Source of the DNA: Anaerolineales bacterium
Lineage (GTDB): Bacteria > Chloroflexota > Anaerolineae > Anaerolineales > Villigracilaceae
Assembly: GCA_030834895.1 (NCBI GenBank)
Contig: JAUQXA010000018.1
Coordinates: forward strand, 124,001 to 188,000
Reading direction: 5' to 3'
DNA length: 64,000 nt
This document shows, piece by piece, positions 1 through 64,000 of the stretch (the stretch's first letter is position 1; the number at the start of each line of letters is the position of its first letter). The notes below the pieces were generated by a model. It was given only the letters and a program-made list of their open reading frames with translations, searched no databases and was not told the origin of the DNA. The translations under genes were made by a program, and so were the position numbers.

Positions 1-278
1 ACTACCTCATCCGCTTTGAGCTTGCCGTCCACCAGCGCCAGCGCGCGCCGCGCCCGCGAATGTCGCATGTCGTGGGCGAGACAATTTTCCAACGCCTTGC
101 GCTTTTCGGTTGGGTCGATGGAAATTTCACCCATCCAAAACCACGCCTCAGCCAGCACGTCATGTGAGCCGGACATGTAAATGGCGCGGTCAAGATAGCG
201 GCGGGCGGACTCTTTGCTTCCAGCCTTTGCCTCGATAATTCCAGAGCGGAGGAGTTCCTTTGCGTAATCTTCCTGCAT
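1..278 (-). CDS. TPR-like hypothetical protein, C-terminal part outside window
   Basis: The reading frame starts at an ATG (276-278, minus strand) and runs off the left edge, giving about 92 residues without a stop. The visible part is helical and rich in Ala, Arg, Leu and Glu. Segments such as KESARRYLDRAIYMSG and AEAWFWMGEISIDPTEKRKA have the spacing of tetratricopeptide helices, with a W-x-x-G turn and a Pro near the repeat end. It starts 7 bases after the folP stop and so is probably co-transcribed with folP. The function is unknown; scaffold or partner binding is only what TPR folds usually do. Alternative frames here have no better start. Confidence 0.6.
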   Translation of the reverse strand, partial: MQEDYAKELLRSGIIEAKAGSKESARRYLDRAIYMSGSHDVLAEAWFWMGEISIDPTEKRKALENCLAHDMRHSRARRALALVDGKLKADEV

Positions 279-285
279 ATTGCCC

Positions 286-1167
286 TCAGCTTCTCACAAT
301 CGCATCCGTCATCTTCGCCACACGCGCCATTTCCTTCACGTCATGCACGCGGATGATGTCTGCGCCGCGCGCGATTCCCACCGCCACCGTCGCGGCTGTG
401 CCTTCGACTCGCTGGTCGGCAGGAAGGTCAAGGGTGAAGCCGATGAACGACTTGCGTGATGTGCCAAGCAAAATGGGATATCCCAACTCGCGGATTGAGT
501 CCAGCCGATTGACCAGTTCCAGGTTATGTTCCCGCGTTTTGCCAAACCCGATGCCTGGGTCAAGGATAATGTGCGAATCAGCGATTTGGGCCTTTTTTGC
601 AATTGCCACGCAGTCGAGTAATTCCCGCCTCACATCTTCGATCAGGTTTTGATATTCCGCGCCGACATAGGAATTGCCCAACTTCTCGCGCACTTCCACG
701 CTGACGGGATTGCTGCGGTTGTGCATCAAGATTACGGGGGCGTTATATTTCTTTGCGACGGATGCAAGCCCATCGTCCGCGCGGAGTCCCCACACGTCGT
801 TGACAATGTTCGCGCCCGCTTTGAGCGCTTCTTCCGCGACCTGCGACTTGTACGTGTCGATGGAGATGATTGCTTCGGGGAAGTTTTGACGCAGCGCCTG
901 AATGACGGGAATCACGCGTTCCAGCTCTTCGTCGGCATTGACGGGTGCGGAGCCGGGGCGGGTGGATTCGCCTCCCACGTCGAGAATATCCGCGCCGCTG
1001 GCGAGAAAATCCCGCGCTTGATTCACTGCGGCATCGACCACATCCCCTTTGGCGATGATGCCGTCACCGGAAAAACTATCGGGAGTCACATTCAGGATTC
1101 CCATCACGTACGTGCGGGAACCCCAGTTGAATGTAAAACTCCCGATCTGCAAGGAAGGTGATTTCAT
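286..1167 (-). CDS. folP: Dihydropteroate synthase
   Basis: This 293-residue enzyme joins p-aminobenzoate to 6-hydroxymethyl-7,8-dihydropterin diphosphate in folate synthesis, in the cytoplasm. Family signatures are present: MGILNVTPDSFS near residues 22-33, DVGGESTRPG near 63-72, SIDTYKSQVAEEALKAG with the pterin-contacting Asp, NDVWG, MHN and the C-terminal RVHDVKE. Its length is normal for the family. It starts at the ATG followed by KSPSLQ; no other start is needed. The gene is followed 7 bases downstream by a TPR-like gene and is preceded by a hairpin that separates it from the STAS-like gene. Identification is secure. Confidence 0.97.
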   Translation of the reverse strand: MKSPSLQIGSFTFNWGSRTYVMGILNVTPDSFSGDGIIAKGDVVDAAVNQARDFLASGADILDVGGESTRPGSAPVNADEELERVIPVIQALRQNFPEAIISIDTYKSQVAEEALKAGANIVNDVWGLRADDGLASVAKKYNAPVILMHNRSNPVSVEVREKLGNSYVGAEYQNLIEDVRRELLDCVAIAKKAQIADSHIILDPGIGFGKTREHNLELVNRLDSIRELGYPILLGTSRKSFIGFTLDLPADQRVEGTAATVAVGIARGADIIRVHDVKEMARVAKMTDAIVRS

Positions 1168-1172
1168 AAATC

Positions 1173-1210
1173 AAGACCTGACAGGTTTCTGAAAACCTGT
1201 CAGGTCTTTT
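1173..1210. terminator. Perfect 16-bp hairpin between folP and the STAS-like gene
   Basis: AAGACCTGACAGGTTT is followed by a 3-nt loop and its exact complement, ending in TTTT on the plus strand. On the minus strand it lies just after the STAS-like gene and just before folP, so it may end that transcript. The same core can also be read as a short intergenic palindromic repeat. Confidence 0.7.
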
Positions 1211-1211
1211 A

Positions 1212-1631
1212 TTAAATTTGATCCAACGAACGTCCCAGCCAGGCTTCGGCTTCATTGATGTCGGTAAAAATCTTTAGCGCCGAAGCCAAACCAGCCTCCG
1301 CCAGGGCCGCCACTTTGACCACTATATCGGCGACGGACTGGTCAGCCACGACGACAGCCACGCGGATGTTCCGCGCCGAAGGGTCGCTGTTCGCATCCAC
1401 CGCCATGCGGACAGCTTTTTCGGGGATTTCCTTCACGGCGCGCAGGTCATACAAATTGCGCGTGCGGCGGTCAGCGCCGAGAAGGTGTTCTAGGGCAAAT
1501 TGATGCCAGTGTTCGAGGGTGGCATCCGAAAGATCGGTAAAGGTCAGGGTCATGCCGCCATCGCCGCGGCGGATCACGGAATAACCGACTCCGGGAATGG
1601 GAGTCCAGTTTAGTGGTTTGGATTCAGTCAT
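1212..1631 (-). CDS. SpoIIAA/STAS-like protein of unknown role
   Basis: A 139-residue soluble protein starting at an ATG with AGGAGAG upstream. The order of segments (MTLTFTDLSD, LEHWHQFALEHLL, RNLYDLRAVKEIP, IRVAVVVADQSVADIVVKVAALAEA, KIFTDINEAEAWLG) alternates strands and helices like the SpoIIAA-like/STAS superfamily, in which the end of the chain reads as F-x-D-x-x-E-A-x-x-W-L. Related proteins bind anti-sigma factors, lipids or act in stress signalling, but no partner kinase lies nearby, so the function is not assigned. It is a single-gene unit between tRNA-Val and folP on the opposite strand from the tRNA. Confidence 0.55.
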   Translation of the reverse strand: MTESKPLNWTPIPGVGYSVIRRGDGGMTLTFTDLSDATLEHWHQFALEHLLGADRRTRNLYDLRAVKEIPEKAVRMAVDANSDPSARNIRVAVVVADQSVADIVVKVAALAEAGLASALKIFTDINEAEAWLGRSLDQI

Positions 1632-1682
1632 GGGTTCTCTCCTGTTTATAAAGTGATTATAACGCAGGCAGAAATAAAATCA

Positions 1683-1691
1683 TGCTATAAT
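1683..1691 (+). promoter_or_regulatory. Extended -10 promoter of tRNA-Val
   Basis: TGCTATAAT (TG at 1683-1684, hexamer 1686-1691) lies 10 bases before the tRNA. No convincing -35 hexamer is present 17 bases upstream, consistent with an extended -10 promoter. The same 9-mer recurs before other genes in this window. Confidence 0.65.
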
Positions 1692-1701
1692 GCGGTTCTC
1701 C

Positions 1702-1775
1702 GGGCGCTTAGCTCAGTTGGTTAGAGCGTCTCGTTTACACCGAGAAGGTCAGGGGTTCGAGTCCCTTAGCGCCCA
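1702..1775 (+). tRNA. tRNA-Val (anticodon UAC)
   Basis: A complete cloverleaf can be drawn. The acceptor stem is GGGCGCT/AGCGCCC, the D-stem GCTC/GAGC, the anticodon stem TCTCG/CGAGA with loop TTTACAC, and the T-arm AGGGG-TTCGAGT-CCCTT, with discriminator A. The anticodon TAC reads valine codons. CCA is not encoded (discriminator A is followed by CAG). A strong hairpin terminator follows 18 bases later. Confidence 0.97.
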
Positions 1776-1793
1776 CAGTGATAATATACAGGT

Positions 1794-1834
1794 AAACAAA
1801 TAGACACGGATTTGTAGCCGTGTCTATTTGTTTT
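1794..1834 (+). terminator. Rho-independent terminator after tRNA-Val
   Basis: AAACAAATAGACACGG pairs perfectly over 16 bp with CCGTGTCTATTTGTTT across an 8-nt loop and runs into a T tract. It ends the single-gene tRNA transcript. Confidence 0.9.
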
Positions 1835-1852
1835 AATTGTGCGCCTCCCACC

Positions 1853-1899
1853 CGTGTACTTGTATACCTGTGTACTCGTTTGTGTACCTGTCTACCTGA
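1853..1899 (+). repeat. Degenerate GTGTACCTGT repeat
   Basis: Four to five overlapping copies of a motif close to TGTGTACYTG (with variants CTACCTG and ATACCTG) fill the space before the epimerase promoter. The same motif, on both strands, flanks the terminator at 37.8 kb. Origin unknown. Confidence 0.5.
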
Positions 1900-1906
1900 C
1901 TCCCTC

Positions 1907-1915
1907 TGCTATAAT
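1907..1915 (+). promoter_or_regulatory. Extended -10 promoter, probably leaderless
   Basis: TGCTATAAT ends at 1915 and the ATG of the epimerase gene is at 1923, leaving 7 bases. Transcription normally starts about 7 bases after the -10 box, so the mRNA would begin at or just before the start codon. No Shine-Dalgarno sequence is present. Confidence 0.6.
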
Positions 1916-1922
1916 CCCTGCC

Positions 1923-2876
1923 ATGATCCTCATTACCGGCTCCACCGGCTTCATCGGGCGCGCGTTGATTCGCCAGTTCTCGTCTATCGGGACTCCGGTG
2001 CGGGCGTTGATCCGTCCTTCGCCGCGGACTCCCCGCCTGCCCAAGGGCGTTTCAGTGGAAGTGGCTGTGGTCAGCCTTGCGGACACGCGCGGTCTGCGCG
2101 CCGCCCTACGCGATGTGGATACCATCATCCACCTTGCCAGCGCGGAGAATCAAGGCAGCCGCGGCAACCTGCTGGCGACGGACATCCAGGGGACGGCAAA
2201 TCTTGTCGAAGCGGCATCCGATGCGGGCGTGGACCGGTTCGTTTATCTCAGCCATATCGGCGCGGGTCCATCCTCCGCGTATCCCGCGTTCAAAGCCAAG
2301 GGACTTGCAGAGGAGCACATCCGCAACGGGAAAACGCCCTACACCATTTTGCGTTCATCGCTGGTATACGGACCCGAAGACCATTTTACCAACAACCTCT
2401 CGCGGCTGATCCGCTCTTCGGTTGGCGTGTTCCCCGTCCCCTCCGGCGGGCGGACAGTGGTTCAGCCGGTATGGGTCGAAGACTTGGTTACCTGTATTTT
2501 GTGGGCGCTTGAAAGAGACGATACACTCAATCAGGTATATGAACTCGGCGGCAGTGAATTTTTTACCCTGCAGCAGATCATCGAAACCATCATGGAGGTC
2601 ACACACCGCAGGCGTTTCCTTGTCCCGCTTTCGCCGATCACTTTGCGCGCGCTTACTGTGTTTTTCGAAGGCGTGACGCGCAACTTCCCCATCTCATCCT
2701 TCTGGCTTGATTACTTTGCCGTCAACCGTACCTGTGCCGTGGATGCAATGCCGCGCATCTTTGGGCTGATGCCTGCGCGCTTCACCTACCGTCTCGATTA
2801 TCTCATCCGCAAACCGTGGTACCAGCGTGCCTGGAACGTCGTGGTTGGAAGAGTTTCTTCTCTTCGAACGCGCTAG
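1923..2876 (+). CDS. NAD(P)-dependent epimerase / NDUFA9-like SDR protein
   Basis: The frame is open further upstream, but the start at 1923 (MILITGSTGF) places the beta1 strand and GxxGxxG nucleotide-binding loop (GSTGFIG, residues 6-12) at the N terminus as in atypical short-chain dehydrogenases. The resulting protein has 317 residues. Other family features are the DVDTIIHLAS strand and LRSSLVYGPEDHF. The classical YxxxK is not evident: the segment that follows FVYLSHIGAG reads YPAFKAKGLAEEHI, as in complex I NDUFA9-like or NmrA-like SDRs. Substrate unknown; roles in quinone or sugar-nucleotide chemistry are possible. It is followed 21 bases later by a GNAT gene. Confidence 0.8.
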   Translation: MILITGSTGFIGRALIRQFSSIGTPVRALIRPSPRTPRLPKGVSVEVAVVSLADTRGLRAALRDVDTIIHLASAENQGSRGNLLATDIQGTANLVEAASDAGVDRFVYLSHIGAGPSSAYPAFKAKGLAEEHIRNGKTPYTILRSSLVYGPEDHFTNNLSRLIRSSVGVFPVPSGGRTVVQPVWVEDLVTCILWALERDDTLNQVYELGGSEFFTLQQIIETIMEVTHRRRFLVPLSPITLRALTVFFEGVTRNFPISSFWLDYFAVNRTCAVDAMPRIFGLMPARFTYRLDYLIRKPWYQRAWNVVVGRVSSLRTR

Positions 2877-2897
2877 ACCAGTGACTTTCGACTCTTT

Positions 2898-3770
2898 ATG
2901 TTCACCATCCGCCTGATCGAAACACCCGAAGAAATGTCCCTTGTGGAGGAGATGCAACGAGTCGTGTGGCCCGATTCCGAGACCGATGTTGTGCCTCTGC
3001 ACATGCTCATCACTGCCGTCCATAATGGCGGACTTATCCTCGGCGCGTTCGTCGAGGAAAAGATGATCGGTTTCGTCTTTGGTTTCCCCGGCCTCGACTC
3101 CACGCCCGATGGTCCGCGTCCAAAGCATTGTTCGCACATGATGGGCATCCACCCCGACCACCGCGACAGCGGCGTGGGTTTTGCCCTCAAACGCGCCCAA
3201 TGGCAGATGGTTCGCCACCAGGGGCTCGATCACGTCACCTGGACCTACGACCCCCTGCTCAGCCGCAACGCCTACCTCAACATCGCCAAACTCGGCGCGG
3301 TCTGCGTCACCTACCGCCGCTCGGAATACGGCGACATGCGCGACGGGTTGAATGTAGGTTTGCCTTCCGACCGCTTTCAAGTGGATTGGTGGATCAATAC
3401 CCAGCGTGTGCAAAGAAGACTAGGCAAACGGGCGCGACCAACCCTCAAGCTGACTCACGCCACGAGGTCTGGTCTGCGCCCGTTTTATTCGCTTCGCACC
3501 GACGCCCAAGGTCTGGTCCACCCGCCTGAGCATGTCCCACCCTTTGACAGCCGCCTGCTTATGGCGGAGATTCCTGCTGACTTCACCGCCCTCAAATCCG
3601 CCGACTTTGCTCTCGCCCGTGACTGGCGCTTCTTCACCCGCGAACTTTTTGAAATTGCCTTTGAGAAAAAATACATCGTCACCGATTTCATCTTTGATTC
3701 AGGAGAAGGCTCCCCACGTGGATTCTATGTCATGACCCACGGCGAAAGCACGCTCGATGAATTCGAATAA
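2898..3770 (+). CDS. GNAT acetyltransferase of the COG3375 type
   Basis: A 290-residue protein whose first 150 residues form a GNAT fold: strand GLILGAFVEEKMIGFVFGF, then MMGIHPDHRDSGVGFALK, which carries the acetyl-CoA binding R/Q-x-x-G-x-G/A-like loop in altered form (RDSGVG). The segment WTYDPLLSRNAYLNIAKLG follows, characteristic of the predicted acetyltransferase family COG3375. The C-terminal half has a mixed alpha/beta extension ending in GEGSPRGFYVM. It is probably co-transcribed with the upstream epimerase. No Shine-Dalgarno is obvious before the ATG. The acceptor substrate is not known. Confidence 0.78.
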   Translation: MFTIRLIETPEEMSLVEEMQRVVWPDSETDVVPLHMLITAVHNGGLILGAFVEEKMIGFVFGFPGLDSTPDGPRPKHCSHMMGIHPDHRDSGVGFALKRAQWQMVRHQGLDHVTWTYDPLLSRNAYLNIAKLGAVCVTYRRSEYGDMRDGLNVGLPSDRFQVDWWINTQRVQRRLGKRARPTLKLTHATRSGLRPFYSLRTDAQGLVHPPEHVPPFDSRLLMAEIPADFTALKSADFALARDWRFFTRELFEIAFEKKYIVTDFIFDSGEGSPRGFYVMTHGESTLDEFE

Positions 3771-3876
3771 ACTGTGGACAGCAAGCTGCTCGACTCCAGA
3801 TTAACGCATGAGACGCCCTTGCGGACGTCCCAGCGGTTGGATGGAAAGCGTGAATTGTGGAAACAGAAAGCGGCTG
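3771..3876. other. Convergent intergenic spacer
   Basis: The space between the GNAT gene and the convergent membrane-protein gene holds only a short hairpin (GACGcccttgcggaCGTC, near 3811-3828). I see no gene in it. Confidence 0.5.
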
Positions 3877-4611
3877 TTACCTCCTTGTGGATGAAGGGTT
3901 TTGTTCACCATATCCCATGGCAGACATGCCAACGGGGTGATAGGTCGGTTCGGGACGATTGATCGCATAATTCGGCATGGAAGCAGGACGAGGCTTGGGC
4001 GCGGGGCGTGGATAGTTGGCAGACGGAATGTTTTGCGTTGGTCGGGCATAGGACTGATTTGTGGGACGGGGCTGGTTGTAGTAGGCCGGGCGCTGGCCTG
4101 CATCCGCGAGGGTAAAGAGGCGCTCGCCTGCAACAGAGAAGGTACCGATAATCAACACACGGATCAACCAGACCATCGCCGCCACGAAGATCGGAACAAC
4201 CTTGGTCATCACTGATTGACCAACAAGCGCGCCACCTACTGCATTGTGATTGACAATGGCCACCGAGACGCCCCACCAGGTCAGCATGGCATTGAAAGCT
4301 GCAGCAAGCAACCATGCGCCAAACAGGTACCAGACTTCAGCGGGTTCGTCGCGTCCCTGCTCCGGGGTAAAGATGCGGGCAATACCGGCAAAGTCCATGC
4401 CACAGAAGGCAAAGGCAAGGATGGATGACCAGCGTAGCCCGGCAAACTTCAAGTCGCCCAGAATGTCCTGCAATGCAAACGAAGTCGTGCCGAAGTTGAA
4501 TACCTCAAAGGCAAGCAGGGCGCAGACCAAAATGCTGCCAAAGATCGCGCCGCGCTTGAGGGCAGTGTTTTTCAAGAAGGGGAGCAGTTGAATATTTAGA
4601 GAACGGTTCAT
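3877..4611 (-). CDS. Four-helix membrane protein under a LexA-like operator
   Basis: The start chosen is the ATG at 4611 (MNRSLNIQ) because AAGGAGA lies just upstream; a longer frame would run through the promoter. The product has 244 residues. Four membrane segments can be seen: AIFGSILVCALLAFEVF, SSILAFAFCGMDFAGIA, WYLFGAWLLAAAFNAML and PIFVAAMVWLIRVLIIG. A long Pro/Tyr/Asn-rich cytoplasmic or surface tail of about 80 residues follows. No family is recognised. The promoter spacer holds GAACAAATGTTC on the coding strand, close to the Gram-positive SOS box, so DNA-damage control is inferred. Confidence 0.72.
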   Translation of the reverse strand: MNRSLNIQLLPFLKNTALKRGAIFGSILVCALLAFEVFNFGTTSFALQDILGDLKFAGLRWSSILAFAFCGMDFAGIARIFTPEQGRDEPAEVWYLFGAWLLAAAFNAMLTWWGVSVAIVNHNAVGGALVGQSVMTKVVPIFVAAMVWLIRVLIIGTFSVAGERLFTLADAGQRPAYYNQPRPTNQSYARPTQNIPSANYPRPAPKPRPASMPNYAINRPEPTYHPVGMSAMGYGEQNPSSTRR

Positions 4612-4659
4612 GGGAAATCTCCTTTTTGGAACCAAATGGGGAAGAACATTACCATCTCC

Positions 4660-4688
4660 AATATAGAACATTTGTTCTAGTTTGTCAA
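4660..4688 (-). promoter_or_regulatory. Sigma-70 promoter with LexA-like operator in its spacer
   Basis: Read on the minus strand this is TTGACA, a 17-base spacer, then TATATT. The spacer contains GAACAAATGTTC (4666-4677), whose arms extend to TAGAACA/TGTTCTA. It matches GAAC-N4-GTTC, the LexA box of Bacillus and actinomycetes, with one difference from GAACATATGTTC. A repressor bound there would block RNA polymerase. Confidence 0.75.
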
Positions 4689-4800
4689 GAAGGATTCGTT
4701 GCAAATTTGTCACCAAGCTTCATACCGACGTATTACTGTAGAAATATCACGAAACGCCAAAAGGCGGGTTATAAATGAAAATCCAAGTAATGAGGTACCC

Positions 4801-5772
4801 ATGAATTCGAGAGATTTGTTGAGGATCACCAGCCGCACATTTGCACTCGGGATCGAGCGCCTGCCGCGCATTCTATGTAATGCAACCACAATCGCCTACC
4901 TGCTGTTGAGAGTATCGGACTATCTCGAAGATAACGATGAGATGGAACCCGATGAAAAAGTGACGCTTTTGAATCTGTGGGTAAACACTCTGCGAGGAGA
5001 GGAAAAGGTCGAGTCCTTCAACAGCCGGCTCCCCCGCACTCCCACCAATAATCCGGATGCGATCGTGGCACAACACGCGAAGGATGTTTTACAGCACCTG
5101 CATTCCCTGCCTTATGAAGTTCAAGAAATCATCGTCCGCCATGTGATCAACTCCACACAGGGGATGGCGCGCTGGACAAAAAGGGGACCAAATGTCCATG
5201 ATGAAAAGGACCTCGATGATTACATGTTTGAGGTGGCCGGACGTGTCGGGTACCTAGTCACCCAACTATTCGCGTGGTATTCGGTTACGATCCGACGCCG
5301 GGAAAAGGAGATCATGCCGCTGGCGCGCGAGTTCGGATTGGCTCTGCAAACGGTCAACGTGATCCGCGGCATCCGCGAGGACTATGACCGGGGTTGGATA
5401 TACATCCCCCTGAGATTCATGCAGGAGACGGGTCTTACCAGGGAACAATTCTTTGACCCAAAATATCGCGAGCAGGCATTGAAGGTTTTGGATATGATGA
5501 CTGACAAGGCTGAACGTCATCTCCGGTATGCCTTGCAATATGTAAAATCCCTGCCGTGGTGGTTGCATGGCATACGGCTCGGTTGTATTTTTCCCTTGAT
5601 GTTTGCCATCCGCACGCTGGCTGTCAGCCGGCACAATGCGCGGGTATTTGAAAGCGAAGCCAAGATGACACGTAAGGAAGTGAAAAAGATTGTTTTAGAC
5701 TCCACCCTGTGGGGTTGGTCCAACCTTTGGCTTGACCGCTACTATCAGGAATTAAACTCTGTCAGAGATTAA
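4801..5772 (+). CDS. Squalene/phytoene synthase family protein with altered second Asp motif
   Basis: The start at 4801 (MNSRDLL) gives 323 residues; the upstream extension overlaps the divergent promoter. The family joins two prenyl diphosphates head to head at the membrane to make squalene, dehydrosqualene or phytoene. Visible motifs are SRTFALGIERLP, the first aspartate-rich motif DYLED (40-44), and YMFEVAGRVGYLVT. The second aspartate-rich region reads NVIRGIREDYDRGWIYIP (186-203), where NxxRDxxED would be expected, so the first Asp is Gly190 while Asp194 is kept. The gene stands alone. Squalene synthase (hopanoid route) is the likelier assignment, but activity is uncertain because of Gly190. 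Confidence 0.8.
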   Translation: MNSRDLLRITSRTFALGIERLPRILCNATTIAYLLLRVSDYLEDNDEMEPDEKVTLLNLWVNTLRGEEKVESFNSRLPRTPTNNPDAIVAQHAKDVLQHLHSLPYEVQEIIVRHVINSTQGMARWTKRGPNVHDEKDLDDYMFEVAGRVGYLVTQLFAWYSVTIRRREKEIMPLAREFGLALQTVNVIRGIREDYDRGWIYIPLRFMQETGLTREQFFDPKYREQALKVLDMMTDKAERHLRYALQYVKSLPWWLHGIRLGCIFPLMFAIRTLAVSRHNARVFESEAKMTRKEVKKIVLDSTLWGWSNLWLDRYYQELNSVRD

Positions 5773-5783
5773 TTCGATCATCG

Positions 5784-5820
5784 TCAAAGGAGCGGCGTTT
5801 TCCAACGCCCGCTCCTTTGA
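5784..5820 (+). terminator. Hairpin terminator between convergent genes
   Basis: TCAAAGGAGCGGCGTT pairs with AACGCCCGCTCCTTTGA around a TTCC loop, with a single-base bulge. It sits between the synthase gene and the convergent lipoprotein gene. The T tract is weak. Confidence 0.6.
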
Positions 5821-5873
5821 CGCAATTCAAACAGAAGACGGCAGAATAAACGCGCCACCAATCCCATCAAAAC

Positions 5874-6413
5874 TTAGGGCTGGGTTGGCACAGGTGTAAC
5901 GGGTGCGGCTGTAGGCTGAGGGACCAGCGTTACGCCGAGCAGACGGGCAATCTCAATATCATATTTCATGTGCAAATCGCGTGCCTGGGCAATACCCGGG
6001 TTTACAACCTCCGCTTGGGGGTTTCCCATAAACACTATTAAGGTCTCGATGACAGTATTCATGTGCGCCAGTTGCAGACTCTTCACGTTAGCCAAACATT
6101 GGGGCACCTCCTGATTTTCGGCCCGGCGGCGCACTTCCTGCAAGGATGGAATGACCTGCACAAGTTGTTCCTGTGGGGTGCTGGATGCCAATCTAGAGTA
6201 GTCGTCGAACTCGCGCATCAGGTCGTTTACTTTTGTAATTTCGTCAGGCAGGGCCGCCTCGGAACAGGGATCGAGGGTGGCGGTCGCTACCATAACAGGC
6301 GTGGCAGATGCAGCAACGAGTTCAACTGCTGTTGGTGTGGCTGGCTTTCCGGCACAAGCAGTGAACACAAATATGAGAAGAAAGGCAATTGCGATGAAGG
6401 TTTTGTTTTTCAT
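5874..6413 (-). CDS. Small lipoprotein
   Basis: The start MKNKTF at 6413 is preferred because AAGGAA precedes it at normal spacing; an in-frame ATG five codons upstream lacks this. The 179-residue product begins with Lys-rich MKNK, a hydrophobic stretch and the lipobox FTAC, so it is lipid-anchored outside the membrane. A Thr/Pro/Ala-rich linker follows, then a helical domain with two cysteines (LDPCSEA and VPQCLANV) and a Thr/Pro-rich tail. No known family is recognised. It lies downstream of the secreted beta-helix gene but is separated from it by a strong hairpin. Confidence 0.75.
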   Translation of the reverse strand: MKNKTFIAIAFLLIFVFTACAGKPATPTAVELVAASATPVMVATATLDPCSEAALPDEITKVNDLMREFDDYSRLASSTPQEQLVQVIPSLQEVRRRAENQEVPQCLANVKSLQLAHMNTVIETLIVFMGNPQAEVVNPGIAQARDLHMKYDIEIARLLGVTLVPQPTAAPVTPVPTQP

Positions 6414-6520
6414 GAGGTTCCTTTTCAAGATGGTTTACGGGGAACGTATTTGAGAATCACTTCAAACCCGCCCACATTATACATGAATGAATTCATTGTA
6501 AACGAAATCATAAAATTGCA

Positions 6521-6559
6521 AAAATTCCCGCAAAGTTTGTGTACCTTTGCGGGAATTTT
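6521..6559. terminator. Perfect 15-bp hairpin terminator
   Basis: AAAATTCCCGCAAAG and CTTTGCGGGAATTTT flank a 9-nt loop. On the minus strand it follows the stop of the beta-helix gene by about 30 bases and ends in a T run, so it ends that transcript. Confidence 0.88.
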
Positions 6560-6590
6560 GATTTAAGCATCGTTCTTGGAAAAAGGGTTT

Positions 6591-8564
6591 TCAGGATGCC
6601 AGAACGTATGTGCCGGGTTGGTTTACTCCAATTACATAGAAACCATCCACCGCCTTGCCGCCGGTGACTTCCACCCATGTTGAGCCGTTCCAAAAAAGGA
6701 CAGCCAGGCTAGCCTCATCCGCGCCAGTGGGAATGGGGAATTTGAGCGTAATCTTCCCGCCGACAGGCAGTTCTTCGACCACTTGTTCCCCACTGGAAAT
6801 ACCCACATCCATCCCAGCGATGTACACGAAGCCACCTGGTAACACGCCTGGCAGGATACCGGTTTTTACTTCCTCCAACTGAAAATCAAGCCCGCACAGA
6901 TTTTGGAAGATACCAAAACCATCACCCGTTCCAAGCAGGACCTTTTTCTCACCGTTGCAGACTGGAGGCTCGCCGGACAGGTTATTCTGCGGTTTGTATC
7001 CACGCTCGCCACCTTCTTCGCCTGATTTAGCTTCTACCTGCTTTCCACAAGGACCAGATGTGACCGTTCCAGACCACAGGTTGTACTCGCCATCTGTATT
7101 GCCGGTGAGAATGGGACCTCTGAGGTCAGCGTTTCCATCAAGCTCCAAGCCATAATCATCGTTGCCCGTATAACTGCCGCAAAGCACATTAATGCTATCT
7201 CCATCAACAAGGGCTCCACTACGCATATTGTCGCTGGCAGTCACATGGTTTAGCGTGACGCCGCCATTGGCGAACACGTCCATTCCATCGAAAAGATTCC
7301 CTGAGAAATTACCACCATTAATGGTTGCAGTGCCAGGACCCCCACCCATAAAACCGCTGCCCTCATTCTCGGTGGCGGTTACGTTGTTTAAAGTCAGATT
7401 ATTAAAGCTGAAGAGGAACAATCCAACGCCTTCTCCATTACCGTTTTTGGAAAACTCACCGCCATTTACGGTGATATCGTAGCCAGACAAGATGGCACCT
7501 GAACCTGAATTACCGTTGGCAGTGGCATTGGACAATGTGACATCTCCCGCCAACGCCCCAGCGAACAGACCGGAGCCGCCGTTCCCGGAAAAATTACTTT
7601 GCTGGACTGTCAAGCTGCCGTTCCAAGCATCGACGACTGCGCCATCAAACGAATTTCCACTCATGTCGATACCATTCAGATTTACATCCCCATCATCCGC
7701 AGAGATTCGAAGACCGGTGCCCCGGGTTGTGGAGCTTACGTTGGTAAGATCGACATCCCCATGGTATGACCATACACTAATCCCGGTGGCTTCATCCATT
7801 GTTGCAATTACTTCAAGGTCGGCAAGTTCGAGCGCGCCCTCTTGACCGTCGACATAAATGGCGTCACCGCTATCCGCATTGACTGTGAATCCCGAGAGCG
7901 TGAAGGCATTCATACCAAGTATGGAAAATGAACCTGTGAGGGTGGATCCGCCAACACCACTGCCAGCGCCGATGATGCCCAGATAGTCTGGAATGTCGCC
8001 GCCCGCCGTCGTCCAGGCAAATCCATCCACAAAGACATTTTCAGTATATGTCCCTGATTCCACATAGATGTTTCCATCGTCCGGCTTTGTGTTAAGTGTT
8101 GTGGATAAATAAACAACCGCATCCTGGATTGGGGTATCGGATGTAAAACAAGTCCCCGCGGCATATGCACTGCAATCTGCGCCTGAAGGAAGGAATCGAT
8201 AGGTTGTACCGCCAGCAGTGAAATATGGATCTGGCGCGGCAAGAACCTCCGCAGCCTCAGTGGAAACAAGGGGCAGGGCTTCGCCCTCTTCATCTACAAC
8301 CACAAGCGCGGTATCCTCCGGAAGTTGTTCCAAAATTTCGGGAATGGTGACTTCTTCCGTTATCGTTTCTTCGGGAGCAGGTTGAGCCACGGATTCTCCG
8401 ACCGCAGATTCATCCACAACAGGTTCATCCTCCACTTCAACCGGCGTATCGGGTTGGGGGGGGATTTCGTCCTGTGCCAGCACCACAAGCGGCATTGCTG
8501 CGGCAGCAAGCAAGGATAAAAAGACGGCAAAAGATAACACGATCATTCTTTTTTGTTTGGACAT
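6591..8564 (-). CDS. Secreted right-handed beta-helix protein
   Basis: The ATG at 8564 is chosen because the AGGAG upstream is at better spacing for it than for the GTG two codons earlier. The 657-residue product has a signal peptide (KQKRMIVLSFAVFLSLLAAAAMP) and an acidic Pro/Glu/Val linker. From about residue 200 to 480, ladders of G-x-x-F-S-G-N, LTLNNVTATENEGSG and similar turns match the parallel beta-helix repeat of pectate-lyase-like proteins. The C-terminal module (FPIPTGADEASLAVLFWNG, then GTYVLAS) is a small beta domain typical of exported Chloroflexota proteins. No catalytic residues of pectate lyases are evident, so a surface or adhesion role is as likely as polysaccharide binding. 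Confidence 0.78.
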   Translation of the reverse strand: MSKQKRMIVLSFAVFLSLLAAAAMPLVVLAQDEIPPQPDTPVEVEDEPVVDESAVGESVAQPAPEETITEEVTIPEILEQLPEDTALVVVDEEGEALPLVSTEAAEVLAAPDPYFTAGGTTYRFLPSGADCSAYAAGTCFTSDTPIQDAVVYLSTTLNTKPDDGNIYVESGTYTENVFVDGFAWTTAGGDIPDYLGIIGAGSGVGGSTLTGSFSILGMNAFTLSGFTVNADSGDAIYVDGQEGALELADLEVIATMDEATGISVWSYHGDVDLTNVSSTTRGTGLRISADDGDVNLNGIDMSGNSFDGAVVDAWNGSLTVQQSNFSGNGGSGLFAGALAGDVTLSNATANGNSGSGAILSGYDITVNGGEFSKNGNGEGVGLFLFSFNNLTLNNVTATENEGSGFMGGGPGTATINGGNFSGNLFDGMDVFANGGVTLNHVTASDNMRSGALVDGDSINVLCGSYTGNDDYGLELDGNADLRGPILTGNTDGEYNLWSGTVTSGPCGKQVEAKSGEEGGERGYKPQNNLSGEPPVCNGEKKVLLGTGDGFGIFQNLCGLDFQLEEVKTGILPGVLPGGFVYIAGMDVGISSGEQVVEELPVGGKITLKFPIPTGADEASLAVLFWNGSTWVEVTGGKAVDGFYVIGVNQPGTYVLAS

Positions 8565-8771
8565 AGTCACTTCTCCTTTTTTGACATGAACAATGCATCA
8601 AGGAATTTCCCTTGGATCTCTAAATTACATTTATGAATACATTTTTAATTTAATTATAAGGGTTAGGTTCAAAAGTGTCAAATTTCACAACAAAATTGTC
8701 ATATATATTTGACGAGGAAACTCAGAAAAAAGGGGCGCATCCATACCGGAGAGTGGGAATCGTAAAATTCC

Positions 8772-8800
8772 TTGACAAAATTCAGTCACTGAATTATGAT
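8772..8800 (+). promoter_or_regulatory. Promoter of the Rrf2 gene with palindromic operator
   Basis: TTGACA (8772-8777), a 17-base spacer and TATGAT (8795-8800) form a near-consensus promoter. The spacer holds the perfect inverted repeat TTCAGT-C-ACTGAA (8781-8793). Self-repression by the Rrf2 protein is the simplest reading. Confidence 0.72.
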
Positions 8801-8844
8801 TGAGGTCAATAAAGTCTATTGGATTAGTAGGAGTTGCAGACAAA

Positions 8845-9303
8845 GTGAGACTTTCCAAACGTGGAGAATATGGTCTTCGGGCAATGATTGCACTGGCGGA
8901 ACCCGCCCCAAATGGAGACGCCCCACAGATGATGCAGATCAAGGAGATTTCCCTCCGTGAGAATATCTCTGTCAAGTTCCTCGAGCAGATTCTACTCACG
9001 CTCAAGAACGCGGGGCTGCTTCACAGCAAAATGGGCGTCGGTGGCGGGTATTACCTGGCCAGGTCGGCCGGTGAAATCACCTTGGGACAAATCTTCCGCG
9101 TGTTGGACGGACCTGTAGCTCCGATCAAATGTGTCAGCCAGATGGCGTATGAGCCATGCGGCTGTCCCGATGAAGAGACCTGTGGCTTGCGGCTGGTGAT
9201 GGGCGATGTGCGAAACGCCATCGTGGATATCCTGGACCGGACAACCCTGGCGGATGTGAACAAACGCCAGAATGCTATCCGCAGGAAACTTGGCATCAAG
9301 TAA
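8845..9303 (+). CDS. Rrf2-family transcription regulator with four C-terminal cysteines
   Basis: I choose the GTG at 8845, which gives RLSKRGEYGLRAMIAL as the first helix as in Rrf2/IscR proteins, with AGGAG upstream; the TTG at 8800 lies inside the promoter. The product has 152 residues: winged helix-turn-helix with ISVKFLEQILLTLKNAGLL and the wing SKMGVGGGYYLARSAGEITLG, then a dimer helix. Cys96, Cys105, Cys107 and Cys113 (C-x8-C-x-C-x5-C) could bind an Fe-S cluster or act as thiol sensors, as in IscR, NsrR or CymR, though the spacing is different. It precedes a PstSCAB-like importer and is probably its regulator. Confidence 0.85.
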   Translation: MRLSKRGEYGLRAMIALAEPAPNGDAPQMMQIKEISLRENISVKFLEQILLTLKNAGLLHSKMGVGGGYYLARSAGEITLGQIFRVLDGPVAPIKCVSQMAYEPCGCPDEETCGLRLVMGDVRNAIVDILDRTTLADVNKRQNAIRRKLGIK

Positions 9304-9312
9304 ATAACAAAT

Positions 9313-9338
9313 TGCGTCGTTGGGGGGAACGCATTTTT
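9313..9338 (+). terminator. Weak hairpin after the Rrf2 gene
   Basis: TGCGT and ACGCA bracket a G-rich loop and are followed by TTTTT. The stem is only five to six base pairs, so termination may be partial. Confidence 0.4.
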
Positions 9339-9340
9339 AT

Positions 9341-9375
9341 TTGCGTAAAAAGTATACTAGTACTATAGACTTTAT
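9341..9375 (+). promoter_or_regulatory. Upstream region of the Pst-like operon, with 11-bp element shared with rrf2 leader
   Basis: ATAGACTTTAT at 9365-9375 is the exact reverse complement of 8809-8819, just after the rrf2 -10 box. It lies 30 bases before the substrate-binding gene. A possible promoter is TTGCGT (9341-9346), 17 bases, TATAGA (9364-9369), and a small palindrome TAGTACTA covers 9358-9365. No Pho box is seen. Confidence 0.5.
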
Positions 9376-9404
9376 GGTCAACTCAAACAAATAGGAGAAC
9401 GATT

Positions 9405-10373
9405 ATGAGAAAACATATTTCAACCCCGGTCATCATCCTGGCCCTGGCTTCCATCATACTGACCGCCTGCGGGAATGCATCCGCCCCGGCTCCTGCCAAA
9501 GGCGAACTGAACGGGACGGTCAGCGTTTCGGGCGCGTTTGCCCTCTACCCCATGATGACCGTCTGGGCTGAGGAATTCACCAAACTTCACCCGGATGTTC
9601 AATTTGACGTACAAGGCGGCGGTGCAGGCAAAGGCATGACCGACACCATTGCCGGCGCAGTGGACATTGGCATGATCTCACGCAGCATCAAACCCGAAGA
9701 AGAAGCGCAGGACATCTTTTGGGTGTCCGTCACCAAGGATGCGGTCTTCCCCATTATCAGCGCTGAGAATCCTGTAGCAGAACAAATTCTTGCAAAAGGA
9801 ATCTCTCAAGAAGTCTTTGCCAAGGTCTACATCACAGGCGAGATCAAGACCTGGGGTGAAGTGGTCGGCAACCCGGCCATTACCGACGAAATTCACGTCT
9901 TCACCCGCTCCGACGCCGCCGGTGCCGCCGAACAATGGGCAAAATATGCAGGCGGCAAAGCCCAGGAAGACCTCAAGGGTATTGGTGTCAATGGCGAACC
10001 TTCGATGGTGGACACCATCATCAAAGACCCGCTGGGAATTGGTTACGGCAACCTGAACAGTATCTTCGATTTGAGCGGCGGTGGACTTGTCCCCGGCATC
10101 ATCATCCCGCCGGTTGATATCAATGCCAATGGTCAGGTTGACGACGGTGAACTCTATAAAGTCAAGGAAGATGCGTTTGGCGCTGTTGCCGATGGGATTT
10201 ATCCCTCCCCACCCTCCCGTTTCGAGAACCTCGCCACCAAAGGCAAACCCAGCGGTGTGACGCTCGCCTTCATCGAATGGATATTGACGGACGGGCAACA
10301 ATATCTCGAAGCCGCCGGATACGTCCCGCTGACCGCCGAACAACAAGCCGAATCGCTTGCAAAACTCAAATGA
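9405..10373 (+). CDS. PstS-like lipoprotein, substrate-binding protein of an oxyanion ABC importer
   Basis: A 322-residue lipoprotein starting at an ATG with AGGAG upstream; the lipobox is LTACGN. The N-terminal lobe is PstS-like: VSGAFALYPMMTVWAEEF, then QGGGAGKGMTDTIAGAVDIGMISR, the anion-binding helix start and strand. In PstS the second binding loop usually reads R-S-D/E-G-S-G-T; here it is RSDAAGAAEQW, so the Ser and Thr that hold phosphate are missing. A segment resembling a calcium loop (DINANGQVDDGELYK) lies near residue 245. It is the first gene of the importer operon. The substrate may not be phosphate. Confidence 0.8.
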   Translation: MRKHISTPVIILALASIILTACGNASAPAPAKGELNGTVSVSGAFALYPMMTVWAEEFTKLHPDVQFDVQGGGAGKGMTDTIAGAVDIGMISRSIKPEEEAQDIFWVSVTKDAVFPIISAENPVAEQILAKGISQEVFAKVYITGEIKTWGEVVGNPAITDEIHVFTRSDAAGAAEQWAKYAGGKAQEDLKGIGVNGEPSMVDTIIKDPLGIGYGNLNSIFDLSGGGLVPGIIIPPVDINANGQVDDGELYKVKEDAFGAVADGIYPSPPSRFENLATKGKPSGVTLAFIEWILTDGQQYLEAAGYVPLTAEQQAESLAKLK

Positions 10374-11368
10374 GCGAAGCCAATTCAACAACCATCACGC
10401 AAGAAAATATGAAAGCAGAAGGTCGGGTCACCCGGCCTTCTGCCGTCCTCCGTGCCAGGCAGGATCGAACCGCCCAGCGCACCTTTTTTATTATTACCAC
10501 CCTGCCGGTGTTGCTCATCCTGATCATCACGGTTGCGCTTTTCGTGCGCGCCTGGCCCATCCTCAGCACATACGGCTTATCAAGCCTGCTTTTCGGGGAA
10601 ATTTGGAAACCCAATGATGGACAGTTCGGCTTCCTGCCTTTCATCCTTGGGACGGTTTGGGTTACGGTGGTTGGGGTGCTCCTGTCTGTGCCCGCCTGTT
10701 TGCTGGCTTCCGTCTATCTTGCGGAATATGCCCATGCCCGCACCCGTACCGTGACCAAGCCTGTTCTGGATGTGCTTGCTGCCATTCCACCTGTGGTCTA
10801 CGGCGTGTGGGGCCTGCTCGCTATCGTCCCCTTTGTGGATGAGGTTCTCGCGCCGCTCTTCGACCGTTGGCTTGGATTCATCCCCATCTTCGCTGTCACC
10901 CAGCCGACGGGGTTTGGAATCTTTGCGGGCGGAATCGTGCTGGCAGTGATGATCGCTCCGCTCATCATTTCGGTCACCTTCGAAGTCTTCTCCACAGTCC
11001 CCAATGACTTGAGACATGCCTCGCTTGCTGTCGGTGCAACCCAATGGCAGACCATTCGAAACATCGTCCTGCCGCAGGTGACGCCGGGCATCCTTGCCGC
11101 TGTTGTACTGGCGGCATCCCGTGCGTTCGGTGAGACCATTGCCGTGCTGATGGTGGTAGGCAACGTCCCGCAAATTCCGACTTCCATCTTTGACTCAGCC
11201 TATCCGCTGCCGGCATTGATCGCAAACAACTACGGCGAGATGATGTCCATCCCGCTGTATGACGCGGCTTTGCTGGGCGCGGCGCTTGTTTTATTGATAG
11301 TCATCCTGATCTTCAACATTCTCTCCACACTGGTTCTCCAGAGATTCCTGAGGCGAAAATGGGCATAA
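10370..11368 (+). CDS. PstC-like permease
   Basis: The start MSEANST at 10370 overlaps the preceding stop in ATGA, indicating translational coupling; the upstream extension of the frame is not used. The protein has 332 residues with a basic cytoplasmic N terminus and six membrane helices. The inner-membrane permease signature EAA loop is visible as HASLAVGATQWQTIRNIVLPQVTPGILAAV, and the PstC-type region AIPPVVYGVWGLLAIVPFV precedes it. It forms the channel with the PstA-like protein. A large periplasmic loop holds the GFGIFAGGIV segment. Assignment to the PstC family is firm, but substrate is open. Confidence 0.88.
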   Translation: MSEANSTTITQENMKAEGRVTRPSAVLRARQDRTAQRTFFIITTLPVLLILIITVALFVRAWPILSTYGLSSLLFGEIWKPNDGQFGFLPFILGTVWVTVVGVLLSVPACLLASVYLAEYAHARTRTVTKPVLDVLAAIPPVVYGVWGLLAIVPFVDEVLAPLFDRWLGFIPIFAVTQPTGFGIFAGGIVLAVMIAPLIISVTFEVFSTVPNDLRHASLAVGATQWQTIRNIVLPQVTPGILAAVVLAASRAFGETIAVLMVVGNVPQIPTSIFDSAYPLPALIANNYGEMMSIPLYDAALLGAALVLLIVILIFNILSTLVLQRFLRRKWA

Positions 11369-12237
11369 AGAAATTGCAGAAGAAACAATTTGAGCGCAGA
11401 CATTTGATGGAATTATTCATGAAGACCATCATGCGCATCGCCCTGCTGATCGTGGCAGGCGCGCTTGGTTTAATTTTATGGACGATCATTACCCGTGGAC
11501 TCCCGTCTTTGACCTGGTCCATGGTTTCACAAGTCCCCAAGGGCGGATATTACATGGGCAAGGAAGGTGGCATCCTCAACGCCATCATCGGCTCGGCGTA
11601 TCTCGCCACCGGCGGAACATTGCTCGCCATGCTTTTGAGCGTGCCGATTGCGTTGTATCTCAAAGCCTACCTCGGTGATTCGAAATGGGGTGAGTACGTT
11701 CGCCTTTCGCTGGATGTGTTGTGGGGCATTCCATCCATTGTATACGGTGCGTTTGGCTTCGCGTTGATGATCTTGCTTGGCATGCGTGCGTCGCTGCTGG
11801 CGGGCATCATCGTGCTGGCGCTCGTCGAACTGCCGATCATGACCCGCGCCATGGATGAAGTCATCCGCCGTATGCCCGAAGATTTGGAACATGCCGCGCT
11901 GGCGTTGGGTTCCACCAAGTTTGAGGTGGCATTGCATGTGGTCACCCGCCAGATGCTGCCTGGCATCACCACCGCCATCCTGCTTGCCTTCGGGCGCGGG
12001 ATCGGGGACGCGGCATCCGTGCTGTTCACCGCAGGCTACACCGACCGCATCACAACCTCGTTGATGCGCCCAACGGCTTCGCTGCCGCTGGCGGTTTTCT
12101 TCCAACTTGGCTCGCCATACCCCCAAGTCCGCGAGCGCGGATACGCCGCCGCGTTGATCCTGACCATCATCGTGTTGCTGGTCAGCTTTGGATCCCGCTG
12201 GCTTTCGGCGCGGTTGGGAAGATATACGATCAAGTAG
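11359..12237 (+). CDS. PstA-like permease
   Basis: A 292-residue membrane protein whose ATG at 11359 lies inside the end of the PstC-like gene, with GAGG five bases upstream. Helices begin with IALLIVAGALGLILWTII. The PstA-type segment LDVLWGIPSIVYGAFGFALMI and the EAA loop HAALALGSTKFEVALHVVTRQMLPGITTAI are both present, and the end reads YAAALILTIIVLLVSFGSRWL. It pairs with the PstC-like protein in the importer. Later in-frame Met codons (MELFMKT) could also be used as the start. Confidence 0.88.
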   Translation: MGIKKLQKKQFERRHLMELFMKTIMRIALLIVAGALGLILWTIITRGLPSLTWSMVSQVPKGGYYMGKEGGILNAIIGSAYLATGGTLLAMLLSVPIALYLKAYLGDSKWGEYVRLSLDVLWGIPSIVYGAFGFALMILLGMRASLLAGIIVLALVELPIMTRAMDEVIRRMPEDLEHAALALGSTKFEVALHVVTRQMLPGITTAILLAFGRGIGDAASVLFTAGYTDRITTSLMRPTASLPLAVFFQLGSPYPQVRERGYAAALILTIIVLLVSFGSRWLSARLGRYTIK

Positions 12238-12303
12238 GGGCGCGGTCATCGCGCCCTGGTTTGGGCAAGGTTATGCTCAATTTTGGGCGGGGAAACCCCG
12301 CCC
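12238..12303 (+). repeat. Two GC-rich palindromes inside the importer operon
   Basis: GGGCGCG-gtcat-CGCGCCC (12238-12256) and GGGCGGGG-aaa-CCCCGCCC (12285-12303) fill the gap between the pstA-like and pstB-like genes. They look like short intergenic palindromic repeats and could attenuate or stabilise the transcript. Confidence 0.6.
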
Positions 12304-12321
12304 CTACAAAGGATGCAAATT

Positions 12322-13077
12322 ATGGAAACCCATATTCAAGTCAAAAATCTCAACGCATATTACGGCAAACAACAGGCTTTGAAAAATATCAACATCGAGA
12401 TTCCCAAAAAACAGATCACGGTCATCATGGGACCTTCGGGTTGTGGCAAGACTACTTTATTGAAGACCCTCAATCGTTTTTTTGAACTAAACGAAGACAC
12501 TCATTTGACAGGCGAAGTGTTGGTTGACGGGGAAAACATCTACGACAAGGAAGTGGACGTGACCGAAGTCCGCAAGTGCGTGGGGCTGCTGGCGCAGCGT
12601 CCCTCGCCCTTGCCCATGTCGATCTATGACAACATCGTCTACGGGATGCACATCCATAAAATGAAGAAGGACCGCAGGGAATACAAAGCCGCGGTGCGAC
12701 ATTACCTTGAAATCGCGGGCTTGTGGGAGGAGGTGCAAAAACGCTTGCATGACCCCGCCACCAGCCTTTCGATCGGACAGCAGCAGCGCCTGTGTCTTGC
12801 CCGCGGACTGGCTGTCGAACCCGAAATCATCCTCGGCGACGAACCCACCTCCGCGTTGGACCCGATCTCGTCGCAAAACATCGAGAGTCGCCTGCTCGAA
12901 TTGAAGCAGCAGTACACGACGGTCATCGTCACGCACACACTGCGTCAGGCAAAACGTCTTTCAGATTATGTGATTTACATGTACATGGGAGAAGTGATCG
13001 AAGCGGGACCCGCAAAGGAAGTATTCGGCAATCCCCAGCACGAACGCACGAAGCAATATCTCGAAGGCTTGTTCTAA
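12322..13077 (+). CDS. PstB-like ATP-binding protein
   Basis: The start at 12322 (METHIQVK) has AAGGA upstream and gives 251 residues. Walker A is GPSGCGKT (38-45), the Q-loop region reads LLAQRPSPLPMSIYDNIVYG as in PstB, Walker B ends in GDEPTSALD and the H-loop is VTHTLRQA. The ABC signature reads LSIGQQQR rather than LSGGQQQR, a substitution at the second signature residue, and the residue before DEP is Gly where PstB has Met. It energises the importer. No phoU follows; instead a TauE/SafE permease gene lies 71 bases downstream. Confidence 0.9.
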   Translation: METHIQVKNLNAYYGKQQALKNINIEIPKKQITVIMGPSGCGKTTLLKTLNRFFELNEDTHLTGEVLVDGENIYDKEVDVTEVRKCVGLLAQRPSPLPMSIYDNIVYGMHIHKMKKDRREYKAAVRHYLEIAGLWEEVQKRLHDPATSLSIGQQQRLCLARGLAVEPEIILGDEPTSALDPISSQNIESRLLELKQQYTTVIVTHTLRQAKRLSDYVIYMYMGEVIEAGPAKEVFGNPQHERTKQYLEGLF

Positions 13078-13082
13078 AATTG

Positions 13083-13118
13083 GTCGGTAGTTATTTCGAA
13101 ATGACTGCCGACTGTTTT
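13083..13118 (+). terminator. Hairpin with T tract after the pstB-like gene
   Basis: GTCGGTAGTTATTTC pairs with GAAATGACTGCCGAC (two G-T pairs) and is followed by TGTTTTT. It may reduce read-through into the permease gene. Confidence 0.75.
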
Positions 13119-13148
13119 TAACATCCAACCATCACAAGGAGATTCGCA

Positions 13149-13904
13149 ATGGAAGCAAACTTCATTCTCTTCGTTGTTGTCGGATTTCTCGCCCAGATGA
13201 TCGATGGCGCATTGGGTATGGCGTACGGCGTCAGTTCGAATACCTTCCTGTTGAGTTTGGGGATTCCGCCCGCGGCGGCATCTGCCAGCGTTCACATGGC
13301 GGAGGTGGTGACGACGGGCATATCGGGCTTCTCCCACTGGAAGCTGGGCAACGTCAACTGGAGTTTGGTCAAACGTCTGCTCATCCCCGGCGTGATCGGC
13401 GGCGTGACGGGAGCCTACCTGCTGACCACCTTCGACGGCGATGTCATCAAGCCGTACATCTCAGCCTACCTTCTCATCATGGGCGTGGTCATTGTCTTCA
13501 AGGCGTTCAATATGAAGAAGGAACACGACGAGAATGAATATCACGGCCCGACGATCAGCCTGCTCGGTCTGCTCGGCGGATTCTGCGACGCGATTGGCGG
13601 CGGCGGATGGGGTCCCGTTGTGACGACGACTCTCGTGGCGCGCGGCAAGCATCCGCGGCTGACGATTGGTTCGGTCAACTTCTCGGAGTTCTTCGTTACC
13701 TTCGCCGAGTCGGTCACATTCGTGCTGGCGTTGAATTTCTTCGAGTACTGGCAGATTATTTTGGGCTTGCTGATCGGCGGTAGTATCGCCGCGCCGATTG
13801 CGGCGGTGGCGGCGAAGAAACTCCCAATCAGGGCGCTGATGATCTTCGTCGGGGTGCTCATCATCATTTTGAGCATCCGCACGATTGTTCTGGCGGTGAA
13901 GTAA
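13149..13904 (+). CDS. TauE/SafE-family permease
   Basis: A 251-residue protein with about eight membrane helices and AAGGAG just before the ATG. It has the two-repeat TauE/SafE pattern: first FLAQMIDGALGMAYGVSSNTFLLSLGIPPAAASASVHMAEV and second GLLGGFCDAIGGGGWGPVVTTTLVARG, then SVNFSEFFVTFAESV. Members move sulfite, sulfoacetate, thiosulfate or other small anions across the inner membrane. Its place after the Pst-like importer and the Rrf2 gene suggests a shared role with sulfur-type oxyanions, which is inference. Confidence 0.88.
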   Translation: MEANFILFVVVGFLAQMIDGALGMAYGVSSNTFLLSLGIPPAAASASVHMAEVVTTGISGFSHWKLGNVNWSLVKRLLIPGVIGGVTGAYLLTTFDGDVIKPYISAYLLIMGVVIVFKAFNMKKEHDENEYHGPTISLLGLLGGFCDAIGGGGWGPVVTTTLVARGKHPRLTIGSVNFSEFFVTFAESVTFVLALNFFEYWQIILGLLIGGSIAAPIAAVAAKKLPIRALMIFVGVLIIILSIRTIVLAVK

Positions 13905-13913
13905 AAGAACAAC

Positions 13914-13949
13914 GTCCCGAAGGTTGTACAACCTTCGGGACGATTTTTT
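13914..13949. terminator. Perfect 14-bp bidirectional terminator
   Basis: GTCCCGAAGGTTGT/ACAACCTTCGGGAC is a continuous palindrome followed by GATTTTTTA. It ends the permease transcript and its T tract touches the stop of the convergent methyltransferase gene. Confidence 0.9.
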
Positions 13950-14646
13950 ACCAAATTCCCGGAAACAGTCGATACTTTGTCTTCCCAGCGAATTCCTTGT
14001 AGCCGGGTAGTTCTGCTTGCAAGGTTTTATCCTCCAAGGCGGTGCGGATGATAAGCACCACAACCAGCAAAAGGGTGGGAATCCATGCCCAGAGCGAATC
14101 CAACAGAAGGGGAATGAACAAATATCCAAACAGTCCGCCCGCATAGCCGGGGTGACGGACGATGCGATACGGTCCCGTGGAGACGACATGATGTCCGCGC
14201 TCGGTTTGGATGCGGACTGTGCCGGCGAAAAAGCGATTCTCGATCAGCGCCCAGGAGGAGAAGCCATAGCCGAGGACGATGCCCGCAAGCGCAACCAGGT
14301 TTAGGGTTGGATTGGAAGCCGTGGAAGGGGCGTAATATTTTTCGAGTCCTGCAGCGACTAAACTCAAGATGGAACCAATCCCAAGCAGCGGAGCGAGGAC
14401 TTTGTCCCATGGCTTTGTATCCTTCGCATCCATGAAGCGCGCGCGCTCCGAAATCAAGTCGGGATGTTTGCGCGCCACAAGCAGGCGGCTGAGGATGAAG
14501 GCAAGGATACTTGCAACAGCATACGCCCACGCCTGCCACCAATCCCATCGACCGGAAATGATCAGGGGAATGAACGGGGCGGCGAAAACGATAATCACCA
14601 TTTGCAAAATAACACGCCACATCACAGGTTTGTTTTGTTGAGCCAT
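13948..14646 (-). CDS. Isoprenylcysteine methyltransferase-like membrane protein
   Basis: The ATG at 14646 (MAQQNKP) has a strong AAGGAGGA upstream and gives 232 residues; the longer frame is not used. The protein has about five membrane helices. Its C-terminal part carries the phospholipid methyltransferase/ICMT signature: GHHVVSTGPYRIVRHPGYAGGL, which provides the S-adenosylmethionine pocket, then LEDKTLQAELPGYKEFAGKTKYRLFPGIW with the conserved Glu and Y-x-x-Y. Substrate is unknown. It is transcribed divergently from the NfeD-type protease gene. Confidence 0.85.
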   Translation of the reverse strand: MAQQNKPVMWRVILQMVIIVFAAPFIPLIISGRWDWWQAWAYAVASILAFILSRLLVARKHPDLISERARFMDAKDTKPWDKVLAPLLGIGSILSLVAAGLEKYYAPSTASNPTLNLVALAGIVLGYGFSSWALIENRFFAGTVRIQTERGHHVVSTGPYRIVRHPGYAGGLFGYLFIPLLLDSLWAWIPTLLLVVVLIIRTALEDKTLQAELPGYKEFAGKTKYRLFPGIW

Positions 14647-14693
14647 AGTTTCCTCCTTAACCATTATAATGACCTCAAACATAGGATACAAAT

Positions 14694-16001
14694 ATGAAAC
14701 TGATTCGCATTACCTTATTGACTCTCTTGCTCGCGTTGGGATTTTCTTCCCTGGCGCGCGCGCAAAGCGACGAACCCCTGGCGATTATTCTGACCGCCGA
14801 AGGACCGATCATGCCGCCGATGCTGGAATATTTCCAGCGCGGAATCGAAACCGCCGAACAGAGAAACGCTGAATTGCTTATCATCGAGTTGAACACCCCC
14901 GGCGGAAGCGTGGACACGATGCTGGACATCATCCAGAATATTCGCTCCAGCAAGGTGCCAGTGGTGGTCTACGTTGCGCCGAAGAACGCCATTGCGGGTA
15001 GCGCGGGCGCATTGATCACGATGGCGGGACACGCTTCGGCGATGGCGCCGGACACGGTCATCGGCGCGGCAAGCCCGATTCAAAGTTCTGGTGAGAATAT
15101 CCAATCCACGCTGGAAAGCAAGGTCAAGGAGACGCTGAAAGCCAAAGCGCGCTCGCTGGTGGAGGATCGTGGCGAAGAAGCTGTGAAACTCGCCGAAGCG
15201 ATGATCGATGACGCAACAGCCGTCACCGCGAAAGAGGCGCTCGAAGCCAAACTGATCGACTTCATCGCTGACGACACCGAAGACCTGCTGCAATCGCTCG
15301 ACGGCTTCAAGGTCAAAATGGAGAATGGCGAACGGACGCTGAATACAGAAAATATCCGCACTGAAAACCTGGAGATCAGTTTCATCGAACAACTGCTGTT
15401 GCTGCTCACCGACCCGAACATCGCCTTTCTTTTGCTTGCCATCGGCGTACAGGCAATTCTGATCGAGATTTCCAGTCCTGGCGGATGGGTCGCAGGCTTT
15501 ATCGGTGCGGTCTGCCTGACTTTGGCAATCTATGGCATGGGCGTGCTGACCGTCAACTGGTTTGGGCTTATCTTCCTGCTGATTGCCTTCGTGCTGTTCA
15601 TCCTCGACATCAAAGCGCCCACACACGGCGCATTGACGACAGCGGGCGTGGCTTCGTTCATCGTTGGCGCGCTGGTGTTGTTCAATTCGCCGAGCACCCC
15701 GCAGTTCCAGCGTGTTTCGGTTCCGCTGGTAATTGGCATGGGAATCTTCCTCGGACTGGTCTTCTTCGGCATTCTGCTGATCGCCCTGCGCGCCCAGCAT
15801 CGTCCGGTCTGGACTGGAAGCGAGTCCATGGTCGGGAAGACAGGGACAGTTCGAACGTTCGACAGGGATTCCGGTCAGGTTCAGTTGGGAAGCGAACTGT
15901 GGAGCGCGGAAAAGTCTCCTGAATCGGAACCAATCGGTAAGGGTGACCATATTGAAGTTGTCGAAGTACGCGGATTGAGATTGATTGTGAAGAAAAAATA
16001 A
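14694..16001 (+). CDS. NfeD-type membrane serine protease (ClpP class)
   Basis: A 435-residue protein with a signal peptide, an extracytoplasmic ClpP-like protease domain, four membrane helices and a cytoplasmic OB-fold NfeD domain. Protease features are ELNTPGGSVD (66-74) for the oxyanion region and the nucleophile Ser103 in AGSAGALITMAGH. Lys143 or Lys145 is the likely general base by comparison with the archaeal 1510-N Ser-Lys dyad. The C-terminal OB fold spans MVGKTGTVRTFD to VVEVRGLRLIV. Partner genes such as slipin/stomatin often lie next to nfeD but are not here. The stop codon directly touches a palindromic repeat. Confidence 0.88.
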   Translation: MKLIRITLLTLLLALGFSSLARAQSDEPLAIILTAEGPIMPPMLEYFQRGIETAEQRNAELLIIELNTPGGSVDTMLDIIQNIRSSKVPVVVYVAPKNAIAGSAGALITMAGHASAMAPDTVIGAASPIQSSGENIQSTLESKVKETLKAKARSLVEDRGEEAVKLAEAMIDDATAVTAKEALEAKLIDFIADDTEDLLQSLDGFKVKMENGERTLNTENIRTENLEISFIEQLLLLLTDPNIAFLLLAIGVQAILIEISSPGGWVAGFIGAVCLTLAIYGMGVLTVNWFGLIFLLIAFVLFILDIKAPTHGALTTAGVASFIVGALVLFNSPSTPQFQRVSVPLVIGMGIFLGLVFFGILLIALRAQHRPVWTGSESMVGKTGTVRTFDRDSGQVQLGSELWSAEKSPESEPIGKGDHIEVVEVRGLRLIVKKK

Positions 16002-16050
16002 TGTCATTGCAAGGAGATTGCTTCGGGCAAAGAACGCCCTCGCAATGACA
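16002..16050 (+). repeat. TGTCATTGC palindromic repeat, short form
   Basis: The element begins with TGTCATTGC and ends with GCAATGACA, and includes GATTGCTTCGGGCAAAGAACGCCCTCG. It directly follows the NfeD stop codon. A longer copy with the same ends lies at 59158-59253. Confidence 0.75.
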
Positions 16051-16070
16051 TAATCAACAAAAGGAATCCC

Positions 16071-17009
16071 ATGCCTGTCACCCCCACGAGAGACAGAGTC
16101 TCCACTCAAACAGAACAACGCCCACTGCGCCGCCCGGATTGGATCAAAGTCCGCGCACCTTCGGGCAAGACCTTTGAAGACCTGCAAACATTGATGCGCT
16201 CGAAAGAACTGCACACGGTCTGCGAAGAGGCGATGTGCCCGAACCTCGGCGAATGCTGGGGCAGTGGAACCGCCACCTTCCTGATGCTGGGCGACGTGTG
16301 TACCCGCACCTGTGCCTTCTGCGACATCAAACACGGCAAGCCCGCTTTATTGGATTGGGGCGAAGCCGAACGCGTGGCGCAGGCAGTCAAATCGATGAAC
16401 CTGAAACACGCGGTCATCACCTCCGTCAACCGCGATGAGCGGCGGGACGGCGGCGCGCCGATCTTTGCGATGGTCATCCGCCGCATCCGCGAGCTGTTGC
16501 CGGGCTGCTCCATCGAAGTGCTGATTCCCGATTTCAAGGGCAGCATCGAAGCCTTGAAGATCGTAATGGATGCCCGCCCCGAAATTCTGAACCACAACGT
16601 CGAGACTGTGCCGCGGTTGTTCAAGACCGTCCAACCGCAGGACAACTACGAATGGGCGGCGGCGACCTTATCCAACGCCAAAAAACTCGACCCCGATGTG
16701 CTGACCAAATCGGGAATCATGGTCGGTTTGGGAGAGACAATGGATGAGGTCAAGCAGGTGATGCGCGACCAGCGCAGTTGGGGTGTGGACATACTGACCA
16801 TCGGTCAATACCTCCAGCCGAGCAAGAAGCACTTCGCCATGCAACGGTATTACACGATGGAAGAGTTCGCTGAATTACGCGACTTCGGCAAGGAGATCGG
16901 CTTCAAGTGGGTCGAGTCCAATCCGCTGGTGAGGTCGTCGTATCACGCGGCAGAGCAGGTGCGGGCTTTGAGCGTGGTGCATCGGAAGTTATATGGGGAG
17001 AGGCAGTAA
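16071..17009 (+). CDS. lipA: Lipoyl synthase
   Basis: A 312-residue radical SAM enzyme that inserts two sulfur atoms into protein-bound octanoate. The auxiliary cluster motif C-x4-C-x5-C is Cys51, Cys56, Cys62 and the radical SAM motif C-x3-C-x2-C is Cys77, Cys81, Cys84. The segments [33 protein letters not shown] and the C-terminal VRSSYHA (R-S-S-Y) are all conserved. The ATG has AAGGA upstream. No lipB is adjacent. Identification is secure. Confidence 0.97.
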
Positions 17010-17022
17010 ATAGTGACCAGTA

Positions 17023-17055
17023 AAGTCCTTCAGCTAGATTGGCTGGGGGGCTTTT
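17023..17055 (+). terminator. Terminator after lipA
   Basis: AAGTCCTTCAGC pairs with GCTGGGGGGCTT (with G-T pairs) and is followed by TTTTTG. Confidence 0.75.
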
Positions 17056-17093
17056 TGTTGAATTGGTATTTGAGAATATCCCATTCATGGACG

Positions 17094-17290
17094 GCAGTTG
17101 TATAATTGACTCAAACCCTCCCCAGCGCGGACATCCCATGCCCGACGCCCCCCAACGCCGCCTCAAAGTCTTCCCTTCGACAAGCTCAGGGCACCGCCTC
17201 TGCCATATCATGCCCGCAGGGTACGCCCACCCTGGCGCGGACGCGGAGCGGTCCGCGCCTTGTATGCCCGCCTGAAATCCGATGGCATGA
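17094..17290 (+). pseudogene. Decayed 5' end of a TIR-domain gene
   Basis: The promoter and first part of the TIR gene at 18500 are repeated here in broken form. Shared pieces are AGTTGTATAATTG, CCCAGCG/GGGACATCCCAT, CGCC-CCTCAAAGTCTT, CGCCCACCCTG-CGCGGAC and CGCGCCTTGTATGCCCGCCT followed by GATGGC. Two insertions interrupt the copy, one of them CTTCGACAAGCTCAGGG, a palindromic-repeat type sequence. The reading frame is lost and the copy stops where TIR residue 35 would be. Residual translation reads GYAHPGADA, matching CHAHPDADK. It is either a duplicated fragment or the start of a deleted neighbour. Confidence 0.85.
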
Positions 17291-17312
17291 ACAACAGAGG
17301 TTCGCGCAAAAT

Positions 17313-17345
17313 AAAATTCCGAAGTCAGTGACCTCGGAATTTTTT
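17313..17345. terminator. Bidirectional terminator
   Basis: AAAATTCCGA-agtcagtgacc-TCGGAATTTT with inner GTCA/TGAC pairs, then TTTT. It ends the minus-strand three-gene operon whose last stop is at 17347. Confidence 0.85.
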
Positions 17346-17346
17346 G

Positions 17347-17604
17347 TCATTGCGCGGCATTTTGTAATTCCTCGCGCACCACCCTGCGCAAGATGACTTC
17401 GATCGGTTCCTGCTGGTGTGTGATATATTCCCGCAGCGCGTTATTAATCAGGGTTTGATAATTCCCTCCACCCGCAGCATCCACCTGGCTTCGGAACCAT
17501 TCCAAAATGTCATCATCGATGCGGATTGTGATGCGGGTCTTTCCCTTTGGAGCAGGGCGGACTGCGCCGCGTTTTCCTTTGCTAAAACCGTATTCACTCT
17601 TCAT
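17347..17604 (-). CDS. BrnA/CopG-like ribbon-helix-helix protein
   Basis: An 85-residue basic protein. The centre reads KTRITIRIDDDILEWFRSQV, then GGGNYQTLINNALREYI, the beta-strand and two helices of BrnA-type antitoxins, which are ribbon-helix-helix DNA-binding proteins. BrnA usually pairs with a BrnT RNase, which is absent. Here the gene overlaps the HEPN gene by 11 bases as the last gene of the operon. It may be the operon's autoregulator or a second antitoxin. The C-terminal EVILRRVVREEL helix is an extension. Confidence 0.82.
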   Translation of the reverse strand: MKSEYGFSKGKRGAVRPAPKGKTRITIRIDDDILEWFRSQVDAAGGGNYQTLINNALREYITHQQEPIEVILRRVVREELQNAAQ

Positions 17605-17989
17605 CGGTTGAACTTTCCAGGTACTCCTGCGCGGCTTCCAAAAATTCCCGAGCCTGATTGATCATGTTCGCGGCAATATCTTCTTCGATTCCTGTGTCAA
17701 CTCCATAATCCCCCGAAATGCGTTTATCGAATCCATCCCGAAGCCAGCGATGATATTTGGGATCAAGCGCCTTTGTCTTCGCAAAGTTCTTTCCATACGC
17801 GGCGATAACCTGACCATGCTGGTTGAGTTTTAGGTCGAATTCGTTGTACAGCAAAGCCTCGGCGACATAGAACATGGAATAATAAGCCCGTCCAACCGCG
17901 ATCTCCGCCTTGTCTATATTCAACAATGCCTCCGCCGCTTCGATGGCATCCAGCGCCTTACTCAACAACTTGCTGGAATAATCCTTCAT
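17594..17989 (-). CDS. HEPN-domain protein, likely toxin of an MNT/HEPN pair
   Basis: A 131-residue all-helical protein of the COG1895/HEPN type. Key segments are KALDAIEAAEALL, VGRAYYSMFYVAEALLY (the R-x-Y-Y-x-M-F helix) and LNQHGQVIAAYGKNFAKT, and the family end R-I-S-G-D-Y-G-V. A clear R-x4-6-H RNase motif is not obvious, so this HEPN may act differently from HepT RNases. Its start overlaps the MNT stop (ATGA) and its end overlaps the BrnA-like gene. Nucleotidyltransferase partners of this kind add AMP to HEPN tyrosines; such tyrosines are present near the helix end. Confidence 0.85.
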   Translation of the reverse strand: MKDYSSKLLSKALDAIEAAEALLNIDKAEIAVGRAYYSMFYVAEALLYNEFDLKLNQHGQVIAAYGKNFAKTKALDPKYHRWLRDGFDKRISGDYGVDTGIEEDIAANMINQAREFLEAAQEYLESSTDEE

Positions 17990-18324
17990 GCGGATACTCC
18001 CTCCCTGTGAATGTTATAAATCAACGGTCTTTCGTCGCTGGCGGTTTTCCACTGCAATTCCTTGACGAAAATACAACTGACAGTAACGTCATATTCCAGC
18101 GAGACATCGCTTGCCAGTTTGCTGATCTTTTTTTGTTCATTCCAGTAGTTCTTGTAATTGGAGAGCAAAATCATCACATCCACATCCGAGCCTGGACGAT
18201 AATCTCCGCGCGCGTATGACCCGTAAAGGTAGACGCCTTTCAGCCTATCCCCATAAATGACGACAAGCCCTTCCTTCAACTCCTTCATCAGCTTCCTGAT
18301 TTTCAGCGGAATTTTTCGGTTCAT
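17986..18324 (-). CDS. Minimal nucleotidyltransferase (MNT), likely antitoxin
   Basis: A 112-residue protein with the pol-beta nucleotidyltransferase signature YLYGSYARGDYRPGSDVDVMI: Gly35-Ser36 bind the triphosphate and Asp48 and Asp50 bind metal. The third carboxylate is probably the Asp of SLEYDVTVSCIFV. In MntA-HepT systems this enzyme silences the HEPN partner by AMPylation. It is the first gene of the operon. A TAAAAT box ends six bases before the ATG, and there is no well-placed Shine-Dalgarno, so a leaderless start is possible. Confidence 0.88.
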   Translation of the reverse strand: MNRKIPLKIRKLMKELKEGLVVIYGDRLKGVYLYGSYARGDYRPGSDVDVMILLSNYKNYWNEQKKISKLASDVSLEYDVTVSCIFVKELQWKTASDERPLIYNIHREGVSA

Positions 18325-18352
18325 ACGGTTATTTTACTCCATCTCCTTGCCT

Positions 18353-18427
18353 CGCTGAATCGCTGCCCGCTGAATCCTCGCTGAATCAATGACTCGTTGA
18401 ATCTCCGAATCGCTGACCCGTTGAATC
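18353..18427 (+). repeat. Cluster of CGCTGAATC repeats between the MNT operon and the TIR gene
   Basis: CGCTGAATC or CGTTGAATC occurs at 18353, 18368, 18379, 18395 and 18419, with further partial copies (CGAATCGCTG). It fills the divergent promoter region, just before the TIR gene -10 box at 18439-18444. Function unknown; regulator binding or slippage are both possible. Confidence 0.6.
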
Positions 18428-18438
18428 CCCACCAGTTG

Positions 18439-18444
18439 TATAAT
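18439..18444 (+). promoter_or_regulatory. -10 box of the TIR gene
   Basis: TATAAT within AGTTGTATAATTG. Transcription should begin near 18451, after the GTG at 18446, which supports the ATG at 18500 as the start. The same box is preserved in the decayed copy at 17101-17106. Confidence 0.6.
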
Positions 18445-18499
18445 TGTGAAAAATCTCCCCAGCGGGGACATCCCATCCGTTCCCGTCCGTGAATCCGTT

Positions 18500-19612
18500 A
18501 TGAAGTCCGTTGACAACCGCCCCCTCAAAGTCTTTCTCTGCCACGCCCACCCTGACGCGGACAAAGTTCGCGCCTTGTATGCCCGCCTTAAAGCCGATGG
18601 CGTGGACGCGTGGCTGGACAAAGAAAATATCATCCCAGGTCAGGACTGGGAAATGGAAATCCGCGATGCTGTGCGCGAAAGCGACATTGTGGTGGTCTGT
18701 CTTTCCAAACAGTTTAGCCAAAAGGGATATCGCCAAAAAGAAGTGCGGATTGTGTTGGACGAGGCAAGCAAGCAGCCACCAGGTGAAATTTTTATTATCC
18801 CCGCACGACTGGAAGAGTGTGATTATCCCGAAAGCCTGAAACATCTGCATGGCGTGGACTTGTTTGAAGAACGCGGCTATGAATATTTGATGCGTGCCCT
18901 CCGCCTGCGGGCGGACAAGATTGGCGCGGTCTTGCAATCAAAAAAAGGCTGGTTGGGCGGCTTGACCTCACCAACCAAGAAACCCGATACGCAAAAGCCT
19001 AAGCCTGTTGTTAAACCGCTACCCAAACCAAAACCAGAAGAACCCAAGCCTGTTATTACCCAAAGACCGCCGCGAAAATGGAATACTCAAATGATTGCGG
19101 CGATTGCTGGCGTAGTTGTTATTTTTGCCGCAATATTCGGTTTGCCATGGCGTCAATGGCTTTCCTCTTCTCCAACAACGACAAGCACAGTCACATCTAT
19201 TATCGAAACTTCAACCGCGACGAAGATACCTACAGCAATTGCTACAGTCACCAGCATAGTCCCAACGACATTCACTTCAACTATCACACCTACTGTACCG
19301 ACTTTAACCTTTACTTTCACTCCCGATCCATGGTTGACCTCAGGTAAAATCAACAACAGTGAAGGTGGAGGCGCAAACCTGCGTCAGAGTCCCAATGGAA
19401 AATATTTAATGACGCTGGACAACGGAACAATTGTAGAAATTTATCCTGACTTCAAACAGGTGAACGGCATAGCGTGGCTGCGTGTCGCCTTCAACCGCGA
19501 CGGACGGCGTGTGGAAGGCTGGCTATTGGAATCGGTGGTGAGTTATTCCACTCCCGTACCGAACTTTGAGCCACTTGCAACCTCGACAACAGGGATCACA
19601 CCCGCACCATAA
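18500..19612 (+). CDS. Membrane TIR protein with outer SH3-like domain
   Basis: The start at 18500 (MKSVDNRPLK) is downstream of the inferred transcript start and gives 370 residues. Residues 8-135 are a TIR_2 domain: VFLCHAHPDADKV, DAWLDKENIIPGQDW and the helix GYRQKEVRIVL, where Glu81 aligns with the catalytic Glu of NAD-cleaving TIR domains such as SARM1. A Lys/Pro linker (160-193), one membrane helix (about 198-214), a Thr/Ser-rich stalk and an SH3b-like domain (about 285-350, GANLRQSPNGKYL to VEGWLLESVV) follow. The order implies TIR inside and SH3 outside. SH3b domains often bind peptidoglycan. A damaged copy of the 5' end lies 1.4 kb upstream. Confidence 0.88.
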   Translation: MKSVDNRPLKVFLCHAHPDADKVRALYARLKADGVDAWLDKENIIPGQDWEMEIRDAVRESDIVVVCLSKQFSQKGYRQKEVRIVLDEASKQPPGEIFIIPARLEECDYPESLKHLHGVDLFEERGYEYLMRALRLRADKIGAVLQSKKGWLGGLTSPTKKPDTQKPKPVVKPLPKPKPEEPKPVITQRPPRKWNTQMIAAIAGVVVIFAAIFGLPWRQWLSSSPTTTSTVTSIIETSTATKIPTAIATVTSIVPTTFTSTITPTVPTLTFTFTPDPWLTSGKINNSEGGGANLRQSPNGKYLMTLDNGTIVEIYPDFKQVNGIAWLRVAFNRDGRRVEGWLLESVVSYSTPVPNFEPLATSTTGITPAP

Positions 19613-19761
19613 TTATGTCATCCTGAGATAAACTGCAGTTTCTTGCATTTGGAGTTGTACATTCGAAGGGCGGGACAAAGGCGGAAACCCAAATCCCCTC
19701 GAAACAAAACCATCGTCCACGGTCTACCGTCCACCATTCCCCCCAGAGTACAATAGGAGAC
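19613..19761. other. Intergenic region before the PBP gene
   Basis: This 149-base region holds repeat-like phrases (CCACGGTCTACCGTCCACC) and a probable TACAAT box right before AGGAGACATG. No gene is seen. Confidence 0.5.
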
Positions 19762-22308
19762 ATGCAAAAATACCTTTCCATCCTCCGTGCCCGCCGAGAG
19801 CGGCGACTTGACAAGCAACGAAAATCTTCGGGTCGCGCGCGCGGCGCATTGCTTGGTTTTGGGATGGTCTTTTCGCTCGTCCTCGCCGCGCTGATTTTGC
19901 TGGGAGCGTTCGCCTACGCCGACGTCACCCGCGACCTGCCCTCGGTGGAAATCCTGCCGCGACTGCTCAACCCGCCCGACGGACTACTCCTCCAGCCCAC
20001 GCGCATCTATGACCGTACGGGACTTCATCCGCTGTTCAGCTTCTCATCCGCGCCCGACGCGTCCCGCCGCTACATCCCCATCAACGAACAAAACCCACAG
20101 CACATCCCGACCAGCCTGGTCAACGCCGTGCTTGCCGTTGCCGACCCGCGCTTTTGGTCACACTCGGGTTATACCCTTCAAAAGCTCGACGACCCCAACG
20201 CGCACCCGACCATCGCGCAAAAACTCGTCAGCGACTTGATTCTTTACGACGAAGAGCCGTCCCTGCGACGCGCCGTCCGCGAGCGGATTCTTGCCGCGCA
20301 AATCACCGCCCAGTTCGGTCGCGGACAAATCATCGAGTGGTATCTCAATAGCACACATTTCGGCAGGTACGCCTTTGGCGCCGACGCCGCCGCCCAGCTT
20401 TATTTCGGCAAACCCGCCGACCAGCTCACGCCCGCCGAGTCCGCAATTTTGGCGGCAGCCAGCGAGACGCCCGCCCTCAATCCGCTGGATGCTCCGCAGG
20501 TGGCGACCCAGCGCGGGCGCGAAGTTCTCCACATGATGAACCGATTCAAACTGCTGAGCAACGAAGCGCTGGACTTGGCTCTCGCTGAAACTCCCGAACT
20601 TCGTGCTGAGCGAAGTCGAAGCACGGATACTTCAGCCAGCACTTCGACTTCGCTCAGTGCGGATACTGCTTTCATCAACCTTGTCCTCGCCCAAGCCGAG
20701 ACTCAAATCCCGCGTGACCGAATCGAGCGCGGCGGATTGAACGTCATCAGCACGCTGGATTTCGACTTGCAGACTCAAGCCGCCTGCGCAACCGAAGTCT
20801 ATGCCGCGCGGATGGCGGGTCTGCCCGAACCCAAAGCAGATTGCCCCTCGGCGCGTCTACTGCCTTCGCTGCCACCCGCCGTCACCCTGGCTGATTCGTC
20901 CGCCAGTGCGTTGATCCTCGACCCGAAAACGGGACAGGTGCTGGCTCTGGTCGGCGAGACAGTTCAAGGCGTGGAAACGCCTCTCGTAACCGCGCACCAG
21001 CCTGGGTCGAGTCTCGACGCCTTTGTCTATCTGACAGGATTCACACGAGGCTTGAGTCCCGCCTCCTTAACTTGGGACATCCCAAACGAGTCGAACATCC
21101 AAAACTTTGACGGAGAATTTCACGGCGCGCTTCGTCTGCGGACGGCGCTGGCGAACGATTATCAGGTTCCCGTCGAGACGTTGAAGGGGCAGATGGGAAT
21201 CGAAAACGTGACCAACATCGAGTCGTCGTTTGGGATTGCTTCAGGTTCCGATGTGACCATGCTGAAACTCGCGGGCGCGTACGGCGTGTTTGGCACGCAG
21301 GGCGTGTACTTCGGGCAAAACGTCGGCGACGACTTTGTGCCTGCCTCTGTGCTGAAAATCGAAACCGCCGACCACGCCTCTCTCCTCGACTGGACTCTGC
21401 CGCAAGCCAAGCCCGTGCTGACTCCCGCGCTGGCGTACCTGATGACGAATGTGTTGAGCGACGAGTCGACCCGAAGCAAATCTGTCCCACTTGAAATCGG
21501 ACGACCCGCTGGCGTGAAAGTCGGTCAAACGACGGACGGACGCGACGCTTGGGTGGTTGGCTTCACGCCGTCGCATGTGGTCGTGACTTGGACGGGTGTT
21601 CACTCCCCCCTTGATGGGGGGCAGGGGGGTGTCACCCCACGTTTTCCCGCCGTCTTATGGAACGCGCTGATTCAAACCGCCTCCGCCAACCTTCCCGCCG
21701 ACGGCTGGACAGCTCCGCAAGGTGTCTCGACCGTCACAGTCTGCGACCCGTCGGGGATGTTGCCCACGCGCGAATGCCCGAACCTGGTCAACGAAGTTTT
21801 TCTCAACGGCAGCGAACCCGTCCAAGCCGACAACCTCTTCCGCGAGTTCGACATCAACCGCGAGACGGGTCTACTTGCAACCGTGTTCACCCCGCCAGAA
21901 CTCATCGAAAAACGGATTTACATGATCGTCCCCGAGTCCGCCCGCGATTGGGCGTTGAGCAAAGGCGTGGACATCCCGCCCACCAACTACGACGCCATCC
22001 AACCGCCGCCCGTCAAACCGACGGCGAACATCACCTCCCCCGAACTGTTCGCGGAAGTCAACGGCAAAGTACAAATCTTGGGCACGGCTTCAGGAGAAAA
22101 CTTTAGTTATTATCGTGTGCAAGTCGGAAAAGGACTCAACCCGCAAACCTGGACTCAACTCGGCAGTGACGTCATCACCCCCGTGGAAAACGGTCAACTC
22201 GCGGAATGGGATACGACTGGTCTCAGCGGGCTGTATGCTGTGCAATTACAGGTGGTCAGGTCAGATCAAGTGGTGGATACGGCAGTGATTCAAGTCACAG
22301 TGAAATAA
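19762..22308 (+). CDS. Class A penicillin-binding protein homologue with degenerate active sites
   Basis: An 848-residue protein with a basic N terminus, one membrane anchor (32-52), a GT51 glycosyltransferase-like domain (about 100-260), a transpeptidase-like domain (about 375-650) and a C-terminal beta domain. The ATG has AGGAG upstream. The fold is recognisable (EWYLNSTHFGRYAFGADAAAQLYFGK) but active-site motifs are changed. The catalytic ED of E-D-x-x-F is Ala127-Asp128. The S-x-x-K motif reads Ser416-Ser-Leu-Asp419, S-x-N reads Asp466-Tyr-Gln468, and K-T-G-T reads VGQT (587-590). Residues 281-302 and 614-626 are encoded by repeat sequences. It may be a scaffold in wall assembly or a dying gene; length and frame are intact. 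Confidence 0.85.
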   Translation: MQKYLSILRARRERRLDKQRKSSGRARGALLGFGMVFSLVLAALILLGAFAYADVTRDLPSVEILPRLLNPPDGLLLQPTRIYDRTGLHPLFSFSSAPDASRRYIPINEQNPQHIPTSLVNAVLAVADPRFWSHSGYTLQKLDDPNAHPTIAQKLVSDLILYDEEPSLRRAVRERILAAQITAQFGRGQIIEWYLNSTHFGRYAFGADAAAQLYFGKPADQLTPAESAILAAASETPALNPLDAPQVATQRGREVLHMMNRFKLLSNEALDLALAETPELRAERSRSTDTSASTSTSLSADTAFINLVLAQAETQIPRDRIERGGLNVISTLDFDLQTQAACATEVYAARMAGLPEPKADCPSARLLPSLPPAVTLADSSASALILDPKTGQVLALVGETVQGVETPLVTAHQPGSSLDAFVYLTGFTRGLSPASLTWDIPNESNIQNFDGEFHGALRLRTALANDYQVPVETLKGQMGIENVTNIESSFGIASGSDVTMLKLAGAYGVFGTQGVYFGQNVGDDFVPASVLKIETADHASLLDWTLPQAKPVLTPALAYLMTNVLSDESTRSKSVPLEIGRPAGVKVGQTTDGRDAWVVGFTPSHVVVTWTGVHSPLDGGQGGVTPRFPAVLWNALIQTASANLPADGWTAPQGVSTVTVCDPSGMLPTRECPNLVNEVFLNGSEPVQADNLFREFDINRETGLLATVFTPPELIEKRIYMIVPESARDWALSKGVDIPPTNYDAIQPPPVKPTANITSPELFAEVNGKVQILGTASGENFSYYRVQVGKGLNPQTWTQLGSDVITPVENGQLAEWDTTGLSGLYAVQLQVVRSDQVVDTAVIQVTVK

Positions 22309-22411
22309 CTGATGTTATGTACCCAACCGTGATTCCCTGAGCGATAGCGAAGGGTCTCTGAGATAATTGTAGAGGTTCTTCGCTCCGCTCAGAACGACAC
22401 TGCGTAACCTC
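22309..22411 (+). repeat. Palindromic element, short variant of the ACTGATGTTACG family
   Basis: It begins at the PBP stop codon with CTGATGTTATGTAC and carries the inner arms CCCTGAGCGATAGCGAAGGG and TTCGCTCCGCTCAGAACGAC, ending with CACTGCGTAACCTCACTG. It lacks the 65-base core found in the copies at 54.4 and 56.4 kb. Confidence 0.72.
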
Positions 22412-22424
22412 ACTGAAATAAATC

Positions 22425-22461
22425 AAAAAACTCCGAGGAAATAAAGACCTCGGAGTTTTTT
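22425..22461. terminator. Bidirectional terminator between PBP gene and rnz
   Basis: AAAAAACTCCGAGG and CCTCGGAGTTTTTT pair over 14 bp with a 9-nt loop and give T tracts in both directions. Confidence 0.92.
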
Positions 22462-22468
22462 GATGAGA

Positions 22469-23395
22469 TTACTTTCCCGCTTCCTTCTTTATCTGATAAT
22501 TATCGAAATCCCTCGCCACCACTACATCTGGAAAAACAGATTGCGCCTCGGCGATGACATCCTTTTCGCGGTAGCGGCGCGAGATGTGGGTGAGAATTAG
22601 CTTCTTAACTCCTGCTTTTGTGGCGAGTTCCGCGCCCATGCGAGCGGTGAGGTGGTTGAACTGCTTCGCCATGTCGGCTTCTTCATCCAGGTATGTAGAT
22701 TCGATGACCAGCCCGTCCGCGCCTTTGCAAACCTCAACCAGATTGTCAGTTCTTCCTGCGTCGCCGACCACGACCAGTTTGCTGCCCCGCTCCCAGTCGC
22801 CAAGCACATCGTCGGGTTTGACCACTCGACCGTCTGCCAGGGTAATCTCCCGCCCTTCGACCAACTCTCGTCGTTCGGGTCCAAACGGCACACCCAGCGC
22901 ATCCGCCTTCTCAGAAAGAAACGGACGGCGTGCCTTTTCCTCGAAGACGTAGCCCAGACAGTCGGGTCCCCGATGGGTGACGGGGAAAGCCGTCACGGTG
23001 AAATCCTCCGCGTCGAAGATAACCCCAGGCTTGATCTCGTTCAAAGTCATCGGCATCGGCGGCTGGTTGCCGCGCAGGACGACATCATAAAGAAGTGTGC
23101 GAACCCGTTCCAACGTGGACTTCCCGCCGTAGATTTGCAGCTCGTCAATCGATTCCCAACGAAGCAGGGTCGAGAGTAAACCGCCCAAACCGAGGATGTG
23201 GTCGAGATGTCCGTGTGTGAGAAGGATGCGGGTCAGGCGTTTGAAGCCGATTCCAGATTGAAGAATCTGTCGCTGCGTCCCCTCGCCGCAGTCGATCAGA
23301 AACCGGTATTCGTTGTGCGAGACGACCAAAGCGGAAAGTCCGCGCCTTGCCGAGGGCGCGGATGCGGATGTGCCTAGAAAAAGAAGTTCGAACAC
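22469..23395 (-). CDS. rnz: Ribonuclease Z
   Basis: A 308-residue metallo-beta-lactamase-fold endonuclease that removes tRNA 3' trailers. Metal ligands are in LTHGHLDHILGLGG (H-x-H-x-D-H), the His of FPVTHRGPDCLGY and the Asp of VVVGDAGRTDNL. The family-specific VIESTYLDEEADMAKQFNHLTA and LILTHISRRY follow. The N terminus FLGTSASAPSARRGLSA is typical. This fits the tRNAs here, which lack an encoded CCA. It is a single-gene unit divergent from ftsK. Confidence 0.95.
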   Translation of the reverse strand: MFELLFLGTSASAPSARRGLSALVVSHNEYRFLIDCGEGTQRQILQSGIGFKRLTRILLTHGHLDHILGLGGLLSTLLRWESIDELQIYGGKSTLERVRTLLYDVVLRGNQPPMPMTLNEIKPGVIFDAEDFTVTAFPVTHRGPDCLGYVFEEKARRPFLSEKADALGVPFGPERRELVEGREITLADGRVVKPDDVLGDWERGSKLVVVGDAGRTDNLVEVCKGADGLVIESTYLDEEADMAKQFNHLTARMGAELATKAGVKKLILTHISRRYREKDVIAEAQSVFPDVVVARDFDNYQIKKEAGK

Positions 23396-23494
23396 AGTTT
23401 TGAGTCCTTGAGTTATTCAATGATAGATCGCACGGTATTTATAGGTCACGTTTGAAACGTGACACATTGTACCTCAAAGAAAACAGACCATTTG

Positions 23495-23503
23495 TGCTAT
23501 ACT
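23495..23503 (+). promoter_or_regulatory. Extended -10 promoter of ftsK
   Basis: TGCTATACT, 41 bases before the chosen ATG. The identical context TTTGTGCTATACT recurs before the Cas4-like gene at 38.48 kb. Confidence 0.6.
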
Positions 23504-23544
23504 CTGTCCAAGCATTCATCATTCGATATTCATCCTTTGTCGTT

Positions 23545-25863
23545 ATGCCCCTTCTCAAGCCCTCCACTCCCCCCAAGAAAAGCACAAAGCCTGTGGCAAA
23601 GACTCTGCCGCCCAAAAAGGGCGAACCTTCGCATGGCAAGTCCGCGCCAAAAGGGAAACAACACCAGCCGTCCCCTCCACCACCTTCACAATCCTTTTGG
23701 GACAAACTCTCCGCCGAACGCAAACTCGACGTGTTAGGTGTGGGACTTACACTGGCTGGCATCCTCATGATTCTGGGTTTGGTCTCTCCGAACCGTTCCA
23801 GACTGATTGATGCTTTTTTTGTCTTCATCTCGAAAATCTTTGGCTGGGGTGTCTTCGTTCTGTCAATCGGCTTGCTGGTTTTTGGCGTATGGCTGATCAT
23901 TCGCAAGATCGAGCGCATCCCTCCGCTTGCTTCCGAACGCGTTGCCGGCAGTATCATTCTCTTTGTCTGGCTTCTCACCGTTTTGCATTCACTGGTCGCC
24001 ACCGGTGAAACCGCTGAAATGGTTGGGGGTGAAGGCAGGGGTGGTGGCACGCTCGGCGGACTTTTCCTTCGGGCACTCTGGTTTGTGTTTGGCGGCGGCG
24101 GGATGGTGGTGGCCCTGCTTGCCTGGCTGATTATTGGTATTGCCGTTTTCCTGGACAAGCCGGTAAAGGATTTATTCTTCTGGCTCTCTCCATTGATTGG
24201 CTGGATTAAGAAATTATTTAACAAACTCATCGGTTCAAAAACTTCGCCGGACCTCAAGCCTGATTCCATTTCGACGGATGATTTCACCCCGTTGGATTCT
24301 TCCGTCGTTCCGCCTGTTGCTCAGGTGATTGAAAGTGTCCAACCCACACGCACCACCAGCGGACCTTCCGTCATCCATTGGACCCTGCCCCAACCCGGCG
24401 ACATCCTCGATGCGGGCAATGCCCCAGCCATCAATGAGGATTTCATTCAACAACGCGCGCGTCTCATCGAAGAGACTCTCGCTTCTTTCGGCGCGCCCGC
24501 CCAAGTGGTCGAGATCAGCCGTGGACCATCCATCACCCAGTTCGGGGTCGAACCGCTCTTCCTCGAAGGTCGTGGCGGAGTCAGAACCAAGGTCCGCGTA
24601 AGCAAGATTGCCTCCCTCTCCGATGACCTGGCACTCGCCCTCGCTGCGCCGCGCATCCGTATCCAGGCTCCGGTGCCGGGGCATAGTTACGTCGGAATCG
24701 AAGTGCCCAATGAAGAGATGGCGATGGTCGCCCTGCGTGATATTTTGGAAAGCGAGACCTTCAAGCGCAATACCAAGCCTCTGGTTTTTGCCCTCGGGCG
24801 CGATGTGGCGGGTGTTCCCATCGTTACCAACCTCGAAGGGATGCCGCACCTGTTGATCGCCGGCACTACCGGTTCCGGTAAATCGGTTTGCGTCAACTCC
24901 ATCCTGACTTGTATGCTGCTTTACAACACCCCCGATGATCTGCGCCTCGTCCTCGTTGACCCGAAGCGCGTGGAGTTGACCGGCTATAACGGCATCCCAC
25001 ACCTGCTCGGTCCTGTGGTGGTGGAAATGGAGCGCGTCATCGGCGCGTTGCAATGGATGACCCGCGAAATGGACAAGCGTTATCACCTGTTCGCGCAGGC
25101 TGGTTCACGCAACATTATTGATTACAACGCAAAGATGAAATTGCAGGGACAAAAGAAACTGCCCTACCTCGTCATAATCATCGACGAGTTGGCAGACTTG
25201 ATGATGATCGCCCCCGACGAAACCGAAAAGACTATCACCCGCCTTGCGCAATTGGCGCGTGCAACGGGCATTCACATGGTGCTCGCTACCCAGCGTCCCT
25301 CGGTGGACGTGGTGACGGGTTTGATCAAGGCCAACTTCCCGGCGCGCATTGCCTTTGCGGTGGCGTCCAACACCGACAGCCGCGTCATCCTCGACCAACC
25401 CGGTGCGGAGCGATTGCTCGGCCGCGGCGACATGCTCTATCAGGCCCCCGATGCCCCGTCTGCTGCGCGTTTGCAGGGTGTCTTTGTCTCCGACCATGAA
25501 ATCCAGCGGCTGACCGAATACTGGCGGACGCAGGCTGGCAACGCCAGCCCATACGCTGTCGCTGGCACTCCAACCGATTCGGTGCCGACCAATGTTCCGC
25601 TCAAACAGGGTGAGCTCTGGGACGAGGGCAAGCCAGCCGAAGGTGACCCGCTTTTTGGCGATGCTGTGGAAATCGTCCGCAAGGAAGGACGCGCCTCGGT
25701 CTCGATGTTGCAAAGAAGGTTACGCATCGGCTACACCCGCGCTTCGCGTCTCGTGGACATGATGGAAGACAAGAAGATCGTCGGTCCGCCCGAAGGTGGT
25801 ACGCAAATGCGCGCAGTCTTGGATTATGGTCAAACCGCACCGCCGAAGGACGACGGGATGTAG
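23545..25863 (+). CDS. ftsK: FtsK/SpoIIIE DNA translocase
   Basis: The start at 23545 (MPLLKPSTPP) follows the TGCTATACT box and gives 772 residues. The N terminus is Pro/Lys-rich, then four membrane helices (about 52-200), a linker, and the hexameric motor. Walker A is GTTGSGKS (near residue 440), Walker B VIIIDELADLMM (near 547), with the FtsK segments ATQRPSVDVVTGLIKANFPARIAF and GAERLLGRGDML. The C-terminal gamma winged helix (RKEGRASVSMLQRRLRIGYTRASRLVDMME) reads KOPS/SRS sites. It pumps chromosome DNA through the division septum. Confidence 0.95.
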   Translation: MPLLKPSTPPKKSTKPVAKTLPPKKGEPSHGKSAPKGKQHQPSPPPPSQSFWDKLSAERKLDVLGVGLTLAGILMILGLVSPNRSRLIDAFFVFISKIFGWGVFVLSIGLLVFGVWLIIRKIERIPPLASERVAGSIILFVWLLTVLHSLVATGETAEMVGGEGRGGGTLGGLFLRALWFVFGGGGMVVALLAWLIIGIAVFLDKPVKDLFFWLSPLIGWIKKLFNKLIGSKTSPDLKPDSISTDDFTPLDSSVVPPVAQVIESVQPTRTTSGPSVIHWTLPQPGDILDAGNAPAINEDFIQQRARLIEETLASFGAPAQVVEISRGPSITQFGVEPLFLEGRGGVRTKVRVSKIASLSDDLALALAAPRIRIQAPVPGHSYVGIEVPNEEMAMVALRDILESETFKRNTKPLVFALGRDVAGVPIVTNLEGMPHLLIAGTTGSGKSVCVNSILTCMLLYNTPDDLRLVLVDPKRVELTGYNGIPHLLGPVVVEMERVIGALQWMTREMDKRYHLFAQAGSRNIIDYNAKMKLQGQKKLPYLVIIIDELADLMMIAPDETEKTITRLAQLARATGIHMVLATQRPSVDVVTGLIKANFPARIAFAVASNTDSRVILDQPGAERLLGRGDMLYQAPDAPSAARLQGVFVSDHEIQRLTEYWRTQAGNASPYAVAGTPTDSVPTNVPLKQGELWDEGKPAEGDPLFGDAVEIVRKEGRASVSMLQRRLRIGYTRASRLVDMMEDKKIVGPPEGGTQMRAVLDYGQTAPPKDDGM

Positions 25864-25916
25864 GAACTTACAGGTTATTTTCAACCCTGAAAGGGATGAC
25901 ATAATTCCGTAAAGTG

Positions 25917-25938
25917 CATCGGGGATGCATAGTATAAT
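25917..25938 (+). promoter_or_regulatory. Promoter with inverted repeat before the B12-binding gene
   Basis: TATAAT (25933-25938) is preceded by TGCATCGGGGATGCA, whose arms are six bases. The repeat covers the -35 to spacer region, so it may be an operator. Confidence 0.45.
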
Positions 25939-25965
25939 TTTTGTCATCATTCCCTCGGAGGAACT

Positions 25966-26364
25966 ATGACCGAAAAGAAGATTAGAGTATTAGTCGCCAA
26001 GCCCGGGCTGGATGGGCATGACCGCGGCGCAAAAGTTGTGGCGCGCGCACTGCGCGATGCCGGCATGGAAGTCATCTACACCGGCTTGCGCCAGACCCCT
26101 GAAATGATCGCCGAAGCTGCTCTCCAAGAGGATGTGGATGTCGTTGGCCTCTCCATCCTTTCGGGCGCGCACATGGCATTGACTCCCCGCCTTTTGGAAC
26201 TGTTGAAGAACAATGGACAGTCGAATGTGAAGGTCTTTGTCGGCGGCATCATTCCAGATGAAGACCTGGTGCGTTTGAAAGAGATGGGTGTCAGCGGTGT
26301 GTACGGACCCGGCGCATCCACCGAAGATATTATCCGCGACGTGAAAACGTCAGTGACAGGGTAG
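25966..26364 (+). CDS. B12-binding subunit of methylmalonyl-CoA mutase type
   Basis: A 132-residue cobalamin-binding domain with GGAGG upstream of the ATG. The base-off/His-on motif D-x-H-x-x-G is in [18 protein letters not shown], followed by SILSGAHM and [14 protein letters not shown], ending [11 protein letters not shown]. Its length matches the stand-alone small subunit of acyl-CoA mutases; the catalytic large subunit is not in the window. meaB follows 142 bases later, supporting a mutase role in propionate or branched-chain metabolism. Confidence 0.93.
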
Positions 26365-26372
26365 CTGATAGC

Positions 26373-26412
26373 CGAAGCACAGGGTTGGAATCACGCTCTG
26401 TGCTTCGCTTCT
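26373..26412 (+). terminator. Terminator after the B12-binding gene
   Basis: CGAAGCACAG and CTGTGCTTCG pair across a loop of about 15 bases and are followed by CTTCTT. A second hairpin (ACTTCGGA/TCCGAAGT, then TTTT) lies at 26453-26487. Confidence 0.7.
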
Positions 26413-26506
26413 TAATCTGCCTTGTTGTGTTATAAATTTTGCTGTCCAACGGACTTCGGAGGTCTTGAACGGGCTTCCGAAGTTTTCCTGTAAACTGTAA
26501 ATTTCG

Positions 26507-27511
26507 ATGACTTATTTCCAATCCATTCTTGACGGTAGCCGCCTTGCCCTGTCCCGCCTGTTGACTCAGGTGGAGAATGATTCACCGGAAAGCCGCGCCG
26601 CACTCATTGAGTTGTTTCCATATACCGGACGGGCGCATTTGATTGGTGTGACCGGCTCTCCCGGCACGGGCAAGTCTTCGCTGGTGAACCAACTGGTGTT
26701 GCATTACCGCAAAACGGAAAACAAACGCGTGGCGGTTGTTGCCGTCGACCCATCCAGCCCTTTCACTGGTGGAGCGGTGTTGGGTGACCGCGTGCGGATG
26801 CGCGATCTTGCCGGCGATCCCGGCGTTTTCATCCGCTCGATGGCAACCCGTGGGTCGCTGGGTGGACTAGCCCAGTCCACGGCAAACGTGGTGCGGGTCT
26901 TCGATGCGGCTGGCTTCGATAAGATCATCATCGAGACCGTCGGCGCGGGACAAAGTGAAGTGGATATCGCCCGTCTCGCACACACTACTTTAGTTGTTGA
27001 AGCGCCCGGGCTTGGCGATGACATTCAAGCCATTAAGGCGGGTATTCTCGAAATTGCGGATATTCTGGTGGTGAACAAAGCTGACCGCCCCGGCGTGGAG
27101 ATGACCGAGAAGGCGTTGAAGTCCATGCTGGAGCTGGCGCACCCGGTACAGCATCGCTTCAAACATCATGGGACTTATATGGATGTCCCTGCCCATGCAT
27201 CCGAGCCGCAAACCCAAATGTGGATTCCGCCCATCCAGCGGACGATATCCACTGAGGGCACAGGTATCGTGGAGCTTATTGAATCCATCAAGCGGCATGC
27301 GGCATACTTAACTCAAAGCGGGGACTGGACCCTTCGGGAGCGTACCCGGCTTGAGGTCGAGCTGGATGCCCTGATCCGCGAGGAACTGGTGGAGCGTTTC
27401 AGCCGGGATGTCCCCGTAGAGCAATATGAAAGCGTGCTTGAGAAAATCGTTCAAAGGGAATTGTCACCAGGCGAGGCGGTCAAATTGTTGATGGATGGCA
27501 GGTTCAAATGA
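26507..27511 (+). CDS. meaB: MeaB/ArgK GTPase, methylmalonyl-CoA mutase chaperone
   Basis: A 334-residue G3E-family GTPase that protects and loads the B12 mutase. The P-loop is GSPGTGKSS (50-58). Base-site and switch elements are VVAVDPSSPFTGGAVLGDRVRM, IETVGAGQSEVDIA and VVNKADRPG, and the C-terminal helices form the dimer arm. TAAACT lies near 26491 with about ten bases to the ATG, again without a Shine-Dalgarno. It overlaps the next gene at ATGA. Neighbouring the B12-binding subunit supports the function. Confidence 0.95.
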   Translation: MTYFQSILDGSRLALSRLLTQVENDSPESRAALIELFPYTGRAHLIGVTGSPGTGKSSLVNQLVLHYRKTENKRVAVVAVDPSSPFTGGAVLGDRVRMRDLAGDPGVFIRSMATRGSLGGLAQSTANVVRVFDAAGFDKIIIETVGAGQSEVDIARLAHTTLVVEAPGLGDDIQAIKAGILEIADILVVNKADRPGVEMTEKALKSMLELAHPVQHRFKHHGTYMDVPAHASEPQTQMWIPPIQRTISTEGTGIVELIESIKRHAAYLTQSGDWTLRERTRLEVELDALIREELVERFSRDVPVEQYESVLEKIVQRELSPGEAVKLLMDGRFK

Positions 27512-28059
27512 GCGTGATTTACGGCGAACGCATACGCTTGCGCGCGGTGGAGCGCGAGGATGTGAAAAAGTTTTGCATCTGGGTTAACGACCCGGAAGTG
27601 ACCCGTCACCTGGCGTTGTATCTGCCTTTGTCGACTGTGGACGAGGAGAACTGGTTCGACTCATTGAGCAAGCGCGATCAAAGCGAGAAGCCGCTGGCAA
27701 TTGAAATCCGCGACGGCGATGGCTGGAAGTTGATCGGCAATTGCGGTGTGTTCGGTATCGACACGGTCAGCCGCCTTGGCGAACTTGGCATCATGATCGG
27801 TGAAAAGGACGAATGGAACAAGGGTTACGGTACTGAAACGATGACATTGTTGTTACGTCATTGTTTTGAAACCTTAAATTTGAATCGTGTATATTTGCAT
27901 GTATATGCTGAAAACCTGCGCGGCAAACGCGCCTACGAAAAGGCCGGCTTTGTGGAAGAGGGACGCTTGCGCGAGGCGATCTACAAGCGTGGAAAATATG
28001 ACGATGTGGTTGTTATGAGCGTGTTGCGCTCTGAATGGAATTTACGAAAGAAGGAGTAA
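27508..28059 (+). CDS. RimJ/RimL-type GNAT acetyltransferase
   Basis: A 183-residue protein beginning in the ATGA overlap with meaB. GNAT features are IRLRAVEREDVKKFCIWVND (first strand and helix), GELGIMIGEKDEWNKGYGTETMTLLLRHCF (acetyl-CoA pyrophosphate loop) and YAENLRGKRAYEKAGFVEEGRLREA. This is the pattern of N-terminal or small-molecule acetyltransferases such as SpeG and RimL. The substrate is unknown. It sits in an operon meaB-GNAT-prs-mutM. Confidence 0.88.
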   Translation: MSVIYGERIRLRAVEREDVKKFCIWVNDPEVTRHLALYLPLSTVDEENWFDSLSKRDQSEKPLAIEIRDGDGWKLIGNCGVFGIDTVSRLGELGIMIGEKDEWNKGYGTETMTLLLRHCFETLNLNRVYLHVYAENLRGKRAYEKAGFVEEGRLREAIYKRGKYDDVVVMSVLRSEWNLRKKE

Positions 28060-28062
28060 TCA

Positions 28063-29052
28063 ATGCACCATGCTCATCATGACCTGAAAGTGTACGGCGG
28101 AATAAAACTTTTTGTAGGCACCGGATCGCCCGAACTCGGGCAAAAGATTGCTGATTATCTCGACCTGCCTGTAAGTGAATGTGAGGTGCTCGAATTTCCC
28201 AACGAAAACCTCTTTGTCAAATTGGGTGGTAGTGTACGTGGACAGGATGTGTATGTCATCCAAACCACATCCTCGCCTGTGCATCGTAACCTGATGGAAC
28301 TGCTTATCACGATTCAAACCCTGCGGCTCGATTCCGCGGCACGGATCACGGCCGTCGTGCCGTACATGTGTTATGGACGTTCTGATAAAAAGGATCAGCC
28401 GCGTGTGCCAATCACTGCCCGCCTGATTGCCGACATGGTCGAGGTTGCCGGCGCAGACCGTTACATGACACTGGACCCGCACGCCGGACAAGTACAGGGC
28501 TTCTTTTCCATCCCTGGCGATGTTTTAACTGCCTCACATCTGCTCTCCGCGTATATAAATCAGCACCTCCGGGCCAATATGAAGAACCCCGTGGTGGTTT
28601 CGGTTGACCTGGGCTTTGCAAAAAAAGGACGCAATTATGCGGCCGAGCTGGACTTGCCGATTGCGTTCATCGAAAAACGACGGCTGGGAAATGACGCCAA
28701 TGCCGAAGCGTTGACCTTGATCGGTGACGTCAAAGACCGCGATGTGATCATTGTGGACGATGAAGTGGATACAGGCGGATCCATCGCGCAGGCCGTGAAT
28801 GTGGCCAAGCAAAACGGCGCCCGCGATGTGTACCTGGCTTTTGTTCATGCCATCCTTTCACGCAACGGCGTGGAGCGCCTTGCATCCCTGCCGATCAAGC
28901 ATATTGTTACAACCGATTCTGTCCCGCTTTCCGTTGAAAAGAAAAAAGTTCTGGAGGGACGTCTGACCATTCTCTCCATTGCCTCGCTTTTAGGCGAGGT
29001 GATTCGCCGCGCCCACGAGGGACGTTCGGTTGGCGAAATGTTCAACGAGTAA
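28063..29052 (+). CDS. prs: Ribose-phosphate pyrophosphokinase
   Basis: A 329-residue enzyme that makes PRPP from ribose 5-phosphate and ATP. Conserved segments are KLFVGTGSPELGQKIADYL, FPNENLFVKLGGSVRGQDVYVIQT, PYMCYGRSDKKD with the ATP flexible loop, the metal motif LDPHAGQVQGFF, and the PRPP loop VIIVDDEVDTGGSI. The usual D-L-H-A-x-Q-I-Q-G-F-F is only slightly changed. AAGGAG precedes the ATG. It lies between a GNAT gene and mutM with spacings of 3 and 1 bases. Confidence 0.96.
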   Translation: MHHAHHDLKVYGGIKLFVGTGSPELGQKIADYLDLPVSECEVLEFPNENLFVKLGGSVRGQDVYVIQTTSSPVHRNLMELLITIQTLRLDSAARITAVVPYMCYGRSDKKDQPRVPITARLIADMVEVAGADRYMTLDPHAGQVQGFFSIPGDVLTASHLLSAYINQHLRANMKNPVVVSVDLGFAKKGRNYAAELDLPIAFIEKRRLGNDANAEALTLIGDVKDRDVIIVDDEVDTGGSIAQAVNVAKQNGARDVYLAFVHAILSRNGVERLASLPIKHIVTTDSVPLSVEKKKVLEGRLTILSIASLLGEVIRRAHEGRSVGEMFNE

Positions 29053-29053
29053 T

Positions 29054-29857
29054 ATGCCCGAACTCCCCGAAGTCGAGACCATTGTCCGCACCCTGAAGCC
29101 GGAACTGATTGGAAAAACCATCCTCTCTGCCGACTTGCGCTGGGGGCGCACGCTCACCACTCCCTCGCCTTCCAAATTCAAAAAGCAGATTGCGGGGCAA
29201 AAGATCCTGAACGTCTCGCGCCGCGCAAAGTATCTGGTCATCCATCTGGAAGCTTACAGTTTCCTTGTGCATTTGCGAATGAGCGGGGATTTGGTCATCA
29301 GAGCGGGTAAAATCAAGCCTGAAAAACACGACCGCCTTCTTTTGCATCTCTCCAATAAAAAATACCTGGCGTTCAACGATACTCGCAAGTTTGGGCGCGT
29401 CTGGCTGACGGCCCAGCCCGAACAAATCCTCGGCAAGCTGGGACCTGAACCACTCGAAAAGGGGTTCACTCCCCGATGGCTTTTTGAAAATCTGCACAAA
29501 CGCAGTCGCTCGCTCAAGCCCCTGCTTCTTGACCAGACCTTCCTTGCCGGGCTTGGCAACATATACACCGATGAATGCCTGCATCTCGCCCAATTGCATC
29601 CCCGCGCCGCATCCAATAATGTCACCGAAGAACAGGCTCAGGCACTGCACAAGGCGATTCGCAAGGTGTTGCAGGAAGGCATCCGTCGCAATGGCGCCAG
29701 TATCGACTGGGTTTATCGCGGCGGCGAATATCAGAATCATTTTCGGGTGTACGACCGCGAAGGCAAGCCCTGCCCGGTGTGCGGAACTGCAATTCAAAAG
29801 TTTACTCTTGGGCAGCGTGGCACGCACATCTGTCCAAATTGTCAGTGCTTGAGGTGA
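29054..29857 (+). CDS. mutM: Formamidopyrimidine-DNA glycosylase
   Basis: The start at 29054 is chosen because the mature catalytic N terminus must be P-E-L-P-E-V-E-T. The enzyme has 267 residues and removes 8-oxoguanine and other oxidised bases. Seen are the N-terminal Pro2/Glu3, HLRMSGDLV, the helix-two-turn-helix region LDQTFLAGLGNIYTDECL, and the zinc finger C-P-V-C-x16-C-P-N-C at the C terminus (the usual GRGT loop is GQRGTH). It follows prs by one base. Confidence 0.96.
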   Translation: MPELPEVETIVRTLKPELIGKTILSADLRWGRTLTTPSPSKFKKQIAGQKILNVSRRAKYLVIHLEAYSFLVHLRMSGDLVIRAGKIKPEKHDRLLLHLSNKKYLAFNDTRKFGRVWLTAQPEQILGKLGPEPLEKGFTPRWLFENLHKRSRSLKPLLLDQTFLAGLGNIYTDECLHLAQLHPRAASNNVTEEQAQALHKAIRKVLQEGIRRNGASIDWVYRGGEYQNHFRVYDREGKPCPVCGTAIQKFTLGQRGTHICPNCQCLR

Positions 29858-29860
29858 AAT

Positions 29861-30616
29861 ATGACGTTCCTATACATTCTTATCGGCGTCGTTATAGGCT
29901 GGTTTATCGGCTTTTTGGATTCCAACCGGAACATGCAGAAGAAAGTCCGGGCCGCTGAATTCAATGCTGAAATAAAGATCGAGGAAGCCGAGAAAAGAGC
30001 CGCATTGGCTGAAAGAGGCTTTGCGGCGGCCAACCCCTCGCAGGATGATCCCGGGCTTCTGCGCCTCAAAAAAGTCAACGGGCGGCATACGCTGGAACTG
30101 GATGGGGTTCTTGTTCCGGCCGAGTTGACGCTTGACATGAGAAAGCGCCTGATGGAACTGATCACGGTCTTTCGATTGTGGCTCGAGCCGGGACAGACTT
30201 CACAATCTGCGTCCCAACCTGTCACGCCAGCCAGGGTTTCAACTCCACCCGCGCCCGATCCAATTCGTGAGGCTGTTTATGGTTCTCCACAGCCTATGCC
30301 TGTACGGGAGATGATTTCGCATCCCATGCAGACTTCACCCCAGCCTGCCGCCCAACCCAAAAAGCCTGAGCCCGATAAAAACATCACCTCCCTCAGCATT
30401 GTCCAGCAGATCGATACGGTCTTGCAGGAACACCTGGCGATTTCGCATCTTGCCGGGCGCGGGGTTCGTTTACAGGAATCCATTCAGGGCGGCGTGGAAG
30501 TTTATGTCGGTTCGACAAAATTCGAAATGGTTGATGATGTACCCGATGCGGAGATTAAGGCCGCCATCCGTTCCGCCATTGCGGAATGGGAAAAGAAGTA
30601 CACCCCCGGAATGTAA
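29861..30616 (+). CDS. Membrane-anchored protein of unknown function
   Basis: A 251-residue protein with an N-terminal membrane helix (FLYILIGVVIGWFIGFL), a charged coiled-coil stretch (QKKVRAAEFNAEIKIEEAEKRAALAERG) and a Pro/Gln-rich linker. A C-terminal alpha/beta domain (about 185-251) contains QIDTVLQEHLAISHLAGRGVRLQESIQGGVEVYVG. I do not recognise a family. It is 3 bases after mutM and likely in the same transcript. The topology suggests a cytoplasmic body tethered to the membrane. Confidence 0.75.
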   Translation: MTFLYILIGVVIGWFIGFLDSNRNMQKKVRAAEFNAEIKIEEAEKRAALAERGFAAANPSQDDPGLLRLKKVNGRHTLELDGVLVPAELTLDMRKRLMELITVFRLWLEPGQTSQSASQPVTPARVSTPPAPDPIREAVYGSPQPMPVREMISHPMQTSPQPAAQPKKPEPDKNITSLSIVQQIDTVLQEHLAISHLAGRGVRLQESIQGGVEVYVGSTKFEMVDDVPDAEIKAAIRSAIAEWEKKYTPGM

Positions 30617-30698
30617 TTTGGAGTCCGACAGCTTGCTGCCGAAACTATGACCCTCGCCCCAGCCGCCATTTCCGGCGGCTGGATGCTTTAAAAGTCGA

Positions 30699-31556
30699 TC
30701 AGTCTCTTTTGAATCGCGCGGTGAGGATTGGGCAGGTTACATCGTCAGCAATCTCTGCGGTGACATTGGGCGCATAGAGTTGCCGCAGGGCATTTGCGCT
30801 GTATGGCGACCCCATGCACAGCAGGTCGTAATGTCCCTCTTTATTTTCAGCCAGTATTTCCTCAACAACATTCCCCTGACGCGCCTTGACATTTGCGACC
30901 AGTCCGTCGTCTTTCGCGATCTCCAATGCCTGGCGCAGACTTCGCCCAACGGGTGTGTTTGTGTCGGTCAGGTGCCGCCAGTTGGCGCTGACTGTTTTTG
31001 CGGTTGGATAATCCAAATCTATCGGAGGGATAATGTGCAACAGAGTGATTTCAGCCCGGCTTTTCATGGCCATTTGCATAGCAATATGTTCCGCTGTTAC
31101 TTCGTAGCCCAACCCGCCCAGACAGATCAGGATTTTTTTCAGCGGCAATCTCGACTCCGGGACGTACAGGATGGGCTGTTCGATTTCCTCCATCAAATGA
31201 CGGATGGAGCGTCCCGTCAACATGCGGCGGATCTGCGGACGTCCCAACGGACCCGAAACAACGATGCAATCTTCCTGCCTTGCCCTGCGCGGGATGACTT
31301 CTTCCGCGTTGCCGTTCTGCACCTCGAGGCTGTATGTCACACCCTTTTGCTGGAACAGTTCAACAGCGCGCGCGAAGATGTCCTCCAGCGGGTGATGGTC
31401 ATCTATTGCCGCCGGGCTTAGGTTCTCTGTCACTCCAAGTAGCGTGATATTTTTTTCGAGCGTCGATGCCAGCCATGCGCCGTATTCGATCGAGGGCCAG
31501 GTCCCTTTAAATCCATTGGTCGCAATTAATAAATCGGGTTTCATAAACGGTTCCAT
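30699..31556 (-). CDS. Universal stress protein with two UspA domains
   Basis: A 285-residue protein with two tandem UspA domains, about 5-135 and 140-285. Each has an N-terminal strand (LLIATNGFKG; KILICLGGLG), a helix, and a C-terminal strand (QPILYVPES; CPILTARF). The ATP-binding G-x2-G-x9-G-S/T motif is partly kept in the second domain (LLCMGSPYSANALR) and altered in the first (VVSGPLGRPQIRRMLTGRS). The ATG at 31556 directly follows the upstream ChrA stop; a second ATG four codons later is a possible start. The role is stress signalling or nucleotide binding. Confidence 0.85.
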   Translation of the reverse strand: MEPFMKPDLLIATNGFKGTWPSIEYGAWLASTLEKNITLLGVTENLSPAAIDDHHPLEDIFARAVELFQQKGVTYSLEVQNGNAEEVIPRRARQEDCIVVSGPLGRPQIRRMLTGRSIRHLMEEIEQPILYVPESRLPLKKILICLGGLGYEVTAEHIAMQMAMKSRAEITLLHIIPPIDLDYPTAKTVSANWRHLTDTNTPVGRSLRQALEIAKDDGLVANVKARQGNVVEEILAENKEGHYDLLCMGSPYSANALRQLYAPNVTAEIADDVTCPILTARFKRD

Positions 31557-32093
31557 TTATCGAAATAAAAATACGCCCAAAACTCCCGCGCCAAGCAAGA
31601 CCAGCGGGGAGGGGACTTCGAACCACAGCGCGATTGCGCTGAGTGCGGCGATAAACAATGTGCGTTTATCGATTTTTTTCGTTTGCCCCACATGAAAAAG
31701 CTCCCACGCCACCATGATGATCAACGCGGCAACGGCTGGACTCATGCCCTTCACGAAGCCCTGCAGCCAGTTCTCCTGCTGAAACTGCTCCAAGACGGCG
31801 GCAACCGCAAACATCAGTACCGTGGGTGGTAGCACCGCGCCCAATAATGCTGTAAATACGCCCGGCACTCCGCCTGCGGCATAGCCGACAAACATGGCGA
31901 GTTTCAGGGCCTCGCTTCCCGGCAGGACATTGGAAAAGCCGACCGCTTCCACAAAGCGTTCCTCGCTCATCACTTTGCCAACCGCCTCTTTGTAAAGCAA
32001 TCCCACCGAGGCGGGACCCGACGGCGAGAGCAGGTTCACTTTGAGGAACATCCACAGGAGACGGAGCCAGACGGAGAATTTTGACAGATTCAT
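31557..32093 (-). CDS. Half-size chromate transporter, second gene of pair
   Basis: The ATG at 32093 is used because it overlaps the upstream stop (ATGA); the longer frame is unlikely. The 178-residue membrane protein has one CHR domain: FLKVNLLSPSGPASVGLLYKEAVG, then GFSNVLPGSEALKLAMFVGYAAGGVPGVFTALLGAVLPP. Short CHR proteins work as pairs to export chromate or other anions. The partner starts just upstream. The family is firm; chromate as the natural substrate is uncertain. Confidence 0.88.
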   Translation of the reverse strand: MNLSKFSVWLRLLWMFLKVNLLSPSGPASVGLLYKEAVGKVMSEERFVEAVGFSNVLPGSEALKLAMFVGYAAGGVPGVFTALLGAVLPPTVLMFAVAAVLEQFQQENWLQGFVKGMSPAVAALIIMVAWELFHVGQTKKIDKRTLFIAALSAIALWFEVPSPLVLLGAGVLGVFLFR

Positions 32094-32677
32094 GAGGAAA
32101 GAAAAATAATCCCGATGATGCCTGCCGCAACGACAACGAGTCGTTCGGGAGCTTTCCGCCACATGGCAACCATGCTGACAATGCCAATCGCCCAGCCGAC
32201 CCAGCTAGTCTCGCCGCCCTTTTCGAAAATCTTCCAGGCTGTAAAAAGCATCAGTATGGAAATGGCGGGTGCGAGTCCTTCAACAAAATTGCCCACCCAG
32301 GCTTCACGGCGCAGGCGGTGCAGGATCATGGTCACGCCGAGGATGATGACGGTGGGCGGCAGGATCGAGCCGGTCAATGCCACCAACCCGCCGGGGACTC
32401 CGCCTGCTGCATAACCGATGTACATCGCCAGTTGCAGGGCGTCACTGCCGGGCAACACCGAGGAAAGTCCGACCGCCTGGATAAACTGGCTCTCGGTCAC
32501 GAAACGTCCCACCGCTTCGTGATAGAGCAAGCCCACCGAGGCCGGGCCGGAAGTGCTGAGCAGGTTGACTTTGATAAAAGTCCAGAAAAGAAGAGGGAGG
32601 ATGTTCAAGGGTATTAGTTGTCGGCTGAATTTGGTTTCAATTCCCGGCAAATGGGAAGGAAGGCAAAAGTTTATCAT
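32090..32677 (-). CDS. Half-size chromate transporter, first gene of pair
   Basis: A 195-residue membrane protein with one CHR domain: FIKVNLLSTSGPASVGLLYHEAVG and GLSSVLPGSDALQLAMYIGYAAGGVPGGLVALTGSILPP. It is clearly related to the following gene (the SGPASVGLLY and GYAAGGVPG blocks are shared), so the pair arose by duplication. The start at 32677 has AAGTGA nearby; a later start is possible because the first 25 residues are not hydrophobic. Together they should form one transporter of two unequal halves. Confidence 0.88.
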   Translation of the reverse strand: MINFCLPSHLPGIETKFSRQLIPLNILPLLFWTFIKVNLLSTSGPASVGLLYHEAVGRFVTESQFIQAVGLSSVLPGSDALQLAMYIGYAAGGVPGGLVALTGSILPPTVIILGVTMILHRLRREAWVGNFVEGLAPAISILMLFTAWKIFEKGGETSWVGWAIGIVSMVAMWRKAPERLVVVAAGIIGIIFLSS

Positions 32678-32723
32678 ATCACTTTGATTCGGCGTATAAT
32701 TTAATAACTGATACTACGGGAGG

Positions 32724-32810
32724 GTGCGTCGCACATGCTTCGATAAGATAATCCAACCGAGTGGTTCCGTCCGTTTGATGAGATTCGTTCACCTGCCTGG
32801 TGCGACGCAC
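32724..32810 (+). repeat. 87-bp element with 11-bp terminal inverted repeats
   Basis: GTGCGTCGCAC (32724-32734) and its exact reverse complement GTGCGACGCAC (32800-32810) bound an AT-richer middle. Each arm is itself nearly palindromic. The element lies in the upstream region of the large TIR gene, so it may carry its regulatory sequences. Confidence 0.7.
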
Positions 32811-32849
32811 TACGTAAGGTGAGTTAACAAAAATTTTTCGGCGGGTAAT

Positions 32850-35756
32850 ATGAATAAAGCAGTGACACGACCATTGAAGGCGTTTCTCTGTCACGCATCC
32901 GGCGACAAACCGGCGGTACGTGAGATGTATAAACGTTTGGTTTTTGAAGGAGTGGATGCTTGGCTGGACAAGGAAAAGCTCCTGCCTGGTCAGGATTGGC
33001 GGGTGGAAATTCCCAAGGCCGTCCAGGAGGCGGATGTCGTCATTGTGTTCCTGTCGAAGAATTCGATCACCAAGGAGGGATATGTCCAAAAGGAAATCAA
33101 GAACGCACTGGACATCGCAGATGAAAAACCCGAAGGTACGATCTTTCTGATTCCCGCGCGGCTGGAGGAGTGTCTTGTACCTGAACGGTTGAGCCGCTGG
33201 CAATGGGTGGATTTGTTCGAGGAAAACGGTTTTATCCAGTTGTTGCGTTCATTGAAACTGCGCGCTAGGGCTGTGGGAGCGACCATCGAGCAGGCTTCTT
33301 TTCAGGAATCAGATAGTGAAGTTGTGAGACGGGCGGAACAACTCTACACCGAAGGACTTGCCGCTTTTTATACTGAAGAGTGGGACAAGGCCTGTCGGCG
33401 TTTTCAAACGATCCTGAGCGAATACCCGAATCATAAAAATGCGGCGGAAAAACTGGCAGAGGCCGAGACACAGAGAAATCTGGCGCGATTATATGCCAAC
33501 GCTGAACAGGAGTACAAAGTCGAGAATTGGACAGCGACCATTCAATCTTTGGAAGACCTGCTGCAAAGAACGCCGGACTACAAGGATGCCACGCAGTTGC
33601 TCAGAAATGCGAGAAAGCAAAAGCGGTTGAAAGAACTGTATGTTGAGGCAAAGGCATTGCACATGGCGCAGAAATGGCATGCGGTTCTCAAAGTCTTCGA
33701 GCAGATCACCGCCATTGAACCGGCCTGTCCCGACCCCGACAACCTGCTGCCGTCTGCTCAAAAGGAAGTCGCAGAACTAAAGCGCATTGCAGAACTGAAC
33801 GAGCAATACAGCGTCGCTGTCCGCCGGATGGATGCGGGGGAGTGGTTGGAAGCTCGCACGTTGTTAGAGAAAGTCCACAAATCGCAAACCGGTTTCATGG
33901 AAACGGAACGCTTGTTGAAAAAAGCCGAAACTGAAATTATCAAGATGGAGGAAAGGGACAAGCGGATTGAGCAAATCAACGTACTTTACGAACAGGCGCA
34001 TGGACTCGTCCGCTCGAAGAACTGGCGCAAGGCATTGGAGAAGATCGAGGAAATCCATCAACTGGACAGTTTGTTTGAAGACAAGGACGAAATTACAGAA
34101 CAAGCCAAAGCCGAACTGGCGTATGAGGAGCAGGAAATCCAGCGGCAAAATGAGCTGGCGGCCATGTATGCCGAATCCGTGCGGTTGATGCAGGAAGGGA
34201 AATATCAGGAGGCGTTGGATAAATGGGATGAAGTGCGTGCGGTTGACTCGAAATATCCGGATAGGCAGGGGGTACAGAGGATGGCAAAAAAGAAACTGAC
34301 GGAGATGACCAAGCCGGTGAAGATCAAGCCGCGACTTGTGATCAAGAAATCTTTTTGGAAAAGAACAGCGTTTTTTGTCGTGGTTATGGTGGGTGTAGTT
34401 GGCATCACGGCGTTGATAAAGTTTGGTCAACAAATGTTATCCGTTCCAACAACTGTTCCAACGCGGACTATGGTTTCGTTTTTTACTTCGACGAAAGTTC
34501 CTGCCAAAATCAGCACACCCCGACCGACAACCGCCATTCCTGTCACAGGCGGCTACACTGACCCGACGATGTATGATGATTTCGGGAGAAAGGAATTTGA
34601 AGGAATATATAACATTGCCTTATGGGAATGGCAGTCAGATGATCCCGACGCTAAAATCATTCAAGACAATGGCGTTTTGAAAATTAACTCAAGTGGATAT
34701 AACAAAGGAGCAGGGTTAGGTATTAAAAAAATTGCAGACATAAGTTCGCCTTATTTTGTGGAGGTATCAACAAGTCTGGAGCCAAATCAGAATGGTGGGA
34801 TAGGTTTCAACTTCAGAATAGATAGTGTTGGTGGGTATTGCCATATTTGGGCAATGAATCAGGCGCAAAATATCAATTGCACCCATGCAGTTGGACAGCA
34901 AGAAGAGAGTACAGAATTTATAAAAATAGCCCAAGGCACCAGACATACACTTCGTATTGAGATAATTCCTGGACCACCCCTCAACATTGTTTATATGGTT
35001 GACGGCGAAATAATCGGCGACTTCAAAATTCTTTCCACCGAGAATACCGTACACGTCGAAAGTTTTTCCATTTCAAGTGGATGCAGTGGTGGCGGCTGTA
35101 TTGATAAAAATCCAAGGACTTTAACAGGTTATGTTGACTATGTCCGCATGGGCGCGATTGAAGATGACCCCGTTATCTATGATGGTTTCGAAAATACAAG
35201 TTTTGCTGGGAAGTTTGATCCAGCCAAATGGGCTTATCTTCCTGGTCATCATTATCCAGACGGCAGTATGTATCAGGAAGATGGAAAAATGATATTTGAG
35301 CAGAATGGTACTGGAGACAGGTGGCAATTCTTAAAAGGAATTGCTGTCGATTCATATCCTAAGACATCCGCTATCTTGGAGAGTAAATTGAAACTCGATT
35401 CTGAGGTGAAAGGTGGCGACATCCAGTTGAGGTTTCAAAATAAAAATGGATTGGCTGTGTGTGGAATAAGTGGTAGCGACTCCAGGGCTTATTGTTGGTG
35501 CGATATGGATGGTCATCATTATCTAGATGAACGTTTCTCTGTAAATACAAGCGATTGGCATGTTTTTAATATTGAATATGAACAACCGACAATGACTTAT
35601 ACTTTTCGTGTCGACGATCGTCAAGTCGGGTATTGTTCATTATTCAAGTCCAATGACTCCCCTGATCTATTAGCTGATTTCGCTATTGGGGGGTGGTTGC
35701 GATCCAATAGTGTAAAAGGATATTTTGAATATATAAAGATTGTGCCCCTGCAATAG
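32850..35756 (+). CDS. Receptor-like TIR-TPR-TM protein with two outer jellyroll domains
   Basis: A 968-residue protein. Residues 8-140 are a TIR_2 domain close to that at 18500 (AFLCHASGDKPAV, DAWLDKEKLLPGQDW, GYVQKEIKNAL with Glu82 as the NADase-type glutamate). Residues 155-490 are helical repeats of TPR type with motifs such as W-D-K-A-C-R-R-F and YQEALDKWDEV. A membrane helix (about 505-523) and a Thr-rich stalk follow. Two related beta-sandwich modules (about 570-765 and 772-968; YDDFGRKEF and YDGFENTSF, each ending in GYVDYVRMG or GYFEYIKIV) resemble laminin-G/DUF1080 carbohydrate-binding folds. Base composition falls in the 3' half (more AT). No Thoeris partner is adjacent. Confidence 0.88.
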   Translation: MNKAVTRPLKAFLCHASGDKPAVREMYKRLVFEGVDAWLDKEKLLPGQDWRVEIPKAVQEADVVIVFLSKNSITKEGYVQKEIKNALDIADEKPEGTIFLIPARLEECLVPERLSRWQWVDLFEENGFIQLLRSLKLRARAVGATIEQASFQESDSEVVRRAEQLYTEGLAAFYTEEWDKACRRFQTILSEYPNHKNAAEKLAEAETQRNLARLYANAEQEYKVENWTATIQSLEDLLQRTPDYKDATQLLRNARKQKRLKELYVEAKALHMAQKWHAVLKVFEQITAIEPACPDPDNLLPSAQKEVAELKRIAELNEQYSVAVRRMDAGEWLEARTLLEKVHKSQTGFMETERLLKKAETEIIKMEERDKRIEQINVLYEQAHGLVRSKNWRKALEKIEEIHQLDSLFEDKDEITEQAKAELAYEEQEIQRQNELAAMYAESVRLMQEGKYQEALDKWDEVRAVDSKYPDRQGVQRMAKKKLTEMTKPVKIKPRLVIKKSFWKRTAFFVVVMVGVVGITALIKFGQQMLSVPTTVPTRTMVSFFTSTKVPAKISTPRPTTAIPVTGGYTDPTMYDDFGRKEFEGIYNIALWEWQSDDPDAKIIQDNGVLKINSSGYNKGAGLGIKKIADISSPYFVEVSTSLEPNQNGGIGFNFRIDSVGGYCHIWAMNQAQNINCTHAVGQQEESTEFIKIAQGTRHTLRIEIIPGPPLNIVYMVDGEIIGDFKILSTENTVHVESFSISSGCSGGGCIDKNPRTLTGYVDYVRMGAIEDDPVIYDGFENTSFAGKFDPAKWAYLPGHHYPDGSMYQEDGKMIFEQNGTGDRWQFLKGIAVDSYPKTSAILESKLKLDSEVKGGDIQLRFQNKNGLAVCGISGSDSRAYCWCDMDGHHYLDERFSVNTSDWHVFNIEYEQPTMTYTFRVDDRQVGYCSLFKSNDSPDLLADFAIGGWLRSNSVKGYFEYIKIVPLQ

Positions 35757-35773
35757 TGTGAAATAAACTTACT

Positions 35774-36307
35774 TCATGCCATCACCGCCCCTTCCATCAA
35801 CAACAACCATTCCTTGGTAGGCAGTCCCTCTCCACCGCCGTAGCCGTGGAGTTTTCCGTCCGTGCCGATGACCCGGTGACAGGGAATCACCAGCGGCATG
35901 GGGTTGGTAGCGTTGGCCCGTCCCACGGCACGGTAGGCGTGGGGACGCCCAATCTGCTCGGCGATCTCGGCGTAGGTGCGTGTCTCACCATAGGGGATTT
36001 CATAAACGGCCAGCAATGCTTTCATCTGGAACGGTTTCAAGGTTGACCAGTCAATGGCAAAGGTGAATTTGCTACGTTTGCCATTCAGGTATTCGCTGAT
36101 TTCCTTTGCGTAGGGACGGGTGATTTTGGGGTTTGACCCAATCTCAGCCTTCAGACGTATTAAGTAGGCATCCAACTCTCGCTGGGACTTGGCCCATTCA
36201 ACGGCAACCAGCCCCAGGGCGGAGACCGCGAAGCGCAGGTCCCCAAGGGGGGTACGATTCAATTCGTCAAGATAAACTTTGAGGGTAGGGAAACTCATTT
36301 TTGCCAT
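35774..36307 (-). CDS. ogt: Methylated-DNA-protein cysteine methyltransferase
   Basis: A 177-residue suicide repair protein that takes alkyl groups from O6-alkylguanine. The active site is IPCHRV, the helix-turn-helix is TYAEIAEQIGRPHAYRAVGRANATNP with the Arg finger, and the C terminus reads GYGGGEGLPTKEWLLLMEG. The N-terminal domain is of average length. Both ogt and ada homologues look like this; no Ada transcription domain is fused, so ogt is used. It is convergent with the TIR gene. Confidence 0.93.
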   Translation of the reverse strand: MAKMSFPTLKVYLDELNRTPLGDLRFAVSALGLVAVEWAKSQRELDAYLIRLKAEIGSNPKITRPYAKEISEYLNGKRSKFTFAIDWSTLKPFQMKALLAVYEIPYGETRTYAEIAEQIGRPHAYRAVGRANATNPMPLVIPCHRVIGTDGKLHGYGGGEGLPTKEWLLLMEGAVMA

Positions 36308-36532
36308 TCTCCATCCGAATCGTTTACATTATTGTTAATTGTCGGACAATCGTAGGGCAGTCGTAGGTTAAGCGTCAAGTACCATTTAAGTAAACATGAT
36401 AAATTTGGCGTTGTAAGGTGATTTCTCTTCTCCTCCTTTCAAAGGGAACCGCGGTCGGCGTCCGCGGTTCTCGGCGTTTAAAGGGGGAATTATCGCAGTA
36501 TAATCTCGTTATCAAACTCTTGCGAGGGTAAC
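36308..36532. other. Intergenic region with a small palindrome and a promoter
   Basis: GAACCGCGG-tcggcgt-CCGCGGTTC (36446-36470) is a perfect 9-bp hairpin. AGTATAAT ends near 36501, with GAGGG seven bases before the next ATG. No gene is seen. Confidence 0.55.
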
Positions 36533-37519
36533 ATGCCTGTACAAATTACGATCATCGGTCTCGGACAAATCGGCGCTTCGATGGGGTTGGCGCTTGCAAC
36601 ACATAAGGAATCCATCCTGCGCGTAGGCCACGATAAAAAACGTGAAGTGGAGCGTGAAGCGTTAGAAATGGGGGTGGCGGATAAAATGGAACATAACCTG
36701 CCCACTGCGGTGCAGGACGCCAAAATGGTGGTGCTGTCCATTCCTCTCAGCCAGGTGAAGGAGACTCTGGAGTTCATCGCGCCCGATTTGCAGGAGGGTG
36801 CGGTGGTTCTGGATACCACACCGATCAAGGCGGGTGTGCAAAAATGGGCAAAGGAAATATTGCCCGATGGATGCTATTACGTGGGACTTGCTCCCGCGCT
36901 GAATCCCGAAGCTCTGCATGATTTTGGAGCCGGTCTGACCACGGCCAAGGCTGACCTGTTTTCGAAAGGCCTTTTCATGATTGATGCTCCTGTCGGAGTG
37001 CCCGAAGAGGCTGTGGTTCTGGCGATGGATTTTGTCCGCCTCTTGGGTGCTGAGCCTGTCCTTGCCGACCCGCTTGAATCAGATGGGTTGATGTCCACGG
37101 TGCACCTCCTGCCGCAGCTTATGGCAGCTTCGCTGTTGAATGCAACAATTGACCAACCCGGCTGGCTGGATGCGCGTAAAGTTGCAGGACGCGCCTATGC
37201 GGTGGCGACTTCGGGGATGGCGTATTCGGATGAGATCGATTCATTGCGCATGTCTGCGTTGCAGAATCGCGCAAGTGTTGTCCACGCACTGGATGTGATC
37301 ATCGCCTCGCTGCGCGGTCTGCGCGACGATATCGAAAATGAAAACGATGAAGGTCTGGCGTTGCGATTGGAATCCGCATTGAAGGGACGTCAACGCTGGA
37401 TGAGTGAACGGCTTGCGGCGAATTGGGCGAACACCAAACGGGCTGACACGCCTGATTATCCATCGATGTCTGAAAGGCTGTTTGGCGGTTTGTTTGCCAA
37501 AAAAAACCGCAAGAAATGA
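36533..37519 (+). CDS. Prephenate dehydrogenase-like protein
   Basis: A 328-residue NAD(P)-dependent dehydrogenase of the TyrA fold with GAGGG upstream. The Rossmann loop is IIGLGQIGASMGLAL, with VVLSIPLSQVKETLEFI and VVLDTTPIKAGV in the usual places, and the helical domain contains DSLRMSALQNRASVVHALD. TyrA enzymes usually have G-x-H-P-M/I-x-G after the D-x-x-S-x-K region; here the matching segment is VGLAPALNPEALHDFG without the His. Tyrosine synthesis is therefore probable but not certain. It overlaps the GIY-YIG gene at ATGA. Confidence 0.78.
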   Translation: MPVQITIIGLGQIGASMGLALATHKESILRVGHDKKREVEREALEMGVADKMEHNLPTAVQDAKMVVLSIPLSQVKETLEFIAPDLQEGAVVLDTTPIKAGVQKWAKEILPDGCYYVGLAPALNPEALHDFGAGLTTAKADLFSKGLFMIDAPVGVPEEAVVLAMDFVRLLGAEPVLADPLESDGLMSTVHLLPQLMAASLLNATIDQPGWLDARKVAGRAYAVATSGMAYSDEIDSLRMSALQNRASVVHALDVIIASLRGLRDDIENENDEGLALRLESALKGRQRWMSERLAANWANTKRADTPDYPSMSERLFGGLFAKKNRKK

Positions 37520-37776
37520 TCTATTACTGCTACATCGTCGAGTGCGCCGATGGAACGTTTTATACCGGTTGGACAACGGATCCCGAAAGGCGGGTGTTGC
37601 AGCATAACAAGGGCGTGGGAGCAAAATATACCAGCACCCGCCGCCCGGTCACGTTGGTGTATTTGGAAGAGCATCCGAGTCGAATATCCGCAATGAAGCG
37701 CGAACTTGCCATCAAGAAGATGAAGCGGGCGCGGAAAAGTAAACTGGCTGAAGAGTGGGAGCGCATACACGGGTAG
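37516..37776 (+). CDS. GIY-YIG endonuclease-fold protein (UPF0213/YhbQ type)
   Basis: An 86-residue protein starting in the ATGA overlap. The GIY-YIG motif is YYCYIVECADGTFYTGWTTD, with the catalytic Arg in DPERRVLQHNKGVGAKYT and the Glu in KRELAIKKMKR. This family covers small stand-alone nucleases of unclear role (YhbQ, YazA). The ends fit the usual 80-100 residue size. Confidence 0.9.
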   Translation: MIYYCYIVECADGTFYTGWTTDPERRVLQHNKGVGAKYTSTRRPVTLVYLEEHPSRISAMKRELAIKKMKRARKSKLAEEWERIHG

Positions 37777-37793
37777 ACAGGTACACAGTAAAA

Positions 37794-37831
37794 CAAGACC
37801 CCGAAATATCTTCTCGGGGTCTTGTTTTTTT
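37794..37831 (+). terminator. Terminator flanked by GTAGACAGGTACAC repeats
   Basis: CAAGACCCCGA and TCGGGGTCTTG pair over 11 bp and run into TTTTTTT. The repeat GGTAGACAGGTACACAG lies before it (37772-37788) and CTTGTCTACCTGTGTACC after it (37841-37858), the same motif as near 1.88 kb. Confidence 0.88.
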
Positions 37832-37862
37832 ACCTTTCTACTTGTCTACCTGTGTACCGTCT

Positions 37863-38414
37863 TTACTCCGTAAACAACGGCAGATGTCCCAAAGAGATAA
37901 TGTCAGACCACTGAGCACGGTCGCCTTCGGTAAGGATCGCGGCCTGCGCCACCACATTCGAATTGGCTTTATCCAAAATCATCCGCATCCCCTGCAGAGT
38001 CGAACCGGTGCTGATGACATCGTCTAAAATGATGACCTTCTTGTTTTGAATGACGTCACGGTCCTTCTCATCCAGGATCAACATCTGCGGTTGACCGGTG
38101 GTAATCGAAAGTGTCTCCGCTCTGACCGCGTCGCCCATGTATGGTTTGTACGTTTTTCGCAGGATGACATACGGCTTCTTCAATTCAACTGACAGTGCGT
38201 GTGCCAACGGGATGGACTTTGCTTCCGCCGTGACGAGAATGTCGTGCTCGATGCCCTGAAGTTTTTTGGCGAGTTCACGCGCGCTGGCTTGCACCAATTC
38301 GGTATCGCCCAAAATGTTGAGGATGGCAATTTTCAGCCCTGGTTTGATTTCAAACAAACGCAGGTCGCGCTTGACGCCCGCGATTTCGATGGAATAATGC
38401 TGGCGATTTGACAT
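37863..38414 (-). CDS. Phosphoribosyltransferase, adenine/xanthine type
   Basis: The ATG at 38414 (MSNRQHYS) with GGAGAAA upstream gives 183 residues. The PRPP-binding loop is VIILDDVISTGSTL, the PPi loop region is TAEAKSIPLAHALS, and the flexible hood KTYKPYMGDAVRAETLS resembles adenine phosphoribosyltransferases. The long frame upstream is not needed. It salvages a purine base. The exact base is not certain from sequence alone. Confidence 0.88.
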   Translation of the reverse strand: MSNRQHYSIEIAGVKRDLRLFEIKPGLKIAILNILGDTELVQASARELAKKLQGIEHDILVTAEAKSIPLAHALSVELKKPYVILRKTYKPYMGDAVRAETLSITTGQPQMLILDEKDRDVIQNKKVIILDDVISTGSTLQGMRMILDKANSNVVAQAAILTEGDRAQWSDIISLGHLPLFTE

Positions 38415-38479
38415 GAGGTTTCTCCGCGAAAAAATTGTCTGGCTGGGCAAGTTTATCATAACTTGATATAGAAAATTTG

Positions 38480-38488
38480 TGCTATACT
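38480..38488 (+). promoter_or_regulatory. Extended -10 promoter, probably leaderless
   Basis: TGCTATACT ends six bases before the ATG at 38495, without a Shine-Dalgarno. It shares TTTGTGCTATACTYTGTCCA with the ftsK promoter. Confidence 0.6.
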
Positions 38489-38494
38489 TTGTCC

Positions 38495-38728
38495 ATGCCC
38501 ATTATTCGTGCATCTGACATCGGAAGTTATCTCTACTGCCATCGGGCTTGGCGCTACCGCAAGGATGGGGTCGAATCCGAGAACCAGGCGGAACTCGCCG
38601 CCGGGACTGAGCTTCACCAAAAACATGGACTCAAGATCCTCTCTGCCAGCCTGCTCCGCACCCTCGGTTTGATTCTGCTTCTGGCGGCTGTCCTCACGTT
38701 GACGGCTTACTGCGCTGCCCAGTTGTAA
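38495..38728 (+). CDS. N-terminal half of a split Cas4-like nuclease, membrane-anchored
   Basis: A 77-residue protein. Its first half, RASDIGSYLYCHRAWRYRKDG then ELAAGTELHQKHG, is the N-terminal segment of Cas4/Dna2-type PD-(D/E)XK nucleases: the first Fe-S cysteine (Cys15), Arg17 and Trp19, and the motif His41. The rest is a membrane helix (about 53-72, LLRTLGLILLLAAVLTL). It ends with a normal stop where Cas4 would continue. The second half is encoded at 39409. A HEAT-like gene lies between them. Confidence 0.78.
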   Translation: MPIIRASDIGSYLYCHRAWRYRKDGVESENQAELAAGTELHQKHGLKILSASLLRTLGLILLLAAVLTLTAYCAAQL

Positions 38729-38742
38729 TCAAGGAGTGAATC

Positions 38743-39372
38743 ATGTCTGTGTTAAATCGTCTCGCATGTTTTCAGAATCGCCGCGACGAAGTCCCGAACC
38801 AGGAACTGGCACGTGACCTTGCCGTGAAGAAGGACAAAACGGGAATCCGCGAGATTGCCGAAAACCTGTGGAACAAGGATAAGAATATCCAGGCAGATTG
38901 CATCAAGGTCATGTATGAAATTGGCTACATCGAACCCGGCCTGATTGCCGGATATGCCGAGGACTTTATTAAGTTGCTAAAAAGCAAGAACAACCGTCTT
39001 GTTTGGGGTGCAATGGGTGCGCTTGTGGCGGCAGCAAAGATCGACCCCGACACGATTTTCAAGAACTTGGATGTCATCAAAAAGGCAAAAGCGATGGGTT
39101 CCGTCATCACCGTGGACAACGCCATCTCGGTGCTTGCCCTGACCGCCTCCGCTAACCCGAAACACAACGCCGCCATCTTCCCTGATCTGATTCGTCATCT
39201 TGCATCCTGCCGTCCGAAGGAAGTTCCCCAACATGCCGAGCGGACTCTTCCCGCGGTGAATGCGAACAACAAAAAAGAATTCGTCAAAGTTCTCGAAAAA
39301 CGCACCGAAGATCTTTCTGGCGGCGGATTGTCCCGCGTCAAAAAGCTCATCCGTGCCGCTGAAGCCCTATAG
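38743..39372 (+). CDS. HEAT-repeat-like protein
   Basis: A 209-residue soluble helical protein with AAGGAG upstream. Helix pairs such as NIQADCIKVMYEIGYIEPGLIAGYAEDFIKLL and NNRLVWGAMGALVAAAKIDPDTIF have the ARM/HEAT pattern, including the repeated alanine and the Pro/Asp turn. These proteins bind other proteins or nucleic acids. It is placed between the two parts of a Cas4-like nuclease, 14 bases after the first and 36 before the second, so a complex is possible. Confidence 0.72.
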   Translation: MSVLNRLACFQNRRDEVPNQELARDLAVKKDKTGIREIAENLWNKDKNIQADCIKVMYEIGYIEPGLIAGYAEDFIKLLKSKNNRLVWGAMGALVAAAKIDPDTIFKNLDVIKKAKAMGSVITVDNAISVLALTASANPKHNAAIFPDLIRHLASCRPKEVPQHAERTLPAVNANNKKEFVKVLEKRTEDLSGGGLSRVKKLIRAAEAL

Positions 39373-39408
39373 CCTGCCCACCGATTACTGATCACTGCTT
39401 ACTGGAAC

Positions 39409-39930
39409 ATGCTTTACCTTGCCCTTGCCTTGCTTATCATCGCCCTGTTCTTCTTCCGCCAGTCCAGCCGCCAGCGGAAGGAGGCGGGACTGCCCGGCGG
39501 ACGAATCATCTACACCGACACACGCGGATGGGGCAAGGTGGAGAAACCACTTTTTTATACCGCGATGGAGTTGACCGGCAAGCCCGATTATTTAGTCAAA
39601 CAAAACGGAAAAATCATCCCGGTGGAGGTCAAATCGGGACGAGCACCCGAAGCGCCTTACGACTCGCACATTTATCAGCTCGCGGCGTATTGTCTGCTGG
39701 TGGAGAAAACCTATCATACCCGCCCACCATATGGCATCATCCACTACGAGAACCGCGACTTTGCAGTGGACTACACCCGCGAACTGGAAAACGCTCTTGT
39801 TGACCTGCTTGTGGAGATGAAACGCGACGAACACAAAAAGGATGTCCCCCGCTCACACGAACAACCCGGCCGTTGTGCCAAATGCGGCTATCGAAATGTA
39901 TGTGACCAGAGTCTAATTACCGATCACTAA
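39409..39930 (+). CDS. C-terminal half of a split Cas4-like nuclease, membrane-anchored
   Basis: A 173-residue protein with an N-terminal membrane helix (YLALALLIIALFFF) and then the core of a Cas4-like PD-(D/E)XK nuclease. Seen are Asp60 in LTGKPDYLV, Glu73 and Lys75 in IIPVEVKSG, the Q-x3-Y motif (Gln90, Tyr94) and three cysteines near the end, Cys156, Cys159 and Cys165 (RCAKCGYRNVC), which would complete a 4Fe-4S cluster with Cys15 of the protein at 38495. No Shine-Dalgarno is visible. No other cas gene is in the window, so a DNA-repair or surveillance role is more likely than adaptation. Confidence 0.8.
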   Translation: MLYLALALLIIALFFFRQSSRQRKEAGLPGGRIIYTDTRGWGKVEKPLFYTAMELTGKPDYLVKQNGKIIPVEVKSGRAPEAPYDSHIYQLAAYCLLVEKTYHTRPPYGIIHYENRDFAVDYTRELENALVDLLVEMKRDEHKKDVPRSHEQPGRCAKCGYRNVCDQSLITDH

Positions 39931-39960
39931 TCTCCAATTACCAAGTTTATCCTTTGCTCT

Positions 39961-39966
39961 TATAAT
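39961..39966 (+). promoter_or_regulatory. -10 box of nadK, probably leaderless
   Basis: TATAAT ends nine bases before the ATG at 39976 and no Shine-Dalgarno is present. Confidence 0.6.
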
Positions 39967-39975
39967 TGTCCTGTC

Positions 39976-40839
39976 ATGTCCAAATCCTTCTTGCCCAAGC
40001 ATCCCGTAATCACGGCTTACCCGAAAATGCCCGAAGCCTTTGCGGAAGCGCAGGCCATGTCTGCCTTTCTCAAGGAAAAAGGGGTGGATGCACCATTCGG
40101 CTCCCTGTATGATACCGACCTTCGTAACCGGGTAAAGAACGGACAGTATGACCTGCTTATCACTGTCGGCGGTGACGGCAGCGTGTTGCGCGCGGGGCAT
40201 TTATGTGCTCCCAGTGGCGTTCCTATTTTGGGCGTTAACCTTGGCCGGCTCGGATTCCTAATCCAGATCGAACGTCAGGAATGGCGCGAGTATTTTGAGA
40301 AATTACTCAACGGTGAGGCATGGATCGAGAACCGCATGATGCTCCGCGCAGAGCATATCCGCGCGGGAGAAAGCCTTGGTTCATCGAATGCGCTGAATGA
40401 GGTTGTTGTGGCGCGCGGACAGAATTTGCGTCCCATTCGCCTGACCGCAACTGTGGATGGGCGTCGTCTCACCAGTTACGCCGCCGACGGGTTGATTGCA
40501 TCCACCGCCACAGGCTCTACTGCGTATGCCCTCGCCGCTGGCGGGCCTATCCTCCCGCCGGAGCTGCGCAACATTCTGCTCGTACCGATTGCCCCGCACC
40601 TCTCAGTGGATCGTGCTGTTGTTTTATCGGAAGGATCGTCGGTCAGCATCGTTGTCAATAGCGAAAACTCCATCCTCAGTGTGGATGGTCAACCGCCGGT
40701 CTTGCTGATGGAGGACGACCATGTGGATGTGACCGTTGCCGACGTCACCGCGCAATTTGTCCGCTTTGGCGACCCAGGCTATTTCTACCGCAACCTCACC
40801 GCGCATATGAACGAAAACTCTTTGGGATTTCCACGATGA
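39976..40839 (+). CDS. nadK: NAD kinase
   Basis: A 287-residue enzyme that phosphorylates NAD to NADP. The conserved GGDGS is at residues 65-69 with the catalytic Asp67. The NE motif lies in NALNEVVVARG and the glycine-rich ADGLIASTATGSTAYALAAGGPI follows. It overlaps the downstream zinc-finger membrane gene at ATGA. NADP supply next to TIR genes is notable but probably coincidental. Confidence 0.96.
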   Translation: MSKSFLPKHPVITAYPKMPEAFAEAQAMSAFLKEKGVDAPFGSLYDTDLRNRVKNGQYDLLITVGGDGSVLRAGHLCAPSGVPILGVNLGRLGFLIQIERQEWREYFEKLLNGEAWIENRMMLRAEHIRAGESLGSSNALNEVVVARGQNLRPIRLTATVDGRRLTSYAADGLIASTATGSTAYALAAGGPILPPELRNILLVPIAPHLSVDRAVVLSEGSSVSIVVNSENSILSVDGQPPVLLMEDDHVDVTVADVTAQFVRFGDPGYFYRNLTAHMNENSLGFPR

Positions 40840-41375
40840 CAGACTCAGAAACCATTTCAACCTCCCCCGTAAACTATTGTTACGCCCATCCCACCCGCGA
40901 GACCAGCCTGCGTTGCAAGCGCTGTGAAAGATATATGTGTGCTTCCTGCTCGGTGCGAACACCCACCGGCTATCTTTGCAAGGACTGCGTAAAATCGCAC
41001 CAAAAATCCTTTGACACGAGTGAATGGTACGATTACATATTAGGCTTTATCACGGCAGCGTTTTTATCGGGTGTGGCGGCCTTCCTCGTCACCTTGATTG
41101 GCGGCATCGGTTTCTTTGGCTGGTTTTTGATTGCTGCGGGAGCGCCCGTGGCCGGGACGGTAATTGCTGAAAGTGTCCGCTTTGTGACCCGCCGTCGTCG
41201 TTCGAAAAACCTGTTCATTACCGTTGCCGTCGGCGTCGTGGTCGGCGCGTTACCCATTGCTTTGTTTCAGCTGTTGACCATGAACATTTTTGGAATCGTC
41301 TTCCAAGCCATCTATCTCGTGATTGCCGTGCCGCTCGTTTATACCCGCCTTTCCGGAATCCAACTATTTCGATAA
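40836..41375 (+). CDS. B-box-like zinc-finger membrane protein
   Basis: A 179-residue protein. The N terminus has a zinc-binding module with CYAHPTRETSLRCKRCERYMCASCSVRTPTGYLCKDC, matching the B-box-type zinc finger found in many bacterial membrane proteins (C-x2-H, C-x2-C, C-x2-C, C-x2-C). Three to four membrane helices follow (about 67-160). It overlaps nadK and precedes recN by three bases, so the three are one operon. Function unknown; a sensor or partner-binding role at the membrane is plausible. Confidence 0.82.
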   Translation: MTDSETISTSPVNYCYAHPTRETSLRCKRCERYMCASCSVRTPTGYLCKDCVKSHQKSFDTSEWYDYILGFITAAFLSGVAAFLVTLIGGIGFFGWFLIAAGAPVAGTVIAESVRFVTRRRRSKNLFITVAVGVVVGALPIALFQLLTMNIFGIVFQAIYLVIAVPLVYTRLSGIQLFR

Positions 41376-41378
41376 CCT

Positions 41379-43112
41379 ATGCTGACCGAACTCCACATCC
41401 AAAATTTTGCCATCATTGACAAGCTCGACCTGCGTTTCGATTCGGGACTGATCATCCTCACCGGTGAAACGGGCGCGGGCAAATCCATCATCCTCGACGC
41501 AGTGGTCATGCTCATTGGCGGCAAGGCGGATACCACTTTCGTCCGCACCGACGCCGACACAGCCTTCGTTGAAGCCGTCTTCCATCTCACAGGCACGGAA
41601 AGGGAAGCCGTGCATTTCATCCTTAACCGTGAGGAACTGATGGATGACCCGAACTACGTGACACTGATGCGCGAAGTTCGCAAGGAGGGACGCAGTGTGG
41701 CGAGGATCAACGGGCGCACGGTGAACGTTGGATTGTTGAAGGAATTGGGCGCGCTGCTGGTTGACATCCACGGGCAGGCGGAACATCTCTCCCTGCTTGA
41801 CCCTCGCGCTCACCTTGGGCTGCTCGATCGCTTCGCCGAAGTTGGTCAACCCTTGAGCGATTACCGCCAGACCTATCATACCCTGCTCAACTTGCGCCGT
41901 GAGTTGACCGACCTGCGCAAGGCGCAATCCGATGCAGACCGACGCATCGAGATGCTCACCTATCAGGCCGAGGAAATCGAAGCCGCCAGGTTGAAGCCCG
42001 GCGAAGACGAAGAACTGCGTAAGGAACGTGACCGCCTTGCCAACGCCGAAGCTCTCGCGGAGAACGCGCAGGAAGCGCTGGCTGTTCTGGACGAAGGCTC
42101 ACCCGAGACTCCCGCCGCCACCGATTTGATCGGTCAAGCCGCGCAGGCTTTGGGCGCGCTCGCCAAGATCGATGCGGCGCAGTCCGAACTGGCAAATCAA
42201 GCTGACCTCCTGCTCGACACCATCTCGGATGTGATTCACAGTCTGCGTGATTACCTGGAAGAAATCGAGTTCAATCCCAAACGGCTGGAGGATGTCGAAG
42301 AACGCCTTGACCTCATCCATTCGCTGGTGCGCAAATACGGTGGCAGCATCCCCGCTGTCATTGCCTATGGCTCGGATGCCCGCAAGCAACTCGAAACCAT
42401 CACAGGCGCGGCAGAACGCATCAACGAATTGGAAATGCAAGAAGCCAAACTGCTGGAGAAACTTGCCAAACAAGGCGGCGAGCTTTCTGAAAAGCGCAAG
42501 TCTGCCGCGGTGGAGATGGGCAACGACATCGAAGGCGAACTCAACGACCTGAAAATGCAATCCGCCCGCTTTGGCGTGGACTTCCAAACCAAGCCCGACC
42601 CCAACGGCGCACCCCTGTCTGACGGCTCGCGCATCGCCTTCGACCAAAACGGATTCGACCGCGTCGAGTTTTTGATCGCGCCTAATCCCGGCGAAGGACT
42701 CAAGCCATTGGTAAAGATCGCCTCCGGCGGTGAGACCTCACGTCTCATGCTTGGTTTGAAGAATGTCCTCGCCCGCGCCGATGAAATCCCTTCGCTTATC
42801 TTCGACGAAATCGACCAGGGCATCGGCGGACGTGTGGGTATGGTGGTCGGACAAAAACTCTGGAACCTCTCGCGCTCGCATCAGGTCTTTTGCGTGACCC
42901 ACCTCCCGCAACTGGCAGTCTTCGGCGACCAGCATTATCAGGTGCAGAAACTCATCAAGGATGGACGCACGCTCACACGCGTCGAACGGCTCGAAGGCGA
43001 ACAGCGTCTGCTCGAACTTTCACAAATGCTCGGCGAAGTCGGCGAAGGCACACTGCGTTCCGCGCATGAGTTATTGCAGTCCGCAAGGCAGATGGTCAAA
43101 GCAAAGAAATAA
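41379..43112 (+). CDS. recN: DNA repair protein RecN
   Basis: A 577-residue SMC-like ATPase acting in double-strand-break repair. The N terminus MLTELHIQNFAIIDKLDLRF and Walker A GETGAGKS (29-36) are typical; the D-I-H-G-Q motif, central coiled coil (residues about 155-370), the signature KIASGGETSRLMLGLKN, Walker B IFDEIDQGIGG and CVTHLPQLAV follow. Length is close to family average. No LexA-like box is seen in front of this operon. Confidence 0.96.
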   Translation: MLTELHIQNFAIIDKLDLRFDSGLIILTGETGAGKSIILDAVVMLIGGKADTTFVRTDADTAFVEAVFHLTGTEREAVHFILNREELMDDPNYVTLMREVRKEGRSVARINGRTVNVGLLKELGALLVDIHGQAEHLSLLDPRAHLGLLDRFAEVGQPLSDYRQTYHTLLNLRRELTDLRKAQSDADRRIEMLTYQAEEIEAARLKPGEDEELRKERDRLANAEALAENAQEALAVLDEGSPETPAATDLIGQAAQALGALAKIDAAQSELANQADLLLDTISDVIHSLRDYLEEIEFNPKRLEDVEERLDLIHSLVRKYGGSIPAVIAYGSDARKQLETITGAAERINELEMQEAKLLEKLAKQGGELSEKRKSAAVEMGNDIEGELNDLKMQSARFGVDFQTKPDPNGAPLSDGSRIAFDQNGFDRVEFLIAPNPGEGLKPLVKIASGGETSRLMLGLKNVLARADEIPSLIFDEIDQGIGGRVGMVVGQKLWNLSRSHQVFCVTHLPQLAVFGDQHYQVQKLIKDGRTLTRVERLEGEQRLLELSQMLGEVGEGTLRSAHELLQSARQMVKAKK

Positions 43113-43127
43113 ATCAGGGAATCAAAG

Positions 43128-43154
43128 CCGCTCCATCACTTGGAGCGGTTTTTT
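43128..43154 (+). terminator. Terminator after recN
   Basis: CCGCTCCA-tcact-TGGAGCGG followed by TTTTTT. Confidence 0.92.
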
Positions 43155-43188
43155 GTTTTATGCAAGTATTTTCACTGGCAACTTAAAT

Positions 43189-43227
43189 GTTGACCGCCAG
43201 GGTGAGGGGGGCACCCTAGCGGTCAAC
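43189..43227 (+). repeat. GTTGACCGC inverted repeat
   Basis: GTTGACCGC-C-AGGGTG and CACCCT-A-GCGGTCAAC bracket a G-rich loop. It lies between recN and tRNA-Arg, a palindromic intergenic repeat or extra terminator. The rest of 43155-43308 shows nothing else. Confidence 0.65.
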
Positions 43228-43308
43228 GTTGGCAATAATACTACAGGGATTTATTTTTTGCAATAGTTTCTTTGTTAGAAGAATATTAAAGTTTTAAAAA
43301 ATTTTCAG

Positions 43309-43380
43309 TGCCCCGAGTAGGAATCGAACCTACATCTAAGCCTTAGGAGTGCCTTGTTCTGTCCATTGAACTATCGGGGC
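43309..43380 (-). tRNA. tRNA-Arg (anticodon CCU)
   Basis: On the minus strand the acceptor stem is GCCCCGA/TCGGGGC, the D-arm GTTC-AATGGACA-GAAC and the T-arm GTAGG-TTCGATT-CCTAC, with discriminator A. The anticodon loop CTCCTAA gives CCU. The anticodon stem AGGCA/GGCTT has an A-G mismatch next to the loop and one G-T pair. CCA is not encoded. A TATAAT-like box (ATTATA at 43391-43396, read as TATAAT on the minus strand) lies 10 bases upstream. Confidence 0.88.
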
Positions 43381-43406
43381 GGACAACGGCATTATACACA
43401 AAAGGA

Positions 43407-43412
43407 TAAAAT
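43407..43412 (+). promoter_or_regulatory. -10 box of the peptidase gene, probably leaderless
   Basis: TAAAAT ends six bases before the ATG at 43419; no Shine-Dalgarno is seen. It faces away from the tRNA-Arg promoter. Confidence 0.5.
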
Positions 43413-43418
43413 ATATCC

Positions 43419-44867
43419 ATGCGCCAGAAGATTGCCATCCTCCTGTTATTTGTCACAGCCTGTTCTGCCCCAATGCCTGCCCCGACCATTGTCCCATCAG
43501 TGACTCTTGATGCTACTGATATCCCTGCCACTTCAACTCCAATCCCTCCCACGCAAGTTCCCACGCAGGGCGCAGAACGACCCGCATATACACTCGATAC
43601 AACGGTGGATTACGACGCTCACAAGGTCACGGTGAATGAGGACATCGTCTACCCAAATCGCAGCGGGGAACGGCTCGACAGTCTCGTGCTTGCAATTGCT
43701 GCCAATCTTTGGCAAAACTGTTTTTATCTGGATTCGATTCAAGTGGATGGCTCACCTGTCACGAATTACACATTGACCGCCCACCGTTTGGAGATTCCGC
43801 TGCCGACTCCGCTCGAAGCTGATTCTGCTGCGACGGTGACTCTTGGCTACAAACTTTCCCTGCCCTACATGGACCAAGCCCACAGCCTGCGCGCGCGTAT
43901 CTTTGGCTACAGCGATATCCAAATGAACTTGGTCAATTGGTATCCGTTCGTTGTTCCCTTCAAGGACGGCGAGTGGATGATCCGCGAGCCGTGGTCGCAT
44001 GGTGAGTATCTGGTCTATCCCACAGCGGACTTTGAAGTGAATCTTAAATTTACCAACCCTGAGAATCAGCCTATCGTCGCCACCAGTGGATTTGCCGAAC
44101 CAAACGGCGATTCCACCCGTTATACGTTGCCCGAAGCCCGCGCCTTCGCCATCTCAGCCAGCCGCGAGTTTCAGGTCTCGCAAATGCAGGTCGGCGACAC
44201 GACGGTTTACAGCTATTACCTTCCCATCTACCAGCGAGCGGGTGAAGCCGCCATGGTCGCCAGCGCGCAGGCAATACAAGTCTTCTCGCAAAAGTTTGGG
44301 GTATATCCACACAAGACCCTCTCGGTGGTCATCGCAGATTTCAAGGACAGCATGGAATTCTCAGCGTTGTATTTTCATAGCCGTAGTTTCTATGATTTAT
44401 ACGATGGCACCCCCGCCAATTATTTGACTTTCGTCGCCGTGCATGAAACGGCTCACCAGTGGTGGTTCGACCAGGTTGCCAACGACCAGGCGCTCGAATC
44501 CTGGATGGATGAATCGCTCACAACCTATTCCGAATCCATTTACTACGAAACGCTCTATCCAGACATGCTCTCGTGGTGGTGGTCATACCGCATTGACTTC
44601 TTTGAGCCGCAGGGCTACATCGACATCCCCGTCTATGACGGGCAGAACGACGACAATTACAAACACATCGTCTATTTCAATGGCGCGCACTTTCTACAAG
44701 ACTTGCGTCAGCGCATTGGTGACGAAGCCTTTCAGTCGTTTGTTCAGGACTATTTCGCGCAGAACCGGGGCAGGGTCGCTACTGGCGATGATTTCTTCCG
44801 CATTTTGGATCAGCACACGGACAAGGATTACTCGGACATCGTCCACGCATATTTTCACAGCCGATGA
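43419..44867 (+). CDS. M1-family metallopeptidase lipoprotein
   Basis: A 482-residue lipoprotein (lipobox VTACSA) with a Pro/Thr linker, an N-terminal beta domain and a gluzincin domain. The zinc site is HETAHQWW (near residue 342), with the third ligand Glu 18 residues after the second His in WMDESLTTYSE. M1 aminopeptidases normally read WLNEG at this point; here it is WMDES. The G-A-M-E-N exopeptidase motif is replaced by FKDSMEFSALYF, where the Glu is kept. It acts outside the cell, probably on peptides for nutrition. Confidence 0.88.
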   Translation: MRQKIAILLLFVTACSAPMPAPTIVPSVTLDATDIPATSTPIPPTQVPTQGAERPAYTLDTTVDYDAHKVTVNEDIVYPNRSGERLDSLVLAIAANLWQNCFYLDSIQVDGSPVTNYTLTAHRLEIPLPTPLEADSAATVTLGYKLSLPYMDQAHSLRARIFGYSDIQMNLVNWYPFVVPFKDGEWMIREPWSHGEYLVYPTADFEVNLKFTNPENQPIVATSGFAEPNGDSTRYTLPEARAFAISASREFQVSQMQVGDTTVYSYYLPIYQRAGEAAMVASAQAIQVFSQKFGVYPHKTLSVVIADFKDSMEFSALYFHSRSFYDLYDGTPANYLTFVAVHETAHQWWFDQVANDQALESWMDESLTTYSESIYYETLYPDMLSWWWSYRIDFFEPQGYIDIPVYDGQNDDNYKHIVYFNGAHFLQDLRQRIGDEAFQSFVQDYFAQNRGRVATGDDFFRILDQHTDKDYSDIVHAYFHSR

Positions 44868-44873
44868 AATGCT

Positions 44874-45788
44874 TTAAATAATGGTAACTTCCGCGCCTTC
44901 GTAGCTGGTCCCCAACTCGAAGACACGCGCTGTCAAGCCGGCATGTTCAAAGGCCCGCTTCATCGCCGCACCGACAGCCGGATCCTCTTTTGAGGAAAAG
45001 GCGATCAAGCTTGGTCCCGCTCCCGAAAGTGCCACCGCAGCCGTCCCGGCATGGTGGGCGGCATCGATTGCGGCCTGTGCGCCCGGAATCAGTGGGATAC
45101 GATAGGGTTGATGCAGGGCATCACTCATGGCTTTGCCAAGCAGGTCGAGATCTCCGGTGCGAAGAGCTTCGGTCACCAGCACAGCCCGACTGATGTTGTA
45201 GATGGCATCCTTGCGGTCCACCTGTTTGGGCAGGATGGCGCGCGCCTGTTTTGTGGGGAAGTCGAAATCAGGCAGGACAATGGTAACGTGGATTGGAGAG
45301 CGGTTGGCCCGGGCGGGCAATTTCAAAGAGATGACACGGTCTTCATACACGATGGACGCCACCAAGCCACCGAGCATGGCGGGGGCAACGTTATCGGGAT
45401 GTCCTTCGGTTTCGATGGCCAGTTTCAGGATTTCCTCGTCACTGAACGGGTTGCCCAGCAGCGCATTGGCACCCAACATGCCCGTCAGAAAAGCCGCGGA
45501 ACTGGACCCCAACCCTGAGCTGAGTGGAATCCGGTTCAGGCAGTGGATTCGCATCCCGTTGCAGGATTTTCCAGCCCGGTCATAAATTTGCAGCGCCGCA
45601 TCCACCACGGCATTGTTCGCATCGTCGGGCAAAATCCCCACGCCTTCCCCCTCGACAATTACTTCGAATTTACAGTCATTCGTGGCGGCAAATTCAGTCT
45701 CATTCCAAAGGTTCAAAGCCAGCCCCAAGGCATCGAAACCGGGTCCCAGGTTGGCGGTGGTTGCAGGGACTTTAACCAAGACTTTCAT
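44874..45788 (-). CDS. thrB: Homoserine kinase
   Basis: The ATG at 45788 (MKVLVKVPATTANLGPGFD) has AGGAGGA upstream and gives 304 residues; the longer frame is not used. This GHMP kinase phosphorylates homoserine in threonine synthesis. The ATP loop is RIPLSSGLGSSSAAF (87-100), and IETEGHPDNVAPAMLGGL and ALSGAGPSLIAF are family motifs. No other threonine gene is nearby. Convergent with the peptidase gene, 6 bases apart. Confidence 0.95.
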   Translation of the reverse strand: MKVLVKVPATTANLGPGFDALGLALNLWNETEFAATNDCKFEVIVEGEGVGILPDDANNAVVDAALQIYDRAGKSCNGMRIHCLNRIPLSSGLGSSSAAFLTGMLGANALLGNPFSDEEILKLAIETEGHPDNVAPAMLGGLVASIVYEDRVISLKLPARANRSPIHVTIVLPDFDFPTKQARAILPKQVDRKDAIYNISRAVLVTEALRTGDLDLLGKAMSDALHQPYRIPLIPGAQAAIDAAHHAGTAAVALSGAGPSLIAFSSKEDPAVGAAMKRAFEHAGLTARVFELGTSYEGAEVTII

Positions 45789-46000
45789 TTCTTCCTCCTG
45801 TGATGCGCGCCTGCGGCGCCCTCCCCAAAAAATTTCGCCAAGTCTAACATAAAACTCCGAAAAGACATCAGGTGTGGAGCGGGACATGCGGGTTTGGCGA
45901 TTGCACTGCACCGAAAAGGTGCCACCCCAAAAAATTCCCACTCCCTTTATGGCATGGTATACTCCACAAAGTTTCAGACCAGAAAAGTTCAGGGAATTTT
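45789..46000. other. Divergent intergenic region
   Basis: Two direct copies of CCCCAAAAAATT occur (near 45824 and 45926). TATACT near 45958 may drive the following gene. No gene is seen. Confidence 0.45.
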
Positions 46001-46558
46001 ATGCGCATCGCAAAAATTTTTCGCCCCGATCAGGAAAACATCAGCCGGTTCATAACCGCGCTTGGCAGTGGTTCCGTTATTTTAAGCACAACAAAATTTG
46101 CGCGTCCGGACTTTTTCATTACAGCGTATGACTTCATCCGAGACTATATAGAGAGAGGACTTTTCAAAAAGGAAGAATCGTTGATCAAGACGTTGGAAGA
46201 GGGTGGTTTTTCAATGGAGAGCGGACCGATTGGCGCGATGATTAGTGATCAAAAGAAAAGCCGTGAGGCCGCCGAATTGATGTTGAACACCGCAAAGCAG
46301 TGGCAAGGGGGTGATGAGATCGCACGTTCCGAGTTGATATGGGCAACCAGCCAGTTTACGGGCGCAATTCGCCAGCACCTTGAGCGGCTGAAAAGTTTGA
46401 TATTCCCGCTGATCGAGCAGACTATCTCCATTGATGATGAACACAAGTTGTCCGAGGAGATCAACAAGATCGTCTTTGACGGCGGACTGAAGGACGGGGA
46501 GGAAAAATACATCAAGCTGATCGAGAAACTCGAAGACCAGCTAAGCGACTGGCGATAA
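46001..46558 (+). CDS. Hemerythrin-like protein without the His ligands
   Basis: The ATG at 46001 (MRIAKIFRPDQ) gives 185 residues. The four-helix pattern and phrases match HHE hemerythrin-like proteins: ERGLFKKEESLIKTLEEGG, ESGPIGAMISDQKKSREAAELM, AIRQHLERLKSLIFPLIEQ. In the family these read HHx-KEE, GPI-x-x-M-x-x-E-H, and H-x-x-K-E-N. Here the first and third ligand positions are Gln (FRPDQENI, SDQKKSR) and the HH pair is missing. An oxygen or iron role is therefore unlikely. The protein could be a structural relative with a new ligand. Confidence 0.65.
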   Translation: MRIAKIFRPDQENISRFITALGSGSVILSTTKFARPDFFITAYDFIRDYIERGLFKKEESLIKTLEEGGFSMESGPIGAMISDQKKSREAAELMLNTAKQWQGGDEIARSELIWATSQFTGAIRQHLERLKSLIFPLIEQTISIDDEHKLSEEINKIVFDGGLKDGEEKYIKLIEKLEDQLSDWR

Positions 46559-46576
46559 GACTCACAGCAAATATGA

Positions 46577-46613
46577 AGGGGCGGACTTCTCTGGAAAGGT
46601 CCGTCCCTTTTTT
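46577..46613 (+). terminator. Terminator after the hemerythrin-like gene
   Basis: GGGGCGGAC pairs with GTCCGTCCC (one G-T pair) across a 12-nt loop and runs into TTTTTT. Confidence 0.85.
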
Positions 46614-46704
46614 GTTTTCAAATTTCGGATGAGGCGGATGAAATTTTATATCTTGCCGTACATGGGGTCTGATGCGTTGTGTGACATCGGTAAAAGGAGA
46701 AATC

Positions 46705-47337
46705 ATGATCGATCCTTCCAAACTTTATTTCTTTATGCTTGCGGCTTTGGCGCTATTGCTTGTCCCCGGCCCAGCGGTGCTGTACATTACCGCCCGCAGT
46801 GCCAGTCAGGGACGGATGGCCGGGTTTGTCTCTGTGCTTGCAATCGAGACGGCGAACTTCCTTCAAGCGGTTGCCGCGGCGCTGGGACTTTCGGCGATCC
46901 TGTTATCCTCGGCGCTGGCATTCGACGTTGTGAAATATTTGGGCGCTGCATACCTGATCTATCTTGGAATTCGAAAATTATTGACCCAGGACAACCAATC
47001 GGAGGGTGGGCAACTCAAAAAGGAAAGTTTGCAACGCATTTACTGGCAGGGATTTGTCGTCAACATCCTGAACCCAAAGACGGCGCTTTTCTTTTTTGCG
47101 TTCCTGCCGCAATTCGTCGATCCCGGCAGGGGAAATGTCACAATGCAGACTCTTTTGCTGGGAGTCATTTTTGTCTCCATGGCAATTGTGACTGACAGTT
47201 TGTACGCGCTGGTCGCCAGTTCCCTTGCAAACCGGCTAGGTGGGAACAAACATTTTCAAAAGGGTCAGCAATATTTTGCAGGGCTGGTCTATATTGGGCT
47301 TGGTATTACAACCGCTTTGACGGGTTCGCGGAAGTAG
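46705..47337 (+). CDS. LysE/RhtB-family exporter
   Basis: The ATG at 46705 (MIDPSKLYFFM) has AAAGGAGA upstream and gives 210 residues. It has six membrane helices with LVPGPAVLYITARSASQGRMAGF near the N terminus (the family G-P-x-x-x-x-V/I-x-x-x-x-x-x-G-R-x-x-G pattern), YLGAAYLIYLGIRKL and GFVVNILNPKTALFFFAFLPQFV. Such proteins export amino acids or homoserine lactones. The substrate is unknown. The cupin gene follows 21 bases later. Confidence 0.92.
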   Translation: MIDPSKLYFFMLAALALLLVPGPAVLYITARSASQGRMAGFVSVLAIETANFLQAVAAALGLSAILLSSALAFDVVKYLGAAYLIYLGIRKLLTQDNQSEGGQLKKESLQRIYWQGFVVNILNPKTALFFFAFLPQFVDPGRGNVTMQTLLLGVIFVSMAIVTDSLYALVASSLANRLGGNKHFQKGQQYFAGLVYIGLGITTALTGSRK

Positions 47338-47358
47338 AAATTTTGCCAGGAGTCTTTC

Positions 47359-47688
47359 ATGCAGGCGTATGAACTTACCCAATTGATTTCCCAACGAGAA
47401 GCCAGCAATAAGCGCTACCTCGAGTTTCTTAAAGTTCCCGACCTCAGTATGGGACTGTACATCCTCCCTGTTGGCGGGGTGGATTCCCAGTCACCGCACA
47501 CGGAGGATGAAGTCTATTACGTAGTGAGCGGACAAGCAAAGATTCAAGTTGCAGATGAAGACCGCAGCGTGCAGGCTGGTTCGATTGTCTATGTGGCGAA
47601 GAATGTGGAACACAGGTTTCATTCAATTGAAGAAGAGTTGACCGTGGTTGTGTTCTTCGCTCCGGCGGAGTATTCTTTGAAGGCTTAA
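47359..47688 (+). CDS. Cupin-domain protein
   Basis: A 109-residue single cupin. Metal-binding motif 1 is SPHTEDEVYYVVSGQAKI (H-x4-E, with the first His of the usual pair replaced by Ser) and motif 2 is GSIVYVAKNVEHRFHS. The domain fills the protein. Function unknown; small cupins act as dioxygenases, isomerases or sensors. Together with the LysE gene it may form a two-gene unit. Confidence 0.85.
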   Translation: MQAYELTQLISQREASNKRYLEFLKVPDLSMGLYILPVGGVDSQSPHTEDEVYYVVSGQAKIQVADEDRSVQAGSIVYVAKNVEHRFHSIEEELTVVVFFAPAEYSLKA

Positions 47689-47697
47689 TAAAAACCA

Positions 47698-48336
47698 TTA
47701 CTCAAAGAATTGCCATTTGGGCTTTACCAGCAAATAGATTGCAAGAACGAGACTTAAAGATGTAATGAGACTAACGATTATTTCTAAAATCGACCCAACT
47801 CTGAAATAGGCGATTATTGAGGAAATCAACGTGATAGCGGCATAGCCAAAGACTCCCCATTTCTTCCAAAGCCAGACGCCAACAATAAAGATTATCTGAA
47901 AAATGGAACAGCCTATTGCCGCTGTTTTATACCATTCGGTATTTGAAATGAAATTTGGCACAAACCAGATAAGTAATAATGCAAGAATGGCCGCATAGGC
48001 CAACCAGTAGGTTAAACATCCCTTGCGATCTTTTGTTTCTCGCGAGACCGAATGGAAGTAAATATATGCCAATCCGATCATAAATCCATTGCGCACCAAT
48101 GCCGAGGAAAAAGTGTCAACTGTACTTCCCCAAGCTTTGTTCACAGCGGGCGTTCCAATTGCGTCAAGCATGATGTTTATAACAAATATTATCAGTACTA
48201 ATCCGAGCGGTGCAAGGAATATTAGTCCTGCCATCCTTGCCTTGGCTCCCTCAAGATATACAGTTTTTCCGCTTTTTACTTTGCCGGAAATCAGGAAGAA
48301 CAAGCCGGCTATCAATGAAACAATTAAGTAAAGCAT
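47698..48336 (-). CDS. Multi-pass membrane protein of unknown function
   Basis: A 212-residue protein with about seven hydrophobic segments, including LYLIVSLIAGLFFLI, MAGLIFLAPLGLVLIIFVINIML, WLAYAAILALLLIWFV and SLSLVLAIYLLV. No family is recognised. Its codon use is more AT-rich than its neighbours, which suggests transfer. It is convergent with the cupin gene (9 bases apart). Confidence 0.7.
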   Translation of the reverse strand: MLYLIVSLIAGLFFLISGKVKSGKTVYLEGAKARMAGLIFLAPLGLVLIIFVINIMLDAIGTPAVNKAWGSTVDTFSSALVRNGFMIGLAYIYFHSVSRETKDRKGCLTYWLAYAAILALLLIWFVPNFISNTEWYKTAAIGCSIFQIIFIVGVWLWKKWGVFGYAAITLISSIIAYFRVGSILEIIVSLITSLSLVLAIYLLVKPKWQFFE

Positions 48337-48405
48337 CTCACCTCCAAAGTAACATTAAGAAAACGGCGAACGCACGCCCGTGTTGACCCGCCGCTAAGAT
48401 AACTA

Positions 48406-48443
48406 AATGACAGCCCCGCATTTTTGACGGGGCTGTCATTTTC
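48406..48443. terminator. Terminator of the giant surface protein gene
   Basis: AATGACAGCCCCG and CGGGGCTGTCATT pair perfectly over 13 bp around CATTTTTGA. It is just after the stop of the minus-strand gene at 48449. Confidence 0.9.
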
Positions 48444-48448
48444 ATACT

Positions 48449-51400
48449 CTACTTCTCCGGAATCACGCTGATGAGAACGGCTCTTACCATGCGGCGATAC
48501 GTGAATTTCTCCAATCTTGCATTGTAGTTTTCGCAGGTCACGAGAGTAAGCCATTCATAATCCTCGTGCTGGAATAGGGTTTCGATGCTGCCCGGAGATA
48601 CCAGCCTGCTCTGTCGTACTTCATAGACATAGGTCGAACCGGTGCTGTGAATATATATCTTGTCTCCGGCTTTCAAGTCCTTGACCGAGGCGAACGGGCC
48701 GGGATTTCCATTTACATCCGTGACATGGCCGGTAAGGATGGAATTCCCGGAATGGGTGGGATAGGCTGAACCTTCCAGATAGCCGGCGTTGTTTCCCAGC
48801 CAGGAGACATCCCAATTGCCATCCTTTAGCATCACGCCCACAATTTGCATATCCAAACTCAGGCCTGGAACTTCGAGCCGCAAGTCATTTGTGGATGAAT
48901 AAGCCATGCCCTTCGGTTGTGCGGGCAGTTTTGTGACCGTGCCAGGGGTGAAGCCGGTGGCAGGGATTAACGATCCGACTGCCGTTGATGCAAGTTTTGC
49001 ATTGCCTCCGTTATCGCGTGAATTGCCGCCTCCATCCGGGAACAAGACCCGGAAATGACGGATGAAGTCTGTGCCCGGCTGCCCGTTTCCAGATAAAGTC
49101 ACACCAAACTGATTGGTGATGGATGTTGTCCCGCACACGTACAGGCGGTAGGTCCCATTCGACAATGGGAATCCGCCATTGACACTCAAGGTCGCCACAA
49201 AGGGTCCGTCTCCCCCATTGTTGGAATATTCAGCCAATTCAATCGAGATTGGAGTATCGTCCCCGCCCGGTCCCTCCTCGCAACCAATGGTCTCGAAGCC
49301 GTTGCCGTTATCACGGACAAGCAAATAGTTTTCGGGATTGACTGCGCTGTCACCGAAATCGGGATCATTGTTATCGACGTCAATCACATCCTGGCTGAAG
49401 GCAACCTTGAATCGATTCACGCCGACCGAAACGATTTCGAATTCACTCAGGACATTGTCGGGTGGATTGCCAGTCACGTTGGCCGCGCTGATGGATGAAA
49501 CTGCGGGCGGCAGGGCTTGGGCAACTGTCAGCGTGAACCCCTGGATTGCATCTGGCAGAATGCCGTTTGTGGCAATGAAAGTCAGGTTGTAGTCACCCTC
49601 CACACTGGCGGGTGGCGTGCCGGACAGGGTAGCCGTTCCATCGAGGTTGTCAGTAAAGGTTACGCCTGTGGGCAGGGTCCCGGATATGGTAATGGCGGAG
49701 ACCGTCGGAACACTGGTGGTTGTGATTGTGAATATGCCCGCGCTACCGACATTGAAACCTGTGTTATCCGGGCTGGTGAATGCAGGTTGTGTGTTTAGTG
49801 TTTCACAGGAACCTGTTAGCGAGGCGTAATTCGTGTCACCATTGTAGATGGCTTGGAAGGATAGGGCTCCGCCCGTCACTGTGGAAGCATTGCTGGGGTC
49901 GGCTACCCCCGCCGCGTCCAGGGAAACAATTCCCGCGCCCGAGCCGGGTCCAGCGCAACTGGTATTAGCAAACACCTTGAAAGTGATATTGCCGGTTGGC
50001 GTCGCGCCAATGCCAGTTACACTCGCGCTTGCATGAACAACATCCCCAATGGCTGCGGATGTGATTGTGGTATCGCCTACATCATGGATGACGGCCGTGA
50101 TTGTGACGTCAGCCCGGGTGATGCTAGCGGATGTATTCGCAGTCGTGGAGGATAGTTGATAATTGCCGGCATCGGCGCCTGTAAGAGTCAAGCCAGTGGC
50201 GGTGACTGGCCAGGTTCCCACGTTTGCATTGCTGAAGTTGGCCGTACCGCCAGTGAGACTGACGTCATCCACGCCGATCACACCAGTCAAGTTGTGACTG
50301 GTGATGGTTGCTGTGGCCGTGCCATCGTAAACTTTGTTGGCTGCTGTAATGGAGGGACTCACTGTTGCTTTTCCAATTACCAGCGTACCGGTCGTCGTCC
50401 CCGCATAGTTTGGGTCGTTGATGGTCGCCACAACTGAATAGCTTCCCGCGTCTATGGGCGGTGTGGTGGAGCCATTATATGTAAAGTTCATCGAAAGGTT
50501 GGGCGGATTGGTTGTGGCTGTTGTGGTTTTTGGCGTGCCATCGTAAGTGAAATTCAAATTCCCAAGCGTGACGGTTGAGTTGTCTTGTGTGATCGTGAAA
50601 TTGGCTGTGTTATAAGCGATGTTGTAATTGCCCAATATCCCAGCCGGGCTGAGTGAGACACTAATGGTATACGGGCTGCCTGCAACGCTTTCACCGGCAG
50701 TGCGGCTGTAAGTGGCGGTGACATTGTCTGCGGGCAGAAAGCCATTCAAAGTACCAGTCAACACAGGGTCGGGGTCGCCAAAGATTTTACTGGCGGAGTT
50801 TGGTGTGACCGAGGCCGCCTTTTGGCTGATGGTAAAGTCTGCCGGCACAAAGGACGCGATCTGATATCTGGTGTTGTCCGCAACAGCAAGAGTTCCCCGG
50901 CTGATTGGGTAGGAACCGACATTTTCACCGCTGTCCCGGATTAATGTTCCGGTAAAAACAGCGGATGGATTGGATGATGTGTAAGTCAGGGCTGGCTCTG
51001 CCGCTCCATAGACCTTGGACTGGTTCGGATTGACCGTCACCGTGACCGGGCATGGTTGATACGTGGCAATGAAAGTCTGGGGATTGGGACCGACCGTGAT
51101 CTGATGGCTGGACGTTCCGCCGTCGGACCATGATGAAAAATTGTAGCAACCTTGTGTTTGTGGAGCGATTAAATCACGCACCGCGTTGACGCCGGTGACG
51201 ACGCTAAATGGCGCAGTATAAGTGATGCCATCGTATTCCAGCTCCAACCCGCTTGGAATGGTGTTGAATGTAAGTGTTACAGTATTGGGCGTCAGGTCCA
51301 CACATTCCTGGTCGTTTAATCCGCCGCTATCGGTGACGGTCAGGCATAACTCGAGCCACGTGTTATCGCCATGATCCGGGATTTGAAAACTTCCCGTATT

Positions 51401-53215
51401 GCCGATCAGTCCGGGGATTGCGTCGAAGTGAACGTGTTGGTTGTGGTGCAGCAGGACATCCCATTGCAAGCTTGCCCCGCTGAGGTTTCCGTCCTCGTTA
51501 TCGATGCCTGTCCCGTTGTAGTTGATTATATCGCCCGTGTTGTAGCCAAAGCCATTGACCGGCGCGATGATGTCAGCGACAGGCTGGAGGTTACCGATAT
51601 CTATAATCACTGTATCCGAACCTGTTGCCCCCTGTGTGTCGGTGACGGTAAGAGTTACTGTGAAAACGCCGCTGTTCTGATAGGTGTAAGAGGGGTTCGG
51701 TCCGGTGCCCGTGTTGCCATCGCCGAAGTCCCATGAATAGGTGAGGGATTGGGCATCGGGATCGAAAGAACCGATGCTTGAAAAATTCACTGTCAGCGGC
51801 ACATAACCGGAATCGGGGTCGGCGCTGGCGAATGCCGTGGGCGGTGTATTCCCTCCGGAGGTATAGCGAATGCGTCGGACCTCGCTTGTGTTTGGCGATG
51901 GTCCGTTATAGGCGACATAATAGAGATTTGTATCCGGACCAGTCAACAACTGTACAATTCCGCCAACTGGAGCAACATCCGCGCCGAAGTTGTTTGCTGT
52001 GGCGTTGCCGTTGACATCAAAGGTAAGGTAGCGAATCCAGTCGCCGTTATAGTCTGAGATAAACAGAGCATTCAGGTATTGAGAGGGATAGACAGAGCCA
52101 CGATAAAATCCCCCAGCCTGTATCGAACTGCTCCCGCCACTATGGTTGTAGGCGTAGGTGGGGGCTTTGACCGCGCTGAGCCCCTGCGCATATAGCGCAT
52201 CACAGGTGGGTTGTGTGGTAGCATTATTTGCATAACTTCCCTGTTGAGCGCTGGTGGTGGCATTGCCTTCGTAACACGGCCAGCCGAAATTTGCCCCCCG
52301 GCCTGTATCAACCTCTTCCCAGGTATTCCAGCCGACATCGCCGCTGAATGGCTCATTGGTCAGTTCATTGATGGTAATGCGAAAAGGGTTTCGGAGACCA
52401 AGGCTATAGACTTTGGAACGATTGCTATTCAGATTGCCGTTATAAAACGGGTTGTTGGCATATCCCAGACCAGTAATTGGATTGATGCGCAGAATTTTTC
52501 CGTTAAGGCTGTTGACGTCAAGCGAACGCAGGGCGCGGGCGTCGGTGTAACTGAAATGAGCGCCATCCCCGCTGCTGACAAACAGTGATCCATCTGTCCC
52601 AAAGGCAAGCGTACCAATCGTATGTGAAGGGCTGTCCGCTGCTATGCAATTCTGAACGTAGACATTTCCAGTCTGACACGAGGCGGGCCCGTTGTTGCCA
52701 TTGGGGTCACCGATGTTTGCCAGTGTGCTGTTGGTTCCCAGGAGAACGACTTCACTACCGGGTAGATATACATTCGTGTTATTGGGGTCGGCGCTGACAC
52801 GCAGCAGGCGCGAGACGCGCGCGCCTCCGCCGTTGTCTGCGGTGCCGGGCGGATCGTAGGTATAAAGCAGGTACACATAGGGGGTGTTTGGAAAATCGGG
52901 ATGAATGGCAAGCCCCAGCAGTCCACGGTCCCAATAGTTGTTGACTTGGGAGGAAATATTTATGAAATCGGTTGGCAGAAGAACGCCGTTTTGGAAGACC
53001 CGAACCCGCCCGTCCTTTTGACCGATGAACATGCGTCCGTCAGGGGCAAATGCAATCGTGGTTGGACCGGTGAGATTGGTTACAACCGCCTCGGTGACAA
53101 ACCCTGCCGGGAAGGCGGGTGCAGCATACACAGACTGTGTTGGCAGGGTGGAGACTGCAAGCGCAAGGACTGTTACCCAAACCAGGATTTTACGAAACCG
53201 CATCTTCTCTTCCAT
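48449..53215 (-). CDS. Giant exoprotein: sugar dehydrogenase propeller, PKD, MBG repeats and C-terminal sortase
   Basis: A 1588-residue secreted protein. After the signal peptide, residues 35-460 are a glucose/sorbosone dehydrogenase propeller (GLLGLAIHPDFPN, SHTIGTLAFGTDGSLFVSSGDG with the catalytic-type His, GLRNPFRITI, NFGWPCYEG). A PKD domain (about 468-560, YSWDFGDGNTGTG) and MBG/YDG-type repeats follow (VYGAAEPALTY, IFGDPDPVLTG, VYDGTATATIT). Residues from about 1435 to the end form a sortase: MQIVGVMLKDGNWDVSWLG, the His of SILTGHVTD, Cys in WLTLVTCENY and Arg in YRRMVRAVL. Sortases are normally separate enzymes, so this fusion is odd. RBS GAGG precedes the ATG. Confidence 0.87.
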   Translation of the reverse strand: MEEKMRFRKILVWVTVLALAVSTLPTQSVYAAPAFPAGFVTEAVVTNLTGPTTIAFAPDGRMFIGQKDGRVRVFQNGVLLPTDFINISSQVNNYWDRGLLGLAIHPDFPNTPYVYLLYTYDPPGTADNGGGARVSRLLRVSADPNNTNVYLPGSEVVLLGTNSTLANIGDPNGNNGPASCQTGNVYVQNCIAADSPSHTIGTLAFGTDGSLFVSSGDGAHFSYTDARALRSLDVNSLNGKILRINPITGLGYANNPFYNGNLNSNRSKVYSLGLRNPFRITINELTNEPFSGDVGWNTWEEVDTGRGANFGWPCYEGNATTSAQQGSYANNATTQPTCDALYAQGLSAVKAPTYAYNHSGGSSSIQAGGFYRGSVYPSQYLNALFISDYNGDWIRYLTFDVNGNATANNFGADVAPVGGIVQLLTGPDTNLYYVAYNGPSPNTSEVRRIRYTSGGNTPPTAFASADPDSGYVPLTVNFSSIGSFDPDAQSLTYSWDFGDGNTGTGPNPSYTYQNSGVFTVTLTVTDTQGATGSDTVIIDIGNLQPVADIIAPVNGFGYNTGDIINYNGTGIDNEDGNLSGASLQWDVLLHHNQHVHFDAIPGLIGNTGSFQIPDHGDNTWLELCLTVTDSGGLNDQECVDLTPNTVTLTFNTIPSGLELEYDGITYTAPFSVVTGVNAVRDLIAPQTQGCYNFSSWSDGGTSSHQITVGPNPQTFIATYQPCPVTVTVNPNQSKVYGAAEPALTYTSSNPSAVFTGTLIRDSGENVGSYPISRGTLAVADNTRYQIASFVPADFTISQKAASVTPNSASKIFGDPDPVLTGTLNGFLPADNVTATYSRTAGESVAGSPYTISVSLSPAGILGNYNIAYNTANFTITQDNSTVTLGNLNFTYDGTPKTTTATTNPPNLSMNFTYNGSTTPPIDAGSYSVVATINDPNYAGTTTGTLVIGKATVSPSITAANKVYDGTATATITSHNLTGVIGVDDVSLTGGTANFSNANVGTWPVTATGLTLTGADAGNYQLSSTTANTSASITRADVTITAVIHDVGDTTITSAAIGDVVHASASVTGIGATPTGNITFKVFANTSCAGPGSGAGIVSLDAAGVADPSNASTVTGGALSFQAIYNGDTNYASLTGSCETLNTQPAFTSPDNTGFNVGSAGIFTITTTSVPTVSAITISGTLPTGVTFTDNLDGTATLSGTPPASVEGDYNLTFIATNGILPDAIQGFTLTVAQALPPAVSSISAANVTGNPPDNVLSEFEIVSVGVNRFKVAFSQDVIDVDNNDPDFGDSAVNPENYLLVRDNGNGFETIGCEEGPGGDDTPISIELAEYSNNGGDGPFVATLSVNGGFPLSNGTYRLYVCGTTSITNQFGVTLSGNGQPGTDFIRHFRVLFPDGGGNSRDNGGNAKLASTAVGSLIPATGFTPGTVTKLPAQPKGMAYSSTNDLRLEVPGLSLDMQIVGVMLKDGNWDVSWLGNNAGYLEGSAYPTHSGNSILTGHVTDVNGNPGPFASVKDLKAGDKIYIHSTGSTYVYEVRQSRLVSPGSIETLFQHEDYEWLTLVTCENYNARLEKFTYRRMVRAVLISVIPEK

Positions 53216-53548
53216 GATTCACCTCTCCATGACCGGAAGGCACTTTCCTGTTGTAATCTTTTTTTAAATACGTTTTTTTACCTGCACAAAACTTTTAAAT
53301 GATTCGACAATCCTTGCGAATTTATGTCATCATGTTCAAATCCGCGCAGATCACCCTAAATCAGTGGGTGGAACTTTGTTTGTGTAGGTCTGTTGCTTTT
53401 GTTGAACCTGGAATTGGATTTTTTGAATTGGTCTTACCAACCTTACAAATTTGCAAAGTTGACCAATGTTATCTTTATTTTTCTTGTTTGTCAATGAAAA
53501 TGGTCTAATTTGTCAAATAAAAGGGACGAGGGCAGCTCGTCCCTACTT
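53216..53548. other. AT-rich intergenic region
   Basis: The 333 bases between the giant gene and the convergent-side methyltransferase gene are AT-rich, with only short unlikely frames and no strong hairpin. It probably holds the promoter of the giant gene. Confidence 0.5.
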
Positions 53549-54145
53549 TTATATGCAACCGCTCAATTGAATTGCCCGTGGGTCGCGCCCGAAGGCGAGG
53601 CGCTTTGCCCAGGAGCTAGGGAAGGCGTGCAAATCGTGAGAATCCATCGGCGCAGGTTGATTTATCCGCCAGCCAGCGCGGACCAAATTCTCGCGGACCT
53701 GCGCCACGCCGTCTTCGAAAGTCCAACCCGCTTCGGCAAGCGCGCCGCCGTTCAAGCGGAGGTCGAGCTTTGCACCCGTGGTCAAAACAGACTCAAGTCC
53801 GCACAGGAGCAGAGGGTCGCCGGTCAGCAGACTTCCGAGCAGGCTGCCCCACGGGAAGTTGATGGTGACATATGAGACCAATCCGCTCAATTCCTTTGGC
53901 AACGCTTGTGCGCTGGCAATGACGTAGAGCAGGTTGGGCAGTTTAGTGCGGGAGAATTCGCGCAGGTTCTCGCGGCACGAGTCCAGGCCGATGACGAAGC
54001 GCCCCGGAAAACTTTCAGCGTGGCAAAAGGCAAATTTGCCGTCACCAGTTCCGAGGTCGAGTGTGATGGCAGAATAGTTTGCAAGCCGCGCTTGCAGCGT
54101 GGTCGAATCCAAAGTATGGGACATTTTGCCCCGAATCGTTTCCAT
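53549..54145 (-). CDS. 16S rRNA (adenine-1408-N1)-methyltransferase of the KamB/NpmA type
   Basis: A 198-residue class I methyltransferase with GGAGG before the ATG. The SAM loop is LDLGTGDGKF (29-38), with VIGLDSCRENL, VIASAQALPKEL and INFPWGSLLG. The end reads SSWAKRLAFGRDPRAIQLSG, as in KamB/NpmA enzymes. Trp99 (FPWG) and Trp179 (SSWAKRLAFG) match the two Trp residues that stack on A1408 in NpmA. Known members of this family methylate A1408 and protect ribosomes from aminoglycosides such as kanamycin and apramycin. Whether it does so here, or serves another ribosomal purpose, is not shown by sequence. Confidence 0.88.
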   Translation of the reverse strand: METIRGKMSHTLDSTTLQARLANYSAITLDLGTGDGKFAFCHAESFPGRFVIGLDSCRENLREFSRTKLPNLLYVIASAQALPKELSGLVSYVTINFPWGSLLGSLLTGDPLLLCGLESVLTTGAKLDLRLNGGALAEAGWTFEDGVAQVRENLVRAGWRINQPAPMDSHDLHAFPSSWAKRLAFGRDPRAIQLSGCI

Positions 54146-54378
54146 ATCGAAACCTCCAATTTGTCGAAGTTGAAAAAGGGCGACAAATTGAAGCGGGGCG
54201 GAGCGCGGGCGCGCTTAAACGAAAACAGACGGCGTCAGGCACCGTCGAGGTCGTCGGGGGTTGGTTTTTTACGGGTTAGGGGGAATGGAACTTAACAGGG
54301 TGGGCGTGCGGTGTTCATGAGAAAATTATAGCATCGCAAAAGGAAAATTTTTGTTGGAGAAGTGTAGGAGATTTAATC
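54146..54378. other. Intergenic region
   Basis: No gene or strong hairpin is seen. The upstream region of the methyltransferase is here. Confidence 0.4.
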
Positions 54379-54537
54379 ACTGATGTTACGCAGTGTCGTT
54401 CTGAGCAAAGCGACACTCCCTGGCACTGCCCGCCAGGGCAAGTGTGCGCCGCGCGCCAGTGCGGTGAGAACCTCGGATTTCAGGGTAGAGACCCTTCGCT
54501 CCGCTCAGGGAATCACGGCTAGGTGCGTAACATCAGT
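54379..54537 (+). mobile_element. MITE-like element, 159 bp with 14-bp terminal inverted repeats
   Basis: ACTGATGTTACGCA at the left is perfectly inverted at the right (TGCGTAACATCAGT). Next inside are GTCGTTCTGAGC-AAGCGACAC and CCCTTCGCTCCGCTCAGGG. A 65-base core (54410-54474) is identical, in inverse orientation, to 56415-56479. The right end touches the stop codon of the SMR gene. TTAAT occurs on both flanks and may be a target duplication. There is no coding capacity. Confidence 0.82.
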
Positions 54538-54869
54538 TAATGACTCGGAACCTTCGAGAACAGGTTGATTACCGCAATGCCGACGATGATAAGCGTGATG
54601 CCGATGCCGCGCCCCCAGTCCAGTGGTTCACGCCAGATGGATATGCCAATGATCACCGTCAGCACGATGCCGATGCCCGACCAGAGCGCGTACGCTGTTC
54701 CAAGGGGAATGACCTTCAGGCTGAGAGAAAGCAGGTAGAAGGAGAGTCCATACCCGACCACGACGACCATGCTGGGGACAAATTTTGTGAATCCCTCCGA
54801 GAACTTCAAGGCGGTGGTGCCGATTACTTCGCTGAGGACGGCGAAGAAGAAGATCAACGCGGTTTTCAT
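54537..54869 (-). CDS. SMR-family drug exporter (EmrE type)
   Basis: The ATG at 54869 (MKTALIFF) with AAGGA upstream gives 110 residues, the same as EmrE. Four membrane helices are present and the essential Glu14 (VLSEVIGTTALKFSEGF) is kept, as are YALWSGIGIVLTVIIGI and GIGITLIIVGIAVINLFS. It exports lipophilic cations by proton exchange. The stop codon coincides with the end of a MITE. It stands alone. Confidence 0.95.
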   Translation of the reverse strand: MKTALIFFFAVLSEVIGTTALKFSEGFTKFVPSMVVVVGYGLSFYLLSLSLKVIPLGTAYALWSGIGIVLTVIIGISIWREPLDWGRGIGITLIIVGIAVINLFSKVPSH

Positions 54870-54916
54870 GGTTCCATCCTTGTTCATTGGTTGAGAGTGC
54901 TTCTTAAGTACAATTC

Positions 54917-55016
54917 ACCACAGATAAACACGGATGAAAAGGATTCAAGAGCCCTTTTTAGGCTGGCTCTATCAAAAATCTGTGTTTATCTGTGTTCGTC
55001 TGTGGTTAAAAGTGAG
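54917..55016 (+). repeat. ACCACAGAT inverted repeat
   Basis: ACCACAGATAAACACGGATG on the left has an imperfect inverted copy, ATCTGTGTTTATCTGTGTTCGTCTGTGGT, on the right, with about 50 bases between. It is a palindromic intergenic element. Confidence 0.65.
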
Positions 55017-55166
55017 AAACAGTCTCCAGGGAGATTGTACTTGATTAGGCCCTTGGCAGGGTTTTTGCCATCCACCAATCGGCGGCAGGATGACGTCCGC
55101 AATTCCGAATAAAAACCGGCCGATTCCCGTATATAGTATGACAAAGGCAAGAAACGGAAGGAACCT

Positions 55167-55745
55167 GTGGTGATCGTTTTCGAAGTCAGTGAAACAGAAC
55201 TCATCCTCAAGGCGCGGGACGGCGACCGAAACGCTTTCAACGAGCTGGTTCGCATCCATGCGCAGGGCGTGATGAACGTTATCTACCGCATGTGCGGCGA
55301 CGCGCAGGTGGCGGAAGACGCCGCCCAGGAGACCTTCATCCGCGCCTGGTCGCATCTCGGTTCTTTCCGCGTGGATTCGTCGCTGCGAAACTGGCTGTAC
55401 CGCATCGCACTCAACACTGCAACGGATATGCTTCGCAAAGAGAAGCGCATCCTGCCGGGCGATGTGGAGGATTTCCAACTCGTCGACCCGCAGCTTGGAC
55501 CCGAAGGAATCTATTTGCAGGAGGAGCGGACTGCGCTGGTGCAGGCGGCGATCCAGTCCCTGCCGGATGCCAGCCGCGCGGTACTGGTGCTGAAGGAGTA
55601 CGAAGGGCTTTCCTACCGCGAGATCGCAGATGCCCTCGACATCCCAATCGGGACGGTCATGTCGCGGTTAAATTATGCGCGGAAAACATTGAAGGAGAAA
55701 TTGGAAAGACACATGAGTGTGTTGATGGAGGCTGAACATGTCTAA
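55167..55745 (+). CDS. ECF RNA polymerase sigma factor
   Basis: A 192-residue ECF-type sigma factor starting at a GTG (55167 or 55170) with AAGGA upstream. Region 2 reads HAQGVMNVIYRMCGDAQVAEDAAQETFIRAWSHLGSFR, with the D-A-E-D-A-x-Q-E-T-F core. Region 4 is ALVQAAIQSLPDASRAVLVLKEYEGLSYREIADALDIPIGTVMSRLNYARKTL. The downstream anti-sigma gene overlaps by eight bases. Together they form a membrane-to-transcription signal unit. Target genes are not known. Confidence 0.95.
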   Translation: MVIVFEVSETELILKARDGDRNAFNELVRIHAQGVMNVIYRMCGDAQVAEDAAQETFIRAWSHLGSFRVDSSLRNWLYRIALNTATDMLRKEKRILPGDVEDFQLVDPQLGPEGIYLQEERTALVQAAIQSLPDASRAVLVLKEYEGLSYREIADALDIPIGTVMSRLNYARKTLKEKLERHMSVLMEAEHV

Positions 55746-56352
55746 CCACGTCACAGAATGGCTGAATGCCTACCTTGATGGCGAACTGAAAAACGGAAAG
55801 CTTCATCAGGTGGAGAAGCATCTCGTCGCGTGCGCGGAATGTCGGGCGGAGTTGGAGTCACTGAAAAACCTATCCAGCCTGCTGCACGAAGTCCCCACTC
55901 CTGAGTTCACACCGTCGGAGCGATTCGCATCCCAGGTCAGCCTGCGCCTTCCACATGCCAAGCCCAGGGCTGTCAAACACAAGGCGCAGGAAGTTGGATG
56001 GTGGATGATCCCTGTCAGCCTGCTCCTGCTCTGGGTTCTCATCGGCTCCATGGAAGTGGTCGGCGATGTGATTTCTACTGCGGACAGGCTCGGCTTGCTG
56101 AGTTTGAACGACGCTCCCGCTTGGTTGGTATCGGGCTTATCCAATGGAACTGTCTGGTCGGGAAGGCTTGGAGAATTCGGTTTCCTCGACGGGCAAAGCC
56201 TGCAATGGGCTGAATATACGGAAGTATTTACAAGAAACAATTTGCCCCAGGTCGTTTTGCAGGTTTCGATTGCCCTGCTGTATCTGAGTTGGATTGCAAT
56301 CTGGTGGACGCGGCATACGCCCCGGGAGACTGATCAACTCCCTGAAGGCTGA
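55738..56352 (+). CDS. Zinc-finger anti-sigma factor
   Basis: A 204-residue protein overlapping the sigma gene. The N-terminal anti-sigma domain has the H-x3-C-x2-C motif in VEKHLVACAECRAEL (His28, Cys32, Cys35). A membrane helix (about 87-105, MIPVSLLLLWVLIGSM), an outer loop of about 65 residues and a second helix (about 172-190) follow. This is the ZAS pattern in which the zinc domain holds the ECF sigma until a signal outside releases it. No site-1-like cleavage motif is evident. Confidence 0.93.
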   Translation: MSNHVTEWLNAYLDGELKNGKLHQVEKHLVACAECRAELESLKNLSSLLHEVPTPEFTPSERFASQVSLRLPHAKPRAVKHKAQEVGWWMIPVSLLLLWVLIGSMEVVGDVISTADRLGLLSLNDAPAWLVSGLSNGTVWSGRLGEFGFLDGQSLQWAEYTEVFTRNNLPQVVLQVSIALLYLSWIAIWWTRHTPRETDQLPEG

Positions 56353-56371
56353 ACCAGCCCATCTAATGGGT

Positions 56372-56500
56372 GTGTCACTCTGAGCGATAGCGAAGGGTCT
56401 CTGAGGTAATCGTAGAGGTTCTCACCGCACTGGCGCGCGGCGCACACTTGCCCTGGCGGGCAGTGCCAGGGAGTGTCGCTTCGCTCAGAACGACACTGCG
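56372..56500 (-). mobile_element. MITE-like element, second copy in inverse orientation
   Basis: The arms are GTGTCACTCTGAGCGATAGCG on the left and CGCTTCGCTCAGAACGACAC on the right, imperfectly inverted. The 65-base core (56415-56479) equals the reverse complement of 54410-54474 without change. The outermost ACTGATGTTACG ends are less clear than in the first copy. Confidence 0.78.
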
Positions 56501-56551
56501 TAAGGTGAGTAAGTAAAATTAACTGAAGAAAAAAATGGAAAGAAGGAAAAA

Positions 56552-57679
56552 ATGGATCCTATCAAAATTCTAAAACGTGCATGGCAAATCTTATGGAGTT
56601 ATCGAGCGTTGTGGGTCTTCGGCTTGATTCTGGCGATGGCGGGCGCAGGCTCATCGGGCAGTAATGGCTCGAACAGCAGTTCCCGATACGAAGCGAACTC
56701 ACAAAGCAGCCAGCAGCAGCCGCTTCCCGAAGATATGGGGGAAGCCTTCAAACAGGCCACCCAGGAAATGGGCAAGGCGTTCAATGAAGGGCTGGACGCA
56801 GTTGGAATTCCCAGAGGGGATGTGAACACCCTGATCGTAATTGCGGTTGTCTTCATCATCTTCTGCATGATATTGGGGCTGATCATCACCGTCGCACGAT
56901 ACGTTGCCGAGACCGCCGTCATCCGCATGGTGGACGAGTACGAAAACACGGGCTCGAAGATGACCATCCGCGAGGGGTTCCGCATCGGCTGGTCGCGCAC
57001 CTCATGGCGGCTGTTCCTGATCAATTTGATCGTAAACCTACCGCTTATCCTTGGCATGATCTTGCTCGTTGGCGGAGTCGGGATTGCAATCTTCCAAAGC
57101 ATGACAGAGGGCTTCCAAACACCCGCAACGTTCGTCATCGTTGCCTTGGTCGTCGTCATGTTCCTGGTCATCTTTGTGGTGGCAATCGTCAGCATCTTCC
57201 TTGGCCTGCTGCGACATTTCTTCTGGCGGGCTTGTGCGCTGGAGAACCTCACCGTGCGTGAATCGCTAAGTCGCGGCTTCCAGATGGCGCGCCAGAATTG
57301 GAAGAACATCGGCATCATGTGGCTGGTGATGATCGGACTGGGAATCGTCTGGATGATTGTGTCGGTGATTGCCTTTGTCCTGACCATCCCCGTGGTCGCG
57401 GTGACGGCGGTGGCTGGCGCACTCGTGGCGGTCATCCCTGCCCTGCTCACGGGCGGACTGACCAGCCTCTTCCTCAACGGTTGGCTGCCGTGGGTCGTTG
57501 GCGTGCTCTTCGCGCTGCCGCTGTTCTTCACGGTCGCCTTCTCGCCCTGGCTGCTCCTGCAAGGCTGGCAGACGGTCTTCACCTCCACCGTGTGGACTCT
57601 GGTCTACCGCGAGTTGAAAGCCCTGCCTGCGCTGGCCCCGCAAGCCGTGGACGAAACTCCGCTGCCGCCAGTGAGTTGA
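56552..57679 (+). CDS. Multi-pass membrane protein, DUF7544/GlpQ-membrane-domain-like
   Basis: A 375-residue membrane protein with about seven helices. The start MDPIKILKRAWQILWSYRALWVFG is typical of a Chloroflexota/Actinomycete membrane family. A Ser/Asn/Gln-rich outer loop (about 33-70), then repeated I/V-rich helices, and a W-x-L-L-Q-G-W end follow. No catalytic motif is evident. The last 40 residues (VYRELKALPALAPQ to the stop) plus the terminator are repeated in decayed form at 58127-58308. Role unknown. Confidence 0.78.
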   Translation: MDPIKILKRAWQILWSYRALWVFGLILAMAGAGSSGSNGSNSSSRYEANSQSSQQQPLPEDMGEAFKQATQEMGKAFNEGLDAVGIPRGDVNTLIVIAVVFIIFCMILGLIITVARYVAETAVIRMVDEYENTGSKMTIREGFRIGWSRTSWRLFLINLIVNLPLILGMILLVGGVGIAIFQSMTEGFQTPATFVIVALVVVMFLVIFVVAIVSIFLGLLRHFFWRACALENLTVRESLSRGFQMARQNWKNIGIMWLVMIGLGIVWMIVSVIAFVLTIPVVAVTAVAGALVAVIPALLTGGLTSLFLNGWLPWVVGVLFALPLFFTVAFSPWLLLQGWQTVFTSTVWTLVYRELKALPALAPQAVDETPLPPVS

Positions 57680-57698
57680 TTTGAGTTCGATTGAAATG

Positions 57699-57733
57699 AC
57701 AAGGGCGACCTCGAACGGGTTGCCCTTGTTTTG
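57699..57733 (+). terminator. Terminator after the membrane protein gene
   Basis: ACAAGGGCGACC pairs with GGTTGCCCTTGT (one G-T pair), then TTTGTT. A close copy is at 58273-58308. Confidence 0.85.
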
Positions 57734-57827
57734 TTACATGGCGTCAGGACTGTAATATTTTCAAACATTCCTATGAGTGGCGTATGGTCTTTCCAGAGTC
57801 TTTTATTCCCCTATAAGTGCTATAATG

Positions 57828-57836
57828 ATTCTAGTA
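57828..57836 (+). promoter_or_regulatory. Extended -10 promoter of the small membrane protein
   Basis: TGCTATAAT at 57828-57836, the same 9-mer as before tRNA-Val and the epimerase gene. The leader is about 40 nt and a Shine-Dalgarno is present. Confidence 0.6.
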
Positions 57837-57882
57837 AGATGAGTTCGAAATTGTCTGTTTGCTATTACAAGGAGAAACAGCA

Positions 57883-58065
57883 ATGAACAAGAAAACGATG
57901 GGTATCGTTTTGTTGGCAGTTGGGGTGGTGTTGTTGATTGGCTCGCTGGCAGCCGATGCAATTGGGATCGGTGGTGCAGCCGGTTTCGGTTATAAACAAA
58001 TCATCGGCGCTGTTGTCGGAGTCATTGTTGCCGTGGTCGGGTTTGTCTTATATTCCAGGAAGTAG
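57883..58065 (+). CDS. Small two-helix membrane protein
   Basis: A 60-residue protein starting at the ATG at 57883 with AAGGAG upstream; an upstream frame extension is not needed. It has two membrane helices (GIVLLAVGVVLLIGSLAAD and QIIGAVVGVIVAVVGFVLY) with a Gly-rich turn. No family is recognised beyond small DUF-type membrane proteins. It lies between two copies of the same gene end and terminator. Confidence 0.78.
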   Translation: MNKKTMGIVLLAVGVVLLIGSLAADAIGIGGAAGFGYKQIIGAVVGVIVAVVGFVLYSRK

Positions 58066-58126
58066 AACGTCCAACTGATTAAGATATAAATTGACGACCA
58101 GTTTCCTCGCGGACCTGGTACTTTTG

Positions 58127-58252
58127 CCTTTCCCTGCTCACGGGTGGATTGACCAGCCTTTTCCCGCACGGCTGTCCTACCGTGAATTGAAAGCCCTGCC
58201 CGCGCTGACCCCGCAGGTTGTGGATGAAACTCCGCTGCCGCCAGTGAGTTGA
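58127..58252 (+). pseudogene. Decayed copy of the end of the 56552 membrane gene
   Basis: CCCTGCTCACGGG-GGA-TGACCAGCC, then TACCG-GA-TTGAAAGCCCTGCC and the last codons plus stop (ACTCCGCTGCCGCCAGTGAG) match the 3' end of the gene at 56552, with an internal deletion of about 140 bases. The copy of the terminator follows at 58273. No start codon or open frame is left. It records a duplication of the gene end around the small gene. Confidence 0.85.
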
Positions 58253-58272
58253 TTTGAATTTGCATTGAAATG

Positions 58273-58308
58273 ACAAGGGCGACCTCGAACGGGTCGCCCT
58301 TGTTTTTT
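58273..58308 (+). terminator. Second copy of the GGGCGACC terminator
   Basis: ACAAGGGCGACC-tcgaacg-GGTCGCCCTTGT then TTTTTT. The stem is now perfect, unlike the copy at 57699. Confidence 0.9.
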
Positions 58309-58351
58309 CGTCATCGTCAGGTAGTATAATTTCGAGCGAGGAGACAAACTC

Positions 58352-58672
58352 ATGACGCTCTATAATTCTCCAAACTCGGTGCTGAATAAAGTTGCAGGCT
58401 CTTTGGTTGCGACGAAGCGCTTCGCCACAGTGGAAGATGCCCTGTGGGACATGGCTGTCTCGACTGTGCGCGGCAAGGTGACATATTACCGCCGCCGAAT
58501 CCGAAGGATGGAGAACAAATATGGGATGGACTTCGATAAGTTTACAACGCGCCTGAAAGGTAAAGCCACGCCCGCGCAGGAAGATGACTGGCTGGCTTGG
58601 AAATCCGCCCGCTCCATGTTAGCGGACTGGCAGAAGACCTATCAGGATTTGCGCCATGCAAGCCATCGTTGA
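58352..58672 (+). CDS. Likely antitoxin of a TumA/TumE-like pair
   Basis: A 106-residue helical protein. AGTATAAT near 58321 and GAGGAGA before the ATG give a normal leader. It has a basic middle (KVTYYRRRIRRMENKYGMDFDKF) and the end EDDWLAWKSARSMLADWQKTYQDLR. The gene overlaps the TumE-like gene by 17 bases, the usual antitoxin-first order. The family itself is not obvious from motifs; the pairing is the main evidence. Confidence 0.7.
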   Translation: MTLYNSPNSVLNKVAGSLVATKRFATVEDALWDMAVSTVRGKVTYYRRRIRRMENKYGMDFDKFTTRLKGKATPAQEDDWLAWKSARSMLADWQKTYQDLRHASHR

Positions 58673-59033
58673 TGATATATTGAGCATACTCGAAGCGGAT
58701 GCGCTGGTTGAAGACGCGCATGTCGTTAATTACGACGAGACTCCATTCGGAAAACTGGAAGCCAAGATTCGCTGCCAGTTGCCAAAGAAACACCTGCTTC
58801 AAATCTGGATTCACCTTGAGCCAGAATCTTTGGACTACGCATACCAATTATTTACGACTGTCCCGCTTTTACGTTGGGATAATGCGCCACATTATGGGCA
58901 TCTCGCCAGTGCACCGCATCACTTTCACGATGAAAACGGGGACGTTTTTGATTCACCTCTGACTGGCAATGTCAAACGGGATTTGAAAATCGTGCTATCC
59001 GAAATCCGCAAGTGGATGAAAGCACAAACATAG
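58656..59033 (+). CDS. TumE-like toxin (DUF6516 type)
   Basis: A 125-residue alpha/beta protein. The segment PLLRWDNAPHYGHLASAPHHFHDENG matches the RWDNAPHH-x-x-x-x-x-PHH-x-H pattern of DUF6516/TumE-type toxins, with a His cluster that may be catalytic. The N terminus (AIVDDILSILEADALVEDAHVVNYDETPFGKLEAKI) is a helix and strands. It is translated from within the end of the preceding gene. Function as a toxin is inferred from the family. Confidence 0.78.
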   Translation: MQAIVDDILSILEADALVEDAHVVNYDETPFGKLEAKIRCQLPKKHLLQIWIHLEPESLDYAYQLFTTVPLLRWDNAPHYGHLASAPHHFHDENGDVFDSPLTGNVKRDLKIVLSEIRKWMKAQT

Positions 59034-59046
59034 TCAATCGATAATT

Positions 59047-59155
59047 AGCCCTTTTCTCCCCTAAACTGCGTTTCATACAACTGGGCATACAACCCATTGA
59101 CCGCCAACAGTTCCTCGTGTGTTCCTCTCTCGACAACCCTCCCGCGATCCATGTT
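59047..59155 (-). pseudogene. Duplicated 3' tail of the ABC exporter gene
   Basis: This stretch repeats the last 110 bases of the exporter gene at 59261 with a few changes (TTTCATACAACTGGGCATAC, CCGCCAACAGTTCCTCGTGT). It encodes [20 protein letters not shown] and the rest of the tail, ending in the same stop region. It has no start of its own. A palindromic element (59158-59253) separates it from the intact tail. Confidence 0.87.
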
Positions 59156-59157
59156 TT

Positions 59158-59253
59158 CGTCATTGCGAGGGCGCTCTTGTTCTTTGCCCGAAGCAATCCC
59201 CATCACGTAAGCGAGATTGCTTCGTCGGAAAGAGCACCCTCCTCGCAATGACG
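59158..59253 (+). mobile_element. CGTCATTGCGAGG palindromic element, 96 bp
   Basis: CGTCATTGCGAGG (59158-59170) is perfectly inverted at CCTCGCAATGACG (59241-59253), a 13-bp terminal repeat. Inside are TTCTTTGCCCGAAGCAATC and GAGATTGCTTCGTCGGAAAG. A short form is at 16002. It sits between two copies of the exporter gene end. Confidence 0.82.
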
Positions 59254-59260
59254 GAATAGG

Positions 59261-61231
59261 CTACACCTTCTCTCCCCTAAACTGCGTCTCATACAACTGG
59301 GCATACAACCCATTGACCGCCAGCAGTTCCTCGTGCGTTCCTCGTTCGACAATCTTCCCGCGATCCATCACCAAAATAAGATCCGCCGCCAAAATCGTGG
59401 ACAGGCGATGGGCGATGACAATGCTTGTCCGCCCTGCCATGACGTGTTTCAACGCGTCTTGAATCAGCGACTCAGATTCGCTGTCCAGTGAACTGGTGGC
59501 TTCGTCTAGAACGAGGATGCGCGGGTTCTTGAGGATCACGCGCGCGAGGGCGATGCGTTGTTTTTCACCGCCGCTCAGTCGGTATCCACGCTCGCCGACG
59601 ATGGTATCGTAGCCTTCGGACAGGTCCATGATGAAGTTGTGGATGTTCGCGGCGCGCGCCGCAGACTCGATCTCCGCTTGTGTGGCGTCGGGTTTGGCGT
59701 AGGTCAGGTTGGTGCGGATGGTGTCATGGAAGAGGTAGGTCTCCTGCGTCACCATGCCGATGGCGGACGAAAGCGACTCGAGCGTCACATCGCGCAGGTC
59801 ATGCCCGTCGATGCGGATCAAGCCGTCGGTGGGGTCGTACAGGCGCGGGATGAGATAAGTCACCGTGGTCTTGCCCGCTCCAGATGGACCGACGAGGGCA
59901 ACCAACTGTCCAGGGCGGGCGATGAAGGAGAGTCCCTCAAGGGCGACGTCTCGGGCCTGGGAGGTCGAGTCAGCTTCCCCGTTGTCATCCTGACGATTGA
60001 CCATAGACGATTGACCATTCCCTCCCTTGGCATTTTTAGTGTCCACTGATGACTGTCCACTGATGACTGCTTTGACGTCTTCCATCTTCCCGTAACGTTT
60101 GACATCCTTCAGCAGCTTGGAGTCATCCACCTTGTAGTTGAAGGTGACATCCTTGAATTCAAGCTCGCCTTTGACATCTTTCAACGCAACTGCGTTCTTT
60201 TTTTCGATAATATCATGCGGCAAATCGAGCACCTCGAAGACGCGCTCAAAGGAAACCATGCTGGTGGAGAATTCGACGGGCGCGCCAGCCAGCCCTTGCA
60301 GCGTGCCATAGAGTTGACCGAGATACGAGCCGAACGCGACGATGGTGCCGATGGTGAAGACGTCGGTGATGACGAAGTATCCGCCCAAGCCGTAGACGAG
60401 CGCCGTGCCCACCGCAGTCACCAGCCCGAAGATGACGAAGAACGACGAGCCGACCACCGCGCGTCGAATCCCAATATCGCGGACATTCGCGGCGCGTTCG
60501 CGGAAACGCTTCTCCTCTTCGCGCGTGCGCCCGAAGAGCTTGACCAGCAGCGCGCCGCCGATGTTGAGGGTCTCGTTCATGTGCGCGTTCATCTGCGCGT
60601 TGATGTCCATCGACTGGCGGGCGATGTCGCGCAGGACGTTGCCGAGCCGCTGGGCGGTGACGATGAACAGCGGCAGGATGAGCACGCTGACGACGGTCAG
60701 CCGCCATTCGAGTGTCAGCATGACCGACAGCAGGGCAACGGCTTCGACAAAATTGGTGACGATGTTGACGATGGTATTGCTGATGGCGTTTTGCGCGCCG
60801 ACTACATCGTTGTTGAGGCGGGACATCAACTCGCCTGTCTTGGTGTTGGTGAAGAAACGCAGCGACATCCGTTGCAGACGGGAGAACAGTGCGGAACGTA
60901 AATCGAAGATCACGCCTTCGCCGACCGTCGAGTTGAGTCTGCGCTGGACGACGCTGATCCCCCCGTTGAGCGCGGGGATGAACAGCAGCGCCAGTCCCAG
61001 CCAGATGAGGCGCTGGGTATCCTTGGCGGGCAGCACCACGTCGATCATGTTGCGGAAGATGAGCGGGGTCAGCAGGGATAGTCCCGTGCTGAGGAGGATG
61101 GTCACCAACATGCCTGTGATGTGTCCCCAGTAGGGTTTGGCATAATCGAGGACACGCAATAAAAGTTCGCGGGTCACTTTGGGCTTTTCGTCGCCCTGAC
61201 GCATTGACATGAAAAAACCGTATCCGTGCAT
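59261..61231 (-). CDS. ABC exporter, fused permease and ATPase
   Basis: A 656-residue half exporter of the MsbA/lipid-type. Six membrane helices cover about 35-320, with FFTNTKTGELMSRLNNDVVGAQNAIS in the coupling region. The ATPase has Walker A GPSGAGKTT, signature RLSGGEKQRIALAR, Walker B ILVLDEATSSLD and H-loop IAHRLS. Between the first ATPase strand (FNYK) and ALEGLSFIARPG lies a segment of about 60 residues (KVDDSKLLKDVKRYG to TSQARDVALEG) not found in the family. Part of it (ISGQSSVDTKNAKGGNGQSS) is encoded by CAGTGGACAGTCATCAGTGG-type intergenic repeat. The ATG at 61231 has AAGGAA upstream. Confidence 0.92.
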   Translation of the reverse strand: MHGYGFFMSMRQGDEKPKVTRELLLRVLDYAKPYWGHITGMLVTILLSTGLSLLTPLIFRNMIDVVLPAKDTQRLIWLGLALLFIPALNGGISVVQRRLNSTVGEGVIFDLRSALFSRLQRMSLRFFTNTKTGELMSRLNNDVVGAQNAISNTIVNIVTNFVEAVALLSVMLTLEWRLTVVSVLILPLFIVTAQRLGNVLRDIARQSMDINAQMNAHMNETLNIGGALLVKLFGRTREEEKRFRERAANVRDIGIRRAVVGSSFFVIFGLVTAVGTALVYGLGGYFVITDVFTIGTIVAFGSYLGQLYGTLQGLAGAPVEFSTSMVSFERVFEVLDLPHDIIEKKNAVALKDVKGELEFKDVTFNYKVDDSKLLKDVKRYGKMEDVKAVISGQSSVDTKNAKGGNGQSSMVNRQDDNGEADSTSQARDVALEGLSFIARPGQLVALVGPSGAGKTTVTYLIPRLYDPTDGLIRIDGHDLRDVTLESLSSAIGMVTQETYLFHDTIRTNLTYAKPDATQAEIESAARAANIHNFIMDLSEGYDTIVGERGYRLSGGEKQRIALARVILKNPRILVLDEATSSLDSESESLIQDALKHVMAGRTSIVIAHRLSTILAADLILVMDRGKIVERGTHEELLAVNGLYAQLYETQFRGEKV

Positions 61232-61635
61232 GGGAGTTCCTTGGTTGGAGTGAGCAGATAGGGAATGGTGAATAGTTGTTTGACCATGAACTATTCACCA
61301 TTCCCCATGACCTTTCCCTCTATTTTGCCCCCGCCTGCCTGATTTCACAACTGGACAAAGGGGGAGGTTAATGAAAGTCTGATGGGGAAGTGGGAAAACA
61401 ATCTCCTGTTTGTGGCGCCTCTTTTCGAGTATTGAAGCCCAGGATGATAAATACCCAAATCCATGTCATGGCATGATTTACAAGTGAAAATCAAGTGCAT
61501 GAAACAATTTTGCGTGAACTAAATTGGAAAGATGCTTGACATGGATGCTATAATAATTTTGAAAAGGATTTTGATCTAACAATGATTATGGTCAACTTGC
61601 TTTGGGAACCAGCAAGAAGGTAGGTTGGAAGAAAA
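61232..61635. other. Intergenic region with palindrome and promoter
   Basis: GGGAATGGTGAATAGTT and AACTATTCACCATTCCC (61261-61305) form a 17-bp hairpin just upstream of the exporter gene. TGCTATAAT at 61546-61554 is the extended -10 of the TPR-propeller gene, with an 81-nt leader. No gene is seen. Confidence 0.65.
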
Positions 61636-63627
61636 ATGACAGATCATTCCGAAAAACCAGATTTCATTGTCGATCCATCAGGAAACGCGCGAGATGTTCG
61701 CGATCAAAAATATTCGCAGTGGTCTTCTTCCTCAGCGCCAACAAACAACACAGCACCTTCACCCCATGTTGAACGGACCTCTCCGGAAAGACCACCGTCC
61801 ATACAAAACTCGAGAATTACTCCTATCTTTCCGATTTTTCTCGTAATATCGCTTCTCTTGTTTGCTGTCAGACTTTGTGCGGCATCCTCCATAGCTAGAA
61901 ATACTCCTGCCGAACCCGATGGGCAATCCTTCGTTGATATGGGGATGTATTATTATGAGCAAGGGGAACTCGAACAAGCCATCACCCAACTCAATATTGC
62001 AATCAACATGAATCCAGATTTTGGCGAAGCCTACAATAACCGCGGGCTGGTCTACTTTGATCTGTCTGATTACGACAAAGCACTGGCAGACTTTGATAAA
62101 GCCACCCAACTTATGCCCAATTCTGCTATCCCTTACAGTAATCGGGGAGCCACCTATTTAGCCAAAGGCGATCATGACAATGCACTTACCAGTCTTGATA
62201 GAGCGCTCGAACTGAACCAAAAATTTGGCAAAGCCTTTTATAACCGCGGTCTCACCCATCTGGATTTGGAGAATTACGATCAAGCCATCACAGATTTTGA
62301 TAAGGCAATCGAATTCAGCCCCGAACAGTTTTCCACCTTATTACATAAAACTCCAACCAGGGAAGCGACAAATAACAGTCCGTTTCTCGGTAATTTTGTA
62401 AAAAGCATCGAGATGTCACAGTCATTTGCAGATCTGCCAACAGCGTACACGTACCGGGGAGTTGCTTATTACAGAAAAAACGATTACGAAAGTGCTATCG
62501 CAGATTTCAACAAGGCAATCGAACTTCAACCTGACCTAGCCTTTGCCTACTATTATCGGGGCGTCACATACTACAATCGCAGTGAAAACGAAAAGGCATT
62601 AAAAGATCTCGAAACAGTCGTTGAATTAAACAATGACCCACAGATTCAGTCAGAAGCAGGGTTGATTTTGGATGAATTGAAATTGACCTTGGAGCCTGCT
62701 TTTCTTAGCCCGACAGGGAGTAGTGGTGCTTTTGGAGAGACGGGGATCGAGAACGAACAGGTTTTTAGTCTGGTAATTGACCCGCTAACTCCAAATACTC
62801 TATTTGCAGCAACAGGGAACGGCATATTTACAAGCGTAAATAGTGGGGTGGATTGGATACCTGCCAACAACGGGCTGACTGATACTGATGTTCGGGCCCT
62901 AGCTATTAATCCACTGACCCCAACCATCCTCTATGCCGGGACATTTACTGGCACTTTTAAAAGCACGGATGGTGGCGAAAACTGGAGTTTGGTAAATACG
63001 GGTCTAATCGATACCGATATTCAATCTTTGGTAATTCATCCGACAAAGCCAGAGGTTATTTATGCGGGCACTTTTGGGGGTAGTGTATTCAAAAGTGAAA
63101 ACGGAGGGGATAGTTGGAGTTCGGCCGCCAATGGCATTACTGGCACAGCAGTTTTTACGCTGGCTATTGACCCGACGATGCCAACCACCATCTATGCAGG
63201 AACAATGGATGGTTTTTTTAAGAGCATGAATGACGGCGAGACATGGGAGTTCTTTGGGTTGAAGGATTCATTTGTTTTGGCCATCGCAATTGACCCTATC
63301 ACACCAACTACCCTATATGCAGGGACAATCGATGGTTTGTTTAAGAGCGTTGATGGTGGTAAGCAATGGCTGCCCGTCGAAAACGGCTTACCTGATACCT
63401 ATATTTCTGGTTTGGTAATTGATCCTTTTAATCCTGTTACTATTTATGCCGGGGGATCCAGTGTATATAAAAGCACAGATGGCGGTAACAATTGGCAGTT
63501 GGTCGCTGCTGACCTGTCTATTCCAGCAGTTCGCGTTCTTGCGCTTGATCCGATTACGACGACTACTCTCTATGTTGGAACAGAATACAACGGCGTCTTT
63601 GCCATTCGGCAAGTGGATGAGAAATAG
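61636..63627 (+). CDS. TPR protein with outer BNR/VPS10-like beta propeller
   Basis: A 663-residue protein. The N terminus is polar (about 60 residues), then one membrane helix (about 62-82, PIFPIFLVISLLLFAVRL). Residues 95-350 contain TPRs of the A-Y-x-N-R-G-x-x-Y type (AYNNRGLVYFDLSDYDKALADFDKA and repeats). Residues 370-655 are a propeller with repeated P-x-T-L-Y-A-G-T and G-V/I-F-K-S-x-D-G-G-x-x-W motifs, as in YCF48/sortilin/BNR proteins. The TPR and propeller lie on the same side, probably outside. Unknown function; protein or glycan binding is likely. Confidence 0.82.
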   Translation: MTDHSEKPDFIVDPSGNARDVRDQKYSQWSSSSAPTNNTAPSPHVERTSPERPPSIQNSRITPIFPIFLVISLLLFAVRLCAASSIARNTPAEPDGQSFVDMGMYYYEQGELEQAITQLNIAINMNPDFGEAYNNRGLVYFDLSDYDKALADFDKATQLMPNSAIPYSNRGATYLAKGDHDNALTSLDRALELNQKFGKAFYNRGLTHLDLENYDQAITDFDKAIEFSPEQFSTLLHKTPTREATNNSPFLGNFVKSIEMSQSFADLPTAYTYRGVAYYRKNDYESAIADFNKAIELQPDLAFAYYYRGVTYYNRSENEKALKDLETVVELNNDPQIQSEAGLILDELKLTLEPAFLSPTGSSGAFGETGIENEQVFSLVIDPLTPNTLFAATGNGIFTSVNSGVDWIPANNGLTDTDVRALAINPLTPTILYAGTFTGTFKSTDGGENWSLVNTGLIDTDIQSLVIHPTKPEVIYAGTFGGSVFKSENGGDSWSSAANGITGTAVFTLAIDPTMPTTIYAGTMDGFFKSMNDGETWEFFGLKDSFVLAIAIDPITPTTLYAGTIDGLFKSVDGGKQWLPVENGLPDTYISGLVIDPFNPVTIYAGGSSVYKSTDGGNNWQLVAADLSIPAVRVLALDPITTTTLYVGTEYNGVFAIRQVDEK

Positions 63628-63873
63628 TTTGCAAATTTGGAAATATAAGAACGGAACATTATGTAAGTTGAACAGACCCACTTTCGTGTCAAAGAAGATA
63701 AGTCAGCCCGTGCGAATGAGATGAGGCAACTCGAAGGTTCACGGGAAAAAATCCGCCGTGTTATGCGTGCAAAGCCGACTCAAGTGAGCAGCTAGTCCGC
63801 TTGAGCGGACTTCGTAGGAATAGTCCGTGGATTAGGTGGAGATATGGTTTTGCTGTTCAGGTAAAATCCCCAC
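63628..63873. other. Intergenic region with small hairpin
   Basis: AGTCCGC-TTGA-GCGGACT (63794-63811) is a perfect 7-bp hairpin. TAAAAT at 63862-63867 precedes the last ATG by six bases. A weak frame across 63628-63720 is not convincing. Confidence 0.45.
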
Positions 63874-64000
63874 ATGAGCACCAAATCGGTCATTGGTTCC
63901 TACCAAGACATTTATCATGAGATAAATGTCGAGCGGCTTGGGTTGTTCAGGCTGGTTGGAGAGATGTATTCCTGCAAGGAAGTCCTTTATCCTGGTTGTT
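63874..64000 (+). CDS. Unknown protein, N-terminal part only
   Basis: Translation from the ATG at 63874 gives MSTKSVIGSYQDIYHEINVE and continues to the window edge without a stop (42 codons). The part LFRLVGEMYSCKEVLYPGC is mixed helix and strand and could be the beginning of a methyltransferase-like Rossmann fold, but this is a guess. A TAAAAT box six bases before the ATG and the lack of a Shine-Dalgarno suggest a leaderless start. Confidence 0.45.
   Translation, partial: MSTKSVIGSYQDIYHEINVERLGLFRLVGEMYSCKEVLYPGC

Follow-up and report, generated by a model that had tools for sequence, protein, structure and literature searches.

The best-known bacterial TIR proteins are intracellular sensors or effectors. 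Thoeris ThsB, TIR-APAZ, retron-TIR and AbTIR are soluble and mostly work with partner genes or domains, bSEFIR (PADLOC PDLC03957) is a single-gene anti-phage protein, and the PknB-like receptor Ser/Thr kinases of bacteria follow a kinase-transmembrane helix-sensor order. In animals, Toll-like and IL-1 receptors are described as spanning the membrane once, with a cytosolic TIR domain and an outer sensing part (PMC7075850). Two further accounts deal with conflict systems of multicellular bacteria, in which TIR, caspase-like and kinase effectors are exchanged on common frames and some variable C-termini carry transmembrane and extracellular domains (PMC7159879, PMC8195603), and another describes sensors of multicellular bacteria, diversified by DGRs and in some cases periplasmic, to which TIR, CHAT or kinase domains are joined (PMC10907252). 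Among the open-access matches listed in our literature search, none announced a bacterial transmembrane TIR receptor in its title or the start of its abstract; subscription papers and most preprints lie outside the scope of this search.

How does the gene studied here (Table 1), part of a 64,000-nucleotide stretch of a Chloroflexota-type bacterium that was analysed as a whole (the window), compare with these systems? Like the animal Toll-like and IL-1 receptors, its product is predicted to combine a single membrane span with a cytosolic TIR domain and an outer sensing part. Unlike them, it has no LRR or Ig match in Pfam, its domain D1 being predicted as a concanavalin A (ConA)-type jellyroll; the order is reversed, with the TIR domain N-terminal and the ectodomain C-terminal; and there is a TPR stalk, with the effector swapped for a CHAT domain in L101, a relative from elsewhere in the class. 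Thus, the Toll likeness proposed in the original prediction stands for the overall plan, but not for the LRR match, the domain order or the inner enzyme, which is exchanged for CHAT or a kinase in relatives. There is no evidence for common descent of the receptor plan with Toll, and the protein is a member neither of the TLRs nor of Thoeris. With the receptor Ser/Thr kinases it shares the N-in single helix and the C-terminal outer sensor, and the jellyroll family itself occurs on three such kinases (L137, L141, L146); in the kinase's place, however, stands the TIR domain with its TPRs, and a Pkinase match is absent. The conserved Glu of its TIR domain is a likeness to the NAD-cleaving TIR proteins, but none of the matched models extends to the membrane helix or the ectodomain; the matches of the TIR domain to Aga_TIR (E 3e-14), RT-TIR, SAVED_TIR and ThsB were weak, and that to Retron_TIR fell far below the cut-off of the model. 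The bSEFIR model matches the TIR domain and part of the TPRs (aa 22-414, E 1.7e-5; E 6.1e-9 for the relative L043), but the score is weak and the model stops short of the membrane helix and ectodomain. While the conflict systems described in PMC7159879 and PMC8195603 are multi-gene (vWA-MoxR ternary, EACC/TRADD-N), here a single gene provides a transmembrane receptor frame; and whereas the DGR sensors of PMC10907252 owe their diversity to a reverse transcriptase acting on CLec domains, the variation of the present ectodomain comes from divergence and replacement.

Table 1. Features of the receptor gene and its conserved neighbours (positions in the window)
Feature	Position	Strand	Basis
Whole gene, TIR-TPR-TM-2x lectin-like protein, 968 aa	32850..35756	+	
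TIR_2 domain, aa 8-143	32871..33278	+	Pfam; 79-93% identity in 6 TIR-bearing relatives compared
Codon of Glu82 (within GYVQKEI), putatively catalytic	33093..33095	+	Alignment and 3h16_A
TPR region, aa 156-485	33315..34304	+	TPR_2; helical in model
Basic juxtamembrane stretch, aa 487-506, predicted cytoplasmic side	34308..34367	+	K/R count
Single membrane helix, aa 507-525	34368..34424	+	Hydropathy, model, flanking charge
Pro/Thr/Ser-rich linker, aa 526-572, predicted extracellular	34425..34565	+	Residue composition
D1, predicted concanavalin-A/GH16-type jellyroll, aa 573-773	34566..35168	+	AF2 and fold match
D2, second domain of D1 family, aa 775-968	35172..35753	+	Profile match, model
chrA, chromate transporter half, conserved neighbour	32090..32677	-	Pfam Chromate_transp; synteny
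chrB, chromate transporter half, conserved neighbour	31557..32162	-	Pfam Chromate_transp; synteny
ogt (6-O-methylguanine-DNA methyltransferase), conserved neighbour	35774..36307	-	Synteny, Pfam

The protein is predicted to be N-in and single-pass, with the TIR domain in the cytosol and the C-terminal domains outside. Its one membrane helix (mean hydropathy 2.45) corresponds to residues 506-520 of the full-length prediction, modelled as helical with low pLDDT; the 18 residues before it hold seven K/R and no D/E, the 18 after it a single K/R, and the first 60 residues beyond it are 38% P/T/S. In the same genome, 29 TIR proteins were found, and all 13 of these with a single helix have their K/R excess on the TIR side, which is N-in by charge. 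The TPR region (Pfam TPR_2, E 1.8e-8) is helical, with block pLDDT mostly 70-91. For the ectodomain we built a profile, A1, of ten rows that include both D1 and D2; its 23 matches across the family are spread over 20 of 152 genomes and yield 22 domain-bearing proteins, with the partial match G050 left out. These counts are lower bounds, since A1 misses the outer domain of C43_214018, which is probably related (3keto-disac_hyd E 2.2e-5, under cut-off). In all 22 proteins the jellyroll domain lies C-terminal of a membrane helix, and in 17 K/R are more frequent before the helix than after it, the expected difference missing in L070, L138, L141, L143 and L144.

What might such an ectodomain recognize? 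The AF2 model of D1 (pLDDT 83.5, pTM 0.83) matched known structures with VIA Z-scores of up to 19.1 (6t2o_BBB, rmsd 2.5 over 189 residues), placing the prediction among ConA/GH16-type jellyrolls, in keeping with the laminin-G/DUF1080-type fold that had been put forward for comparison. The 968-residue protein itself has no Pfam match to Laminin_G_3 or 3keto-disac_hyd (DUF1080) at E <= 1; among ten members of the ectodomain family each of the two is weakly matched in two, and a distantly related protein, L146, scores above the Laminin_G_3 cut-off at 77.1 bits. D2 matches A1 at E 2.4e-61, being itself a row of that profile, and both domains are all-beta in the full-length model, with D2 blocks at pLDDT 31-85. 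In a Foldseek search with this model, used for the fold class alone, none of the 50 matches listed exceeded a TM-score of 0.34, and most were jellyroll proteins with several domains; a sequence search of the full-length protein against solved structures gave weak TIR matches and nothing else. One Cys of the jellyroll is invariant in the ten rows and a second is conserved in at least 90%. GH16 glycoside hydrolases carry a catalytic ExDx(x)E motif, which a regular-expression search found in none of the 22 proteins; D1 is therefore predicted to be lectin-like. While the fold hints at a sugar-like ligand, ConA folds also serve enzymes and structural proteins. Within its own genome, A1 matched solely at D1 and D2 (E <= 0.01), and a single-sequence search with the ectodomain found no match besides itself. 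The anticipated chain of a TIR_2 domain with Glu82 in GYVQKEI, TPR-type helices, one membrane helix (placed near 505-523, within two residues of our assignment) and two related C-terminal beta domains was thus recovered, with correct numbering of the Glu.

The TIR-TPR form is present in seven of the 152 family genomes, six of the genus and one other. Five congeneric genomes carry the gene at the same locus, between the chromate transporters and ogt; the search for further cases of the architecture, advised at the outset, found TIR-TPR-TM plus jellyroll in four of these and another C-terminal part in the fifth. In a sixth relative, where one flank is retained, a multi-TM module takes the gene's place. 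In nine of 20 other congeneric loci, ogt directly adjoins chrA, an empty site; the receptor gene is accessory, missing from an intact junction. In L181, part of the ogt end is repeated next to chrA, which hints at an insertion footprint; the same test at the window's own junction found no such repeat. As had been stated for adjacent genes, no Thoeris or CBASS model was matched in a PADLOC scan of nine ORFs around the gene (29861-32677 and 35774-39930); an 86-aa GIY-YIG ORF at 37516, outside this set, was covered by the Pfam scan. Membership in an operon or in a Thoeris/CBASS cluster is unsupported by synteny, PADLOC and Pfam of the neighbours, and no linked effector gene was seen. Other PADLOC models were matched by two of the nine ORFs: a phosphoribosyltransferase (37863-38459) matches a ShosT model (E 1.2e-7), and a nuclease 3.7 kb downstream (39409-39930) matches Cas4 (E 1.6e-23) and DruK models.

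Comparison of the relatives indicates that the outer part is altered or replaced at a fixed locus while the inner part is conserved. Identity to the query is 79-93% in the TIR domain and 63-79% in the TPRs of the TIR-bearing relatives compared; in the ectodomain of same-locus relatives it is 57, 37 or 27-30%, or the domains are unrelated. Against L043, dN rises from 0.034 (TIR) and 0.124 (TPR) to 0.364 (membrane helix plus linker) and 0.319 (D1). As dN/dS is below 1 wherever computable (D1 about 0.24, linker about 0.39), the fast change of the ectodomain is no proof of positive selection. The inner part can differ too: L101 has a caspase-like CHAT domain (E 8.3e-27) and no TIR domain, and keeps the TPRs (52% over 324 aa), the membrane helix and the jellyroll (D1-like part, 32% over 184 aa). 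A TPR match was found in 54 of 346 class genomes, the own genome among them, and one locus each was examined in 24 of the other 53. Besides L101, these gave CHAT-TPR, kinase-TPR, TIR-TPR-FGE and TM-TPR proteins with identities of 26-38%, which could resemble the query merely as TPRs, so that the evidence for a shared frame is L101 and, less so, L064 (39% over 211 aa). The jellyroll ectodomain also occurs on other TIR-TM proteins (L069, with two, L138 and L139). The signals of topology, the exchange of ectodomains within a single locus and the presence of the ectodomain on receptor-type kinases together give good support to the predicted modular surface receptor plan, and with it to the plan of an envelope receptor originally proposed. 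The CHAT protein L147 of the same genome has no predicted membrane helix and was therefore rejected as a sister receptor; a LuxR-type fusion in L071 is not claimed (GerE E 0.018, below cut-off).

As a whole, the protein is best explained as a surface receptor that crosses the membrane once and has a TIR domain as its output module, an explanation with an even chance of being right. Its two jellyroll domains would recognise an extracellular glycan or glycoprotein, putatively a structure of a phage, a predator, a neighbouring cell or the cell's own envelope, whereupon receptors would cluster or rearrange; the change would travel via the membrane helix to the TPR stalk, which would separate the TIR domains or join them. 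Assembled TIR domains may then cleave NAD+, with NAD+ depletion or a cyclic ADP-ribose-type signal leading to cell arrest or death. With the middle part acting as a general transducer that links outer sensor and inner effector, both the ectodomain and the N-terminal enzyme would be open to replacement.

Is the TIR domain an enzyme? It passes the curated Pfam cut-off for TIR_2 (aa 12-131, E 7.9e-25, 88.1 bits against 28), and its model confidence is moderate (pLDDT 43-79 per 10-residue block of the full-length model). Glu82 pairs with the Glu of 'QKEL' in the solved TIR structure 3h16_A in a TIR-only profile match; among the 60 of 66 matches listed with this profile, SARM1 was absent. The profile replaced an earlier one, A2, which was dropped as FGE domains of unrelated C-termini had been mixed in and its FGE matches were uninformative here. 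WxxxE is a motif of NAD-cleaving TIR domains, and four residues before Glu82, where it has Trp, the query has Tyr78. The TIR domain could instead lack enzyme activity and serve as scaffold or adaptor of a receptor for ordinary environmental cues or nutrients, for instance polysaccharides, with no role in death or immunity, an alternative that we consider unlikely. It would be in line with Tyr78, with the kinases that share the ectodomain, which are usually regulatory, with GH16 as the nearest fold of D1 and with the housekeeping genes immediately beside the gene. Yet Glu82 is invariant in all ten rows of the close TIR alignment and its equivalent is Glu in 23 of 25 aligned TIR domains of the own genome, the remaining two being gaps (Tyr occupies the position of Tyr78 in ten of them, Phe in three and Trp in two); the alternative effector of L101 is caspase-like; and the gene is accessory. 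Glu82 is, by alignment, a putative catalytic residue for NAD cleavage.

Could the sensor instead lie inside? The jellyrolls might anchor the protein to wall, sheath or S-layer glycans while the cytoplasmic TPRs, classic protein-binding modules, sense an intruder or protein partner. Seven proteins with helix and jellyroll but no recognised inner domain (L070, L135, L136, L140, L143, L144, L145) agree with this, as do TIR-TPR-FGE and CHAT-TPR relatives without a membrane helix past the TPRs (L105, L102, L104). However, the TPRs are far better conserved than the ectodomain, the opposite of what is expected of a sensor under changing pressure, and two of the seven family members compared, L062 and L063, have a C-terminus unrelated to the jellyroll, making an inner sensor distinctly improbable. 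A chance or assembly fusion, or a pseudogene without function, might be suspected from an assembly of 73 contigs with 6.97% estimated contamination, but is contradicted by the five same-locus relatives, the intact reading frame and dN/dS of about 0.05-0.39 for four parts against L043, and is barely credible.

What would a surface receptor with TIR output mean for its bearers? Anaerolineae-type bacteria, many of them filamentous, might use a whole set of surface receptors to recognise non-self or self, a bacterial counterpart of Toll signalling. Swappable ectodomains (jellyroll, PAN, SH3, FGE, WD40 and others of unknown type) would be joined by one helix to swappable enzymes of a death or signal type (TIR, CHAT, kinase), and phages, predators or neighbouring strains would exert the pressure under which the ectodomains are exchanged in place at fixed loci; this broad reading is speculative and we hold it with considerable doubt. 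A TIR receptor that does span the membrane and carry a lectin-like sensor on the outside would point to bacteria being able to detect threats before entry, and the plan of outer sensor, one helix and TIR inside would not be confined to animals. The orthologues at the shared locus, alike inside and different outside, offer natural chimeras, in which ectodomains may be related to ligands, and TIR or CHAT to output.

What kind of protein is P0001? The original prediction had described it as a TIR domain, TPR repeats, a membrane helix and two related outer beta domains, and the agreement of open reading frame, Pfam, membrane-helix and profile results bears out both this description and its residue numbering (see table). 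TPR repeats lie C-terminal of TIR_2 (Pfam), and the single hydrophobic helix (aa 507-525) is preceded by 18 residues with seven Lys/Arg and no Asp/Glu and followed by 18 with one Lys/Arg, a Pro/Thr/Ser-rich linker beginning directly after it. The ectodomain ends in two jellyroll-type domains, D1 and D2, the latter assigned by sequence to the same family as the former.

Features of P0001 and of related proteins (L, loci fetched from the host or other genomes; C, TIR proteins of the host genome)
Feature	Position	Strand	Basis
P0001, 968 aa	window 32850-35756	+	ORF call
TIR_2	aa 12-131 of P0001		Pfam, E 7.9e-25
D1 and D2, single domain family	aa 573-773 and 775-968 of P0001		profile match
Multi-TM C-terminal module, partly common to TIR-TPR and CHAT-TPR proteins	L062:6310-9417; L064:5873-8839
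PAN domains, C-terminal part	C48_1638		Pfam
DUF1080/laminin-G-like C-terminal domain	C43_214018		below Pfam cut-off
FGE, C-terminal part	C48_27616		Pfam
TPRs, C-terminal part	C43_265610		Pfam
WD40 repeats	C45_35154, C15_37730, C48_152053		read by eye from sequence

In the AlphaFold2 model of the whole protein (10 rows; mean pLDDT 68.7, pTM 0.31), the N-terminus shows TIR-like beta/alpha alternation (block pLDDT 43-79), the TPR region forms a long helical stretch (block pLDDT mostly 70-91), the membrane segment has a low-confidence counterpart in helix 506-520, and D1 and D2 are both all-beta. Modelled alone (four rows; pLDDT 83.5, pTM 0.83), D1 matched GH16 and other concanavalin-A-like structures over its whole length (Foldseek, VIA-align), with 6t2o_BBB on top (Z 19.1, rmsd 2.5, 189 residues) and Z >= 8 for 809 of the 999 aligned chains, all pre-selected by Foldseek. 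A pattern for the GH16 catalytic motif occurred in none of 22 jellyroll-bearing proteins. Given this match and the absence of the motif, D1 is, as modelled, a lectin-like fold with no signs of GH16 catalysis, a fold from which we infer that the jellyroll domains may bind sugars.

On the inner side, ten of ten close TIRs share Glu82, whose aligned counterpart in the solved TIR structure 3h16_A is the Glu of 'QKEL'; 25 of the 29 TIR proteins of the host genome are alignable at this column, 23 with Glu and two with a gap. In the WxxxE motif a Trp stands four residues before the catalytic Glu; P0001 has Tyr there, and the Trp is present in only two of the 25. NAD cleavage by this putative enzyme is, judged by its sequence, plausible. 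In another protein (L051:4775-6847) the TIR-type domain has Asp at the catalytic position and its helix is degenerate; behind it come a TM and then two parts identified by eye, a vWA-like region and an FGE-like domain.

TIR_2 domains occur at 29 places in the 5.65-Mb host genome, the highest count among 46 genomes of the genus (next 28), of which 45 carry at least one at E <= 1e-8. Exactly one hydrophobic window exceeds the cut-off in 13 of these 29 proteins, six do in one and none in the rest, and the TIR side is the richer in Lys/Arg in all 13 single-TM proteins. A Pfam scan of nine of the TIR proteins gave varied C-terminal domains (see table), some C-terminal parts having no Pfam match. 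As single-TM TIR proteins with a Lys/Arg-rich TIR side and varied C-termini recur, P0001 is one among a set of receptor-like TIR proteins. A second such protein in the window (18446-19612, +) consists of TIR, one TM, a long Pro/Thr linker and a weak SH3_3 match at the C-terminal end; a TIR-TM protein elsewhere in the genome (L009:723-2066, -) has 12 Cys and two PAN/apple-type stretches after the TM, a module familiar from secreted proteins of animals.

The contamination of the assembly is estimated at 6.97%, and synteny with congeners suggests that the contig belongs to the host. P0001 homologues lie between the same neighbours in L043, L063, L065, L066 and L068: one flank is formed by a chromate transporter pair and a universal stress protein gene, the other by ogt (6-O-methylguanine-DNA methyltransferase) and a prephenate dehydrogenase-like gene. 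Beyond these, synteny ends at the contig end in L065, and gene order differs past the dehydrogenase in L063. L035 and L067 repeat L043, L041 and L068 repeat L044, and L045 repeats L063. Identity to P0001 in L043, L044, L065, L066 and L063 is 93, 80, 88, 79 and 79% for the TIR and 79, 64, 74, 64 and 63% for the TPR region; for D1 it is 57, 27, 37 and 30% in the first four, the L063 C-terminus showing no similarity to D1 above shuffled sequence. The last 147 aa of L063, including most of the TM, have a sub-threshold Pfam match only, and in the L043 ectodomain a single jellyroll is joined to a further 109 aa of another kind that have no Pfam match. In L062, which represents a different genus within the family (TIR 83%, TPR 68%), the ogt-side neighbours are kept and the transporter side is not, and the protein ends in a multi-TM module where ten hydrophobic windows, some of which overlap, exceed the cut-off. 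Against L043, dN is 0.034 for the TIR, 0.124 for the TPR region, 0.364 for TM and linker and 0.319 for D1 (dS 0.68, 1.68, 0.93 and 1.34); in this pair the outer part evolves several times faster than the inner, yet below neutrality. Synonymous sites of D1 are saturated or nearly so against L065 and L068. A Cas4/PD-(D/E)XK-type nuclease gene lies 3.7 kb downstream (window 39409-39930, +), and L043, L066 and L068 carry its homologues in matching order.

The gene stands alone and oppositely directed within the ogt-transporter pair. The transporter is present in 40 of 57 genomes of the genus, 34 of them without a TIR-TPR hit; among 20 regions examined from these (five being pieces < 3.5 kb), none matched the TIR, TPR or D1 of P0001 at E <= 1e-6. 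The ogt and transporter matches abut in nine (L185-L191, L193, L194), from 22 bases overlapping to 22 bases apart, with ogt matched in two frames in L190; two have another, 394-aa gene at the site (L181, L182), L195 retains ogt remnants only, and eight are pieces without ogt. Since the pair abuts without the TIR gene in congeners, the gene is accessory. Beside the transporter in L181 lies a partial second ogt end (6592-6678), separated from ogt by another gene, possibly a footprint of insertions at the locus.

The inner enzyme is also exchanged. L101, which comes from a different family within the class, carries CHAT (E 8.3e-27) in place of the TIR, followed by a TPR region (52% identity to that of P0001 across 324 aa), a TM and a single jellyroll (32% to D1 over 184 aa); its 5-kb contig has no flanking gene in common with the window. 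L064 combines CHAT and TPR (39% over 211 aa) with a multi-TM part, one segment of which matches the L062 module (27% over 154, E 2.7e-8), and L103 combines a Ser/Thr kinase, TPR, TM and PD40 repeats. TIR-TPR-FGE proteins (L105, without TM after the TPR; L106 and L107, read by eye) are possibly a cytoplasmic sister design. The 22 jellyroll proteins, L101 and 21 from a family search (nine of the 22 supplied profile rows), carry N-terminal TIR-TPR (5), TIR (4; L069 twice, L138, L139), CHAT-TPR (1) or Ser/Thr kinase (3; L137, L141, L146); seven have no domain recognised by eye, L071 has a sub-threshold LuxR remnant, and L142 is cut by the contig start. The jellyroll is C-terminal of a TM in all 22, and Lys/Arg is higher before the TM than after it in 17 (exceptions L070, L138, L141, L143, L144). 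The receptor kinase L146:1255-4203 (kinase-TM-PD40-NPCBM-laminin G) has several carbohydrate-type outer domains.

Bacteria are already known to have TIR effectors, to exchange effectors and to use receptor kinases. PADLOC models match the TIR of P0001 weakly, and none extends to the TM or ectodomain; the bSEFIR model spans aa 22-414 (E 1.7e-5). Excerpts of a survey of TIR domains describe animal receptors and actinobacterial TIR-TPR proteins, and not bacterial TIR receptors (PMC7075850); excerpts on conflict systems mention that some of the variable components bear TM and extracellular domains (PMC7159879, PMC8195603, PMC10907252). Among the matches listed from the open-access literature, we recognised no paper on TIR receptors of this plan. 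As the components are known, the models stop before the TM and no such paper was recognised, we rate the protein as a new form on already known themes.

How might such a receptor work? We propose that the tandem jellyrolls would bind something outside the cell, perhaps of a sugar-like class, and that the receptors would thereupon cluster; their TIRs, once assembled, could then cleave NAD+, with arrest, death or a nucleotide signal as the outcome. The computation itself supplies the domains, the topology signals, the fold class, the comparison of loci and the swaps, while ligand class, clustering, NAD cleavage and outcome go beyond it by inference. That a kinase or a caspase-like domain takes the place of the TIR in relatives speaks for the middle part as a putative general transducer whose output can be swapped, and the existence of a CHAT variant favours a role in conflict or death over simple nutrient sensing.
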